Part shown: positions 1-64,000 of the stretch, piece after piece
Numbering within the stretch: the first letter of the stretch is position 1
Layout: every line of letters begins with the position of its first letter
Origin: Sphagnum magellanicum
Lineage: Eukaryota; Streptophyta; Sphagnopsida; Sphagnales; Sphagnaceae
Direction: 5' to 3'
NCBI GenBank assembly: GCA_021904315.1
Contig: CM038918.1
Span: 17,685,349-17,749,348 of the forward strand
Length of the DNA: 64,000 nucleotides
The notes under the pieces: generated by a model
What the model saw: only the letters and a program-made list of their open reading frames with translations
Told to the model about the DNA's origin: nothing
Databases searched by the model: none
Position numbers and translations under genes: made by a program

Positions 1-1934
1 GAGGTGGGACGCGGCCACAAGAAGAAGTTCCTTCATATAATATAAAGTGGTTGATCCCTTCAGATGCTTGCTAGCTGTTTCCAGCCAAGGTTAGGTGCAA
101 TAGTAAGGCCAAGAAAAATCAACCATCCTTCCACCCGCCCCGTAAAAAAAAATTTAAAAAAAGAGGAGGCCTTCCGAGGCCTTTTTAAAAGAAATTTCAA
201 TTATGTTTGCCACACATAAATTAAGTATAGCCCCTACTAGATAACAACAAATCTTTGCATGCAAAAAAAGAGATTAACTTAATAATGTCCCATAAAAAAT
301 TTAGCACATAATTTTTCCCTTAGCACACAAATTGTGAATTCATTTTGTTTAGTTTTACATAACCCTATTTACTATCCAAACAAAAAATTTTATAAAAAAA
401 ATTAATTAAAAATTAAAAATCTATCTATATGTATAATAATTAGAATATAATTTTGACCTTAGCACACAAATTGCTAATTCATTTTGTTGGCTTTTACTTA
501 ACCCTATTCTGTTGTCCAAACTGCTGTGCAGGGTTTTTTTTGTTTTTGGGTTTTCCTTTTTTTGGGTGGCCAATTTTCAAACTGTGGCCACAAAATAATT
601 GGAACAATTTATTTTTTAAATAGTGTAAATTCAAAAAAAATTTGCTAAAATTTTGGAAAAAATTGCCAAACTTTCAAAATCACAAAACTGGCCAAATTTT
701 ATTTTTTTAAAAATTATAATTTTTTTTTTTAAAAAGAAAAAAACCCTGCTTCTATTTTTGGAAAAACACCAAAAACACCATTTGTTGCTTTCTTTTTTGT
801 TCCATATGATAAGGAAAAAAAAGAATATGCCTATGAGAGACAACAATTTTGATACCACATGTCAAAAAGGGAACTCTCTACAATGTCTTCATTCAGCAGC
901 ACAAACAGTCCAAAAACATGAAGATAAAAAACAACACTTGAGAAAGTGTTAAGGAAAGAGAGGTATGAGAGAAGAGAGAGAGAGAGAGAGTGATATACCT
1001 ACCCAAGAGGGAAAAACAACAAATTTTGTTGCAAAAGTGTGTTCTTTGCAAAACTTTTGTTCCAGAGTCTACATTCTCACTACACAGATTCATAAAAAGT
1101 TGTGAGCTTTGGAACTATTTTGGGGCTGTTGGGTAATTTTTTTTGAGAAGAGATTGAAGAAGAAGAAGAAGAAGAAGAGGAAAGGGAGCTCAAATTGGGA
1201 GCTTGTGTTTGGAGTAGTACAGTAGTAGTAGTGGTAGTGGTAGTGAACAGAAAGCTTCTTACAGTGAGTTCTGGGCTGGATTGTATTAGAAAGTTTTGAT
1301 GTTTTGTTAGCCAATGTGGAGGTGGGGAAAAGAGTGATTGGTTTTATTGTGGGTTGTGTTTTTTGTTTTGGGTTTGTATTCCATCAGTGTTGTTTGGTTT
1401 GGTTTGGTTTTTTTTTGTTTTTTGTTTGTAAGTTTCTCCTCTGCATGCATTTTGAAGATTCGTTGCAAGTTTTTTTTGTTTTTGTGGAGCACAAATTCTG
1501 TAGAGAAAGGAGCAAGGTGGGGTGTTTTTTTGTTTTTTTTCTCCCCTTTGCTTTCATGTTTTGGGTTTAGTTTTTGCATCACTCCCAAAGTATGACTCCT
1601 CCCTCTTCTCTCTTCTCTTATTTGTGTTTGCTTCTTCTGTTTTGTTTTGCCAGGTTTTATGCTGAAAGGATGAGAGGAGAATTGGGGTTGTTTTGAGGCT
1701 TGTGGGTGGAAGCAGAAGCAGGAACAGGAGGAGGAGCGTGAAGGGGTTTTTTTTCCAGTTTTGAGGGAAAGGTTTTGCTGCACTCAAAAAAGAATATAGA
1801 AAACAAGAAGCTCAAAATGTGAAGTGCATGCGGAGAGGGGGATGAGATTGGAGCCTCCTGGAAACAAGACTTCAGCAGACAACTTCAACAAATTCTTTTT
1901 ATCAAAAAAATAAATTAGGTCAAGATTTCGTGAG
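1..1934. other. AT-rich region upstream of the F-box gene; no gene seen
   Basis: Open frames here are short and follow homopolymer runs, so I call no gene. The stretch holds a direct repeat of about 65 bp (318-381 and 457-521, starting ccttagcacacaaatt, roughly 85% alike), a GA-rich microsatellite at about 968-991, a GAA run near 1157-1178 and a GTA/GTG-type run near 1215-1245. The GA- and GAA-rich part is typical of plant 5' leaders, so part of 1100-1934 may be the untranslated leader of the following F-box gene, possibly with its own intron. A stop codon (1911-1913) lies in frame just before the chosen start at 1935. Confidence 0.5.
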
Positions 1935-4518
1935 ATGACCATAACAAGAGGTATGAAAAAGCTGCGAGAAACTGGGGAGGCACAGCAATCTGGCTGCTCT
2001 CTTGCAGGAGACATCATCCAGGTACCCCAATTTCTTTCATAAAATCCCACTAAATTGCTTCAAATTGAAACCCATTCTCACCATCGCCAAGGATCATGGT
2101 AAATTCTTTGCACTGTTTTGTAATGCTTTTGTAGCACTTGCTGCTAGAGGAGAAGTACTTGACTATCTTTGTGGAATTTTTTGGGTATACATATCCTCTC
2201 TAGAAATACAAGAGAATGGGTTTGAGAACAGTGCTAGCTAGAGATGGATTGAATGCAGTGAGTGCCTGACAAAGTGTAGGACTTTTGAAATCCACCACAA
2301 CACTGATCATGCCACACAATAGCTTTCCAGTTGGGTCTTTAGAGTATTGTCTGGCTTGGGGTTTTTTCCTTTATGGGCATCTCTTTGTAGAGATGAAATA
2401 TGATGAAAACTGAGGAACAATATTTTTCCCTTAAGAATTTTTTAATTTTTTTTCAGGTGCTTTTTTCTTAAAGAGTGTGAATAAAAATGGGTGTGTTTTG
2501 TCAAGGGGAAATTGTTGGCTCATGGTGTGTGATTCATTAGTTAGAATCATAAGTGTTTGTTGCATTGGATTTTGATGTCAATAGTATTTTTGTTATGTGG
2601 AATATTGCAAAATTAGGGTTTGTTGTAGTTGGAGCAAACTTCTCAGTTCTCAAGGATAGCACTACTGTTTCCAAGGGAGGGATGGGGGAGAGAAAGAAGG
2701 CTTTAGAAAGTGTAAAGTTTCTGGAGGAATTTTACAATTCTGTGAGTGTTTTTATGGTGTTTTTGCAGATCCATATAATGACATTGTTGGATGCACGCAG
2801 CCTGGCACGCACCGCAGCTGTTTGTACACAGTGGCGAGCTTTGGCATTGGCTGATTGGCTTTGGCAACCTTTGTGCGATGAGTTTTGGACCAAACGAGCG
2901 CACATCCCATTGTGCCTTGTTTTGAAGCCTTGTAAGCTGAGTCCTTATCTTGCATATGCAATAAGCATTGCAGACTCCAAACAGGTACTGACTCCTACTA
3001 ACCCACATCCACTATTGTGTGTAGGGTAAGGACTGAGAATGGGGCTGCCATTCTGGGAATGAGGACCTGGCGCAAAGGCTGGAGCTGAGCGCAGGACCCA
3101 AATTCTGAGAACCACCGCCCTGTTCAAGGTCCTTACCTGGTGTAAAGAACCAATACCATTTTGCTTTTAACACAGAGAGCTGTGATTTTATTTGGTAGGA
3201 GAGGAAGCACCTTATATGTAGGTTTCCTTATTTTGTAGGAACCTTATGTGTAAACTGCCATGATGTTTGTGAAGGTTATTAGCAACCTAACTTTCATGAT
3301 GCTCGGGTTTTTTGGTTGTGCTATAGAGAATTATGCAAGATTGATAAAAGGATATGTGGGTGTTTGTGGTTTTGCAGCAAGAACTCTGCCCCGCAGAAAT
3401 GTGCAGACACACATGGGAGATTCTACTAAAACCAGTTTGTTCTCTTCCTCCTTTGCCTTGACTGCCCATTTCTCTTAAATTCATTTTATGGGTCCACTGC
3501 TTTGATCCACAAGTGTTTCTTGAGCAGGATGATCTTTCTTTGGATGAGTTTTCTTGGGTGAGGAAGATGATCTTTACCTTGGACTCTTTGCATAGAGTTT
3601 CCAAGCTATGCTATGTTGGGTGGCATAACTAAGAGACTTCCAATATAAAAAAATCTTAGAAAGGCAAACTCATGTAGAGTAGTGTCTTCCCCCACCCTCC
3701 CCCTCAATTGGCTTCATGTTCTAGCACTTTGGAAACCCAATCATACAAAATAACAATTTCTGCTTTTTGAAAGTTGGGGTTGGAGGCCATGATATTTAGA
3801 TTGAATACATTCAAAGTGATCATTGAACTTTTTGTTTTGCGGATAATGGGAAAAAACACTTGAGATAAAAATTCTAACTAAACTGAAGTTGAGTGGTGGA
3901 TCTTGTTTTGTGCATGGGTAGCCATGTGGGTCATATTGGCTCAGTCTTGACCCTTCGCAACGAGGACGTGCTGCATTGCGCCGCTACTTCCATTGTGATG
4001 GCAGCATCAGCTCAACCCCGAATGATCCCATTTGGGGTGGCCAAGAATCTGTTTGGTATCAATCCCTTCACTTCTTTTTAATGAATCAAGAAGCAAGATA
4101 GCCATTGCTCGACGGTAGTGACTTGTTGATTCTCACACAAAATCATGACCTTTTTTTGGGGCATTGGGTGCAAATTTCCAATTGCCAACTTCACACTAAT
4201 CTGGCGATTATATATATATATATATAACCTTTCCCTTGGGGTTTTTATTGATTAATTCTATTGGATGTTGTTGGTTGGTACAGGCGGTTTTTGCATGTGG
4301 TTGGACAGGATGGACATATTTCTCAACATGTGCAGATTAATCATTGGCCTCTCTTCAATGTCAAGAGAATGAAGGATGGTCGTTGGCGTCTTGAGAACTA
4401 TTATGCTTATTATTTGAGCAAACCCGACAATCCAACATATGCATATGCTCCATCATGCTTGCAAGAGAAAAAGGTTCAGTGCAATATGTGCACTCCTCCT
4501 ACATATGGGCTGATTTGA
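1935..4518 (+). CDS. F-box protein (five-exon model)
   Basis: Probable substrate-recognition subunit of an SCF ubiquitin ligase. Model: exons 1935-2021, 2769-2984, 3528-3557, 3922-4055 and 4284-4518, joining in frame to about 233 residues. The F-box spans roughly residues 20-65: exon 1 supplies LAGDIIQ and exon 2 IHIMTLLDARSLARTAAVC followed by QWRALAL and W-W-PLC. The middle exon at 3922 reads PCGSYWLSLDP, QRGRAALRRYFH and DPIWGGQESVW. The last exon reads RFLHVVGQDG, QINHWPLFNV and DGRWRLENYY, then stops at 4518. This Trp-rich C-terminal part (WGG.E..W, then HWP, then RWRLEN) is of a kind I remember from plant F-box proteins, but I cannot fix the orthologue. Splice borders: gtaccc/tgcag, gtactg/agcag, gtgagg/ggtag, gtatca/tacag. 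The 30-nt third exon (DDLSLDEFSW) is the least certain; without it the frame still joins. ATG at 1953 is an alternative start. Confidence 0.75.
4206..4227. repeat. (TA)n microsatellite in the last F-box intron
   Basis: A run of alternating T and A of about 20 bp lies within the intron between the last two exons of the F-box gene. Confidence 0.8.
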
Positions 4519-6274
4519 GAGGGGGAAAAAAAAATGACTAGCGATGCCCCACATGATTTTATGCCCACAAAAAAAAATCATGGTTTCTCCAAACTGGAAT
4601 ACATTTGAGCAAGTTCAAAAACAAACAAAATGATACGTGTGTAAGTAGTTCTTATCCCATATCAAGAAGCTTTAGAAGTTTGGTGTTTAGTGACATTCAC
4701 TTTATTTATGGTGGCATGTAAAAACTGTGTTTTAATTCATTTTAGTTATGGTGTTTGCATGTTAAATAATTTTAGTTTCGTTTTTTTCAAATTATTTATG
4801 ATGGCATCTAATTATGTTATTTGGAGGAGGTAGCTTTAGAAGTTTGGTGTGGCAATTAGAGGTGGTACTATTAGCACCACTTGAATTATTATACTTTCTC
4901 TCCCACATTGGGATTCCATGAAACTATTAGATTTTTGCTCCTTCTTCACTTGTGAAGAGGTTGAGCTCGTATTGTTTCTTTCCCAAGTTGGTTATATTAA
5001 ACCTTGTGTTTGATTTTGATGGCTCCCAAATGATTTTTGTAAGAAGGTCAATCATACCTTCCTTATACAATTATGTCCTTTTCCAATGGGACAAACTGGA
5101 AATCCTATCAAATAATTCAAATGTAATTGCATATATCCATGGACGTTACATCAAATGCTTTTGTGCAAATGGTTTGGAATTGAATTAGGATTTGGATTGG
5201 ATCTTTTGATAGGCACCAACATGCCATGTATTGGAACTGAAATAGTTTGCAATTGGTTTAAATATTATAGTATAGATGTGTTGGGAATTATAGTTTATAT
5301 AATCTACATGTAGATCATCAAAACGTAGAGCATAATCTACATTAAAGTTACTGGAAAGCCTTACTTCATTTCACTAGTGTGATTTAGGAATAGAGAGCAT
5401 GCAACCAAGAACATGAAAAGCTTGACAACTATTTAATAAAATGATGTTGTTAATTATTGTTGTAGATGCCCTATGGAAACCATCAACAAGTGTTTCACTT
5501 TTAGAACATCACAAGTAGCATACTAATTGCAATTGACAATGCCCAACACAAAAACAAATTTCAATTTCTACACTTAAGAATTGTTCTATATCCCATATCA
5601 CACAAACACCTAACTTATAGAATTGCAAAAGCAAACATGAGATAAATTAGGGGAGTGATAAAATTGTGAGTGTCACTCAAAAAGTATCAAACCATCATTC
5701 GTAAAGAATGGCAATGACTTGTCTCCACTACTCCCATTGATTTCATACATTCCCAATGGTGGGAACAATTAAATATAAAACCATAGGTTCAAATGTAATA
5801 AGCAAATAAATGCACAAATATCCAAACCTTGGAACTTTTTTTTCATTTGTGGAAGTAGAAGGAAGGCTTAGCCATGATTTTGATTAGCACATAGAAACAT
5901 AGTTTAAAAGTCAAGACCTACAATGAGCTGATGAAGATAAGTATTATTGGTTTAGGGTTTAAAACATAAAGGCATCCAAATAAAAGGTAATGATTGGGTC
6001 CTTTTGCACCATGGACTTGGATGGATTGCAAGACATATGCTCTACCAATTGGAAAATACATTTATAGAATTGTACGAAAAACTTCATGATCAATAACACT
6101 TTGAAAGCAACTTATTATGTTTAGTATGATTCAACCAAAACAATTATGTTAAGAATGAGCATAATGATTACTTTGGCATTAACAATAGCTAATGATCCCA
6201 ACATAGAGTGTATGAAATTTTATTGAAATTTTTGAAATCAATCTTAAAATAGGATTCGTTTAATAGGTCAAGTC
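4519..6274. other. AT-rich intergenic stretch, nothing recognised
   Basis: This stretch follows the F-box stop codon and ends at the pogo-type transposon. It probably includes the 3' untranslated part of the F-box gene. I see no open frame with family resemblance, no RNA gene and no clear repeat. Confidence 0.4.
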
Positions 6275-6853
6275 CCGTAGTGGCATTCCCATTCGCGACC
6301 TGCCTTGCGAATAATTATTTTCAAAAGTTTTTCTTTTTCACACTGACCATTTCACAATTATTTTCACTTTCGCCAGGCCGTTTTTGCAATTTCTCCACCT
6401 TTTCGTTTTGGTAAATTCGTTCAATCTGAGCCGTTGGATACAATACCCACGACCTCAACGATGACGATTCAATGATCGTGACGGGCCGGCCCACCGGGCT
6501 AGGGTAGACAAAGATATTGTAGCGAAATCTGGTGCACAAACATTACCAGCATGTCTCATTGAACGGTCAAAATACCAATATTGTACACAAGCTCTTGATT
6601 TAGGCGGGAAAGGTGCAAAACTACAGGCCCCAGAGACTGAGCCACAACGAGTTGTGTGCACTGTGGCTCAGATAGATAAGGAAAAGTGGCTTCCCTTTCA
6701 AAAATCAAGAATGGCACTAGAGCTGTACGGAAACGGCAAAATAGATGAGGCATCGGTAAGGGAATGGCACCCAAGGTGGCCACTATCACTAAGTTTTTTT
6801 CTGTCATCTCTAAAGAAGAACAGCTTGCCCAATGGCAGAGAAGTCAGACTTAG

Positions 6854-7587
6854 TTGGGAGAGCGGTTGAAGGAGCAAGCAGCCCATAGAGAAGAGGCAGA
6901 GAAGGCCCGTTTGGCTGCCAAGCGTCCCATTGGTAGACCAAAGAAAAGCACTGCAATGCCCTCGGCCATATTGATTCCAGTTCAGGCTTCCGGACAGCAA
7001 CCTACAGCACAGAATGGGGGGGAGAAGGGGATGCGGCAACAGCTAAGGAGATGGGGGTGGATGCAAGCATAAAACCACCCCCTGCAAAGAAGAAGAGGGG
7101 AAGTTACACAAACTGGTTTGTCCTCGATCTGTGACCTTTCATTGAACAAGTTGTGAAATAGCACCCCAAGAGCTTGTATGAAGCTCTGTTCTCCCTTCAA
7201 CACATCAGAAAGCCTGGCCGGGTTGGCAGCCCTTTTGACAACCTGACCATCAGCACTTTGAAGGGGTGGTTTGAGAAGGATGTGACAGGGCACTTTGTTT
7301 TACGAAGGAAGTATAAGGAGGCTATCAAGCTGCAGTCTGCACGGTCAGCTGCTCAGGACAAAGGGCCTCGGGGGATCCTCAAAGATCATCTAGTGGCCTT
7401 TTAGATGATCGTAGACACTCTGAAAGGCATGCGAGACTCAGGGCAACCTTTGGACAACACCATTACTCAGACAGTCATTCAGGGGATTATTTCAATTGTT
7501 GCCCTTGAGCTCTTTGAGAGGCGCACAAAGAGTGGATTCTTCAGCGTGTTGAGAAGGTTTGCAAGGAAGTTTGTGCGCAAGCACATG
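6854..7587 (+). pseudogene. pogo-type transposase, N-terminal part (broken)
   Basis: Encodes the basic N-terminal and DNA-binding part of the transposase. Visible pieces: an Arg/Lys/Ala-rich helix (EKARLAAKRPIGRPKKS, a possible AT-hook core GRPKK), then PPPAKKKRGSYTNWF, then LYEALFSLQH, GRVGSPFDNLT and LKGWFEKD, which match position by position the better copy at 49916-50623. Frame changes or stops occur near 7070, 7130 and 7160, and TAG ends the frame at 7402-7404, where the sequence resumes as MIVDTLKGMRDSGQPLDN. The last codons before the CACTA insertion read FVRKH. Helix-turn-helix function is inferred from family position, not from a residue-level match. Confidence 0.75.
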
Positions 7588-7855
7588 CACTAGAAGAAAA
7601 ACATGTATTTTCGACTGCTCTTTGCGACTAAATTTTAGTCGTAAGAGACATTTTGCAACTAAAATCCTTTTAGTCGCTTAAAACAAGTCGCATGTGAAAA
7701 CTAGTCGCAAATGACAAAGAGTATAAAGTCAACAAATACATTTCATCCTTTGACTCCATTGTATACATATTGTCACATGTGACTAATATGCGACTATTTT
7801 GGTCACAATTCAAAGCAAATCATGTGTTGCCACGTGTTTTAATATATGATTATTT

Positions 7856-7879
7856 ATATTATTATTATTATTATTATTT
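7856..7879. repeat. (ATT)n microsatellite
   Basis: A short run of ATT triplets inside the CACTA element, just before the TAGG array. Confidence 0.8.
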
Positions 7880-7989
7880 TGAAATAATCTAAGACGTTCA
7901 ATTCAAAGACTTGGATGATCTTATATTATGGCACGTGGCCCAATGTAAATATGCCACGTGGCATTAAAAAATAATTTAATAAAATATTA

Positions 7990-8225
7990 ATATTAGGTTG
8001 GTAGGTACCTAGGTAGGTACATAAATAGGTGCCTACAATCCTTACCTACCTACCTACCTACCTAGGTAAAGTAGTAAATAGGTAGGTTCTACCTTCCTAG
8101 GCTAAATACCTACTCATATAAGTAGGTACTTAAATAGGTAGGTACATAGGCTGACCTAAATGGGTAGGTCAAACTAGGTACCTACCTAGCTAGATAGATA
8201 AGTAGGTTGGGGAGGTATGTACTTA
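7990..8225. repeat. TAGG/CCTA palindromic tetranucleotide array
   Basis: About 235 bp made almost only of TAGG, TACC and CTACCTAC units on both strands, with many local palindromes such as TAGGTACCTA. A pure ACCT run (cttacctacctacctacc) lies near 8041-8060 with TAGG runs on either side, so the strand can fold back on itself at several places. Confidence 0.85.
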
Positions 8226-9419
8226 AAAATTGTGCATTATTTGTTTTTTTGTTTTGGGTTGAGCCTTTTGATTAGCTCATCCCATGTGCACAAACTTCTT
8301 AATGTGAAATTGCATAGGCACACCCCTTTGTTTATATAGTGTTCAAAATAGGAATGGAGAACAAACAATATGGGACAAGTTTTGAAGTTGCAACTTCTTT
8401 ACAAACTAAGTTATAATTCCAAAGCTTTCTTCATCCCTTATTTTCTAAGGTTTTTAGATTTTAAAACAATTCAAGTACTAGATAATTAAATAATCATTTA
8501 GTTCATAATGATGAAATTTACATATATTTAAATTATAAACTACACACTACAAATATTCAGTATTCATTATCAATTATTTAAATAAGTAACACCTTCTTCA
8601 TATTTGACAAACTAACTATCTAGTTACTCACAAGTTATTAATACATAATTCATAAATAATAAAATATTTAAAAATATTTAATTACTTTTCAGAATCTGAT
8701 CGAGCTATATATAATATAATTAATATGAAATAAATTTAATGGTTATAATTTAAAATTAAATATTTTAAATATTTATTTTTAAATTATATATAATGAATTA
8801 AATTTTTCTATTAGGAAGTAAATTTTTACACAAAATTTTGAAGAATTATTATTCAACTAATTACATTATTTATTGTATAATAACATTTATTTTTGTAAAA
8901 ATTAATATAGGTCAAATAATTTTTTTCTCTTGGTAATTAAAAACTATAAATACAATAATTTGTTAAACATAACATTAATTTTCATAATTATTATAAAATT
9001 ATTATAAAATATTTATCATAGATGATTAATCACAGAATTTTTAAAGATAATATTAATGTATAATAATTCGTGAAATTAAAATCAGTAAAATAATTATTCC
9101 AATTACACTATAATTTTTTCGAAATTTTAAATTCAGGTTTGAAGTTATAAATTAAAGAGTGTGAATAATTATGTTCAATTAGAAAATAATTATGCACATA
9201 CTAATTAATTCTTATATGAAGTAATTACAATGATTTTAAAGTAATGTCACATTAATTAATTTAATTAATTTCTTCTAATATAATAATATAAATTATATAA
9301 TATTCAAATCTATGTCATAACAATAATTATTTAGTATCACTTAGATTTAATAAACATAATCATTTATAATTATTTATAAAAGTGATTTATTATGGATAGC
9401 ACTAGTAAAAAAAACCCTT

Positions 9420-10440
9420 GATTATTCAATCAATAATTTTTTGAATTAAAATATAAATTTAAGATTCCAAAAAAGTAATTCAGAATTCAAATATCGGTTT
9501 TTAGAAGTTTTTAGAAGTTAAATAAGAAATTTCAGAATTGAAATGTTAATTTTCAGATTCAAATAATAATATTCAAAATTAAAATTAAAATTTGAAGACT
9601 TAATTAATAATTTTCTGAATTGAAATATTAATTCTGAGAATCCAAAATAATAATATGGAATTCCAATTTCAACTTTCAAGTCAAATAATTTCTTAAAATT
9701 TAAATTTTAAACTTCAAAATTCAAATATCAAATTTCAAGTTGAAATAAAAATATTTAAAATCAAGTTGCCAATTTCTAGAGTCAATAAAGTTTTTTAAAT
9801 TGAAATAATAATTTTTAGATTCAAAAATAATGATTTAGAATTCAAATATCAGTTTTTAGATCAAAAAAGTTTTTTGAATTTAAATAAAGTTTTTCAGAAT
9901 TGAAATGTTAATTTTCATATTCAAATAACAATATTCAAAATTGAAATGTCCATTTTTAGACTCAATTACTAATTTTCAGACTTGAAGTATTAATTTTGAA
10001 AATCTAAATTTCAGGTTCGAATTAAATGATTATTTAAAATATAAATGAAAAATTTTCATAGCTGAAATATAAATTTCATATTCACATAAAAATATTCAAA
10101 ATCAAATGGAATATTCAAATTAATCCATTTTTATGATCAATTATAATTTTCTGAATTGAAATACTAATTTTTGGATTCGAAAATATTAATTTAAAATTCA
10201 AAATCAATTTTTAGATCAAATCAGTCTTTTTGAATTGAAAATATCATATTCAATCAAACTTTTCAAATTCAAATAATGTTTTAAACAATTGAAATAACAA
10301 TTTTCAGATTCAAATATCAAGTTTCAAATTTTAATAAAATTTTTAAAAAGTTAAAATAACATTTTTTCATAATTGAAATATCAATATTCATATTTGAATA
10401 AAAAAATTCAAAGTTCAAATATTAATTTTGCGATTCATTA
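9420..10440. repeat. AT-rich higher-order tandem repeat, about 357-bp period
   Basis: Degenerate runs of the type TTTTCAGATTCAAATAA, GAATTGAAAT and ATATTCAAAATT recur every 30-60 bp. On a larger scale the block starting near 9432 (ttttttgaattaaaat, then gattccaaaa, then ttcaaatatcggttttta) returns near 9789 and near 10147 with the same order of sub-blocks, giving a period of about 357 bp and nearly three copies. Both levels have decayed. The period was estimated by eye from four anchor motifs. Confidence 0.65.
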
Positions 10441-10775
10441 TATGAACAATATACATATGTATGCATATATATAATTTTAGTACATACATTAAAATATACC
10501 CGTATGTCATTGTAGAATACCTTTAGGATGCAACTAATTTGGTGACTATTGTGACTAATGGGACATATCAACCTATTAATGAATGAAAATAAATGTAAAA
10601 TTGATGTAACCAATAGGATGAAATTTCTAATAGTTGCATCATAGTTGTGAAAATGACCAAAATAGTTGAATGTTGGTCTTGTAGTTGCAAATATTCTCAA
10701 ATCTAGTCGCAAACGACTATAAGTCGCATGTAGTCGTAAATTGACTGGTTACATTTTGGCTGATTTCTACTAGTG

Positions 10776-11882
10776 CTGGGTTGGACTTGGAGAAGGAGTA
10801 CGACAGCAGCGAGTAAGCTCCTTGCTGATTGGGAATCCCAGGGTCATGATATGGCCTACAAGATAGTTGCACTTGTGAAGACATATGATATCCCCGAAGA
10901 ACTAGTCATCAATTCTGATCAGATTGTTTTCCACATTCGGCCAAGCATAGATCAGACCTATGACGTTAAGGGGGTCAAAGATGTCAAGAGTCTGGGAAAG
11001 GATGATAAGCGTCAGATTACTTGCACGGTTAGCTCAGCAGCAAGTGGGGATTTGCTCCATCTTCAATTGATCTTCCAGGGCAAAACCACTGATGTTGTCC
11101 CTAAAGACCCTGGGGCAGTGGCAGCTAGGGCGAAGGGCTGGCATTTGACCATGTCGTCCAACCATTGGTCTAACCAGCAGACCATGAGGGAGTTCATTGA
11201 CCAGGTCATTGTGCCGTGGCATGCAAAGCAGTGTGAAGAATTGGGGCGTGCTTCGTCCTCTCAGCATTACATCTGGAACATTGATTGTTGGAAGGTGCAT
11301 ATCTCAGAGGAGTTTAGAGGGTGGCTAAAGGAGAATCATCCGCTTCTGCACCTCGTCTTTGTTCCTACCAACTGCACTAGCAAGCTGCAGGTCATCGATG
11401 TAGTTCTGCAACGCCCTTTCAAGCACCGCTTCCGCACTCACTTCAATTTGTGGCAAAGTCAGCAAGTAGCATGTTAGGTGCTCAACGGGGTGCAGTCGAA
11501 TAACATCCAGCTCCAGCTTGGGATCAAAAAGCTCAGATGCCACTTGGTAGGCTAGTTGATGGGTTCCTGGGAGGAGCTGGCAGGGCTCAAGCAGATGATC
11601 ATGAAGGGGTGGAAGAAGTGCAGGATGGGGAAGATTCACGAAGCGAAGTTCCAAGCGAAGGCCTTGTCAGAATGTCTGACAAGGGGTCTGCTGGTACTGG
11701 AAGTAGCGGAGGAGGATACGACGGCAGGGCCTGAGGGGGACATCGAAGTGCTCACGCACATGGAGCAGGCTTCATTGGCCGGTGTGATGGAAGCCTGCTT
11801 GGATGATCAGTTTGATGTTCCAAGTGATGTAGACCTAGATGGTTCTGATTCTAAGGAGGATGGATCAGATGGAGAAGATTAG
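10776..11882 (+). pseudogene. pogo-type transposase, DDE catalytic part (broken)
   Basis: Resumes after the CACTA insertion as LGWTWRRSTTAASKLL. The catalytic acidic residues are visible: NSDQ (Asp at 10917), IDCWKVH (Asp at 11283) and LQVIDV (Asp at 11397), about 37 residues between the second and third, which fits the DDE_1 (pogo/Tigger/jerky) fold. The usual Asn after the second Asp is Cys here, and also in the sister copy, so it is a family trait rather than damage. Other shared blocks: KRQITCTVSSA, LQLIFQGKTTDVVP, NHWSNQQTMREF and PTNCTSKLQ. A stop at 11475-11477 ends the main frame. A frame from about 11556 to 11882 continues with the acidic C-terminal tail seen also in the sister copy. 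Confidence 0.85.
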
Positions 11883-14800
11883 AATTCAGTTGTTAGATCA
11901 ACATCACCAGTACTGGTTAGAGCCTTGCTTCGAGACTCTCAGGGCAGCTACCTATTCTGCCATTTTTGGTATTTTTCGCTGACAGGGTTGCAGAATTATC
12001 GGATTAATTCACAACTTCGCACCGGCTATAAAAAATTAGTTTTTTTTTCGCAGCGGCCAGAAATAATTATTTTTAATGCGAATGGGAATGCCACTATGGT
12101 AGCTTAGTCCATCAATCATGGATAACATTCATCCATGAACATTAACCTTTCATCCATAATGCATGAAATTGATTCATTTTATTTAATTCGTTGTTTGTGG
12201 TCAAGTTCTCAATGAACTATGAGGTTGAACAAAGGTTGTGAATGCGAATAAATTTATATTTTGATCATTAAAAAAAAAGGGATTAAGGATTGACAATTAC
12301 AATATGATTATGGATTATTGATGTTTTAAAAGGCTTTCATTAGTAATCAAATGCATGACCAATTAATATACCAAAAATGGCAATCATTTTTTTGCAAAAT
12401 TCCACATTACATAAGACAAATGATTAAATGATACAAAACAAAAAGTCAAAGAGGTGAAACAACATCATCTTGCCAAATCATGTACCTTATGAGGTATTGA
12501 CCAACATGTTACCACCACCAAATGCTATTGAATGTCGTCAAAGTGTAAAATCACTTCAACATCATGCTTGGTAGTCCATATAAATTGGAACTACCTTAAG
12601 ACACACTTTTTCTTTCCTTGAGATTTAACTAGAAAAAAAACCCATAAATCTTTCTTGATGCACAAAAAGACCTTTAGATTTTGAAAATGAAAAATTTACT
12701 ATTTCCATTTTTTGCAAAAAAAAATCAACATTTAATATCATATGATTTTGAGCTTCTGGAAAAAAGATGTGAAAATTGCAAATAGCATGGATAAAATGTA
12801 TCCAAAAGGTATAGATATATTTATAATTAACACAACAATCCACATTATCTTATTTTATAGGTTCACAATAATGGTTTCAACTCATTATGTTAGCCAAAGT
12901 TTTAATGTTCAATAAATAATGTAGTTAATAGATTAACTTTCAAGTTCAATGAATTTCGAATCTTTTTTTTCTTAAGAAGGAAAAAAAGAAAATAAAGCAT
13001 TCATTGTGAGTTTCTCCTTGTGAAATCCTAATTGGTCCAATCAACCTTGCATTATTTTTTAAAATGTGGAATAAAAGGTGATGATTTTGATAAATTCACT
13101 TGTAAATGTTTCTTTTTAATATTTTGATGATCATCGTACATGTGAAAATTTGATAACCATAAAATATTTAAATACTAACAATCTCAATGTGATAACAAAC
13201 AATTAAGATTCACATTCATGTTGGAATTATTAGTTTGTTGAACCTTCTTGTAGGTAATTCTAGATGTTACTTTCAACAAACATATTAAATATAGTATGGC
13301 TTAATGGGAAAATTAATCAATAGAACAATTCATGATTTAAAAGTTAAATTTTTGAGGTTAAGCCTAGACGGTTGTTTGTCAACCATGTTGTTAAGTTTTA
13401 TGGTAGTAAGAAAAAAAAATGTTCACCCTTGAAAAAACATACAATATTAAAATTTGCATCATGTTTAACAAGCAAATTTTATTTGTTCTTTTTAATTTCA
13501 ATTTTAGTCAAGTTAAAGAAATTATTGATGGAAACATGGGCATTAATGTTGTCAAAAACAAAAAAAATTCAAATTATGTGAAAGGCATGTTTTGTTCTTG
13601 GTTGTCCAACAACAATTTCATTGTGTTCACATGGGTAGATTTGCAACAAATGCACACATGAAACTTTCATCATGAAAGATTCAACAATGGATTGAAATTC
13701 TACGAAATAGTATTTTTTGTGACTTCAATGATGGGTAATTTAGAAACGTGAAATTCAAGTCTTTAACACAAATAAAAGTTTGTCTTGTTCATGAATGGAG
13801 TTCTTGAGATGGGCAAAGAAAAAACAAAAATTACCATGTGACAAATGACATACTAGTGTAAACACAAACCAAGGATGTTTGAAATTTGATTCCCCATTCA
13901 TTGGTAGGATCATGTTTACTTACTAAACATAATTATAGTGACAATGATAATTAGAATTGGCTTAGGTGAAAATTTGTGTAAGGTCCATTAGTGGTTATCA
14001 TTACAACAATTTGAAACTCATCCACTTGACAATTTTAAATGGAAATGGTAGGGTGAGGCTTGATACAAAATTGTTCATGAAAATTTAGGGTTTAACATTC
14101 AGTAGGCAATTTTTTTCCATTGTGTAATTGTTACACTTGTTGTTTCACGAAGTACATCATAGTGCAATTTTTGGGTTGCAGATAGCAAAGGGGTTGTCAC
14201 CACCCATGGCTAAATGTGTGGGCTTTGCATAGACCATCACCATTATGGTTGCAAAAATTGGAGGTCTAGATATGGAAGATGACAAATTTGCATTGCATGG
14301 GTTTCTTATCATGATAGTGAGTGAAAAGATGACACCTGATTGACTAAAAAAGATTAACAAATTTTTTTAGGGTTTTTCCAAAGTGAAAATTACAAATGTT
14401 CAATTATTTATGGGGTATTTCTGTTTGTTGATAAAAAGGTAGAATCTTGTGTAAATAAAATGTAATGTGAAGAAATACCAAACTTTTTGTGAAAATGATC
14501 AACATGAAACTAGAAACATATTGTAAGCTACAATAAATGATGTACCTTGATTTATGGTTTTTTCATTGATATGTTCCTTTTGGTGATAGGATGGATATAC
14601 CTAGGGAATTATAATTTCTTCATTAGTATGTGTTTTATTTTGTGTAAGGTATTGTTGTAACAATGTTGTAAATGTGAGGTTTAAAACATATCAAATGTTC
14701 CAACCAATCTTTTTATGTTAAAAACAAATATATCTTCCAACATTGGTGCTTCAATTTCCATTTGTCTTTTATGGCCTAATATGTGTTGTGACATTGCTCT

Positions 14801-16283
14801 AATTTTCATTATAACTTCACAACATTTTTTGTTGTTTCATTTAATGCAACCATGGCATTGTTGCTTTAACAATCACTTAAGCAAGTTAATAAACATCCAC
14901 ACTTGATTAATGCTACCACTTCATGGGAATGGACATAGCCATAAAGGAAAAACAACCATATCTTTACTACATTTTTTAAAGGTTGAAGATTATATGATTA
15001 CACAATCACATAACTAATGATGATGAATCAGGGGTACCTACGTAAGCACAATATAATGATCATTGCCATAATGTATCTCACCTTGTATATGCTTTAAAAC
15101 GTCTCTAACAATGTTTAAGATGTGACCTTACAAAATATTTTTCACGTCCAAGTTTATTTATTTTATTTTTTGTAACCCCACCCATAAAATTGAAACTTTG
15201 ATAACAAATAGGTGGGGGACTACTAATAGCAAACCACTTGGACCAATCATTATGATGGACCAATTAGAAACATTGAAAAAATGTCAAATTGTAATTATTG
15301 CACTCTTTCCTACAAATGCACAATATTGTTGTGTGTTTTACTAGCTAATGTAAAATGTGCACAATTACGTTGAGCCAAAACCTTTTTTTTACACCAAACC
15401 AACATATTTTGATTTTTTTTCATCTAATTTTACTATGCATTAAGATCACATATTAGGCACTACTAGAGTCTTTTAAATTTATTTTTTTGTGGTGGGAAAA
15501 CACGACAAGAGTAATCAATTTGATTTGTTACAAGGTGGTCATGTTGGAAAAACAATGACATCATGTTTAACATGTGGAGGTTAATTCATATTTTGTTTTT
15601 CATAGGTCTCTTGCTTTCTCTCCAAATGTGTAAACTTTATAATAATTAACAGTGTTCACAAAATTTTCCTTTCAAACACAAAAAAACTTGTAGGTGTTGA
15701 AGGGTAGGACATTTAATATTAAAGCAAACAATGAAATTTAATTTTTATGAATTAAAAGGAGATTGTTAGGGGAAGTTGAGATAAACACATTAGATTGGAA
15801 TGAACCATGAAGATATTAATGTTGGGTAGTTCTCAAAAAATGAGGTGAAAACTAGACAAATTTTCAAGTTGCTTTCACCTTGAAAATTGACAAGTGCCAC
15901 AAATGATGATACCTTGACTGAAAACCAACTCATTGGTTCTCATTGGGTTAAGAATTGACCTTATGAAAACCACCCATGGTATTTAAATGTTAAAAAAATG
16001 GAAACCTTCCTAGGTATTAAAACATACCCAATTTTATTTTTTAATAATAAAGGTCTATGTGTAACATCTAAGGTGGTTGGTAAGGCTATTAAATTAGGTT
16101 TAAAATTAGGGAATGTTTTTAAAAATGAGATTAAGGTTAGAGGTGGCATTGCATAATTGTTGTGTATATGAAGATGTCATTTGTAGTCCCTACATTCCCA
16201 AATATAAATAAAGGCAAGCAAATGCTTGGGCCACATTTTTTCTTTGTCATTTTGTTGTTGGTTGTTTTCATGCTGTTGTTTTT

Positions 16284-16670
16284 GTGTTTAATTTAGTTGT
16301 TAGTTGTTCCATGTTGCTTTTCTACCTTGCTACAATTGTCACATGTTGTTTTGTGTGCTTGTCATGTCACCATATTATTTTGCTTCGTTGTTATGCCTTA
16401 CTTCATGCTTTGTTATGTTGCTTTGTTGTCACACCTCATTGCTTTGCCTTATTGTCACATCTTATTGCTTTGCCTTGCTCTTTCATTTTGTTGTGTCACC
16501 GTACTATTATGCCTTGTTGTTTCACTTTACTACATTTTTTTGTTTTTGTGCTTTGTTGCTTCACCTTGTTGCACCATCTTGTTGCTTCACCTTATAATCA
16601 TGCCTTGTTATCACACCTCATTGCTCCACCTTGAAGTACTTTTATAGTCTTTGTTGTTTCACCTTGCTTA
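16284..16670. repeat. Degenerate low-complexity array (TTGTTGCTTCACCTTG type)
   Basis: About 390 bp built of short, variable units such as cattgctttgccttattg, cttgttgctt and caccttgttgc. All three plus-strand frames stay open for roughly 100-117 codons and give Leu/Cys/His-rich hydrophobic strings, which is a by-product of the repeat and not a membrane protein. The complement of the same kind of unit is found inside the hAT element at 37150-37480. Confidence 0.7.
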
Positions 16671-18147
16671 TTGTTCCACACCTTGGTTTTGTTTGATTAA
16701 TATTTCTTGCACCAAAATTTTTGTGTAGGTCTTAAAATGAAGAACTTCAAACTTTCTTCTTCAAGTTTAATAAGCTTTTCAATTTTGTTTTTTCATTTTT
16801 TAAAAGACTTTTTTTGCTTATAAAGTTTTTTTTTCATTTGTGTATATGTTTTTTGCTTTCATTGCATTGTTTATTTTCCCCACTTAATTTTTTTTGGTCA
16901 ACCTATGTGTTGTGGGTTATATAGGGGTTTTTGGTTATTGGAAGAAAGTTGCATGATCCATATTCATTATATATTTATACATATTTAATGATGTATAAAG
17001 GGAGCAATTTTGTAAATGCTTATAAATGTTTTGAACTCTATTTGTTTTTGTTCTAGGTAGTTTATTAAATTAAAATACTATAACATAGACCCCTTTTTGA
17101 AACATATATAGTTTTGGCCTCTCCATTTCATCAATATTTTTTAATGAATTTTTTTTTGTTTTGGTGATAAATTTTTTAGGAGATGATTGTCAATTAAAAC
17201 ATATCACAATTGATTTGTTTGAATCATTTGAAATTTGAAGACAAGTTTTGGGAGAAAAAAAATAGAATTGCATTGTTAGATGAATATGGATTAAGAAAAA
17301 AATAACACTTATGTTAAAGATGAAAAGGCAAACTTGAATGCAATGATAGTGACACAAATGTTCGAGGTTAGTTGTGAGATTTTGGGTTTGGATGAAAGTT
17401 TTTATCTATTCATTAATGTTGCTTAATCAAATATGCAAAAATGTTAAACATGCCCCAAATGTTTTGGAAAAGGTAAATAATAATGAAACAAAGTTTGTGT
17501 ACATTCTAGAATTCGACCAAGAAAATTGCACATTTTGGTTGAAACAAAGTAAATTATCGTTTTTGTTAATTACTTTTGTTAGGGTTCAATTTTGGTTGTC
17601 TTCAAATTTGAATTTTTCGAATTTTTGACATGGAGGGTTGGTTATTTTTCAAAAAATTGGCAAAAAAGAAAGAAAGAATAATTTGATATATGATGAAACC
17701 ACTAATGTATTTCATTTTAGCCAAAAATGGCAAAACATAAGAAGTAGGCAAATTTTTTTTTGCAACCAGTGAGGCGAAACAACATGCAACTAAGGGGCAT
17801 AAGTTTTTTTTCTTTTGGGGGTCAGAGTGGTGGTGTTGGATTTTTGTTGTTTTCATTGTGTTCCCATCAAGTTCCCAATGTGTTCCCCAAAATGTTCCCA
17901 ATAGTTCTTCATCCCATATCCTTTGCCCTAAATTCTACTTGTAACTATATAAGCAGCCCAAAGGAGGAGATTCCAACATATCTATTTTGGGGGTGTCTAA
18001 AGTTTGATGAATTTTTTTGGTCATAGGCCAATCAAAGATAACAATTACAAAAGAAAAAAAAAATCAACTTTGGTGATCTCCACAACTAATGAATATGAGT
18101 TACCACAAGATACTACCAAATTCACATACACATAAGGATGAATAGAA

Positions 18148-18390
18148 TGTCACTTCCAAATTCATTTCATTCATCCATTCACCTTATAACCTCCAATAAC
18201 ACTCAAAATTTTTCATTTCATTCATTCATTCACCTAATGACCTAAATTAACACTCCAAATTCCCATTTCATTCATTCGTTTACATTATAACCTAAGTGTT
18301 TCATTCATTCATAGAAGTTATGACTAGAAGATAACAGTCCAAATTGTCATTCCATTCATTCATTCACCTTATGACCTGGGATGATGCTCC
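18148..18390. repeat. CATT-rich minisatellite, about 51-bp unit
   Basis: At least four imperfect units, each with the order CCAAATT, then (C)ATTTCATTCATTCATTCAC, then TTATAACCT, then AACACT. The unit anchors fall near 18152, 18203, 18254 and 18334. The third-to-fourth spacing is longer because of an extra CATTCATTC stretch. Confidence 0.7.
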
Positions 18391-18663
18391 AATTTTTTCA
18401 TCACTTTCATCCATTTCATTTGCTGCATTCACACCACAAGCTAGCGAATCCTGGCTATTCGTGGATGGTCAAAAGACAAATGCCACGGAGCCAGCACTTT
18501 GGCTCCTCTTCATGTTGCCATGTGGTCCAATGGCTACATGCCAACTGTGCTAATTTATATATGGTATAGATGCCTGCGCAGTCACCGTAGGCCTGCCTGC
18601 GCGGTCGCCACGTCTCGTCTCGTTGATTCAGCACAGTCGAATATGCTAGGCCCAGTTTTAGTA

Positions 18664-18751
18664 ACCAGGTTTCGCCGATAATTGTGCAGTTGACCTGGTT
18701 AAACCCCTACTTAAATATAGGCGTTTTTCAGCTAATAACCTGGCGAAACCT
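18664..18751. repeat. 12-bp perfect inverted repeat CCAGGTTTCGCC
   Basis: CCAGGTTTCGCC near 18664-18675 is matched by its exact complement GGCGAAACCTGG near 18740-18751. Two further CCTGG/CCAGG copies sit between and beside the arms. No element or gene boundary could be tied to it. Confidence 0.6.
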
Positions 18752-19006
18752 GGATTCAAGTTGGCGAAAACAGAACCGTGTGTTAAATTACTGGCTGAAA
18801 AAAAGAACAAAGAAAATAAAGTGTAACTTGGAAATTTATATTTTTTACAAGGTTTTCATGTAGGAGTGTTTTTTCCCCAAATTTTTGAGCTGCAAAATTT
18901 GGCGAAACTATTAAATTTTTTTAGCAAAATTAGTCCAATTTACACTAAAAAAATTCCAATTTTTTTGAGGGTAAATTGTCAGGAAAAAAACACTTGTCTA
19001 AACAAA

Positions 19007-19148
19007 GAAGTGCAATATGACATCCACATTGTTCGGAACCGAACACTTCCCCCCCTGCATCTTTTAAAAAAAGAATTATGCCTTGAGAATCTCAATGGGG
19101 CCTTGAATTTGTTTGGTTCCCAATAATGGGGATGCCATATTGCACTTC
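19007..19148. ncRNA. Pre-miRNA-like foldback (candidate; may instead be a tiny foldback element)
   Basis: Arms of 39 nt at 19007-19045 and 19110-19148, with a 64-nt loop. The left arm starts GAAGTGCAATATG and the right arm ends CATATTGCACTTC. Of 39 positions 34 pair as Watson-Crick, two more are G-U when transcribed from plus, and three are mismatches. The size and pairing fit a plant miRNA precursor. Both arms can be read as the same protein string (EVQY-I-I), so the hairpin may come from an inverted copy of coding DNA. There are no expression data, and a MITE or small foldback transposon with long terminal repeats would look the same. Confidence 0.4.
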
Positions 19149-20049
19149 TCTCTATTGGGAGTAGTTCATGGTTGGTAGTTGGTACCCTCCCTACCAATCA
19201 AACTATTTGCAACAAATAGTGTACCATTTGTTTTTTGGGGGGGGGTCAATCCAGGCTAAATGCTACCAATAACGAAACTATGATCAAGCCCAGGGTTTAA
19301 TTTTTATAAAAAAAATGTATAAATTTTGTGGAATGGAAAATTTGTCGAATTTTCCAGAAACTAGAAAAAAGTACTTGAATTTACGTTACAAAGAAAAACA
19401 ATTCCCAAAAAATCTCAATATTTTGGTAAAAAAACGTTAAAAGCTTTGTCAAAAAAAGAAACAAAAACTGATCAACCCTGGAAAATTCAAGTCTTAAGAT
19501 CATAAGAAAGTGGAAATCGATAAAAACCACTTGTAAACTGTACTAAACATACCTTTTGGAAAAATATTTGGGGTTTCATTTTGGGGGAATTATCTAAACT
19601 TATGTCTCTTTGATCTCAAGGTGCCATGAAATATACTTTTGGGTGCTTTAGTGGCTCACATATACCTTTACACTCTTGCATCATGGATGTAATTGTTGAA
19701 CTCTGTCTCTATAGAAAGAAAAGGGTCATAGGCCATAGCATTAATGTTAAAAATGTAAACAAATATATAGGGTCTATGGAATAGGCTTGCAAGGAGGGGT
19801 GGAAAAAAAGCCTTTTCAAGGTTGTTGGAGCCTTGAATTCTTTCAAGAATTTTCTTCAACACCATAGTAACTTGGCATCTTTGACACTAATTATAGTAAT
19901 TTCAAAAATGTCACAATTTTCAAAAAACATTTTATCTAAGAACACAATTTGTGGAGGAAAATACTGAAAATTCAAAAATATTCCATTTCTCAAAGTGAAA
20001 ATTGCAAAATTAATTGCAATAGTATAGGGCATGTTTGAAACACATGTTT

Positions 20050-20081
20050 GTCAAATAAATAAATAAATAAATAAATAAATT
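20050..20081. repeat. (AAAT)n microsatellite
   Basis: Seven to eight AAAT/AATA units in a row. Confidence 0.8.
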
Positions 20082-21248
20082 TGAAGACTCCATTTTGAAA
20101 AAAATTCATGAATATTCCAAAAAATATTTCATTTTTTTTCACAAATTTTTTTTGAGAAAAGTAAAATTTGGAAATTTCAGCATTTCGAATATTAACATAA
20201 TTTGTGCCAAAAGCTACCAAGGCCCTAAGGTAATTGTTTGATAGACATGTGTCTAAATTTTGTCGAGGTACTAACTCAAATGTTCTAATTCCCTGGAACA
20301 CAGGTTTGAAACTTGAGTCGATACAAGAAGGAAAGATTTGGTGCTTTGAATTATTTTTAACAATTGAAAAATTTCTTTTTGTGTGAGGGACACAAAATAC
20401 CTAGGTACCTAAGTTTTTGGGTGTCGAGGATGACGATGGGTTTATTTTTCATCTTCTTCTTCTTTAGGGATGTTCCTAGGTTGTAAAATCACCCAATGAG
20501 AATCCTAGTGTATTAGCATGAACATTTTGCAAGTGTAAGAATTCACAAGGCCTTTCAAAAAATGAAATCTGTGTCTGCACGGAAAATGAAACCTTGAGGG
20601 TGCTTTGTTTTTGGTAATGCCTTGCATCATTTTTTTTCCCTGGTTTCATGTCGGTCCACTGGCATTACCCTCCGCCTGGCCTACTTAGGCACAAAAGAGC
20701 AAATTTTGTTTGTTTTTTTGCGTCTCCTTTGCTTTCTCCCTTTCCTTGTAGGGCAATAATTTTGGTCATTCGTTCCTTGTGTGGGTAGACCTACCCTATC
20801 TTCTTACCTGCCGCCATGCTTTTTTTTTTCTTTTTTTTTAGGCTGTCTATATATGCCCAAAATGCTATATTACCAATGTAAAGTGCTAAAATCAAAGTGT
20901 TTTTTTTTGAGATTTTCAATAGCCGTAATTCGATTCAAATTTACAAAAAGTCGCCAGATTTCTGCACAGCCTTCAGGTAATTAGCGAAAAATGTAGAAGG
21001 AAGTTTTCAAAAAATTACTGTCATAATTAGCTTTTAGCCAAATTTGGCTAAATATTCCTGTGGTTGATCGCCACTTTGACTATTACACAAAGTTTCCCAG
21101 AAAAAAAAGAAAAAAAAGCACTGCCCGCTGCGTACTTGCGTTCGTTTTCGGCCGGGAAGACAACGGTCTCTTTCCCTCCCTCTGCCCCCTTCGGGCCTCC
21201 GTCCACAACGCGAGGAAAACAGTGCAAATATTGACGAGCAAGGACTAA

Positions 21249-21290
21249 AGAGCCAAAAAAGAAAAAAGAAAAAAGAAAAAAGAAAAAATC
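21249..21290. repeat. (A5-6G)n run upstream of GPT
   Basis: About five repeats of GAAAAAA lie roughly 650 bp before the GPT start codon, in or just upstream of its likely promoter. Confidence 0.7.
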
Positions 21291-21395
21291 AATAATCTCG
21301 ATTGCTTTTTCTTTTTGTTATTATGTTTTGCTGCCGGACAAAAATCCGCCGTCGGTGGCTCCCTCCATCGCTGAGTTCTGCGCGAGCAAAACGGG

Positions 21396-21926
21396 GTGTT
21401 CTTCTCTTGTGCCTGTTTCGGTGACCTTGAAGATCGGGCTAGTGTCGAGGGAAGTAACGGCGGCTACAGGTACGTAGATCGATCATCTACCAAATTTCCT
21501 TTTTGCTTTGCGAAGCTATTTTTTTTTCCTTGTCCGCATTTTCTGTTTTTCTGGACCTTTCTTTTTTCGTTTCTCCTAGAGCGAGCTGAAGCTCGTGTTT
21601 CTCGTCTTTTGCTGTCTTTCTTTCTTTTGATCTTCTGTCTTGTTTGCTTTTTTTCTTTTTCTGTTTTTTTGCAAAAGAGCCGTGTTTTCTTCATTGCAAA
21701 TTGTTTTGTTACATTTGGTAGCTTGTTACGCCTTGCGATGCTTGTTTCTTGGAGCCAGGAAGCGTGTGTTAAGTACTCGTCGAGTACTACTCGGGAGCTT
21801 TAACAAGATCTTTGCTGCCAGGAGTTGTATTTCGAGGACTTCGCTTGTTTGGACATCTGTTTCGTGCTCTCTCGGCTCTGGCTGCGGGGAGTGAGAGTGA
21901 GAGAGAGAGAGCGGCAGAACAAAGGC
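21396..21926 (+). promoter_or_regulatory. GPT 5' leader with probable leader intron
   Basis: The DNA becomes G+C-richer from about 21330. A strong donor (ggctacag, then gtacgt, at 21470) and an acceptor (tttgctgccag, ending 21821) frame a T-rich stretch of 352 bp, the usual form of a plant leader intron. A GA run (21898-21911) precedes the start codon. The exact transcription start cannot be read from the sequence. Confidence 0.45.
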
Positions 21927-24754
21927 ATGATGATGTTGCGTAGTGTGAGTGGAGTAGGATCTACACAGCAAGCGCGATGCACTTTGTGTCATACTCCCAG
22001 CAGTACCTCGACATCCTTGCCGAGTACCCACTATGGATCGCCATCGCCCCGCGCAAGAGCTTCAAGTTTTCAGCCCCTGCAATCTCTTCAAGGCAATAAT
22101 AGGTTGCTGAAACCTGTTGCATTGAAGGATCTGTCGAACAGTTCTTCTTTCCGGACTGGCCAGTGCCTCAGGAGGTTCACGCCTCTGAAGAACGCAGGCC
22201 CGTTTGAGAACAAGACTTCATTGAGATGGAAAAAAATCGAGGCCAACGCGCTCGATGCAGGGCAGTCGGGAGCAGCAGATGCATATCCGGAGGAAAGTGT
22301 GATCCCCGAGGGAGAACAGGATGAGATCACTACAGCAAAGGCCGCAGCACAGAGACTGAAGATCGGGACGTACTTTATCTTATGGTGGAGTCTGAATGTG
22401 GTCTTCAACATCTACAATAAGAAAGTGCTCAACGTCTTTCCCTATCCCTGGTTGACATCCACACTGTCGCTTGCTGCTGGTTCTACCATCATGCTTCTCT
22501 CTTGGGCCACGAGACTTGCTGCTGCACCAGAGCTTGATGTTGAGTTCTGGAAAAACCTTGCACCGGTCAGGCATCTATCTCCATTGCTCCCCTCAATTAC
22601 TGGATTAGCAGATCCGTATACATGTCTCTAGTTCTTCCTCTAGGATTCAAACATCGGGTGTTGCTGTCTGTGGACAACAATTGTTGCTTTCTGAGTTTTG
22701 TTGGTCTTTGTTGTGCATGGACTTCCCAACACTCTGTTGCACTCTACACTTGATTGCAGACCTAGGGTTTCAATCCATGTCCAGTTTCTTCTTTCCCTAA
22801 TATGAATCTGCTTTTTCTAATTATTTTCAGGAGTTGGTTTGTCACTCAGAAAATCTCCAATGTCCTGAAGTGTCTGTGAAAATGGTGTTGTTGATGAACA
22901 GTCATGTCTCTGGGTTCAATCCCAGGGTGACAATTCAGAGGAACATGTTTTTAAAACTATGTCAGGCTGAAAGGAGTTATGTGGCATGTTTTGGGTCCTT
23001 CTGTAACTTTGTAAAGTACTGCTCTGATGATCCACATATATGGAGTTTCTGGGTTCTTGCCCCTGGAAAAATTCAGAGGGATGTTTTTGTAACTGTGCTC
23101 ACATGAAAGGAGTTATGTGGCAATTGTTGTGTTGTATAACTTTGCTCAATGCTGCCCTGATGATCTGCATACAGAGTGCTCAAGCTTGAAGATACTAAAT
23201 TCTTTTCCCCGGAATGCAGGTGGCATTAGCCCACACTATTGGTCATGTGGCTGCAACTGTGAGTATGTCAAAGGTTGCTGTTTCATTCACCCACATTATC
23301 AAGAGTTCTGAACCTGCTTTCAGCGTATTGATTTCACGGTTCCTTCTTGGGGAGACCTTCCCCTTACCTGTCTATCTGTCACTTCTACCCATCATTGGTG
23401 GTTGTGCCTTGACTGCTGCTACGGAGCTGAACTTCAATGTTACTGGTCTGTTTCTGTTCCCCTCTGCTTTCAATATCTGTTGACAAGTTGTCATTTGCCA
23501 TAACCATTATGTGTTTGTGCCTTGCATATCTCAGATGTAAAGATTGTAGCAGCATTTGAGGTATCAAGGTATCTGAAATTGTGCATTATCAACTGTGGCA
23601 GGATTTGTGGGAGCCATGATCTCCAACATTGCATTTGTGTTCCGCAACATCTTCTCGAAGCGAGGGATGGTGAAGAGTAACAAAGTGGGTGGCATGAACT
23701 ACTATGCATGCCTGAGTATGTTGTCATTAGCGTTCCTGACCCCATTTGCCTTTGCTGTTGAAGGCCCTAAGTTATGGGCTTCAGGGTGGCAACAGGCAAC
23801 CCAAACTGTGGGTCAACAATTCTTCTGGTAAGCTTTCTTGATTTTTTCCCTCAGTTAGCTGGATTTTGTGATGGATTTTTTATCAGTAGGCTACACTTCA
23901 AGTCCATTCTGTTCATCAGTCTTGAACAGAATAAACTTCTTTCTGCAGGACTGTTTTTGGTCTTGATTATCTAGCTTTTCCAAGTGGGCTGGCTGCAGCA
24001 TTGTCATTGGGAGTACACTGGGTGCAAACATCTCACAGGATAATGCGTAATATGTGTTTCAAACAGGTGGGTGATGGCGCAGAGTGTATTCTATCATTTG
24101 TACAATCAGGTCTCTTACATGTCTCTAAATGAGATATCACCACTGACATTCAGTATTGGTAACACCATGAAGCGTGTGACGGTGATCGTATCTTCAATCA
24201 TTGTGTTCCACACACCTGTTTTGCCTGTGAACGCTGTCGGTGCTGCCATTGCAATTTTTGGAACCTTCCTTTACTCCCAGGTGAGCATGACAATTCAGAA
24301 CTGAGGTAGAGAAAAGGGTTATATGTTTTTGTTAAGGCTGATATATAGCTTTGTTAAGGCTTACATATAGCTTTTTAAGGCTTATACGGCTTGCTGTTTA
24401 GTTTCATTTGTCATAAGACACAAACAGAAGTGATGAAATGTTGTTGTGCATATAGTATGTATAAGTTCTTGGAATTCACGACTGATCACTGCTGGAATAC
24501 ACATAGTCATATAGTGGTGCATTTGGGAGAGCTGTACCTATTTGAAATCTGCAAGGAAAATATTTCTTCTGTACCCAACTGTGCAATAAGTACAGGATCT
24601 TGTTGTGATATGGCTGGAAGATTCTTCTTTGTTTGCTAAGAGGGGTGTCAGAACTTGGTCTTGTCATAGTTAGAAAACCAGAATAATGAGTTTTTGCTGT
24701 GGTGCTCATGTTGATCTGTTTGGTGTTTGTGATGGTGTGCAGGCCAAGCAATAA
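21927..24754 (+). CDS. GPT: Plastid glucose-6-phosphate/phosphate translocator
   Basis: Imports glucose 6-phosphate into plastids in exchange for phosphate (drug/metabolite transporter fold, inner envelope). Exons 21927-22565, 23220-23445, 23602-23827, 24067-24280 and 24743-24754 join in phase to 438 residues. Residues 1 to about 115 are Ser/Thr/Arg-rich, a plastid transit peptide. The mature part opens with YFILWWSLNVVFNIYNKK and PYPWLTSTLSLAAGS, followed by HTIGHVAATVSMSKVAVSF, HIIKSSEPAFSVL, FRNIFSKRG, GMNYYACLSMLSL, FYHLYNQVSYMSL and FSIGNTMKRV. The Lys of IIKSSEP and the Lys-Arg of TMKRV are the phosphate-binding positions known from the triose-phosphate translocator structure. Wording such as NVFPYPWLTSTLSLA fits GPT better than TPT or PPT. 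I end exon 4 at the donor after FLYSQ, because the small last exon AKQ-stop restores the usual C-terminus; read-through would instead give VSMTIQN-stop at 24304. ATG at 21927 is the first in-frame ATG. Confidence 0.93.
22907..23176. repeat. Two-copy tandem repeat (about 138 bp) in GPT intron 1
   Basis: Blocks TCTCTGGGTTCAATCCC, ATTCAGAGGAACATGTTTTT, GAAAGGAGTTATGTGGCA and GCTCTGATGATCCACATA (22907-23043) come back in the same order at 23046-23176 with scattered changes. It lies wholly within the intron and looks like an old local duplication. Confidence 0.7.
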
Positions 24755-26127
24755 GAGAGCTATGTATGGCAGTTTTTGCAATCAAGGGCTATGTGGCCCA
24801 GGAAGTCATTGATCTGTGTTCAAGTGACTTTGGAATACTTGAACATTATCTTTGTAAGAGATTTGATTATTTCAAAGGCAATTATTTTGTTGTAATGTAC
24901 CGGGTTCCCTGGTATGTTTGATTGATGAAAACAAAAAGTTGAGACCTTTTTGTGACAAAACTCAGCACTTGTGGGTTGAGGAGGGGGTGGAATTGCTAGA
25001 AATATGGCTATTGACAGATGAAATTTATGTTTTGTGAAGCTTACTTTCACAGCCTTGTTAAGGATAGATTGAAAATTCCTTATCAGGTTGCTCAAATGGT
25101 AGCTAACATTGTGAAAAATCCTTCCTGCTGTTTCTGGAATGTGACAGACAGTAGGGATGCATATTTTTGCAGAAGTTTTTGTCCAAAAATTGTCATCAGA
25201 TCATTGCATGCTTATCTGTTGTCACTGTCAGGAGTTGATGATGTCAGTGGGGAGCAATGGTGGCTACTGCTGTTCATGATGAAGCTCTTTGTGAGTGACA
25301 TCAACAAGGTTATAAGTTATAACTGCAGTCATTTTTTTGTGTGTTTTTTTTGGTTTGGCTGAAATTGTCGTTAAGCTTATCTTAACAGACTTGTTGTGGA
25401 GTTTTCTCTGTAATCTGTGAAAAGGGTGTGGCCCACGTCCTTCTCTTTGTGCCATCTGGAAGTTCCATAAAAGCCCAATTAAATTGAAATTTATTTGTAT
25501 AGCCAGTTTGTCTTCTCTTACAGATGTTTCTAATTGGCTCAATTTTTTCTACAAAGCTATATAACTTGTGGTCAATGATTGATGTTGGATCTCAAAAAGG
25601 CTCATGTTCCTTCTGTTCATAGCTGGATTCTCAATGACTATAGGAGCAGTGGATGTGATAAAACTCCTATATCTTTTGAGATCGGAAGTTGATATAACTT
25701 CTCTGCTTTTGCTGGAGTCATTTGGTTTTTTAACTCTATATAGTAAGGTTGACTTAGTACATCTAAAATCTTGCATGAAAGTTCTGATTAATAGTGGTGG
25801 TTTGATGCTTAAGTTTTTAGTTTTTGTTGGTTCAAGAAATGACACTTAATTTCAGGTATTTGTGGCTTAAGAGTAGACAAGAGAAAAGTTCTTTTGAGAC
25901 TCTCCACAACTTCAAAGTTGAAGAAGCTCCAGACTTAATCTCTTGGTCAGGTTTTTTTAATAGACAATTTGTTCCTTTACTTTGGTCATTGTGCCTATAG
26001 ACAATGTATTGGTGTCCCCAAGGGTGCAAATTTCAGTCTATTTAGCCCGTGTCTACCTATTTTTCCCATTGTGTGACCTCTCTTGTTTTTTGTTTTTCCC
26101 CTTCTGTGGTGTTAGGTGCTAGCCAAC

Positions 26128-26275
26128 ATCATGGCTGCATTTTCCCATTGATTCTGGACTTGTGACAGATATGCAGTACTCGACTAGTGGTTGCACTGAC
26201 TGATCATGGCTGAGTCTTCTCATTGCTTCAGGACTTGCAACAGAAACTCAGTTCTTAGACGAGTGGTTGCACTGG
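26128..26275. repeat. Two-copy 75-bp tandem repeat
   Basis: ATCATGGCTG at 26129, ATTCTGGACTTGTGACAG and GACTAGTGGTTGCACTG are repeated 75 bp later as ATCATGGCTG, CTTCAGGACTTGCAACAG and GACGAGTGGTTGCACTG. The preceding GCTAGCCAACATCATG also occurs at 39740, at the head of another tandem array. Confidence 0.65.
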
Positions 26276-27245
26276 CCTTTACCCATTGTAGGGAGCTGAT
26301 GAAATCAGAGGGCAAGTTGTGATAGATAAGTTGCCATTGCACATGTTGCAGTTGATGGTCCCTGTTGAGGGTCATCACTGTTACTGTTTATGTTGATAGT
26401 TTTTATTATTCTCTGCCCAAGTTCTTCCTTTCTGTGTTTATTATCTTCTTCCTAGTTCAGTCCTTATCTGGAATTCTCCATTTTGACTTAATGAAAAGTT
26501 TTTCACAGTCTCCTGGTTTTCTTCTCCTGGTTTTCTTAATCATGAGTACCTGTGGAGATTTCTTGATGCTCATGAGAGTTATATATTGTTAGTTTTTCTC
26601 TTATTGTTTTGTCTAGCAACTATTCATTGCTTAATATTTGACCCTGGATGCTGATGAAGTTGCATATAGACTGTCACTGTTTGTATCTAGCGTGTATTGA
26701 ACTGTCTACAAACAAACATTCTGCCTGCAACTTCAGCAAAGTGTTTCTTTGTATTTCCCTGAAAGCATAAACAATAGACATAATTGGTACATTGCAGGAG
26801 GATGTTGGAGAAAAAATAAAAATAAAAATATTGTTTCAGTTCTTTGATCCAGCATTCAACTTTTTTCCTTGTCTGCCAGTTGCCTTACCTAAGCCCTTTG
26901 CGATTGTGTGCACAAGCTGTTTTGTGTTGAATGTGTGTGAATCAGATTGAAGACCAGGAAGTTCTCTCCCACTTCCAATGCTAGGAGGTGCTCTTCTCAC
27001 AAAAATCCCTTGAAGGAGAAGGGAAGGAGGATCTGCATGCATGCACCAGACAGAGTGATGGCTCCATCACTCCAAACATGAACAGATGACACTCCCACCC
27101 ACCATGTGCTTTCTTCAAGATTGTCATCACACTCTCTGTGTGTCTCTGTACACAGAGACCTTGCAAGTTCTTTGCTCCGCTACCAAACTCGATCCCTTCA
27201 CACATTGCCCCCAAATCCACGCCACCATTGATTTTCAGACAGAGA

Positions 27246-27247
27246 CG

Positions 27248-27308
<61 letters not shown>
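27246..27308. repeat. (GA)n microsatellite
   Basis: About 28 uninterrupted AG/GA dinucleotides, roughly 800 bp before the methyltransferase start codon. Long GA runs in this position often lie in plant promoters or leaders. Confidence 0.9.
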
Positions 27309-27310
<2 letters not shown>

Positions 27311-27576
27311 GTTATTTTTTTGTCAATTTTGTGATCTAGCCAAAGTGGCGATCATCCGTTAGAAGATTTAGCCAAATTTGGCTACAATCTAAATAATGAA
27401 ACTAAAGCAATTTATCAAACATCCTTTTATGTTTTTGGCTACCTAACTCTGAACCAGGCGTCGAACAAAATCTGGCGATTTTTCTAAAATTTTGGTGGAG
27501 TTCTGGCTATTGAAAATCTCCAAAAAAGAAACTTGATTTTATCACTTTTTTGCTATATATAGCCAGCAAAAAAAAG

Positions 27577-27845
27577 GCTCTCTGAGGGAGAGAGACAATA
27601 TTCGCCGTTGTTCGGCTTTGGGCCATTAGCTTAGGTGGAGCTTGTGTGGCATTCCACGTGGATAGGAGCCTTTTCTCGACCTGGAGAGAGCGGGAGAGAG
27701 ACAGAATATTCGCGGTTGTACGGCTTCGGGCCATTGGCTTAGGTGGTTCCAGAAGGGAGGGAGAAAACATTGGGCGTTGCTCGGCTTCGGTCCATCCGCA
27801 TAGGTGGAGCCTAAGTGGCACTCCATGTGGACAGACCTCGGTTGC
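27577..27845 (+). promoter_or_regulatory. Repeated site-II/G-box module upstream of the methyltransferase gene
   Basis: A unit of about 63 bp (GGGAGAGAGACA, then TTCGCCGTTG, TCGGCTTTGGGCCATTAGC and TTAGGTGG) occurs three times, with anchors at 27601, 27709 and 27770. A linker of about 42 bp that ends CGACCTG follows the first and third units. The units contain GGGCCATT (near the site-II/TCP-type motif TGGGCC, joined to ATTGG in unit 2), and the first linker contains the perfect G-box CCACGTGG at 27654-27661. In the third unit region this is CCATGTGG. The array lies 270-530 bp before the start codon, so it may be proximal promoter or leader. Function is inferred from known plant motifs. Confidence 0.55.
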
Positions 27846-28110
27846 GACCTGAAGATGTGAACGGCGCAACCTTCTTCAAGGGAGTGTGGATAGATAGATA
27901 GATAGGGGGAGAGAGAGAGAGAGGCCTTCGCTGACGAAGATAGTTTCCGCGAATTGCAATCGACTTTCTCTTGCTCTTTTCTTCTTCTAAGATTCATTGC
28001 CGTTGTCGTTGCGCAGGAATTGAAAACAGAAGCTCAGCTTCAAATGCACTACCAAGCCATTTGCAGCAAGAAAGAGAATCCTGTGGTTTTGGTGCACAAG
28101 GAAAGGTCTC

Positions 28111-28217
28111 ATGGCTGCTGCTTCTGCTGCAGCATCATGCTCTGCTGCCGTTTCTGTCACCAGTTGGCGTTGCAGTAGCAGCAGGGAGAATGAAGCGTAT
28201 TCGGCTGCAAGGTCAGG

Positions 28218-28249
<32 letters not shown>

Positions 28250-31200
28250 ATAATAGTGTGAGAATGCAAGCTTACAGCAACAACAGCATCATCAGTAGCA
28301 GGAGCAATAGGAGCAACGGCAGCGGCAGTATTATTAGTCCTATGGTTGTTGGCAGGGAAGCGGGTTTTGAAGAAGGCGATTTGGAGCGGCCGAGATGGGC
28401 AGGAGACGATGTGCTTTCGCGCTTCGTCAGTGCTCTCATTGCCATCAAACCTCTCTTCAACATCATGAAGTTCGGAGCTCGTCAAGTCGTTATTAGGTTG
28501 GTTTGTTTTCAACTGCCCGATGTTTCCTTCCCTCCTTTTTGTTTGTTTTGAAAGAGCTGCTGCTACAATATTCCGCTGCCGCTCTCCTTCTTCTTCTTCT
28601 TCTTCTTCATGTGGAGGAGGAGGAGAAGAGACAGGAAGCACGTGTCAGTTTGCCAAGAAAACCCCAAGAAGTTGTTGGAATGATCTGAAATTCGAAAACT
28701 TCACAACAACAAGCATCCTTTATCCTGTTTGTGAGAGAAAGTGCAGAGTGAATGTATGAACTGTGTGTGAGAGTGCAGAACAGCAGAGAAGAAGGGGATT
28801 AACTGGAGAAAAATGGCAGACGAGGTTCTCACATCAGATGTGTATGCTGAGAAGGAGCTTCTTGAAGACAAATCACTGGTTTATCCTGACTGTAAGTGAA
28901 AGCAATTTCTCTTGACTGCACTGAGTGATGATGTGCAAAGATGTGGATTTGCCTTCCTTCTTTGAACTATGAAAGGGCAAACACATGCAAAATGCTTGTT
29001 AAGGTCCAGGCCAAAGGTCTTGACATGTGTTATACATGTTAAGCTGCAAAATTCATTTACTGCTTTGCAATTGTAGAGTGCAGTTTTGTGATGTGTTTTG
29101 CAAATGTGTTATCACACACAGTGGGATTATGCACTGCGACACAGATTTGATTGCAAGTTGCAAACTTGTCTGAAGTATTGAAGATGTTGGATGCTGCTAC
29201 TGATGTTGTCTAATGGTGGAAGTTCTGTTTCAGATTACTTGAAAGAGTTCCATGCGTATGCAGATGGCAATCTCTCTTGGAAGGTGTGTATTTGCTATCT
29301 TTTGATTAGCTATATCTCTTGGGCACTAGTATAAAAGCATGATTGGATGTTCCTGTTTGCTTCCTTGAATATGATACAAACTCAGGATGCAGGTTTTGTA
29401 TGAATTGTTTGCCTGAAATTTTTGGGAGTACCACCTTCTGAGCGAAAGCAATTTGGGAGGGATTGTGTGCTGGGATCTGAGAGAAGAAGGGCACAGAGAG
29501 GGAGATGAGGTTAAAGGTAGATGGATAGAAGGGTCTGACAAGCTGTAACAGAGTGGTGGCAGGCAGCTAGTGAGGTGGCACCAGCAACTCTTTCCATGGT
29601 GCTGCGCACTATTCCCACTGCAGAAACAGCAGCAGAAGCAGCAGAACGTGTGCGAGGAGCCTGGTTGTGGGTATGTCCATTCTAAGAAGAAGTTCTTGAG
29701 AAGACAAATTTCTGCTTTGTAAATGGACTCAATAGTGACTGTCTTTTGGGGGAACAGAAAAAAAAAATTCCTTTACTTCATCATGAAACCCAAATCCAGC
29801 TCTCATTCGGGGGGTGGGGTGGGGGGGGCGTGGGCAGTGTCTCCCACTCCCTGGGAAGAGGTAGTGATGTGGCAGAGGGTTTGGTGTTGCCACCAGATCT
29901 CATGACATTTGACCAACATGGCTGGCATTAGTGCAGTTGTCATCTATGGACACAAGATGCATCCCTGAATCTGATCAAGTGACAAGCATATTACATCTAG
30001 CATGAAAATGAATATCATGCCCGGTTTCTGTAGCAGTTTCCAGACTGCTAGAACCCTGCGAGGAATGTCCAGTGGAGGTTGACACTAATGTGCGCAGTTA
30101 CACTCAGAACTTTGAGCAAGTTGTGGAGTTTAGGTTCATTCATCAACCTTCATCTGGTCTGCGCTCAGGCCAGATTTGAAATAGCATGTGTATGTGTGGC
30201 AGGCTATAGAAGACCACCACAGGGCTCATTCCAATGGTTTGGGAGTTTCTGCAATTCTTGATGTTGGTTGTTCCACTGGCGAGAGTACACAGGCCCTTGC
30301 TGCTGGGTTTCCAGATGCCAAACTTGTGGTAGGTCTATAATGTGGGTTTATCTGCTTGATTTAGCACTCACTTCATGAATTGTTCTTGCAAAACATGTAG
30401 GAAACATGCAATATCCTTTACACAGTGCACACCTTTTTTCCAGGTCGCAATTTTCTTCCATTGACATATTCTCCAGAGACTGTGAGGTTAACTTAGGTGA
30501 GAGGTTGGCAGGGGCTGGACTTGTCACCCTACTTTCTGGCAGTGGCTCAATACATGCAGAAGAAGAGAGTGGCCTCAGGCAAACCAGGAAGTGAGAGGTC
30601 AATAAGTTGGGTGCATGCAAATGGTGAAAGCACTGGGTTACCTGCTGCCTCTTTCGACATAGTCTCTCTTGCCTTTGTGGTGAGTATCAGTTGGAAAAAT
30701 GAAAGCTGAAGGATGCTTGCAGATGTCTGGGGTTTGTTTCTTAATGTTAATCATGCTACTAAAAGAGAAACACTGTGAAATCCCTATCCAAGAAATTGTG
30801 TGTCCCCAGCCCATTTACGTCTTCAATAGCAACAGTGCAGCACAGAGGCAGCACTTTGGAAACAAGGCTAAACAACTTTTGTGAAGCTCTTTTCTCTTTT
30901 CTCTTGGCCCAGCAGCCACTCCTTTGTCATAGGATGGTGTAAACGACAGCTGAAGCCCCTCTGATATGAGATTTCTCCATCAGTGAAAGTATGGTAGTTG
31001 CTGTAACTGACATTAGGGTGGTGGTTGTGGACTGAAGATTCATGAGTGCCCTCCATATGCAATCAAAAATTTGCTGAAGGAGGCGTACAGGCTTTTGAGA
31101 CCAGGTGGCACAGTTGCTCTGACTGACAATTCGGTACGTCTCCTGAACCCTGTTCCCTGTCTGCAGATTCATTAATTGCAGCAGTTTGCTTCACCTTTGC

Positions 31201-31873
31201 AATCAAATCATGTTCACTTATGCTGTGACAAATGCAAGGTACAATAGTTGTTTTGTCTATTGCAACCCCCATGCACTGATTCATTTTTGTGTCATTTTTT
31301 GGACATTACAGCCCAAGTCAAAGATTATTCAGGTATGTTTTTGTTCCAACCACCCAGTTTCCATGTGCATTTGGCTATTTAATTGTTGCACGTGTTGCCT
31401 CCTGTCAGAGTTGCACTGCCTTTTCTGTTTGCTGCAGTCTTGACAGCAAGGATATCCTCAATCTCTATTCATGGATCAAATGCTAGGTTGTTGTTTCGCC
31501 CTTAATAAGAGATCCATTATCCTGTTGGTAGTGAAGTTTACATCCACCAAAGATAACTTGTATAGTGTTTCCAACATTTGGTTGCATTATGTACACTGAA
31601 GACAATTTGCTAGTGCCTACATACGTTTGTATGCTTACAGTGCTCATCATATTTCAAATATTTCTTGTGAACGAAATGTTTCCACTGTGCTTCTGTCTGC
31701 AGAGTTTGCCACCTGCAGTGTTTATCTTGATGAAATCAACTGAACCTCATAGTGATGAGTACTACTTGATGGACTTGGATGGGGCCATGAAGGAGATTGG
31801 TTTTATCAATGTCACCTCGGTTTTGACAGACCCACGACATCGAACCGTCACTGGAACTGTGCCTTTGAAGTAA
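28111..31873 (+). CDS. Plastid-type class I SAM-dependent methyltransferase (UbiE/COQ5-like)
   Basis: Nine exons join in phase to 412 residues: 28111-28496, 28779-28891, 29234-29283, 29563-29670, 30203-30328, 30512-30679, 31038-31133, 31312-31332, 31703-31873. Residues 1 to about 75 are Ser/Arg/Asn-rich, including a poly-Ser run coded by an AGT microsatellite, and are probably a plastid transit peptide. Next come LSRFVSALIAIKPLFNIMKF and SLVYPDYYLKEFHAY. The SAM site follows: motif I ILDVGCSTGES (about residues 237-247), GLDLSPYFLAVAQ (262-274, acidic loop for the ribose), NGESTGLPAASFDIVSLAF, HECPPYAIKNLLKEAYRLLR, PGGTVALTDNS, and the closing DPRHRTVTGTVPLK. It resembles the Arabidopsis group around At4g29590 as I remember it; the substrate is unknown to me. 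Every donor is GT and every acceptor AG. The 21-nt exon 8 codes PKSKIIQ. Confidence 0.9.
28219..28253. repeat. (AGT)n coding microsatellite
   Basis: About ten AGT triplets inside exon 1 of the methyltransferase gene. They code a serine run in the presumed transit peptide, where length change should be tolerated. Confidence 0.85.
28590..28612. repeat. (CTT)n microsatellite in methyltransferase intron 1
   Basis: A TTC/CTT run followed by a GGAGGA run. The two can pair weakly. Confidence 0.75.
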
Positions 31874-32760
31874 GACTGAAAGCTGTGTTTGCTGCAGACT
31901 TGGGTCAATTTGCACATTTGCAAACTTGTATGGTGGCAGCAGCCAGTTCATATGCTGTCGTGGTGCTATAAGACAAAACATTTGACATTTGCTATCAAAT
32001 GCTGGAGGATTGACAATGTACTTGCAAGAGCGGAAGCCAAATAGACTGCTAAAAAGGTGCCTTTCCCCCTCCCAATGAGCTCAACTGTGGGCCCTATGGA
32101 AATTAATGGAATAAGAAGAGTTTCATCGGACCACCAACAATAGATAGTATGTGCCACGACCATGTTCATACACAATGAGCAGGCTCTTGTCTTTCCAATT
32201 GTCTCTCTTCACGATTTAAAAGCAGTTCTGATTGCACTCAAACTGCAGTAAGCTTTTTTGGTTTGAAAGAGTATTCAATTTTGAAGCATTTTGCTGGTGA
32301 GAAGAACCACATGTGGGGCTTTTATTGGCCACATCTTTGCATTTACAAAACTGCACATTTGGTTTATTTCAACACAGTTAAGGAGCATTATCAAAAAAAA
32401 ATGATTTCAAAGGTTTGAAATTCTGAACTAAATGGCTACAAGAGAAAGGACTTTTTGAAAAAACTATTTGGTGAGTTGTTTATATTCACTAGGGGTGAAA
32501 ATTTCTAGCTCCAGATGCAGGTCACATGTGCAAGCAAGAAATAATCAAAATTTATCCAGATGACATTTGTAAACATTCATTACCAAAAGAAGTTATGGTA
32601 TCCTTGTCCTCCTTGTTTAAGGAACTCCATGGACTGATGACTGGTTATGTAATTCTAGCAAGAATATTGTCTCCTCCAGGCCAGATGTGAGGATTCCTGT
32701 ACCACAAAGGTGTAGTAACATCTTCATCTAAGGGCTAGCATCATCAGGAAGCTATGGGAG
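31874..32760. other. Methyltransferase 3' region, no further gene
   Basis: Probable 3' untranslated DNA followed by intergenic sequence. I see no coding frame with resemblance and no clear repeat. Confidence 0.4.
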
Positions 32761-32761
32761 G

Positions 32762-33345
32762 ATTCTCAACAAAACTAGAGTGTTGTCCAACAAAGGACGC
32801 CCTTGAAAAGGAGTTCAGCTAGTAAGTGACACAGACCATACCAAAACTGCACACATCTACAGCAGGTGAATATGCAAGACTGACATCTGATCAATCGCTC
32901 AATGCATATAAACGCCCCCAGTGCCTTCCAAAACTCAGTTCTCACAACATCATCAACATCATCCAAGCTCTCAAAAGTCCTTGAATTTAACATCACATGA
33001 TTGAGCACACATTACAGACTAAGCATCCCAGTTTTCACAACATCATCAACATCATCCAAGCTCTCAAAAGTCCTTGACTTTAACATCACATGATTGAGCA
33101 CACATTACAGACTAAGCATCCCAGTTTACACAACGTCATCAACATCATCAGAGCTCTCATAGTCCTTGACTTTGACATCACATGATTGAACACCCATTAC
33201 AGACCAAGCAGACTCTTGATATCCAAAAGAAGAGTATGAGTTTGGTTAGGGGAAAAAAGGAGGTGAAATGAGAACATTTGTGGAACCGAGGTCTTTATGT
33301 ATCAATCCACACCCGTGCAGTAGATTGATGCAGGAGTGGTGGTGA
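32762..33345 (-). pseudogene. Protein-kinase remnant with triplicated activation segment
   Basis: On the minus strand 33299-33276 reads HKDLGSTN, the kinase catalytic-loop pattern HxDLxxxN, preceded by LLHGCGLI and followed by VLIS. Further on come three units of 93-94 bp (33215-32938), each starting near QSCDVK(V/F)KD and continuing ESLDDVDDVV, in the position of the DFG/activation segment; Asp-Phe-Glu or Asp-Tyr-Glu replaces DFG. After the last unit, RTEFWKALGAF is followed, in another frame, by YSPAVDVCSFGMV (32872-32834), which fits the SDVYSFGMV helix of plant kinases. Stops and small frame changes interrupt it, including one extra T in units two and three, so it is not a working gene. 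Parts upstream of the catalytic loop were not found. Confidence 0.6.
32936..33215 (-). repeat. Three-copy 93/94-bp tandem repeat
   Basis: CACAACATCATCAACATCAT, then AGTCCTTGA, CATCACATGATTGA and CATTACAGAC recur at about 32938, 33032 and 33126. The first two copies differ at only a few positions; the third is more diverged. It duplicates the kinase-like activation segment on the minus strand. Confidence 0.85.
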
Positions 33346-33391
33346 ACTGCAGGGATATGGATTCATACACAAAGACCTCAATCCACTGCAG
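33276..33391. ncRNA. Pre-miRNA-like foldback made from kinase catalytic-loop DNA (candidate)
   Basis: Core arms of 33 nt at 33288-33320 (starts GAGGTCTTTATGTATCAATC) and 33347-33379 (ends CATACACAAAGACCTC), with a 26-nt loop; 28 of 33 positions pair. Pairing continues outward with one bulge through GTGGA near 33280 and TCCAC near 33383. The left arm, on the minus strand, reads GCGLIHKDL; the right arm, on the plus strand, reads GYGFIHKDL. Both arms are therefore copies of the same kinase code, placed head to head. From either strand the 5' arm would be antisense to kinase mRNA. Expression is unknown, and a simple inverted duplication without RNA function is the alternative. Confidence 0.45.
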
Positions 33392-33399
33392 ATGTATGC

Positions 33400-35042
33400 A
33401 AGTTCATAGCAGCAAAACGAGTGGTCAGCACGCCTTCCCTTCCCTTTCCGCGTTACCGACGCCCTTCGAATTTTTTCTTCTTCTTGCTGTCCCATGGTAC
33501 TGGAATCGATGCTATGAGAGATGGTCGCTGCTGGCGGCGTAGAGACTTGCGACTAGTACAGGTCTAGAGTCGATCAACCCGACACCTAAAGTAAAGACAG
33601 CAAGCGAAAGGTAGTGCAAGACCGAGTCTGTTTGCAAGAACGCTAGTTACGAAAACCACTGTGCAATGAAGAAAGAACCGAGAGGGTAGTACTTTGTGGA
33701 CGAGAACTCCCGCAGAAAAACACTGTGAAACTTCCTGGGGGCCTGGAAAAGTTAACATGTTGCCAGGGCCCTCCCAGAGCGCCAGTAGCAGCAGGAAATG
33801 ATTGTTTCTCATTGGCCAACTACAATGATTGGCCCAGGTGGTGAGAGTTAAATGGTCTCTCACTTTGTGCGGTCCATCTTTTCAGGTTCATGGGTAGGGA
33901 TGGAGGAAAAGCTAAACTGCGCAAGCTGGATGTGCTAAATACTGATAAAGGGCTGCTGTTGGGCATGCTCTAAGACTGGGGCATAAATGTCCTGAATCGC
34001 TTCAAATAATTTAAACTCAACTAACTAGTGGCTTGGAGAAAAAGGCTCCATATTGTGCGAAAAACAAAAAAAATTGTGTCTTTAATTTGAAAGGCGAAGA
34101 TGTTTATGTTTCGATTTGAAAGGTGAAGAAGTGTATACACTTCAATTTGAAAGGCAAAGAAGTGGACACTTCAAATTCAAGCTTTCGTTGGTCATACAAA
34201 TTTTTGCTTGGTCACTTTGTTTTTCCATTGTGCTGAATAGGCATTCATTTCAATCTCATCTAAAAGCAAAAATGGAACACAAAATGTGGAAAGTAGATTG
34301 TTGATAACAATAGGGTAGAGTCACCCATCACCAAAAACCCATGAGTGAGTGAGCATCCAAACAGTTCAAAATTTGACCTGCTAATAAACAGTGCTCACCT
34401 GATACCTGTTGGATAATACCTTATGAGCAAACAAATGGTTCTTAAAACTTGTGGTTGAGATTTTAAAACCTTCCATTCAAATATAAGGTTTTTGTGTTCA
34501 TCAGCCAGCTTCAAATCTCCAGTAGGCTATGTTAAAATATTTGCTTGTTCATTTGCCTCTTTGTGTTTGGCAATGGGTTGTCATTGGGAATTTCCACCAC
34601 CTTGTTTCATTTTTTGAAAGGCAATCATGCATGTGCACTTGTGTTTGTTGTTATAAATGGAGTCGTTTAGAATAAAGTTTTACATCCTTTGCTAGTAAGA
34701 CCGATATTCTTTGTGTATGAAATCTAGGAAGTCCAGTTATAAGATGCACTTCAGTTGCACACAGAAGCATAAGTGTGTTCACAGGAGATTGAACTTGGGA
34801 TCACTCCTACTTTGGGAGAATTTGTCTTACTTGTTTCAAACCCAAGTGTAGGTTTGGAAACTATTGTAGGGGCATCAGGTGAAGGGCTACTTAGGCCCTT
34901 TGGATCTCTTGGGCTGAAAGTGATCAGAGACTGAGTTCACACTCTTTAAAAGCTTAAGTGTTCGCCCACCAGCCTATCCACACTATGACTGTATTGCATA
35001 GTGTGAACATGTGCAGGTAGGTACTGAGTAGTGTTGAAAAGA
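33400..35042. other. Intergenic stretch, G+C-richer at 33420-33870
   Basis: The G+C-richer part has CCAAT-type boxes (attggccaac, attggccc, near 33812-33836) and minus-strand open frames at 33564-33863 and 33295-33495. The second starts MGQQEEEKIRRASV and could be a leader exon of the decayed kinase, but nothing supports it beyond position. From 33900 on I see no gene; a small tandem repeat at 34084-34180 is listed separately. Confidence 0.35.
34084..34180. repeat. Three-copy 31-32-bp repeat with palindrome
   Basis: ATTTGAAAGGCGAAGA(AG)TG recurs at about 34084, 34116 and 34147. The second copy contains the perfect 16-bp palindrome GAAGTGTATACACTTC. Confidence 0.7.
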
Positions 35043-35182
35043 GTTACAACCAGTGTTGGGTGGGTATCACATTTTTATGATGACCTCCGGATCTGGTTTT
35101 CATAAAACAATTTATAAAAGAGTTTGGTTTTCACCTTTTTTTCTTTCCCCCTAAAATTTATATGCCAAGCAAAGGTATCAAT

Positions 35183-35206
35183 ATATATATATATATATAT
35201 ATATAA
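35183..35206. repeat. (TA)n microsatellite inside the hAT element
   Basis: About twelve AT/TA dinucleotides near the left end. Confidence 0.8.
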
Positions 35207-37089
35207 ACTGGTTCTCAATATGCAAGTTCTTGAAATTTTGAGAACAACTAGTTCTCCTTTGTTGGTTCTCACAAACTGGGTATTACTTATTAATTGATTA
35301 TTATTAAAAAAATTCCAGAAAATTAAAATTAAAATTATTTAAAAATTTTGAATGTTTTTTTCCCTTACTAATGAAAAAATTACAAACATTGTTACAAACA
35401 ACTTTTCAACACTAAATAATATTTTATTTATTGAAGTTTTACACTTCAATAGTTTCATCCCTTTCAAATTCACCTTCAAATTCTTGTAATTGTTTTTCTA
35501 AATCTATATCCTTTTCAAGGAATTTCACTAAACTAGATGGAGACTTACAACCTATTTAAAGATCATTAGGCGAATTTTTGTTGACAAATATCAACTTTTC
35601 TAAATTTTCAGTTTGCAAATGACATCTCCTAAGGTTGATAAGTATTCCAACCAAAGATTTATTTTTATTTTAAAAAAATTTGAGATCCAATAACACCCAA
35701 AATCTGTCCGGCTAAAAATCCAATTATAGGAAACATTGTTTCATGTTTCTGCCACCACTGAAGAGGACATGATGTCCGTAATGTCCAATTGATATCTCTT
35801 GAAAACTAGCAACTCCATCTTCACAAGCTCTTCTATTGGTTCACTTGTGCCTCCAATTTGCTCAAAAATATCCAAACTGCAATCTTGTTCAAAAATATTT
35901 TGGTTAGGACAATTCCTATTTAACCTTACCAAAGGATGCAAATGTTCATGGCATTTCACCAACATAGGATACAACAATTTTCTATCATATTCTTCAACAA
36001 GAACAACACCTTGCTCCTTTCCAACAAATGAAGATATTATATGAAGATTCTTAAACCTAGGTCTAACATTAAAGAGATCATATTATGAGCTTTCCTATTT
36101 TCATAATTTTTCAAGAATGAAAGGAAAGAATCTAACACATTGATTACCTCCCTTCTAATGTTAAAGGCCAACAAAGATTAACCCATTAAAAATAATGGAA
36201 TCGTCTTCTAGTATGCTTTCAAATGAAGAAATGATTTATTCCTATTATAGGTTTTTGATAACAAAGAATAAAATGCATGATTTGTGTATTCTCAAAATCA
36301 ATTTCTGTATTATCATTGACACAAAAAAAATCTAACACAAAGACAATCTTCCATGTGATTACCAACTTTTTCTTTATGCATGTAATTTTTTAAGATTTAT
36401 TTTCATTTCTTCTTCTCTCTCATTTTTTGGATTCTTGCTTGTTTCAATTTGCACACTTACATTTTCTTCCATAATGTCATCATTCATAGAGATTTCAATT
36501 GTCTCATTATTTCCCATTACAACATTTTCATCTACAAACGATTGTTCCATTGGTAGTTTTCACAAAAATATTTCTAGAGTTAACTAAGGTACAAGATTAA
36601 TAGACAATTCTAAATTTTTTCACAAACAAAAGAAAAAATAAATCAAATATTCACAAATGTTTAGGTTTAGAAAAAACATTTACAAAAATAGTGGGTTTAA
36701 GGGTAAAGTTTTGAAAAAACATTTACAAACAATGGGGTTGAAAGTTAGGAAACAAAATAAAATTATTCACTTTTCTTTCATTAAGGTTATAAAAATGTAT
36801 AATGATAATTTTATTTAGAAAAACCATTTGGGTTTATGGATATCTTGCACATTAACAAACAAAAAATCAAAATACATTATAAACAAACATATGACAAGAA
36901 TCAAAAAAATAAAACAAGAATAAAACAAAACATAAATTTAAGACAAAACTACTTAACAAAAAAAATAAAATAATAATCACAAAACCAAAAAAAAAAACTT
37001 ACTTTTTTGGTGGTTGCTGGAAAATTCATTTCTCCAAGTTCCAAGCTCCTCCTTACAAAAGAAAGAGGAGAGAAGTACCAACCAACAAA

Positions 37090-37480
37090 GTAGCAAAGCA
37101 ACAAATGGTGTGGGGGAGGGGGGGGGTTCAGAAGGTACCTCAAGGTAATGAAGTAGTGCGCGATGGCAGCACGCAATGACAACAAGATAGGGTAACGAGG
37201 TTGAGAGGAAGCACACGAGACAACGAAATTATGCAATGAAACGACAAGGTAGCACAATAAGGTGAAAAGGTAGCGTGATGAGGCAATGAAGTGAAGGAGT
37301 GAGGCAACATGACAAAGTGGCAAGGTAGTGTGGAAGAGGCAGTGAGCTAGTGTGAAAGAGGCAATGGGGTAATAATGTAGCGAGGTGACAAAGCAACAAT
37401 GCAACACGATGAGGCAACAAGCAGTGCACAAGGCAACGAGAGGAGATAGCACAAGGAGGCAATGAGGAAGCAATGCAATG
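37090..37480. repeat. Low-complexity array in hAT (GAGGCAACAATG type)
   Basis: Short variable units such as aatgaggcaac, aaggtagcgtgatgagg and caacaatgcaacacgatg. The complement gives the same TTGTTGC/CCTTGTCAC style as the array at 16284-16670. Confidence 0.65.
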
Positions 37481-38056
37481 AGGTAGAACAATACAAAAGG
37501 TAAAGAAAAGAAATAGAAGGGGAAAAAGGAAAAAAGAAAAAAAAGAGAGTGAGAGTGAGAGAAGGTGAATGGTGAGGAAAAGAAAAAAGTAAAGAAAAAA
37601 GGAAAAAAATTAACTCTATGATCTAAAGCCAAACTCCAAAATCTAAACAATACAAAAGGCAATGCCCAACCACAAAGCCCACCCCTTGTGAACACAAGTG
37701 AAATATTGCAAGAGGAAGAACTAGAGTAAAAAAGTGCATTTTATTAAAAAAAAATCAGGGTTTTCTGGAAGTGGTCGTTGGAGATACGACGTCTCAACCC
37801 AACCTCCACCTAACTCTAAGTTTTTCACTTAGGATTCTCTTGAGACCCTTACCTGGGTTAGGGGTCAGACCTTAACCGAGTCTCACTATTTTTATTTATT
37901 TATAACTTAACCGGTTATCACCATCCGGGTTTTCACAAAGTGAGAATCAGAGATCCGGTTTTAATTCAGGGTATCATTCAGTGTGATACCCTGAGGGGTT
38001 CGGACTCTGATGCTCGACTGATGCCCCGAGGGATTTGTGATACCCGCCCAACACTG

Positions 38057-38882
38057 GTTACGAGCCTATTGCCATAGTGTGAGCTTGTGCAGTAATGACC
38101 TGACAGTTTTGGCCCCGTAGTGTGAACGGAAAGTCTGATTCTTAGGCGAGTTTTTCCTCTCTACGAGCGGACAGAAGTTTCCTGTGCTTCGTTTTTTCTT
38201 CGTCGGATTGCTCGCTTCCCCTAGCGATTTGTTGTGTAGCAGATTGTCGCGCTCCAGTTGCGTTTTTTTGGTATTTTATGTAGTTCTTTCACTCTGTTAG
38301 CAAACTGCAGTCGGTAATGCGGGAAATTCAGTTTTCATTTCCAGGTTGTTTTGTGTGTGTGTGTGTGTATGTGTTTTTTTATTTAAGGTCCAGAGACAGG
38401 CGCTCGCTCGGTGACATCGGGGATTTTTCGGAAGAAGAAGCTTGAAGGAATGAAGCCTCTGTTGTTGAGTATGCTCGCCACATCACTGGAACAGCTTATG
38501 CAGCAGTATTGCTCCCGGTATTGTTAATTCTGCAGAAGAACAAGAAGTGTAGAATAATGTTTTCTGTTAAGAGATTCTGGATTTCAGTGAAGAAGAAGGT
38601 GAAGGAGATGAAGAAGCTTTTCTTCACGGCTCTAAGAGATGGCGGAGCGCATGTAACAAGTATTTTGCTAGCCACTGTCTTCTCTTGTTTGATTTCTTGC
38701 TGTGAACACTTTGATTTTGCGCATGCTCGTTGTCACCACCATCGTTACAGTATATTCTCACTGCTTGAAGGAACTCACTGAGGAGACAAGAGTAGAAGCC
38801 ACCATTTTCTGTTCACAAGAGTTTTTCTGTTGAATTTGTAATTCCGCTTTTGTTTCTGCAACAATGATGTGCAGGCAAAAAC
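38057..38882 (+). promoter_or_regulatory. Probable leader of the 257-residue gene, with upstream open frames
   Basis: Between the hAT end and the start codon the DNA is G+C-richer (38090-38280) and has a GT microsatellite (38349-38372). Short frames precede the main one: ATG 38449 (26 codons, starts MKPLLLSMLATSL), and ATG 38560 (74 codons, Lys-rich then hydrophobic, starts MFSVKRFWISVKKKV, ends 38781). A clear acceptor (gatgtgcag, ending about 38876) sits just before the main ATG, so a leader intron is likely. Whether the 74-codon frame is translated cannot be judged. Confidence 0.4.
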
Positions 38883-39656
38883 ATGTCGGTATCTTTGTTA
38901 CCGTGGGAGAAGGTCGGCGATGCAGCAGAGTCGGAGGTGCTCCTTTGGGATGGAGTATCAGAAGTGCTGGACCAAGAGTTTGGCAGCTTGAAAGAGACTC
39001 AATGGCGGAAATGGTACATATCGCCCATGGTTGATGCTGTCTGGGGAATTGCGAAGCTCGTAGCTTACCTGCAGTTTGTACCTACCAATTCCAACGCCGT
39101 TAAACACCACACTGCCGCAAGGAACTGGCTATTACACCTTCTGGAAACCTTCAAAGAGATTTGGACAACCTTCGAAGAGATTTTGCAAGATCGATATGGA
39201 CAATTCGGTGAGTGGAAGTCTATGCTGTTTGCTGAGATCGCAGTTCTCCACATCTGCAATCTGTTGATCTTGAACAAAGACAAAAATGCTGCAGAGACCC
39301 TCAAATTCAAGACCTTTTTTGAAAACAGATGTCAAGAATTGGTTGAGGATGATGATCTTGTTGTTGGAGACGACAGTCCAATGCATTCTAGAGCAGGATA
39401 CATTGCAGTGGTACAATCTATTCTGAAAGTCATTTCAACCAGTTGCACAACCCTAGTTCACACATCCAAGCTAGATTATGTTCAGAAACTTGTGGAGCAA
39501 TGGCTGTGTGATTACAAGCATGTTGAGCAATGGTGTTCAGAGCTTTGTAACGAAAGCAGCATGTCTCAAGCTCAAACATCAATGGATGAGCTTCAGATCA
39601 TGTGCAGCCATGCACATATGGTGATCATTGCTATTGAGATGAGAAGGACAATGTGA
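38883..39656 (+). CDS. Unrecognised helical protein, 257 residues
   Basis: A single open exon of 258 codons, with codon use and base composition unlike the AT-rich surroundings and a splice acceptor shortly before its ATG. I do not recognise the family. The protein starts MSVSLLPWEKVGDA and is rich in Glu, Leu, Lys and Trp in heptad-like spacing (WLLHLLETFKEIWTTFEEIL; FAEIAVLHICNLLIL; IAVVQSILKVIS; KLVEQWLCDYKHVEQW). It looks all-alpha, with seven to nine helices, seven tryptophans in the first half or so, no signal peptide and no membrane segment. An acidic loop (VEDDDLVVGDDS) divides it. The tail HAHMVIIAIEMRRTM ends at TGA. The frame may be joined to further coding exons upstream, since the acceptor phase permits it. 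Confidence 0.65.
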   Translation: MSVSLLPWEKVGDAAESEVLLWDGVSEVLDQEFGSLKETQWRKWYISPMVDAVWGIAKLVAYLQFVPTNSNAVKHHTAARNWLLHLLETFKEIWTTFEEILQDRYGQFGEWKSMLFAEIAVLHICNLLILNKDKNAAETLKFKTFFENRCQELVEDDDLVVGDDSPMHSRAGYIAVVQSILKVISTSCTTLVHTSKLDYVQKLVEQWLCDYKHVEQWCSELCNESSMSQAQTSMDELQIMCSHAHMVIIAIEMRRTM

Positions 39657-41888
39657 ACAGATGAATTGAGTATGTGATACTTATGACAATTGAGTGAGTG
39701 CACTATCAAACTTCTTTGATTTCACTATGTCTCTTGAATGCTAGCCAACATCATGAGTGAGTCTCCAGGTGTTGCTTCCAGAAGTGGCAACAGATTGTAA
39801 GATGGAGATGTTTGTTGCTTCCAGAAGTGGTGACAGTTTGCATGATGCAGATGTTTGAAGCTTCCAGAAGCAGGAACAGATTGAAAGATACAGATATTTT
39901 GTGGCATCCACAAGTGGTGACAGATTGCAAGACGCAATTTTTTTGTTGCTTCCAGAAGCAGCAACAGATTGTCAGATGCATGTGCATGTATATTGTTTCA
40001 CCTGGAAGTTTGGGCGGATTATCATGTACAAGTATCTACTACATCCACTGCTGGGAGATGATGAACTCAATGGGTTTTTTTAGCCATGGCAGCTCTTACT
40101 GTTATTCATGATGAATGTGATGAGGGTTTGACACATTTGGAGTGACACTCACGAGGAGGTTATGAGTCCTGGCTATGCTGATGATTATGATTGTCCTGTG
40201 AGTTTTTCAAAGTGTTATGGTTGTTGTAAAGTCATTGATAATTATATATATTGATTGCATGTACAGTAAGAGAAGATGAGAAATAGGTCTAAACATTAGT
40301 CTGAACACTTTAAATCGTGTTTTCTTTGCATATGCAGATATGTACATATGTATAAGTGTATTGCTGCTTGTGCTCATTCTGGTGAGCAACATATGGTGCG
40401 CTTTGTTGATAGATCAGGAGGAAAGACAAGTGTTGTGCACATGCATGGTTGAAGTTGAAAATGTTTAGAGAAATCTGCAAGGAGGAGGAATTTTGTACCA
40501 TGGACTGTGAAGAAATAAATTTATTCACAGTTCTTGACTGAACTGTTTCTCACAGCACTTACTCAATGTTGTACACAAAAAGCAGTCTTCAATGGTCAAG
40601 TTAGAGATGACATGTTTGTGTACTGCAGATGCTTATCCACAAAGCAAAAGAAGGAATGCAGGCACAAATGTTGTCATTGTGTGCAGCTTCTTTAGTTAAG
40701 AAGAATACTAGAATGACAAATGTACCACCATATTTCATGAATGGCTTCTGGATGCATTTTTCTTTTGCAGGGGGGATACTGTATGTGGTCTCTTCCTCTT
40801 CCTCAGACAATCAACTTGCAGAGTGAAAGGAGCTCAAGGAGGTGTGAAATTGATCATATGTTGTCAAGTAAGCCACCATCTGCTAGAAAGTTCTCATTCA
40901 ACATCATTGGTGAACAGTGTGACCATCTATTGTGCTCTTCCTTGAAACCTGTCCCAAGTGCATCTCCTCCCACCATCACATTAGCATCTTGTCAGAACTT
41001 TCAACCCTACTAGAATGTGAGCAAAATAATTGCCATTTGAATTCTTTGTCTCTTTAGATAAGCTTTGGCAGGTCACTTTTAGTCTTATCATTGTTCTCCA
41101 ATTCATGTTTCAATGCTTTGTTTTAGCATGGCAGGTACTGGAAGAAGGAATTTCACAGCTAGAACCGAAGGCAAGACTTAAACCCAAGAACATCTCTTTT
41201 GACACTTAATTTATGCTAGGATTGTCAACAAATTGTAGATTTAAGCTTTCTTTAAGGGGTCTGGTGTTATGAAGCAGGTTTCATAGAGTTTCCTTCCTCT
41301 CTTGGTAGCTTCTGGGCACGACTGCTGCCCAGCTTCCAAGGTCTCTGTCTCCTTCTCCCTTCCCTACCACTTTCTTCTCTCCTTAGATCAGGTTCGAGAG
41401 TTATGCACCTACATCCCATAAAGAAAGGTTGCAATAAGTACACCTGAGAAGGCAAGGAAATTAAAGTGAACACACATTTGCAGGTACCATTAGCCTGGGC
41501 CAAGTTCAAAGAGAAGAAATCACAAGACTTCTTAAAAGCCCTAAAATCTGAGATCGAATACCATCTTTCACTTTCAATTTCAAGCCCATTGATGTGATAC
41601 CCAAGTGGCTAATCTTTGAACTAAATATGTCATTGAATTTTAGAAGGATGAATTAGTGCTTGTGGGGCACTAGTAACAAGGTCACCTACTTTGTGGGAGT
41701 CATGTTCTCTCCAGCAGCTTGTGATAAAGGTTGAATTCTTATAGCCTCCTCAGTTGATTCGATTTGGTTATCTTGTGGATTCATAAATGCTGCCAAAAGT
41801 GATTTAAAAAAAAAAATCCAACCTCTTATATTGTGGTATCCACAAAATCATATCATTGAATCTGACTTGCTGGTAAATTGGTCAGCAT
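39657..41888. other. 3' region of the 257-residue gene and intergenic DNA
   Basis: Starts with the 43-bp tandem array (separate entry). The open frames at 40741-41013 (plus) and 41267-41509 (minus) have no recognisable content. Some of the DNA near 41200-41888 is probably the 3' untranslated part of the minus-strand WOX gene. Confidence 0.35.
39771..39988. repeat. Five-copy 43/44-bp tandem repeat
   Basis: Units start GTTGCTTCCAGAAGTGG and continue CAACAGATTG and AGATGCAGATGTTT, with starts at 39771, 39814, 39857, 39901 and 39945. The period is not a multiple of three and no frame is kept, so it is not coding repeat. It lies just after the stop codon of the 257-residue gene, in its likely 3' untranslated region. 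Confidence 0.8.
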
Positions 41889-43261
41889 TTACTCACCTTG
41901 TTTCAATTTGTGAGGCTCAAAAGATGATGTTCCCCTGGCAAAGGCCAGTAAATCAGGTTGTGTACTATTACTGTTTTTCAGCTGCGGGAGCATATCAGTT
42001 GGAGCTCCCTGCTGGTAAATATTATTCCCCTTCCATTGATCAAGCTCCCTCTGGGCTCTGCTATGTGAACTGCCCCCAGCATCAGAGTCACCAATACCTC
42101 CACAGTCACTTTGTGTTGGGCCTGGTGCTGATCTTAGTTGCTTTGCAGCCTGCAGGGATTCTGCATTTGTATCCACTGCTGATGCATCCCGTTTTCGGAC
42201 CATCTGCAGTGCTCTACCATAGTCTATCAGTAAAAGCAATCCTAGGCTGGACTTATTACATCTCCATTGCCATGATAGAAATAGGAGCAAGGGTTTGTTT
42301 CAGTCCTTGAAAGGCTCAAGGGGTTGAATAGAGACTGTCACCTGTTGTCTTCTCTTGACATAGGCCTTGCGGTTTCGGAACCAGTTGTATACATTGGTTT
42401 CCTGAACATGGCCATGCTGAATTAGCTCTGTAGTAATCTCTCTGAGGCGCTGTTTGTTGGGGGTTCCATTTCCCTGCTCGTATAGATTTTTGAGAATCTG
42501 GAGCTGGCTCTGGCTTGGAGTCCATCGTTGCTGCTGCTGCTGAACTCTGACCTGACGACGCGTGGGTGTCACATTTATTTGGTCCAGTACTACTGAAGGC
42601 TGCTGCAATCCTGCCATGGATGCCTGTGAAATCACCAGCCCCACACCAGCCAAGCCTTGTGAGAGATTTTTTCTCCACTTAATGACAACTGATGAATCCT
42701 GACAGGCAATTCACTCAAAACTCTTGAATTCAGAGAAAATAAAAAGCTTTTCCAAAATTCTTGTTTGATCTCTGTGGAAAGACAACTAAACATTAGACCT
42801 GTGTTGTACTCAATTGAGACTCTGAGCAAGAAACTAGGCTTTGCAACAATGATGACGATGTCCTTCTGTGCCCAGGCAACATGCCCATTGAAGTGCAAAT
42901 TTCCATTGCCAGTCAAAGGTCACGACTTTTCAGCCTCAGAGGATGCACTTGTTCAGTCATCGAAGGGGCACACTGAAGAGAATCCATCATGAAAGGTAAC
43001 TGACTACTCACTTTGAGCTCTTATTCTGATCAATCCTACCTTTAGAGAAATTTGAAACCAAAATTTCTCCAATTGATTGAGTCACAAGAATTGGGAAGAA
43101 AAAGAGGGAGGCACAAGGATCAGATCAACCACAAAGGCTCAGACAGAAATCTGCTCATAGAGACTAGCTTTGTGCAATGCCACCAACTGTTGGTAGATCA
43201 TTGCACACTCCAAGATTTTGCTAACACAATAAAATGCGGCAAACTGCTTCTCCGTCATCAC
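41889..43261 (-). CDS. WOX13-like: WOX13-clade homeobox transcription factor (5' end open)
   Basis: A nuclear DNA-binding regulator of the WUSCHEL-related homeobox family. Exons 43261-43145, 42623-42342 and 42203-41889 join in phase to 237 residues from VMTEK. Exon one gives VMTEKQFAAF and IYQQLVALHKA, the N-terminal block that sets the WOX13 clade apart (compare VMTDEQYETL and ICERLVEMHK of Arabidopsis WOX13). Exon two holds the homeodomain: QQRWTPSQSQLQILKNLYEQ, then GNGTPNKQRLREITTELIQH, then GHVQETNVYNWFRNRKAYVK. Exon three opens VRKRDASAVDTNAESLQ, in the place of the ESEVETEVES block, and ends after a Ser/Gln-rich tail. Recognition helix: position 50 is Arg instead of the usual Gln, and 53 is Lys. 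The first intron donor (TCT, then gtctga) is weak. Translation could start at ATG 43258 or in an upstream exon; a GA-rich likely leader lies at 43480-43660. Confidence 0.85.
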
Positions 43262-45160
43262 CTGCTGCAATCATCAGCTAAGGCAATTCTTGCACTCTCA
43301 ATTGTTCCAAAACAGAAAACAAGAATTAATTTTGTTCACCATCATATACATGAAGCAAATTCAGCCAAAGCAGATTCATAGACTGCTCTGAATGAACTTG
43401 TCTTGATTCCATTGTGTAGGGCGTTAGGGGTGATTTGGTGTGTCAAAAGCTCTGACAAAACCTTTTTCACAAAAACAACTGTTTGTCTCTGAATCTTCCT
43501 GTCCTTTCCTCTCAACAACCCATCACCCTGAATCTCTGTCTCCCATCCGCTGCTCCTCCCAATTGTGCTTCTCTGGCAAATATCCTCAATGAAGCTGATG
43601 AATCTCAGAGAGTTTGGAAATCAAAATCTCCTTCTCTCTCCCCCCACAGAAAAGGGAAAAGAGATAGTGGTTGTATGAGATTTTCAGGTTCTAAAACTGG
43701 TCAATTTGTACAAGAGTTATTGGCTGAAATCTTAGTGCTGCTCCATGCTGAATTTACACTCATTGCTTGATCAATTGAGAAACTTTTGATCATAATAAAT
43801 GGAGGGAAAACCTTTTTCGGCTTTCCTTTTCCCTAATTTCAATCATCATCTTATCAACTTGTTTGTGCAAACAACTAAAGATTTTTTTTGATCTTTTCAA
43901 TGTTGATGATAACTGCATTTCTTGGCTTGTGTCACTTCTAATGTAGTAATAATGTTTTGTGCGGATTGAATGAAAACGAAAGTATGCATTCATGTCCAAT
44001 TAATAGTGATGACATCAATCGATGTGTGAAAGTCAATCTTGGACAAAGATTATGCTATTGTACATGTGTTCTTGATAAGAGGATTGACATATATATGAAA
44101 GAAGTGCATGAAATTGTTCTTGAATCGCATGAAAAGTTGACTTCATGAGTAATGGATGCAAATGGGTCATGCATTGCATCATGCCTTCACCAATACATTC
44201 ACAATCATAAAAGGTGGATACACATTGAGTCATGGTTGATTATGGACAATGAAAAAGGTTGATTATCAAGATATGAGCGAACCTTAACTTGATTCAAAGT
44301 TTAGTGAAAATTTTTGGAAATGAATGACAAACAAATCATGGGAAAAACAAAGTTGTGTTACTAACCACATTCTTACAATAGGGCTTGAATATGAAAAGAT
44401 ATGAGTTCAATGAGCATCAAACAAGAATGTTGAATAAGGTGAGATGGTGTAAATTAAAATTCTAATGGTGTTAGGTTATTTTACCCATTCTTAAGGCTTT
44501 TAGGTCTCTTGTAATTATTATTACAGAACAAAATGAAAAAAATCAGAGAAAGTTTCTCAATTAAGAGTGATTGAGTTCATAATTTCACATGCATTTAATT
44601 TTTGTCCCAAACATGAAGAATACAAGACTTGTTGGCCTACCATGAATGCAAGTGATGGAATCTCCACCAACCCCTAGACTAAAAGCAGAAACCCAATAGA
44701 AAACATGTGTGAAGGTAATCTCTATGGCAATCCTACTATCAAACATAAACAACCTGGGTGTAGTTTTCCATGTTATTGGTAGTAAGTGCTTGATATTGTG
44801 ATGAGTATCAAGCACTTATATCTGCACCTAGGTGGAGATATTCTGGTCAAGAGATTGATCTTCAAGCTTTTTTTTCTATAAGTTATGCTCTTGTTGTTGG
44901 TCATAAGATTGATTTTCAAGAATTTTTTTTCTGTAGGATCTACTCTTGATCTACTTTTGTTGCTATCCATTTGGAGAAGTAGGAATTTTGAAAAAGATGT
45001 ATTAATGGAACTTTTGAGTGTGTTTCTTAGTATTCTGATTTGTGCTAGTGTGCAGTTTGTTGCGTTTGTTTGTTTTGAGAGTTAGCATCTATTGAGGGTC
45101 ATGTATTGATCATGATGTTGGTGTATCATGGAATTGTTGCCTTCTTTGATGATTGAATTT
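43262..45160. other. WOX leader region and intergenic DNA
   Basis: Probable minus-strand leader or first-exon DNA of the WOX gene up to about 43.7 kb. The rest is AT-rich with no recognisable frame. It holds the short hairpin at 44783-44818, and behind it a two-copy direct repeat of about 56 bp (near 44850 and 44906: agattgatcttcaagc/agattgattttcaaga). Confidence 0.35.
44783..44818. repeat. Perfect 13-bp hairpin
   Basis: TAAGTGCTTGATA and TATCAAGCACTTA are exact complements with a 10-nt loop. It stands alone in AT-rich DNA, with no T-run and no gene end close by. Confidence 0.7.
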
Positions 45161-46687
45161 TCATTTGCTACTACCCCTGCTTGATGATACCAAACTTGAA
45201 CGACGAGGCAAATCCTTGGCACCTTTCTCTGGTGCATCTCGTCGCTCATTCCACACATGGGTGGTTGCGTAAGTGTGGGGACTGCTCCTATTGTATGCTT
45301 CTAATGTGGGCTCTAGGCGATGAGGCTTTCGAATTCTGCGAGATCGACCTATGGGTGGAGTAGGGGGTAATACCTCCTCCTCATGTGGAGATTTGTCGCC
45401 TACAGACGATGTAGTAGTACTCTTGACTCGATCGGAGTCCATGGGATTGCTATCTTCTTCCTCCCTCTCTGCTTTGGGGGAAATGGACCCCGGTGCTCCT
45501 GCTAGCATGGATGTTGCTGGCTTGGAGAGAGTTGAAAGTCCAGTATCAGGTCGTGAAGGAGAGGTGGTGCCAGATCTCATGTACTCTTCTTGACTTTGAC
45601 TTGCTCCAGATGATGGAGGGATGTAATTGGGGCCATCTGCTACAGATTTTGGATTCGGAGTTGGAGATGACAAAGCTGGGATGACGGAAGCAGAGGAAGG
45701 GGAATGTGGCTCCACTGCACGAGGGCTTCCAGTTGTCGGTAGCAAGGTACCATTGGCCCTCGGTCCTTCAACTATTGCAGACCGATGAGAAAGAGGAGTC
45801 ATCTTTGCAGACTCTTGGTGACCATCATGAGATGAATGTGGTGTAGAGCTGGGACAAAACAAAGAGGAAGAAGAAGGTTAAGTGGTTTGGTTGTGAAGTC
45901 TCGAAACTCAATTCAATAACACCAAAACAAGTCTCACAAAGATTTTCAAGTATCCACCAGCAAGCACGAGTGATTGAACCTTACATATCCGCTTTCCTCT
46001 GTTTCTTCAAAATATTTTAAGATAATTTGTTGTTCAAGAATCTTAGTGTGCATTCCAATATTGTTTCTCGAGGTGCTCGATCAAAGCCATAAGGAGAGAA
46101 AAAAGGCAAGAACATTGTCTTTTTCACAAGATTGGTGATCAACAACATTGTCAACCATGCATATTCATGGCAATGTAGAAGTGAGATCCCATACAATGGT
46201 AAAGATTAGGGGGTACTTGTGCTCACCTGAGGGAATTTGACTTCGGAGTGGAGTGTTGATCGTGAATTGGACTTGGCAATTCTTCAATCGATGCAGTGGG
46301 CAAGGAATTGATTTGGGTTTCTTCTTGAGATTTGACTCCTCGTGAATAGCGAGGCAGAGCATTGTAAAGATCATGCGGACTCACATATTGCGGCGGAAGT
46401 GTCACCTTACTTCGATTATCACCAAATTGTTGATGCCACCAGCGATAAGCAGTTGTAGGAGGACTAGGAGGAGGACCAGCTGCTGTCCCTGACCGGCTAT
46501 ACTCAGAAGCTGCTAGAACTGGTGCTGGCTTGATGTCCTCCAATGGTGCAACTGTTCTACTGCCATACCGAGCTGTTGCAATCGGCCTGAATGACGATTT
46601 GCGTTGCGTCTCTAATCCAGGATTCAGCAGACTTGCCACTTGCCACGAGACTGACCTTGGAAAATACTTGTATTGCTGAGACGCCAT
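45161..46687 (-). CDS. Unrecognised Ser/Pro-rich, probably disordered protein
   Basis: Exons 46687-46227 and 45848-45161 join in phase (AG plus C gives Ser) to 382 residues, with donor gtgagc and acceptor tcccag. It starts MASQQYKYFPRSVSWQVASL. The first exon carries TAYRWWHQQFGDNRS and VTLPPQYVSPHDLYNALPRY, the only hydrophobic or aromatic patches. The second exon is Ser/Pro/Thr-rich (SPSSASVIPALSSPTPNPKS), then acidic (KAEREEEDSNPMDSD), then basic (IGRSRRIRKPHR), ending SSLVSSSRGSSK. No signal peptide or membrane span. The basic C-terminus could be a nuclear signal. G+C is higher than in the flanks and both exons stay open over their whole length, so I take it as a real gene. I do not recognise the family. 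Confidence 0.68.
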
Positions 46688-47835
46688 CAAAAGGTGCACA
46701 ACAAAAAAACTTGGATAGTTTTTCTTCTACAGATTTCTTCCTTCCCTTTCTTTGCATTCCAATCTAACCAACAAGAAAAGTTTACAACATGGAGAAAAGT
46801 TTACAAACAAGAGAAATTCTTCGTCACCAAATCTTCGGGCTTAGATCGTGGTCAATTATGGTCGCATGATGCCAAATACGAACACAACATGTCTTGGAGA
46901 TCTCCGCTAAGAGAGAGAGAGGGAGTTGTCTTGTTCAAGTAATGGTGTTTTGGACAGTTGGAACCAACTGCATCTCAAAGAAACGCTTCGGAGTGTAGTT
47001 TGTCACATGGAATCACAATCTAGATTAGTGTAAACCTTCAAATCTACTTTGGGAGTGTGAATCTCATAGCCTAAGAATGCATGTGAAAGCTCCCAAGGCA
47101 CACAAAAAAAACTATAGAATTTAATAACCATACAAACACAAAGTATAAAAAATATGAAATCATTTTTGGTTGTAAACTCTATGATCTACAAACCCACTCT
47201 TAAGGCTGTGTGACATGTTCTAACATGATGCATCAATTTGTCCTATCAAATTTGAGGCAGATGCCCCTCGACATCACATCTTAATTGAAATTCATAAGAC
47301 ATAATATAATTATGTCTCAGCAAATATTTTGTATGGGTAATGATTTCTTACATTTTAGCAAAAAAAACATTTCTTTAAAAATTACAACTACTTACATAAA
47401 ATACCATTGTATATGTTACATACATTTGTTTAGGGCACGTAACTAACCTTTTTTGTGGGATTTATCTTGAGTTTGTATTCATTAAATTCTTCGTACTGTA
47501 TTTTCTTTAAACATGAAATTGAAATATCTGTTGCACATAAAAAATGACATGGGATTGAAATTTTTTGGTTGCACATGTAAATTAATTTAACATGAGACTG
47601 AAATTTCAATCTTGTGTTTTTCTTCCATGTGACCAAAATTTGGGTTGCATGAAAGAAAATTAACAGTGTGACTATATTGGACCAAATGGACAAAGGTGAA
47701 GGGAGGGGGCCAGGTAAATCATTCATGTCTCATGTTACTAAGAATAAAAAATAGATTTGAATTTGTGTGTGTGTGTGTTTTTTGGGTTGAATGAGTTTGC
47801 ACATTCAATCAATATTCTAATGAATTTTCCATTTA
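46688..47835. other. Intergenic DNA, nothing recognised
   Basis: Probably includes the leader of the Ser/Pro-rich gene (a GA run at 46911-46923 lies upstream of it on the minus strand). A GT microsatellite lies at 47767-47780, just outside the next transposon. No supported gene. Confidence 0.35.
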
Positions 47836-50800
47836 CCGTAGCGGCAAGGGAATTCATCTTTTAATAATTATTTCAGGCCAAGGAGAAAAACTTGAAACTA
47901 AATTGGGCCTGTAGGGAGAAATGGAGAAATGAAGAAATTAAATCTGTTGTGACGCAGGAGAAATTGTGAGAAATTGCCAAAAAATCCGATCCGGTACCAG
48001 CGTTGCTACCTGTAGGCTAAAAGCGGCGGCGACCACCGCACGGCAACCGGCCGCACTGTTAGGCCCACTGTGCATGTGCGCAGCCTGCTAAGCTGAGCTG
48101 AGCTGAGCGGGAGTTGACCTGAACTTGATCATCATGCACATTGAATAAGCACAAGGACCTACGGAGCTATATTCGTCCATGTTTGCATGACGCATTCATT
48201 CTGTCTATTCGATATTCAATTATTGTAATAGTAATACAATCAGGGGCCCTTGATCCGTCATATGAATCATAAAGACATCTTGATTAAGCGTTTAGATGTG
48301 CCAATACGTCAAATTGAACATACCGTAGTGTTAAAAAGGAAGTAGGTATGTAGATCATGATAATGACATGATCCATGGCTGTATCATCAGTCGATGCATT
48401 GCTAGCCAAAGCATCCTGGATATATTGATCACCTTTATTGAATCACACAGCACATACGGTATTATGCAAGCAATCAGGAAATGTAATTGACTTGAGCATG
48501 TAGCTCGGATCAATAGGTACAGCTTATAGCAAGTCAGAAGAAAATATCATCTACCCTACGTCATTAAGGTCTGCCAGGTTTTCTAGCTCTTCCAACTCTG
48601 CCACTAACTCATCATCTTGCCGGTTCAAAGATCTGAAAACTTCGAGCGTGTGTTCCTCCTCCAAGCAAGCACTCATCACATCCTGCACCGATGCCACTAA
48701 CGAAATTTCCTCGATGCCTGCGCTCCTAAAAGCCCCACTCTCTAGCTCATCCTCTGTGACTTCAGGTTCATCCCCAAGGTTTTCCAACTCCGCAAGCAGA
48801 CCCCTTTGCAGGCATTGCCCCATGGCTGCATCTTGGAAGCAGGGAATGTGAATGCTGCCCAGTCTGCACAAGGCCCAACCTTTTTGGATCATCTCCACTT
48901 GCTCGCAAAGCTCGCCCCATGACAATAGGAACCAACCAATAAGTAACTCGTGCAACTTCTTGATTCCTACTTGCAGCTCTACATCTTTAGGTCTTACCCC
49001 TTCAACAAGTTGCGAAGCAACCAACTCACTCTGCCACTTCTCAAATTGCTTATGAAAACCATGCTTGAAAGGTCTCTACAACACTACATCCGCTGGTTGG
49101 AGCTTGCTTGTGCAGTTTGCAGCCACATAAAGATAGTGGACGAGGGGGTGGTTTTCCTTAAGCCGGTTTCGGAACTCCTCCGACGTGTGAACTTTCCAGC
49201 AATCTATGAGCTACACCATCTTCTGCTTGGAAGAATCCAACCCCAGCTCCTTGCACTTCTCGACGCGCCACGGGTCCAAGACCTTTTCCACAAACCGCTT
49301 CATGGTGGTTTGATTTGACCAGTGATTCTCCGAGTTAGTCAAATCCCACCCCTTCCTGACAGCTTCCCTGGCTTCAACATGGTTTGGTACCACCGCTGTG
49401 GTCTTCCCCTGGAAAATGAGCTGCAATGGAAGCATGCTACCATTGGAAGCTGAGCTGACCATCCCCGTTATTTGCCTCTTCTCGTCCTTTCTTAAACTTC
49501 GAATAGCCTTCACTCCCTTGGTTTCATAAGTCTGTTTTGCTACGGGTCACACGTAGATGGCAGTCTGATCAGAATTAACAACCAGCTCAGGGGGGATGTT
49601 GTGCAACTTGCAAAGGGCAGCAACCATGTACGTTGTCTCATCACCTTGCTTCTCCCAGTCTTCTGGGAGCTTGCTCGCTGCTGTGGTGACCCGCCTCCAC
49701 GTCCACCCCAGGTGCTTTCGGACAAAGGCATTCCCAAAGGTCTTTGACACCGAGAACTTGACATCTTCCCCGCGCTTGCCCGTCACCATTCGCTGAAACA
49801 TCTCAGGGGTAGATTGCTAGATGCACCCCTGCATGATTCCCTGGATGATCCCATCGTCCAATGGCTGCCCAACATCCCTCACACCCTTGAGCGTCTTGCA
49901 GACCAGCTCAAATGTTTAAGGGAATTTTGTGAAAATCCCCGTCGGTCTAGGCTTGTGGCTAGCTTTCCTCGCATTCTGCAGTGCAATGCAGTCTGCGACC
50001 TTGCGTTTCAGGACAAAGACCCCCTCTTCATTTTTCTCAAACCAGCCTTTCAGCGTTTGGACAGTTAGCTTGTCAAAAGGGCTGCCTAATCGACCTGGCT
50101 TCTTGTTGTGTTGAAGGGAAAAGAGAGCATCATAGAGGTTTCTAGGATGCTTCTTGACTGCAGCAAAGATGAAGTTCCAGAGATCCGGCACAAACCTATT
50201 GGTGTAAGGACCCCTCTTCTTCTTGGCAGGTGGTTCCCCACCCCCATCTTCTAGATTCCCTTCCTTTCCTTCCTGTCCTACAAGAACTGCCTGAGCCTGC
50301 CTGACTTTTTTTGGTCTGCTAACAGGCCTTTTGGATGCAAGCCTTTTCGCTTCAGCAGCTGCCTCAGCCTCCTTCTTGCGAGCCAATCTAGCATTTTCCT
50401 CATCACGCCACTTTGCTAGAGCAGACTTTCTATTAGCAGCCTTTTCTTCTTCAGACCTCTTATCCATAAAAAAGAATCGGGTGATCGTGGCAACTTTCAC
50501 CCCTGACGCCATAACGCCTGGCCCTAATGCCTCTTCTTGCAATAGCTCTTCTGCTCTGACTCTGAGGTCAAGCCATGCCAGAGGAGCTTGAAGTTGAACT
50601 CTGGAATGACCAGAGTGACCCAATGTTCAGACTCAGAGCTTGTGTCACTGGTTCCTTGGATTGAGTCATTCTTTGAAGGGGCTTCCCTCCAAAAGGGCAT
50701 CATCTCCACCGTCTATCGGAGCCTGCTCATTATCGGACGGCATTTAGTACGGTACCTACCAGCCACAATGCGGTGTATACCTAGAAATTGTTTCACAACG

Positions 50801-50933
50801 GGAGAAAATGGAAATTATATCTAGGAAGGCGGTCGCGAAATGTTGTTAAATTCGAAATTGCCTTAGCGAAACCTCAAAACTTTCGAAATTAATTATTCAT
50901 GGCGCTTGGGGGTGAATTCCCTTGCCGCTACGG
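47836..50933 (-). mobile_element. pogo/Tc1-mariner-type DNA transposon, second copy
   Basis: Left end CCGTAGCGGCAAGGGAATTC (47836 on) and right end, inward on the minus strand, the same 20 bases (50933 down) form a perfect terminal inverted repeat. TA flanks both ends (47834-47835 and 50934-50935), the target duplication of the superfamily. Length 3098 bp. The transposase is coded on minus from about 50623 to 48551 and is the closer-to-whole relative of the split copy at 6275-12099. The TIR sequences differ between the two copies beyond GTAG(C/T)GGCA, so they are separate families of one lineage. The inner left end also holds a GCTGA run (48089-48108). Confidence 0.9.
48551..50623 (-). pseudogene. 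pogo-type transposase, lightly broken
   Basis: Pieces in order on the minus strand. 50623-49916 holds an Ala/Lys/Glu-rich basic coil (ENARLARKKEAEAAAEAKRL), a GRPKK-like SRPKKV, AKKKRGPYTNRFVPDLW, LYDALFSLQH and LKGWFEKNEEG. Next, 49801-49547: RKHLGWTWRRVTTAASKLP and ELVVNSDQTAIYV, with the first catalytic Asp. Then 49513-49211: KRQITGMVSSASNGS and LQLIFQGKTTAVVPN. After a stop the frame goes on as LIDCWKVH (second Asp) and NCTSKLQPADVV (third Asp). Finally, 49024-48551 is an acidic tail (AELEELENLADLNDVG). One frame change and about three stops separate the pieces. It fits the DDE_1 transposase family. DCWKVH with Cys is shared with the other copy. Confidence 0.85.
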
Positions 50934-52206
50934 TACATTTGGACAAATATTGAAGTCTAGTGTATTCGCATGTAAATCTTATTTTCAAGTGTTTGTTGTT
51001 TGACATTTAATTGTTTAGTTCTTTGAGAATATTTTGGTTTTTAGTTGTTAGCAGGGTTATTAGCATTAGTCATGTGATGTTGTTGCCCTTGGTCACATTA
51101 GTTTTGATGCCCAACATCAGGTCGGTTTAAAGTGAACCTAAGGTCAAAATAGGGTCAATTTAGGTCAAAACAATTGAATTCTTGTGTGTACTGTTTAAGT
51201 ACTTATTTTAACTGAGTTGCTTTCCATTATAACTTTCAAAATTGCCTTGTATTTTATCAAGTGAAATGTAAAAAGTTAAGAAAATTATACATATTTCATT
51301 TATATCAGTCATTTTCACTGCTTTGAGACCAAAAGTGACATGTCAGATGTGACACAAGGATGCTCCACACATGAATTGTGAAGTCGCATCTTGTTTGAAC
51401 AACTGAGGGCCGTGGCAATTGGAGATCACCAGGTGAAGTGTCCAATTCTTTGTGCATTAGAACCAGAAAATTGCATGCATGTTTCTCAACATCTTGAACA
51501 AATGGGGATTGCTCTGGTGATCATGCCTACCATCTCCACTGTAAGATGCTACCGTCGCTATTTGGATTCTGGTAAGCTCTCTCTCAGCAAGAACTATCTG
51601 GGAGTGACTGAACCTGGAGTTAGCCTGGAAAAAGAGCTTATGAAAGAAGCAGAAAATGAGGAAGCGTAACAGGATCAGGCATCTAACGTATATCATATCA
51701 CAAGGGAAGGAAGGGGTTTGAGAAACAGCGATCATATTCAAGCACTGTGCACCTTTTACTGTTTTCTTTTATCACCCATAATCACCATGTGTATCCACAA
51801 GGTAGAAGTGCATTTGTACAGGTTCAGCTACATAGTACCATGAAGATGCACTTGGATATCAGGTAATAGTTGTCCTAGAACCCTTCCTTTCATTTATGCT
51901 TGGTTTTCAACTTCACAAAGCTCATAGCATGTTGGTTCTTATGTTGGATCCTTAATACAAAGGATTAGGGTTAGTCATTGATTACGTTCGTAAGAAATGA
52001 GCTTTTTGACTTGTAGGAAAATATGACAAAGACATATTGTTCCCACTTTTAGTTTGTGCTTACAACATTTTAAACCCTAGTGATACATGTGAAAGAGCCC
52101 TTGTAGTTTTACATCCCAGAATCCTCAAATCATTAGTTTGTATGATTGCATGGATACGGATGAAGACACGACTTTATCGGTAATCAGAGAATAATTAACA
52201 CATTTT
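50934..52206. other. Intergenic DNA between transposons
   Basis: The frame at 51391-51669 (92 codons, starts MFEQLRAVAIGDHQVKCPIL) is open, but I cannot tie it to any family or to splice sites; it may be chance or part of the following hAT remnant. A small repeat of AGGTCAAAA occurs three times at 51145-51165. Nothing else seen. Confidence 0.3.
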
Positions 52207-52572
52207 AAAGTCAAGAAGGTCACCGATGATGAATGCAAGGACCCTTTGGCATGGTGGAGAGCCAAAGAAGGGCATTTCTTCTATGTTGGGTTTGTTGCTC
52301 ATCAAATCTTGGGAATTGGGGGATCGTAGATTGAAGTGGAGAGAGTCTTTAACATTGCAAGTATTTGCACGAATCTACATCATTCTAGGTTGGGCATGGA
52401 GAATCTTGAGATTCTCATTAGCATCTACAAGAATTGTCCCGAGGATGCTAGGATTGGGGGTTCTCCAATGCAAAAATTCATGAAAATGGAAGAAACCCTA
52501 ATGGATGAAAATGAAGAGGTCATTGCATCACTTGGCCTCTTGGAGGTGGATGAAGGCCAAAATAAGGTTTAG
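52207..52572 (+). pseudogene. hAT transposase C-terminal (dimerisation) domain remnant
   Basis: A continuous plus-strand frame from 52207 reads DPLAWWRAKEGHFFYVGFVA, then HQILGIGGS, then a TAG stop (52327-52329) where related copies have Gln, then IEVERVFNIASICTNLHHSR and LGMENLEILISIYKNCPEDA, and ends at TAG 52570-52572 after an acidic stretch. WW, the GS-IE-ER-F block, LR-like LHHSRLGMENLE and the final KN.P.DAR are the classic hAT dimerisation pattern. The element ends were not found. Purine-rich GGAACCAGAACC repeats at 53128-53345 may be its subterminal DNA. Confidence 0.8.
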
Positions 52573-53127
52573 GGTTTAAGTATGTTTTATTTTTTTGTTG
52601 CATCTTATTCTTTTTTTTTTCCAAGTTTTGTGTCACAATTTGTGTTTCTTGATGTGTTCTAAATTGTTTTCGGTGGTTGTAGGTCTTTGGGAGGCCAAAA
52701 CAAGGATGTTGTTTGTTGCCTTGTGGTTGAAAGTTGAATCCCAAAACACCGAAACTCTAGAATTGGATGTGATGTAACCTAGACTTTTGCCAAGTTTTCA
52801 AGTTTTTTTTTCTTTCTTCTTTGCTATGCCACTTTGCACTTGAGATGTTCTCATAGATATGGCAAAGGTAGGGCCTGCAAGTGCATAAGTTAAAAAAAGA
52901 CTTGAAACCAATTGGCAAAAAATAATTTGGTATTGATCCATTCGCTTTGATGAGTCTTAGCATTTTAGGTTTTAATTTTGAGTGTTAGACTTTAAAAATA
53001 AGTTCATTATCCTTGAAATTGGCCTTCTCAAAGCTTTGTACTTTGATTCACTTGGATTTCTTTTAATAAAAATTTGCAATGTTCCTTGTTTCTCAATTCC
53101 GTTGTTTGAAAAAAAATTCAGTTTTAG

Positions 53128-53345
53128 GAACCAGAACCAAAACTGCATGTAGCCAAGTAATTGAGGTTAATTAGCTGGAACCAGAAGCAGCCCCCATTTT
53201 GAAATCTGAAAATAAACCGGAACCAGAACTGGACCTCCCTTGAAATAACTGGAACCGAAACCAGGTTTCGTTGTTAAAAAAATTCATATCCAGAACCAGA
53301 ATTGAAACCGTTCTCTAGGATTTTGAGGCAACCAGAACCAGAGGT
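53128..53345. repeat. Irregular GGAACCAGAACC repeats
   Basis: Units ggaaccagaacc, ggaaccagaag, ggaaccagaactgg, ggaaccgaaaccagg, cagaaccagaatt and aaccagaaccagagg occur with irregular spacing. The complement GGTTCTGGTTCC is a style seen near the ends of some plant hAT elements. Confidence 0.6.
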
Positions 53346-54227
53346 TACATCTAAAACCTAGGAACTGCACAACATTGTACATAACCCCTTGTCTTGCAAA
53401 AGAGTTAGCTAATATAAATACTTTCTCTATACACATCAACATAAAATTCATTTTTTTAATCAATCTTTGATTCTTTCAGTAACCTCTTGAGTTTCAATTT
53501 TTCAAAAAAATTCAAAAATCAAAGAAGCTTTTGTTTTTAACTGCCCTGAAAGGACTAACAATCTCTTTTTTGAAGTCAACAGCAAACCCAATTACCGCAC
53601 TAGGATAACCTGCCCTATTACCGAACATTTTATTAATATCCTGCTCATTTCTTCTTGATTTTGAGTGATTTAAAACGTTATAGGAGCGCTAACTTGAGCT
53701 CTTCAATTCGTCTTTGAACAGCAGAGGCAAAGGAGTAATTATAGAAGAGCAAGAAGAGACATAAGCCTGTCCAAGTTATAAAACGCGTTTTTCTTCTCTT
53801 TTCTTCTCTTCTACCCCTCGTACTTTCAATGCTCGTAACTTTCTCATTTCTTGTTCAATTTAAGTGATTTAAAGTGCTATAAGAGAGCAACCTTATGATC
53901 TACAAATCCTCTTTCAACCATAAAGGCAATAGAGCGACTTTCAAAGACTTTTTTGGGTGTTCGGTAATAGTCTTCCAAGTTTTCATTGGTTTTTGGTTTC
54001 CACCACCGGAACCCCCCTACTTTCGAGGGTCACATCTGACTCAATTTTTCATCTTCTTCAACGATTCAACTTTCTGTAGGTGCAAAAATAGTAGGGCTAC
54101 AATTCCTCTTTGGGCATGAAATTCAAAGGAGCACTCTCCAGAAATTCGCAGACCTCTGAGACACTAAGTGGTCGGTAACCAGCCTGGCTACCCTATTAAC
54201 AGTATTCTCAACTGAACAAAACTTTCA

Positions 54228-54301
54228 CTTGCTCTCCAAGAAGTTTGAACCCAAGACCTTTGTGGTCCGAAACAAGATTTCCCATTGAGCCATCAGCTCT
54301 G
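54228..54301 (-). repeat. tRNA-derived SINE or tRNA pseudogene (candidate)
   Basis: On the minus strand TGGCTCAATGGG fits the A box of RNA polymerase III, and about 40 bases later GGTCTTGGGTTCAAACTT resembles the B box (GGTTCRANYCC, three mismatches). A cloverleaf cannot be completed, so it is not a working tRNA gene. No poly-A tail or other SINE end was identified. Confidence 0.35.
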
Positions 54302-54985
54302 AGGGAGAACTAACAACTGTCATGAAATGACCAACAAACAACTGACAATATTGTAAAATGTTATTTCACCAATTCTCAAATACTTCTAGAACTGTGGTTA
54401 TAGATCAGAACGGGTTCTTTGATTTATTCAGTTATTGGATGCCGTTTCTAATTACTGCCGAAGACTCGCACTAAAGTGCTATCCAATCATTTGTTGAAAA
54501 CAGATTTTTGGTTTCAAGTTTTCATCTTGTGGTATAAAGTTAGTGACAAATCTTCTGCAACCACATCTTAATAACTCAAGCTTCGGCAAGAGAGCTCAAA
54601 GCAAAAGGCCCAAGAAGGTTGGAACAAACATTGATGACCATCCACCATAGTGATCTAACATTCATCATTTGGACAACAGCAGCATCATGTACAATTTAAA
54701 GCATAACTGAAGAACCATAAGAGTCTTCCAAAGTTTCTTCGGAATAATCTGAAAACAAGTATTTTCAAACACCTGTGATCTTAGTTGTCTACTAGATTGC
54801 CTTGGGGAATTTTCTTGGTTTTTCCAATTCCTCAACAAGGCGGTGACCAAATACAGAGTCACCCTGACATAGCTATTATGAAAAAATGCTATGTTCAGCA
54901 TCTGGATTTACTTAGCTTTTCATTATCTTCACATATGGAAGATTGTGGGTAGGTGGACTTTTGCACCACCTTCATTGTTGCCAAC

Positions 54986-57733
54986 TCAATTCTGCACAAC
55001 AAAAGACTCAAGTTAGCTCAATTGGATTTAATTCAAACACATCATGCTAGATCTCAAGCTCTAGTATAGGCATGCATGTACTGAAGAAGGTATATTTGCC
55101 AGCACACTTGCATGAGACAACAGTTCAAAAGAGTGTCTATGTTCCAGAGAAATTGGGTACAAAAGAAATACATACCTTATCTTCATCATCGCCCTTCTTC
55201 TTCAACGTGGTTTCACTTGATTTATTGAAAGGCAAGTGCATGGGACCAAAAGGAGTGTCAACTTCTAGGTTCCCAGTCATGTCATAGCCTGTTCCTCTTC
55301 CACGCACAATATCCCAAAGTGCACCACCAAAGTCCATTGGCCGAAATGAGATGGGAAGTTGCACCAAGCCAGAATCATTAGCAGAAATTGTAGTAGACTG
55401 CCCAAGACTTGCTTCACCAATTGGCACATTGGCAAGGCTGAGATTATATGCTAGGCTCTTGACACCTGAAACCAAGTTGACACATTAGAGGACTTGTTAG
55501 TGACAGCTCAACACGCCAAAAATCCTCACAATGAAAACCTAGAACTATGGAGATGACTTAATCTGTACCTATCTCAAAGTGATTCTGGTTCTTAATACTG
55601 AAATGCAGCGTGGCAGCCGTCTTCTCAAATGAGAGGTGGTCCCAAACTACTTTATCCAGGTCAACATCTGGCTTTTGTGGAATTGGAATTGTGCCCTCCT
55701 TCTTCAAAGGTATAGTGACTTGTCCAAAAACAGGCACATCGGCCACCAAAGATACCTGCCACCCAACTTCACAAGTTATGGGCACTTCCAAAACACTGTT
55801 CATCAATTTCTGAAAGAGTAACAGGTTAGTTCAAAATACTACACAGCAGATGCAACTGTCCTCAAGAAGCAAAACAGGAAGAAATGCTTGGATATATCAT
55901 AGTGAATTACAGCTTAGTGAATTCCATTGTAAAAAAAACATTCCCTCACAGAATTTACCAAGCATCCTACAAGTTCCATAAATCATGAGATCCTATTTTA
56001 GGAAGTACCAACATTGGCAATCAGTAATCAAAAAACTGCTTGCCAATGTGAAGAAGTATCATGAAACTCTGCCGTGATTATTTGTTGACCCAGAGTGTTA
56101 AATAAGCAATCAATAAAACTCCAGCATGCTGTTAAAGGGCTCAAGAAAACAGCTTGCAAGAGACCAATGCCATAAGAGCAGTCATGAAGTTGTGTCCCCA
56201 TGTAACACCAAGTCCAAATAGCAAGATATTCAATCGATTTCTCAGCAGATTGATTGTCACCAGAGCCAACAAATTTGAAAACTAAATCCAACCACATGCC
56301 GAGAAGATGCAAATTTAAATCTGAAGAAATGATTTCACAGCATAGAAAATCAGGAACAGATCACCACAAAGAAAATACTGCAACAACTGCTGACAAACAT
56401 TCATATCTCGCAGTGTGAAGTCAGCTAAAGAACTCTCAACAGAATGAAGCAGAAGTTATACAGCTAAAAACTATGGAATGCAAAACATATGTTTGCACAT
56501 ATCATAGGCTGCTGCTATGAGCTCATGGGAAAAATCATTGTACTGGACAATAAATGCAGACACACATTTGCAGACTAAGGAACACCTGCTCCTTGTTGGT
56601 ATGCAACAGGCATCATCAAATGCAAGTCCAAGACCACAACAAACAGGAAACATGGGATGAGAATCAATGCCTTCTGTGAAAGAAAGCTTATTGATCTTGA
56701 AGCAAGGTCTCTCCCCAGAGAGACACAAAATTCATTTACCAGAAACAACACTTCTAACACAACTCTCAAACCCTAAAAACTGTGGCTGCAGCTATTAAGC
56801 AAGTCTTCATCTTCTTCCTTCCAACGTATGGCGATATAAGCGCTTGCCCTGGTTGTGGAGAGTAGGAGAGGCATGTAAGGATAGAAAGGAAATCCTCTGG
56901 AGCTGCTTCAGTGAGAAACTCCGATCACTGGTCTTTGAGAGCATCGAGAAAAAATCCATTCAAACGTCCAGCAACGAAAACTAAAACTGAACAAGGGAGA
57001 CTGCAGCTTTCAGACAAGGGAGCATCAATTCAGAACAGACGCGGCTGCAGGGGACCAAGAAAGCAAAACAGACGCGCTTGAAATTCGACATCAGTTTCCT
57101 CTACACAGGCATGTAGCAATGATGACAAGCGCAACCGGACATTGCTCTTCTTCTCCTGCAGAAAACGAGAAGCAGACATGAAATCGACAGACTTCTTCTT
57201 CTTCTTATTCTTCATCTTCTTCTTCTGCTTACCTTGACAAGATAGGGGATAACTTGCCCGGGCTCGATATCCTGGAAGGTATCCACAATGTCCTTGTAGA
57301 TAAGCGTGAGCGGGATCTTGATAGTCTCGGATCCATGAGCATGAACAGTCCCGGCATCGGGGATGGTACCGGAACACAAATCTCGTCCATCGCTCTCGAT
57401 GCTGTAGATCATTTCCAGCAGAGGGATAGGAACTGGATTTGGATTGGTGATCAAGACAGAAATGATAACCTCCGCCTGCTTCGTGGTTATGGAAGGAAGA
57501 TGGAAACCGGAGACATCGGCCTCAGGCTTGCCCCACCGAAACGCCGAGCCAATATCCTCACTGATCTCCTTGAAGAATCCAAGCACTCCTCCTGGCTCTT
57601 TTTTTCCTCCACTTCCTCCATTCTTATTGCCTGTGCTTTCATCCTCTTGCTCTTCCCTCTTCCACCCTCTGTCTTCGCTACTGATCGTCACATCTGCAAA
57701 CTTCTCGTCCAAGCTGCCGCTGTCCTCTGCCAT
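54986..57733 (-). CDS. LEA-2 protein with two WHy domains (LEA14-like)
   Basis: A late-embryogenesis-abundant group 2 protein, thought to protect against water stress. Exons 57733-57233, 55755-55569, 55465-55176 and 54991-54986 join in phase to 327 residues. Residues 1 to about 65 are charged and low in complexity. The first WHy domain spans roughly 68-190: ADVSGFHLPSITTKQAEVII, NPNPVPIPLLEM, IESDGRDL, GTIPDAGTVHAHGSETIKIP. The second spans about 205-310: FSIKNQNHFEIG, PISFRPMDFGGALWDIVRGR, VDTPFGPMHLPF. It closely follows Arabidopsis At2g44060 as I remember it, including length and the acidic KKKGDDEDK tail. For exon 2 I chose the acceptor ggtggcag at 55756, because PYLVK-VSLVADVPVFG then matches the family without an insert; an acceptor at 55810 would add 18 residues. 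The last exon adds one Asn and the stop. No signal peptide: cytosol is likely. Confidence 0.92.
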
Positions 57734-57959
57734 AGCTACTGCTCGCAAACAACAAAAAAAAAGAAAAAACTCACGCAAGAAAGAAAGAAAACAACACTTG
57801 AGCTCTTCTCTGCCTCTGTGTGTGCGCCAAGTGTGAGTGTAAGAGCGCGAGCTCTTGCTCTTTATTTTACGTGCAATTTCTTTCCTTTCGTTTATTTATA
57901 GAAAGTGTTCAACTATCCCCTCACCGACCAAGCAGTGATTTATTTATTTTTGTTGCCTA

Positions 57960-58950
57960 ATTTTCTTGTCATTTTGCGAAAAATATTTTTTTTACAAAGA
58001 ATATTTTGACACAAATTCTCTCTGTTAAAAAAAAACCAAATCGCCCAAAAGCCGGAGAATTTTTTTCGAAAGAATTGTCAAAAAAATGAAAGGGTGCTTA
58101 AGATTTTGAACCTCGCCAAATGTGGCTAAATGTACTTATTGACTATCACCACTTGAGCCACATCCGAAAATTGGACCAAAAAAACACACTGCAACCAAGC
58201 TTTATTTGAACCAGTGTTTGTTTTCCAATTTTCTGGTGCTGCCACATCGTTGATCATCCACAAGTAGATTTAGCCATGTTTGGTTATAGACTAACTATGA
58301 AATTATAAATTTATTTAAATCCTTTTATATCATGGCTACTAGCTTGAACAATGTGTAAAAACATGGGGATTTTTTAGTAGTTTTTCAATTGTTTTTGGGA
58401 CAATTTTTTTTTTAAATGGAATATTTGACAGAATTTTTTAATTAAAAGTCACCTAATATTATTAGCCACAAAAAAAACCTTTCATATGGTAGGTGGCTAT
58501 GGCAATTTTTGATAATTTTTCAGAATTGTTCTATTTTTTCTTCATTTTTTTCACAAAAGGGAATTTTCAACAGAATGTTCTTGGTGATGAACTTTTGCCA
58601 TTTTGAGAAAGAATATCCTGTGATAAATTCTGTGCTTTTTGGGGAAAGAAAGTCATAAATGAAATGTTTTTAAAAAAATGGTCACAATTGCTTAGAATAT
58701 GAAAATGAGCTTAAGATTTTTTTACTTTGAATATCAAAAATTTTGGCTAAACATACTTATGGACAATCGCCACTTGAGAAACATCATGAAATTGAATGGA
58801 ACAAAATAAAAACACGGAGTTGAATCAGGGTTTTTTTTTTTTTTTTTTTCAAGTTTGTGATGTGAACAAACTGGTGATGATCCCACAAGAAGATTTAGCC
58901 AAATTTGGCCATAGACCTGATATGAAGAATGTTTCTGTTTTTGAAACCAT
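57960..58950. repeat. Duplicated block (about 617 bp apart) of the GCCAAATTTGGC family
   Basis: Blocks ACACAAATTCTCTCTGT (58009), ATGAAAGGGTGCTTAAGATT (58087), GGCTAAATGTACTTATTGAC (58124) and GATTTAGCCATGTTTGG (58267) come back in the same order near 58621, 58698, 58743 and 58889. The two copies differ a lot and are old. Other members: near 21030-21080 and 27343-27480. Confidence 0.6.
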
Positions 58951-59215
58951 GGCCCAAAGCCGCCATGTTATGAGGAAGAAAAATGAAGTCACCATATTTA
59001 GACAATAGGTTTCTAGCATGACAAGAATTTTTTATTATTAAATTGCCCAAAGTTCGCACATTATGAGAGAAAAATATTGAATTTGCAACATTTAGACAAT
59101 ATCTTCTAACATGTGAGATTTTTTTTTTTTAATTAAAAATGACCCAAAGTCACCACATTATGAACAAAAAATTTATTGAAGTAAACAGATTTAGACAATA
59201 GGTTCTAGCATGTGG
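58950..59215. repeat. Three-copy 91-99-bp tandem repeat
   Basis: CCCAAAGYCGCCACATTATG, then ATTTAGACAATAGGTTCTAG, starts near 58952, 59043 and 59142. Confidence 0.7.
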
Positions 59216-59989
59216 CCAAAATATAGCATGATTCCTAAACTTTTCTACTTTCCTCTTTCATGGCCCTATCTTTCTTTTTTTGAGGACAAATCGCCAAAAG
59301 ATGATGCTGAGTCACTTTTTTTTGGTGAAGACTTCATTTATTTCTTCAAAGAACCCAAATTTTGTCCTTTTTTTTCTTTTTTTATTTTGGGAGCGTGTCA
59401 CCACGGTCTGTCTACTGGCTAGTATTTTAACTTGTACACTCTTGATACACTTGGAGGTTGTGAGTTGTGACCAGTGTCGGTTGGTTGTTTCCCATCAACT
59501 CTAGTTTGGTTTGGATACATTAGATGACACGTATTACCTTAACAAGGGGTGTGCCACACTGTGACCTTGTCATTTACATTGAAAAGCATCTTAAGGCAAA
59601 AGAAGAGTTACGGAAACTCAAATGTCTCACCTTGCAAAAAAATATAATCTTCCAAACAAATCCTCTAAAAGAAACCAAAATCCTTCAAGATATTATAACT
59701 CTATAACTAATCTCAAGTTTAGACACAAGCCAAAATATGATCTTTCAAAAATCCCTCATATAAAAATAGACCTATTATTATTACCTAGGGGCCAAAATCC
59801 CTTAAGCTACTATACTCTATAATGAATCCAAACACAATATCCTTGCCTACCAACAAATTATCACTTCCAAAGGACAATGGGATGACACAAAGTTGGTCCC
59901 ATTAGATGAGAGGAACCACATATATATATTTTGCTTACACAAAGTAGTAACACTTCCCAAGGACAATTCTAAATTGCAAAAATTGGTAA

Positions 59990-60203
59990 CTTCTGATACC
60001 AGATGTAGACCATGCAACTATACAATGTAGATCAAGCAAGAGAGCGGCAACGGCCTTCTGCACCAAATGTACAACAGAATAATCGTACAAAGAAATAGTA
60101 CTTTGTATGACTGAAGTCTCCAATAAAATGTGATCATTGTGATCATTGTGATCTACTTTGTGATTTTCCTGAAGTTCCTTCCTCTGGCCTACTATCCGAA
60201 ACA
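59990..60203 (-). mobile_element. Fossil LTR piece with primer-binding-like site (Copia-like)
   Basis: On the minus strand a stretch of about 200 bp begins TGTTTCGG and ends GTCTACA (60203-60004), bounded TG..CA, and is followed after two bases by TGGTATCAGAAG (60001-59990), which resembles the initiator-Met tRNA primer site used by many plant Copia elements. No second LTR and no coding remains were found next to it, so it is a fragment or the end of a very small terminal-repeat element. It is a fossil; age cannot be judged from one LTR. Confidence 0.4.
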
Positions 60204-63200
60204 CATTTTAAAATAAATATCATATGGGGAAATATTGGAGGGTGTTAATGGAAGTCATAAGTGGATCATGGCTCGCATGTTCTGAATCAAATTCTTTTTT
60301 CAAGCAAAAGAGAATTTTTTAATTTTTTTTCCTGTTGCCAGAAAATTCTGAAATTCCACCCCAATTGGAGCCGCCAGAATCCAGACCCATTTCCAGAATA
60401 GCTAAAATATTTGGACAAAATTTGCCAATTATCAATGGTAGGCATAGTTGTGTATGGGTCCCAAGGGGGGGGAGTAGACTGCCTTTGCTCCCATTGTGTA
60501 CCCTACGGCCCAAAAATAGAGAAAATATAGCAAAATGTGGGTGGGCACCAAAGCCCACTTTTTTGTTCACATTTTTCAATAGAAAATTGACAAGGGAGCT
60601 TGACTAAGTCTGTACTACAGCTTCGAAGTTCATAGGGGGAAATCAGAAGTAATGATAACAATTAATTAATTTACTCAATTATTACATAACATCATAAAAT
60701 ACACTGAAAACTGGCCCATACTTTAAGTGCCTGACATTTAGGGGTTAAGCCCCCCATTATAACTAGGTTGGTTTCTATTATTTGTGACCTCTAATAGGAC
60801 CCTTATCCTCCTTCAAATGAACCCACAACCATTTTGAAGATGGACATTACTAGTCCTCATCACTAAGCTATTGTCTTGATGCTAGCAACCGATTATGTTT
60901 GACATGTTGTTATTGCATTACAAATTTTCAAAGAAGTGGTTGAGGGGGAGCCAAGGAACCTTACAAAATGGTCCCCAGTCCTCAATCATTCACCATTAGA
61001 GTCGGCCATATTGTCTTGATGCTACCAAAATATTATGTTAGTCTTATCATCCCAATATTCCAATTTCAAAAGGAAAGTGGGCAACCACAACCTACAACTC
61101 TTGTTTCGCTTGTGGTTTTATGTGCAGCCATAATTGTTCTCATGGTTTAGTTGTTGTTCTTCAAGACCTTGACTTCTGAACCTATAGCCTATGGGTACTT
61201 TAACCAATTCACAAATGGAAAGGTCCACTTGCAATCTAAGAGGAGAGAACAATAATCCCACACATTTGAGGCCAAAACCATCATGGGCACAACTGAAGTT
61301 TGTTCTAAAACAAAGAATTATAACCAGAAAAGCTTCAAGTTTTAGAGATCTGAACCTAGTTTTTTTGGTTGTCCTTGCCTTAGACTTCATTAGGTTGGAA
61401 TATTTGTGTGTGCCAGGGGAGCTTTGTCATCTACCCTGTGTAGTTAGCTCCAGTGATTGGGATTCTCTTCAATTGTACCAACCCTGGGTTCCTACCTACT
61501 TGTGGATAAACCCGAGGCCAACTCACATCACAAAGAGCGGCTCTGCATAAACACCGACACAAAAGGTACTGTCTTTTCTCTATTGTCTTTCCAAAGATGC
61601 GGAAAGTGGGGAATTGGGATTGCACAAAAAAAGCTTTGGGAGGAGTTCAGATCAAACAAGGGTTTCCAAGAGAACTGATCTATCAAACTTTTGAACTTCA
61701 AAACTTGGCATGCTCTAAAGTCTTTGCAGTGATGAAATGCAAAAAGTAACAGTTTAAGGTGGTGTGTTGTCTGAACAGTTTTGTGCAACATGATTTGGAT
61801 AAGTAAAAGTTCACAACTGAACTTTAGTGGTGGGCCAGAATACGGATCCAGTACTCCCATCAATTGAAATCAATTCAGAAGCTGTAAAACCCTACCAGGA
61901 ATTTGTCAGTGTATTGGAAGGGGTCTTATGATCACACCCAAGAATGCATGTGTTCGCTGGGCTCTTCCACTTTGTACAGAGGACATTTCTATATTATGGG
62001 CTCTTCCACTCCTCTGGAGAACATTATGATTTTTAATGTCCTTGATATGAGTAGAAGAGTTCACCACATCTTAACCTCATTTCTAAACCTCAATCTGATA
62101 GTCAAGCTTTGTGAATAGCCCTCTGAAGGGGGTGTTATCCTACATTTCTTTCAATTGGTAAAAAATATTTTGGTTTTCAAGCACAACTTTTTTTACCTTG
62201 TAAAAAATCCTTCTATTTGTGAGCACAAATTCTTACCTGATCATCCTTCCTGCAACTTCAGAGACCCCAGAGATTCAGGCTATTCAGAACCACTTGTATG
62301 TAGTATGTACATCCATGTGTACTATCCACAATAAGTTTCTTGGGCTCTGTGCACCAACTGCAACAACATCTATCAACAAACAATTTTACAAAATGACTTG
62401 ACTTAGAGCTGCAGAGCAGGATGTTAGGGTAGTGTGGCTGCTGGCTGAACATTTAGTGTATCAGGCACCTCCCTCTCACTCAGTCCGCCTTTCTTTATGG
62501 GGTCTGAAGATAAAGTGTACAGGATTAAAAGGTGCCCCCAAAGCCCTTTAAATTGCTCAAAATTAGTGAAAAATGAGAAAAATTGCCTCTCTAAAGTTTG
62601 GGTAATCAAAAGTGAGAAAAAAAACCCTTCATACACATGGCAGCCCATAAGAATTTACTTTGCCATCTAAAACCAAAGAGTCTTTTTGACTAATGGGCTC
62701 TACCTCCCCTCATTACCAAGATGCATGAAGAAAATAATGACAAATGTTCCCAAACTAAACGTTCACTTTTAAATATATAGCTAAGATCTACTCTAATTTT
62801 AAAGGGCTTGAAAATCAATAATAATAAGTGTGAAATCATCATGTTAGCCCATGCTTGTTATCAAGCTTGTCACTAAAACCATGTTATGCATTCAAGATTC
62901 ACACCTTTGCACTTACATGGATTTGTTTGCAAGCCTACTTGAAAAATCTAGTGAAATCTATCACCCACCTCTTTTAATAGGTGCTAGAATCCATGCTACA
63001 ACAAATGGTGCTCTAACACAATTTTCAACAACTCTTTGAGTTAATTGATTTGTTGTTATTTTTATTCATTTGTCCTATCTTTCTTTCCATCTTTTTTTGT
63101 TTCTTTTAAAAAAAAAATTTCCATGGTTTTTTTCTTTAGGATATCTAAATTTAGTAAATGTCAGAACATGTGACTAGGAATAATCAACTAATGGTTATTT

Positions 63201-64000
63201 TCCTTTTGTCTATTTTGTAAGTAAACAAGATAATGAAAGCAAATTGTGTAAACACATGGATTATTGGGTTAGATTTGAAGGAGATTGAATTTCTTATAGG
63301 ACATATAAATTATGTTCATCTAGGTTTACAACACCGACTTTTTATGGTTACTCTTCAATCATTATGGGGCTTTCAAACATATCTACTTAATAACAATGGT
63401 CATTTTATGACCTATTGGTAGGCAAATCTTCAATTGTTCTAGCTATATGCAAAAGTTTTAAAATAGTATATTTTTTCCCCCAATATTGATTGCGATAAGC
63501 TTCCTCATTTGTTGTGTAATCATTTTCATTTCTTTGGTTGTTTATGTTTGTTGTAGTGTATATTTATGAAGGTCAAGTCTTATTGTCCATTGCCTTAGGG
63601 TTGAAAGCCCATAATATAATTGTAGCCTTGAATCCAAACTTTTTTTTCTTTGTGAATGACTTGTTAGGTGTTTTTTGAAGGACATTAGTTCCTTGTAGTT
63701 TGCAATTTGTGATTGAAACCTAATTCAATGTAAATGGGGTTTTGGTTTTTTTGTGTTTGAAGGGGCTTATTCCCATCGCGTGGTTCCAAGGTTTCATTTT
63801 TCATATTTTAAAATTCCAAAGGACACAAAAGAAACAAGCTTGTGTTTTGTGTGTTTTTGACTTTGGATTCTTACAATTTACAAATGAACTTTTTTGAATT
63901 TGTGCACATGTTCATGTGTATGTTTCAATAATGGTGCAGGACAATCTTGTAACACATGATATCACTAATATAAATTGACCAAACTGTAACCATTCTATTT

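Follow-up and report, generated by a model that had tools for sequence, protein, structure and literature searches.

A foldback built from kinase catalytic-loop code in the moss Sphagnum magellanicum is a candidate young MIRNA gene

A foldback lies between the remains of a kinase gene

The DNA analyzed here (the window) is a stretch of 64,000 nucleotides of the Sphagnum magellanicum genome, C12:17685349-17749348, and the genome searched comprises 438,994,042 bases in 31 contigs. Near the middle of the window lies a short foldback flanked by pieces of a protein kinase gene, which on the minus strand appear in the order kinase 5' end with start codon, inverted catalytic loop, short loop, sense catalytic loop, and decayed kinase. 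The features of this locus are, from its upstream end:

33688..33975, unstranded: dispersed repeat of ca. 287 nt with at least 45 matches, its own included (40 of 348 candidates scored)
33385..33687 (303 bases), minus: kinase 5' end, now frameshifted and CpG-rich, collinear with kinase copy L034 550-819
33276..33391, minus: foldback, best fold as minus-strand RNA with 39 pairs and a 24-nt loop
33344..33381, plus: right arm, an inverted catalytic-loop copy (LQGYGFIHKDL), 92% over 38 nt to C8 copies L005, L006, and L008
33361..33381, minus: candidate 21-nt small RNA UUGAGGUCUUUGUGUAUGAAU in its probable register, duplex with 1 unpaired base and 3 G:U pairs
33322..33345, minus: terminal loop with the junction of two kinase fragments inside (inverted-repeat detection and fold)
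33261..33335, minus: left arm and continuation, sense catalytic loop of the decayed kinase SCINLLHGCGLIHKDLGSTNVLISP (tblastn 64% over 25 aa, E 8e-6)
32936..33213, minus: three head-to-tail copies of ca. 93 nt with activation-segment code (KDYESSDDV; repeat detection, translation, and tblastn)
32689..32954, minus: C-lobe of the decayed kinase with stops and frameshifts, 70-74% to two C6 relatives (best E 8e-27)

The foldback itself, already recognized in a preliminary description made from the sequence, has arms of 34 nt each (33288-33321 and 33346-33379) that are 85% complementary and separated by 24 nt, not by the 26 nt given there. As minus-strand RNA it folds at -59.7 kcal/mol, far below shuffled controls (-27.2 +/- 3.7; z -8.9), into a stem of 39 pairs that include 5 G:U and are interrupted by 2 mismatches and 1 single-base bulge, and this hairpin is kept in folding contexts of 191, 301, and 401 nt. 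Plus-strand RNA folds at -47.4 kcal/mol (z -5.5), and none of 200 shuffles matched the fold energy of either strand. The claim that both arms are kinase catalytic-loop code also holds, with HGCGLIHKDLGSTNVLIS read on the minus strand and LQGYGFIHKDLN on the plus strand: with 31 kinase copies from the genome as queries, a search of the window found the right arm at E 1.9e-9 and the left arm, which is 91% identical over 34 nt to the copy at C8:14915579 (L012), at E 2.8e-7. Inverted repeats of comparable quality number 2 in the 64-kb window by one criterion; a repeat of such quality is ordinary in itself, but the kinase identity of its arms is beyond chance.

Plant MIRNA foldbacks are shorter than 300 nt, and their miRNA/miRNA* duplexes contain no more than 5 mismatched bases and few bulged ones. 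The locus fits this description, with a foldback of 116 nt and a 21-nt duplex at 33381 that has 1 unpaired base and 3 G:U pairs. A known RNA family is ruled out by an Rfam search of 33000-33700, in which nothing reached its gathering score (best MIR5565, 26.6 bits versus 80); this absence is not disqualifying because it is expected of a young MIRNA gene. An origin of the hairpin from a mobile element was likewise rejected, since a genome search found no second copy of the hairpin and the dispersed repeat is merely its neighbor at 33688-33975. A promoter scan of the bacterial type, which is not suited to plant DNA, gave nothing, and the left-arm pattern had no match in prokaryote genomes.

The foldback arose within one kinase gene

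Upstream of the hairpin on the minus strand, the kinase 5' end comprises ca. 168 nt before the start codon (33493-33495) followed by ca. 34 codons. Compared with L034, the stretch 33385-33687 is 85% identical at 252 aligned positions without gaps and 66% over 303 columns (BLAST), and ten other kinase copies reach 81-83% at aligned positions. The 13 rows of this comparison represent 11 copies, with L004 and L039 being one locus, and L052 was left out with 63 aligned positions on the wrong strand. On the other side, the decayed kinase that had been described beside the hairpin could be located piece by piece on the minus strand, with its catalytic loop at 33335-33261, its activation segment at 33178-33140, and its C-lobe at 32954-32689. 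A coding exon at 33298-33495 of the minus strand was considered and rejected: it has no Pfam match and its genome relative stands at a chance-level E of 2 only, and the stretch is the frameshifted start of the kinase.

In 11 other kinase copies, the 5' stretch is separated from the HKDL site by 681-1228 nt, and this interval is missing here, with the inverted catalytic loop in its place. The joint reads CTGCAGTGG, a sequence common to L021 and L038 (2 of 7 copies) through GTGG, and the antisense loop starts at 33381; the 7-nt sequence CTGCAGT is common to both ends of the inverted piece. Because of the gene order and the missing 681-1228 nt, it is strongly supported that the foldback arose inside a single kinase gene by deletion and inverted duplication. 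One rearrangement could have deleted the N-terminal tail and N-lobe and added a short inverted copy of the catalytic loop, and template switching may have made both changes. Template-switch mutations make hairpins according to a report on them (PMC8794818), where a reverse-complement copy of a nearby segment can likewise arise in one event; the difference is that here, the copy is joined with a deletion of 0.7-1.2 kb, and template switching is our proposal for how.

The upstream homology to kinases stops at 33687, where the dispersed repeat begins, and was not found again from there to 36000. This upstream DNA is conserved among the 7 kinase copies compared, and the dispersed repeat (33688-33975) occupies its place here.

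The antisense arm matches a large kinase family

A protein search of the genome with a C8 copy gave at least 174 matched stretches (134 of 558 candidates scored), a count in which pieces of one gene are counted apart and the weakest matches (ca. 30% identical) are probably other kinases. Close relatives stand in tandem at C8:14.91-15.16 Mb, and more groups lie on C1, C4, C5, C13, C18, and elsewhere. Four long kinase frames contain protein kinase domains and nothing else in Pfam, and the three C8 copies examined carry HGCGFIHKDLKASNILL as well as DYE at the position of the usual DFG (as in GDYESSDDVVGTGFFRAPEV). Besides DYE for DFG, the C8 family displays repeated acidic linker units. When one kinase copy was searched against solved structures, the nearest chains by sequence were those of RIPK1 (best E 4.6e-16), and mixed-lineage kinase domain-like proteins were among the next-nearest.

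Mosses also have PK-NBS-LRR (PNL) genes, as described in PMC3352924. Among the matches listed of both domains, read by eye, no NB-ARC match lay within 60 kb of a kinase match, and the kinase family therefore does not look like these genes. For the copies tested, an assignment to PK-NBS-LRR genes is ruled out by Pfam (4 frames) together with the distance of the listed NB-ARC matches.

The 23-mer at 33359-33381 of the right arm occurs exactly at 4 other places in the genome, all of them C8 kinase copies, of which 3 have no stop in the matched kinase domain and 1 has a single TAG. Fifteen further sites differ by one mismatch, and 45 genomic sites including its own lie within 3 mismatches, as opposed to 1 for the reversed pattern. 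The surroundings of all 45 were read: apart from C12:19297241, the other sites (43 of 44) are inside kinase-family sequence, part of it decayed. None of the other 44 has an inverted partner nearby, with 13 of them read for only ca. 270 nt to each side. We scored complementarity with our own implementation of a simple scheme (mismatch 1, G:U 0.5, doubled at positions 2-13). By this measure, the 21-mer starting at 33381 scores 0 at the 4 exact C8 sites; among all 44 other sites, 33 score no more than 2 and every one no more than 4.

On minus-strand RNA, the right arm would be the 5' arm and antisense to kinase mRNAs. The preliminary description had likewise predicted a 5' arm antisense to the HxDL code of kinases and placed it in the left arm; on the minus strand, however, the antisense arm is the right one (33361-33381). 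The proposed small-RNA source at 33288-33310 is less likely because the minus strand folds better and the right arm matches kinases exactly.

As Allen and colleagues reportedly described in 2004, plant MIRNA genes can originate when their target gene undergoes inverted duplication. What we find resembles such genes in that both arms come from one family of putative targets, of which genes with matching sites are present, in that founder remains persist at the locus, and in that the homology of both arms to kinases exceeds the mature region (92% over 38 nt for the right arm; 91% over 34 nt for the left, with kinase homology onward to 32689). It differs in that the homology on the antisense side is only ca. 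38 nt long, in that the hairpin sits between the 5' end and the C-lobe of its founder gene, and in being known from DNA alone. Some miRNA genes of Arabidopsis and rice overlap adjacent inverted pseudogenes, in part with paralogous parents, and in one case the parent gene is the target (PMC3237417); those are annotated miRNAs, whereas ours is a candidate in a moss. Predicted miRNA targets of Physcomitrella include a putative protein kinase (PMC1838911), and in the accessible part of PMC5569507, Sphagnum is named for missing DCL2 and otherwise only in the reference list. No title among the matches listed in a literature search concerned this locus or small RNAs from these kinases; the search mostly leaves out subscription journals and is no proof of absence.

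Signs of constraint and decay

Copies for decay tests were chosen by a protein-likeness search (30 loci, of which 26 had a usable frame and 23 were distinct, with 22 long enough for the body), the query of which was a kinase copy that the right arm had led to. These tests replaced earlier ones with copies chosen by right-arm likeness, since such a choice favors the right arm. At positions conserved in 100, 90, and 80% of kinase copies, the decayed kinase body has changed at 14 of 62, 31 of 121, and 38 of 150 positions (i.e., a decay of ca. 23-26%), and the sense arm has decayed like the body (2/15, 5/22, and 7/28). In contrast, the 23-nt antisense core has no change (0/11, 0/14, and 0/17; Fisher p versus body 0.08, 0.02, and 0.01). 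Over the whole right arm, the contrast is weaker (0/15, 3/22, and 3/28; p 0.03, 0.17, and 0.07). When the right arm is aligned with 3 of the 4 exact C8 copies, the core is free of mismatches and 3 fall in the 15 nt that precede it (p 0.054).

The two arms agree at 29 of 34 positions, more than expected for two neutral copies (p 0.0085, 0.0025, and 0.0005 at 20, 22.6, and 25.6% decay). Of the 5 differences between the gap-free 34-nt arms, 3 are transitions, and all 3 are compatible with G:U pairing on the minus strand and none on the plus strand, for which the chance is 1 in 8. These constraint tests are small, their p-values modest and uncorrected, and the core was chosen after the data had been seen and is thus partly post hoc. 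Furthermore, a later origin of the right arm, with the hairpin forming after gene death, or conversion between the arms could explain both the decay and the likeness results. The target codons show no extra synonymous conservation, with a mean codon homozygosity of 0.71 versus 0.63 elsewhere (p 0.16; 23 copies, 6 testable columns among the 8 of the motif, and a total of 127 columns).

CpG content divides the locus as well. Observed/expected CpG is 0.15 in the body and 0.32 in the hairpin but 1.02-1.05 in the 5' end, compared with 0.61-0.80 in the body and 0.53-0.73 in the 5' end of 11 other kinase copies. The CpG-rich stretch at 33392-33690 is sharply bounded (1.05 versus neighbors of 0.32 and 0.30) and is one of 15 stretches in the window that pass a simple CpG-rich cut, with a window median of 0.25. 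On account of this composition, the 5' region would seem to have been kept unmethylated while the body was methylated.

A young MIRNA gene, an inert relic, or another source of small RNAs

The evidence favors a young MIRNA-like gene acting on kinases, without proving it. The founder would have been a member of a large, tandemly amplified kinase family, and the resulting hairpin gene would have kept its 5' end. Transcription of the minus strand could start from this remaining 5' region, a Dicer-like enzyme would cut the 39-pair stem, and the 5' arm would yield an RNA of 20-22 nt (ca. 33381-33361) with which Argonaute would find the HKDL codons in the mRNAs of living kinases. For C8 kinase mRNAs, the predicted cut lies within GGATTCATACACAAAGACCTCAA, where the mRNA faces small-RNA positions 10-11, and the family would be damped at its best conserved site. 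That a moss-kinase founder was rearranged in this way into a hairpin RNA gene acting on kinases, i.e., a young MIRNA gene or nearly so, is the reading to which we lean tentatively. The model of birth by inverted duplication given in the preliminary description is thus partly supported: the origin is strongly supported and has been sharpened by the founder's 5' end directly upstream on the same strand, while a young small-RNA role is favored and the locus is a candidate for a working MIRNA gene.

Several observations point to such a gene. The 5' end, inverted loop, sense loop, and kinase remnant are collinear on one strand, and the strand predicted by this gene order is also the better-folding one. 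The antisense core is unchanged while body and sense arm have decayed, the arms are alike at 29 of 34 positions with all 3 transitions compatible with the minus strand, CpG has been kept at the 5' end (1.02 versus 0.15 in the body), and all but one of the 44 other sites fall within kinase sequence. However, only ca. 168 nt before the start codon are left with a dispersed repeat upstream, the target codons lack extra synonymous conservation (p 0.16), the decay contrast weakens over the whole right arm, and none of the other 44 sites has a comparable hairpin. Some of these points would sit as well with a dead kinase copy that happens to contain an inverted duplication and whose hairpin RNA is never made or stays idle, a serious contender that we regard as distinctly possible. 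Body decay of ca. 23-26% with stops and frameshifts, the replacement of the upstream region by a dispersed repeat, and the absence of synonymous conservation at the target sites are what such an inert relic would display, and inverted repeats as good as this one are common (the 64-kb window has 2). What speaks against it is again the undecayed antisense core next to a decaying body and sense arm, the CpG retained at the 5' end, and the strand-compatible transitions, albeit with 3 of 3 only.

It is also conceivable, if unlikely, that the locus is an inverted-repeat source of siRNAs, whose imprecisely diced products guide DNA methylation or silence kinase copies broadly. The stem is long and near-perfect, body and hairpin are CpG-poor (0.15 and 0.32) as methylated DNA would become, and in Physcomitrella, small RNAs from inverted repeats range continuously from precise miRNAs to repeats with chaotic processing (PMC2600652). 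Yet the loss of CpG ends at the 5' end of the unit. Transcription of the plus strand, giving an antisense RNA from the left arm (33288-33310), is highly improbable. Although plus-strand RNA folds too (z -5.5) with a 5' arm that is likewise antisense, this fold is 12 kcal/mol weaker and the transitions break its pairs. Moreover, none of the 31 kinase copies compared comes closer to the left arm than 3 mismatches in 34 nt, the exact 21 letters of this arm occur at none of the 45 sites in the match set of the right-arm 23-mer, and no kinase 5' end was found on the plus strand.

If small RNAs were found, the locus would be a microRNA gene near its birth of which the founder's 5' end, the joint, and the living targets are readable in one genome, and the step from dead gene to regulator would become directly testable. 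To our knowledge, few microRNA genes caught near birth are known from mosses. A role of this kind would also suggest that small-RNA brakes arise from within amplified kinase families, as they do in NBS-LRR families. MicroRNAs of the miR482/miR2118 type control NBS-LRR genes; similar to them, one small RNA would hit the best conserved codons of a big tandem family, with the difference that the target here is the catalytic loop of kinases.

A second kinase-derived foldback and other features of the window

Kinase-derived foldbacks are also present in four decayed C8 copies (C8:14.93-15.10 Mb; L043, L044, and L057 are the same places as these), observed in an inverted-repeat scan of other loci of at least 2.5 kb (248,707 bases with overlaps counted more than once, AT-rich places dropped):

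L014 1014-1144: second foldback
L017 980-1136: second foldback
L033 965-1136: second foldback
L045 1335-1431: second foldback

In this second foldback, antisense copies of linker code (DPSGVETGVNEEDE in L004) precede a sense copy leading into the kinase domain, and the linker code in all four copies carries a stop. Main stems comprise ca. 41-59 pairs, with z of ca. -11 in the two tested. A 21-mer from the L017 arm has 28 sites within one mismatch among 20 kinase loci (some overlapping), versus 0 to 2 for the other three arms. With different upstream DNA and few CpG, it is a separate event from the hairpin at 33276-33391. Inverted repeats in L041 and L067 contain no kinase code by eye.

Taken further, dead members of the kinase family might repeatedly become hairpin RNA genes by which living copies are silenced, with the catalytic loop as the target here and, independently, linker code as the target in an ancestor of the four decayed C8 copies. 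The moss kinase array would thereby be checked in a way similar to the control of NBS-LRR arrays by seed-plant microRNAs, a generalization that we consider rather unlikely at this point.

Elsewhere in the window, an inverted repeat at 19006-19149 has arms of 40 nt that are 88% complementary and 64 nt apart. A methyltransferase-like stretch at 30497-31873 of the plus strand lies ca. 1.4 kb before the hairpin; Methyltransf_11 passes its cut-off at 30497-30709, and a final exon without a Pfam match may, by eye, extend to near 31873. The reading frames at 10764-11477 and 49211-49546, which lie on opposite strands, are alike and of the KDEKRQITGMVSSAS type, and by eye they are probably remnants of transposases.
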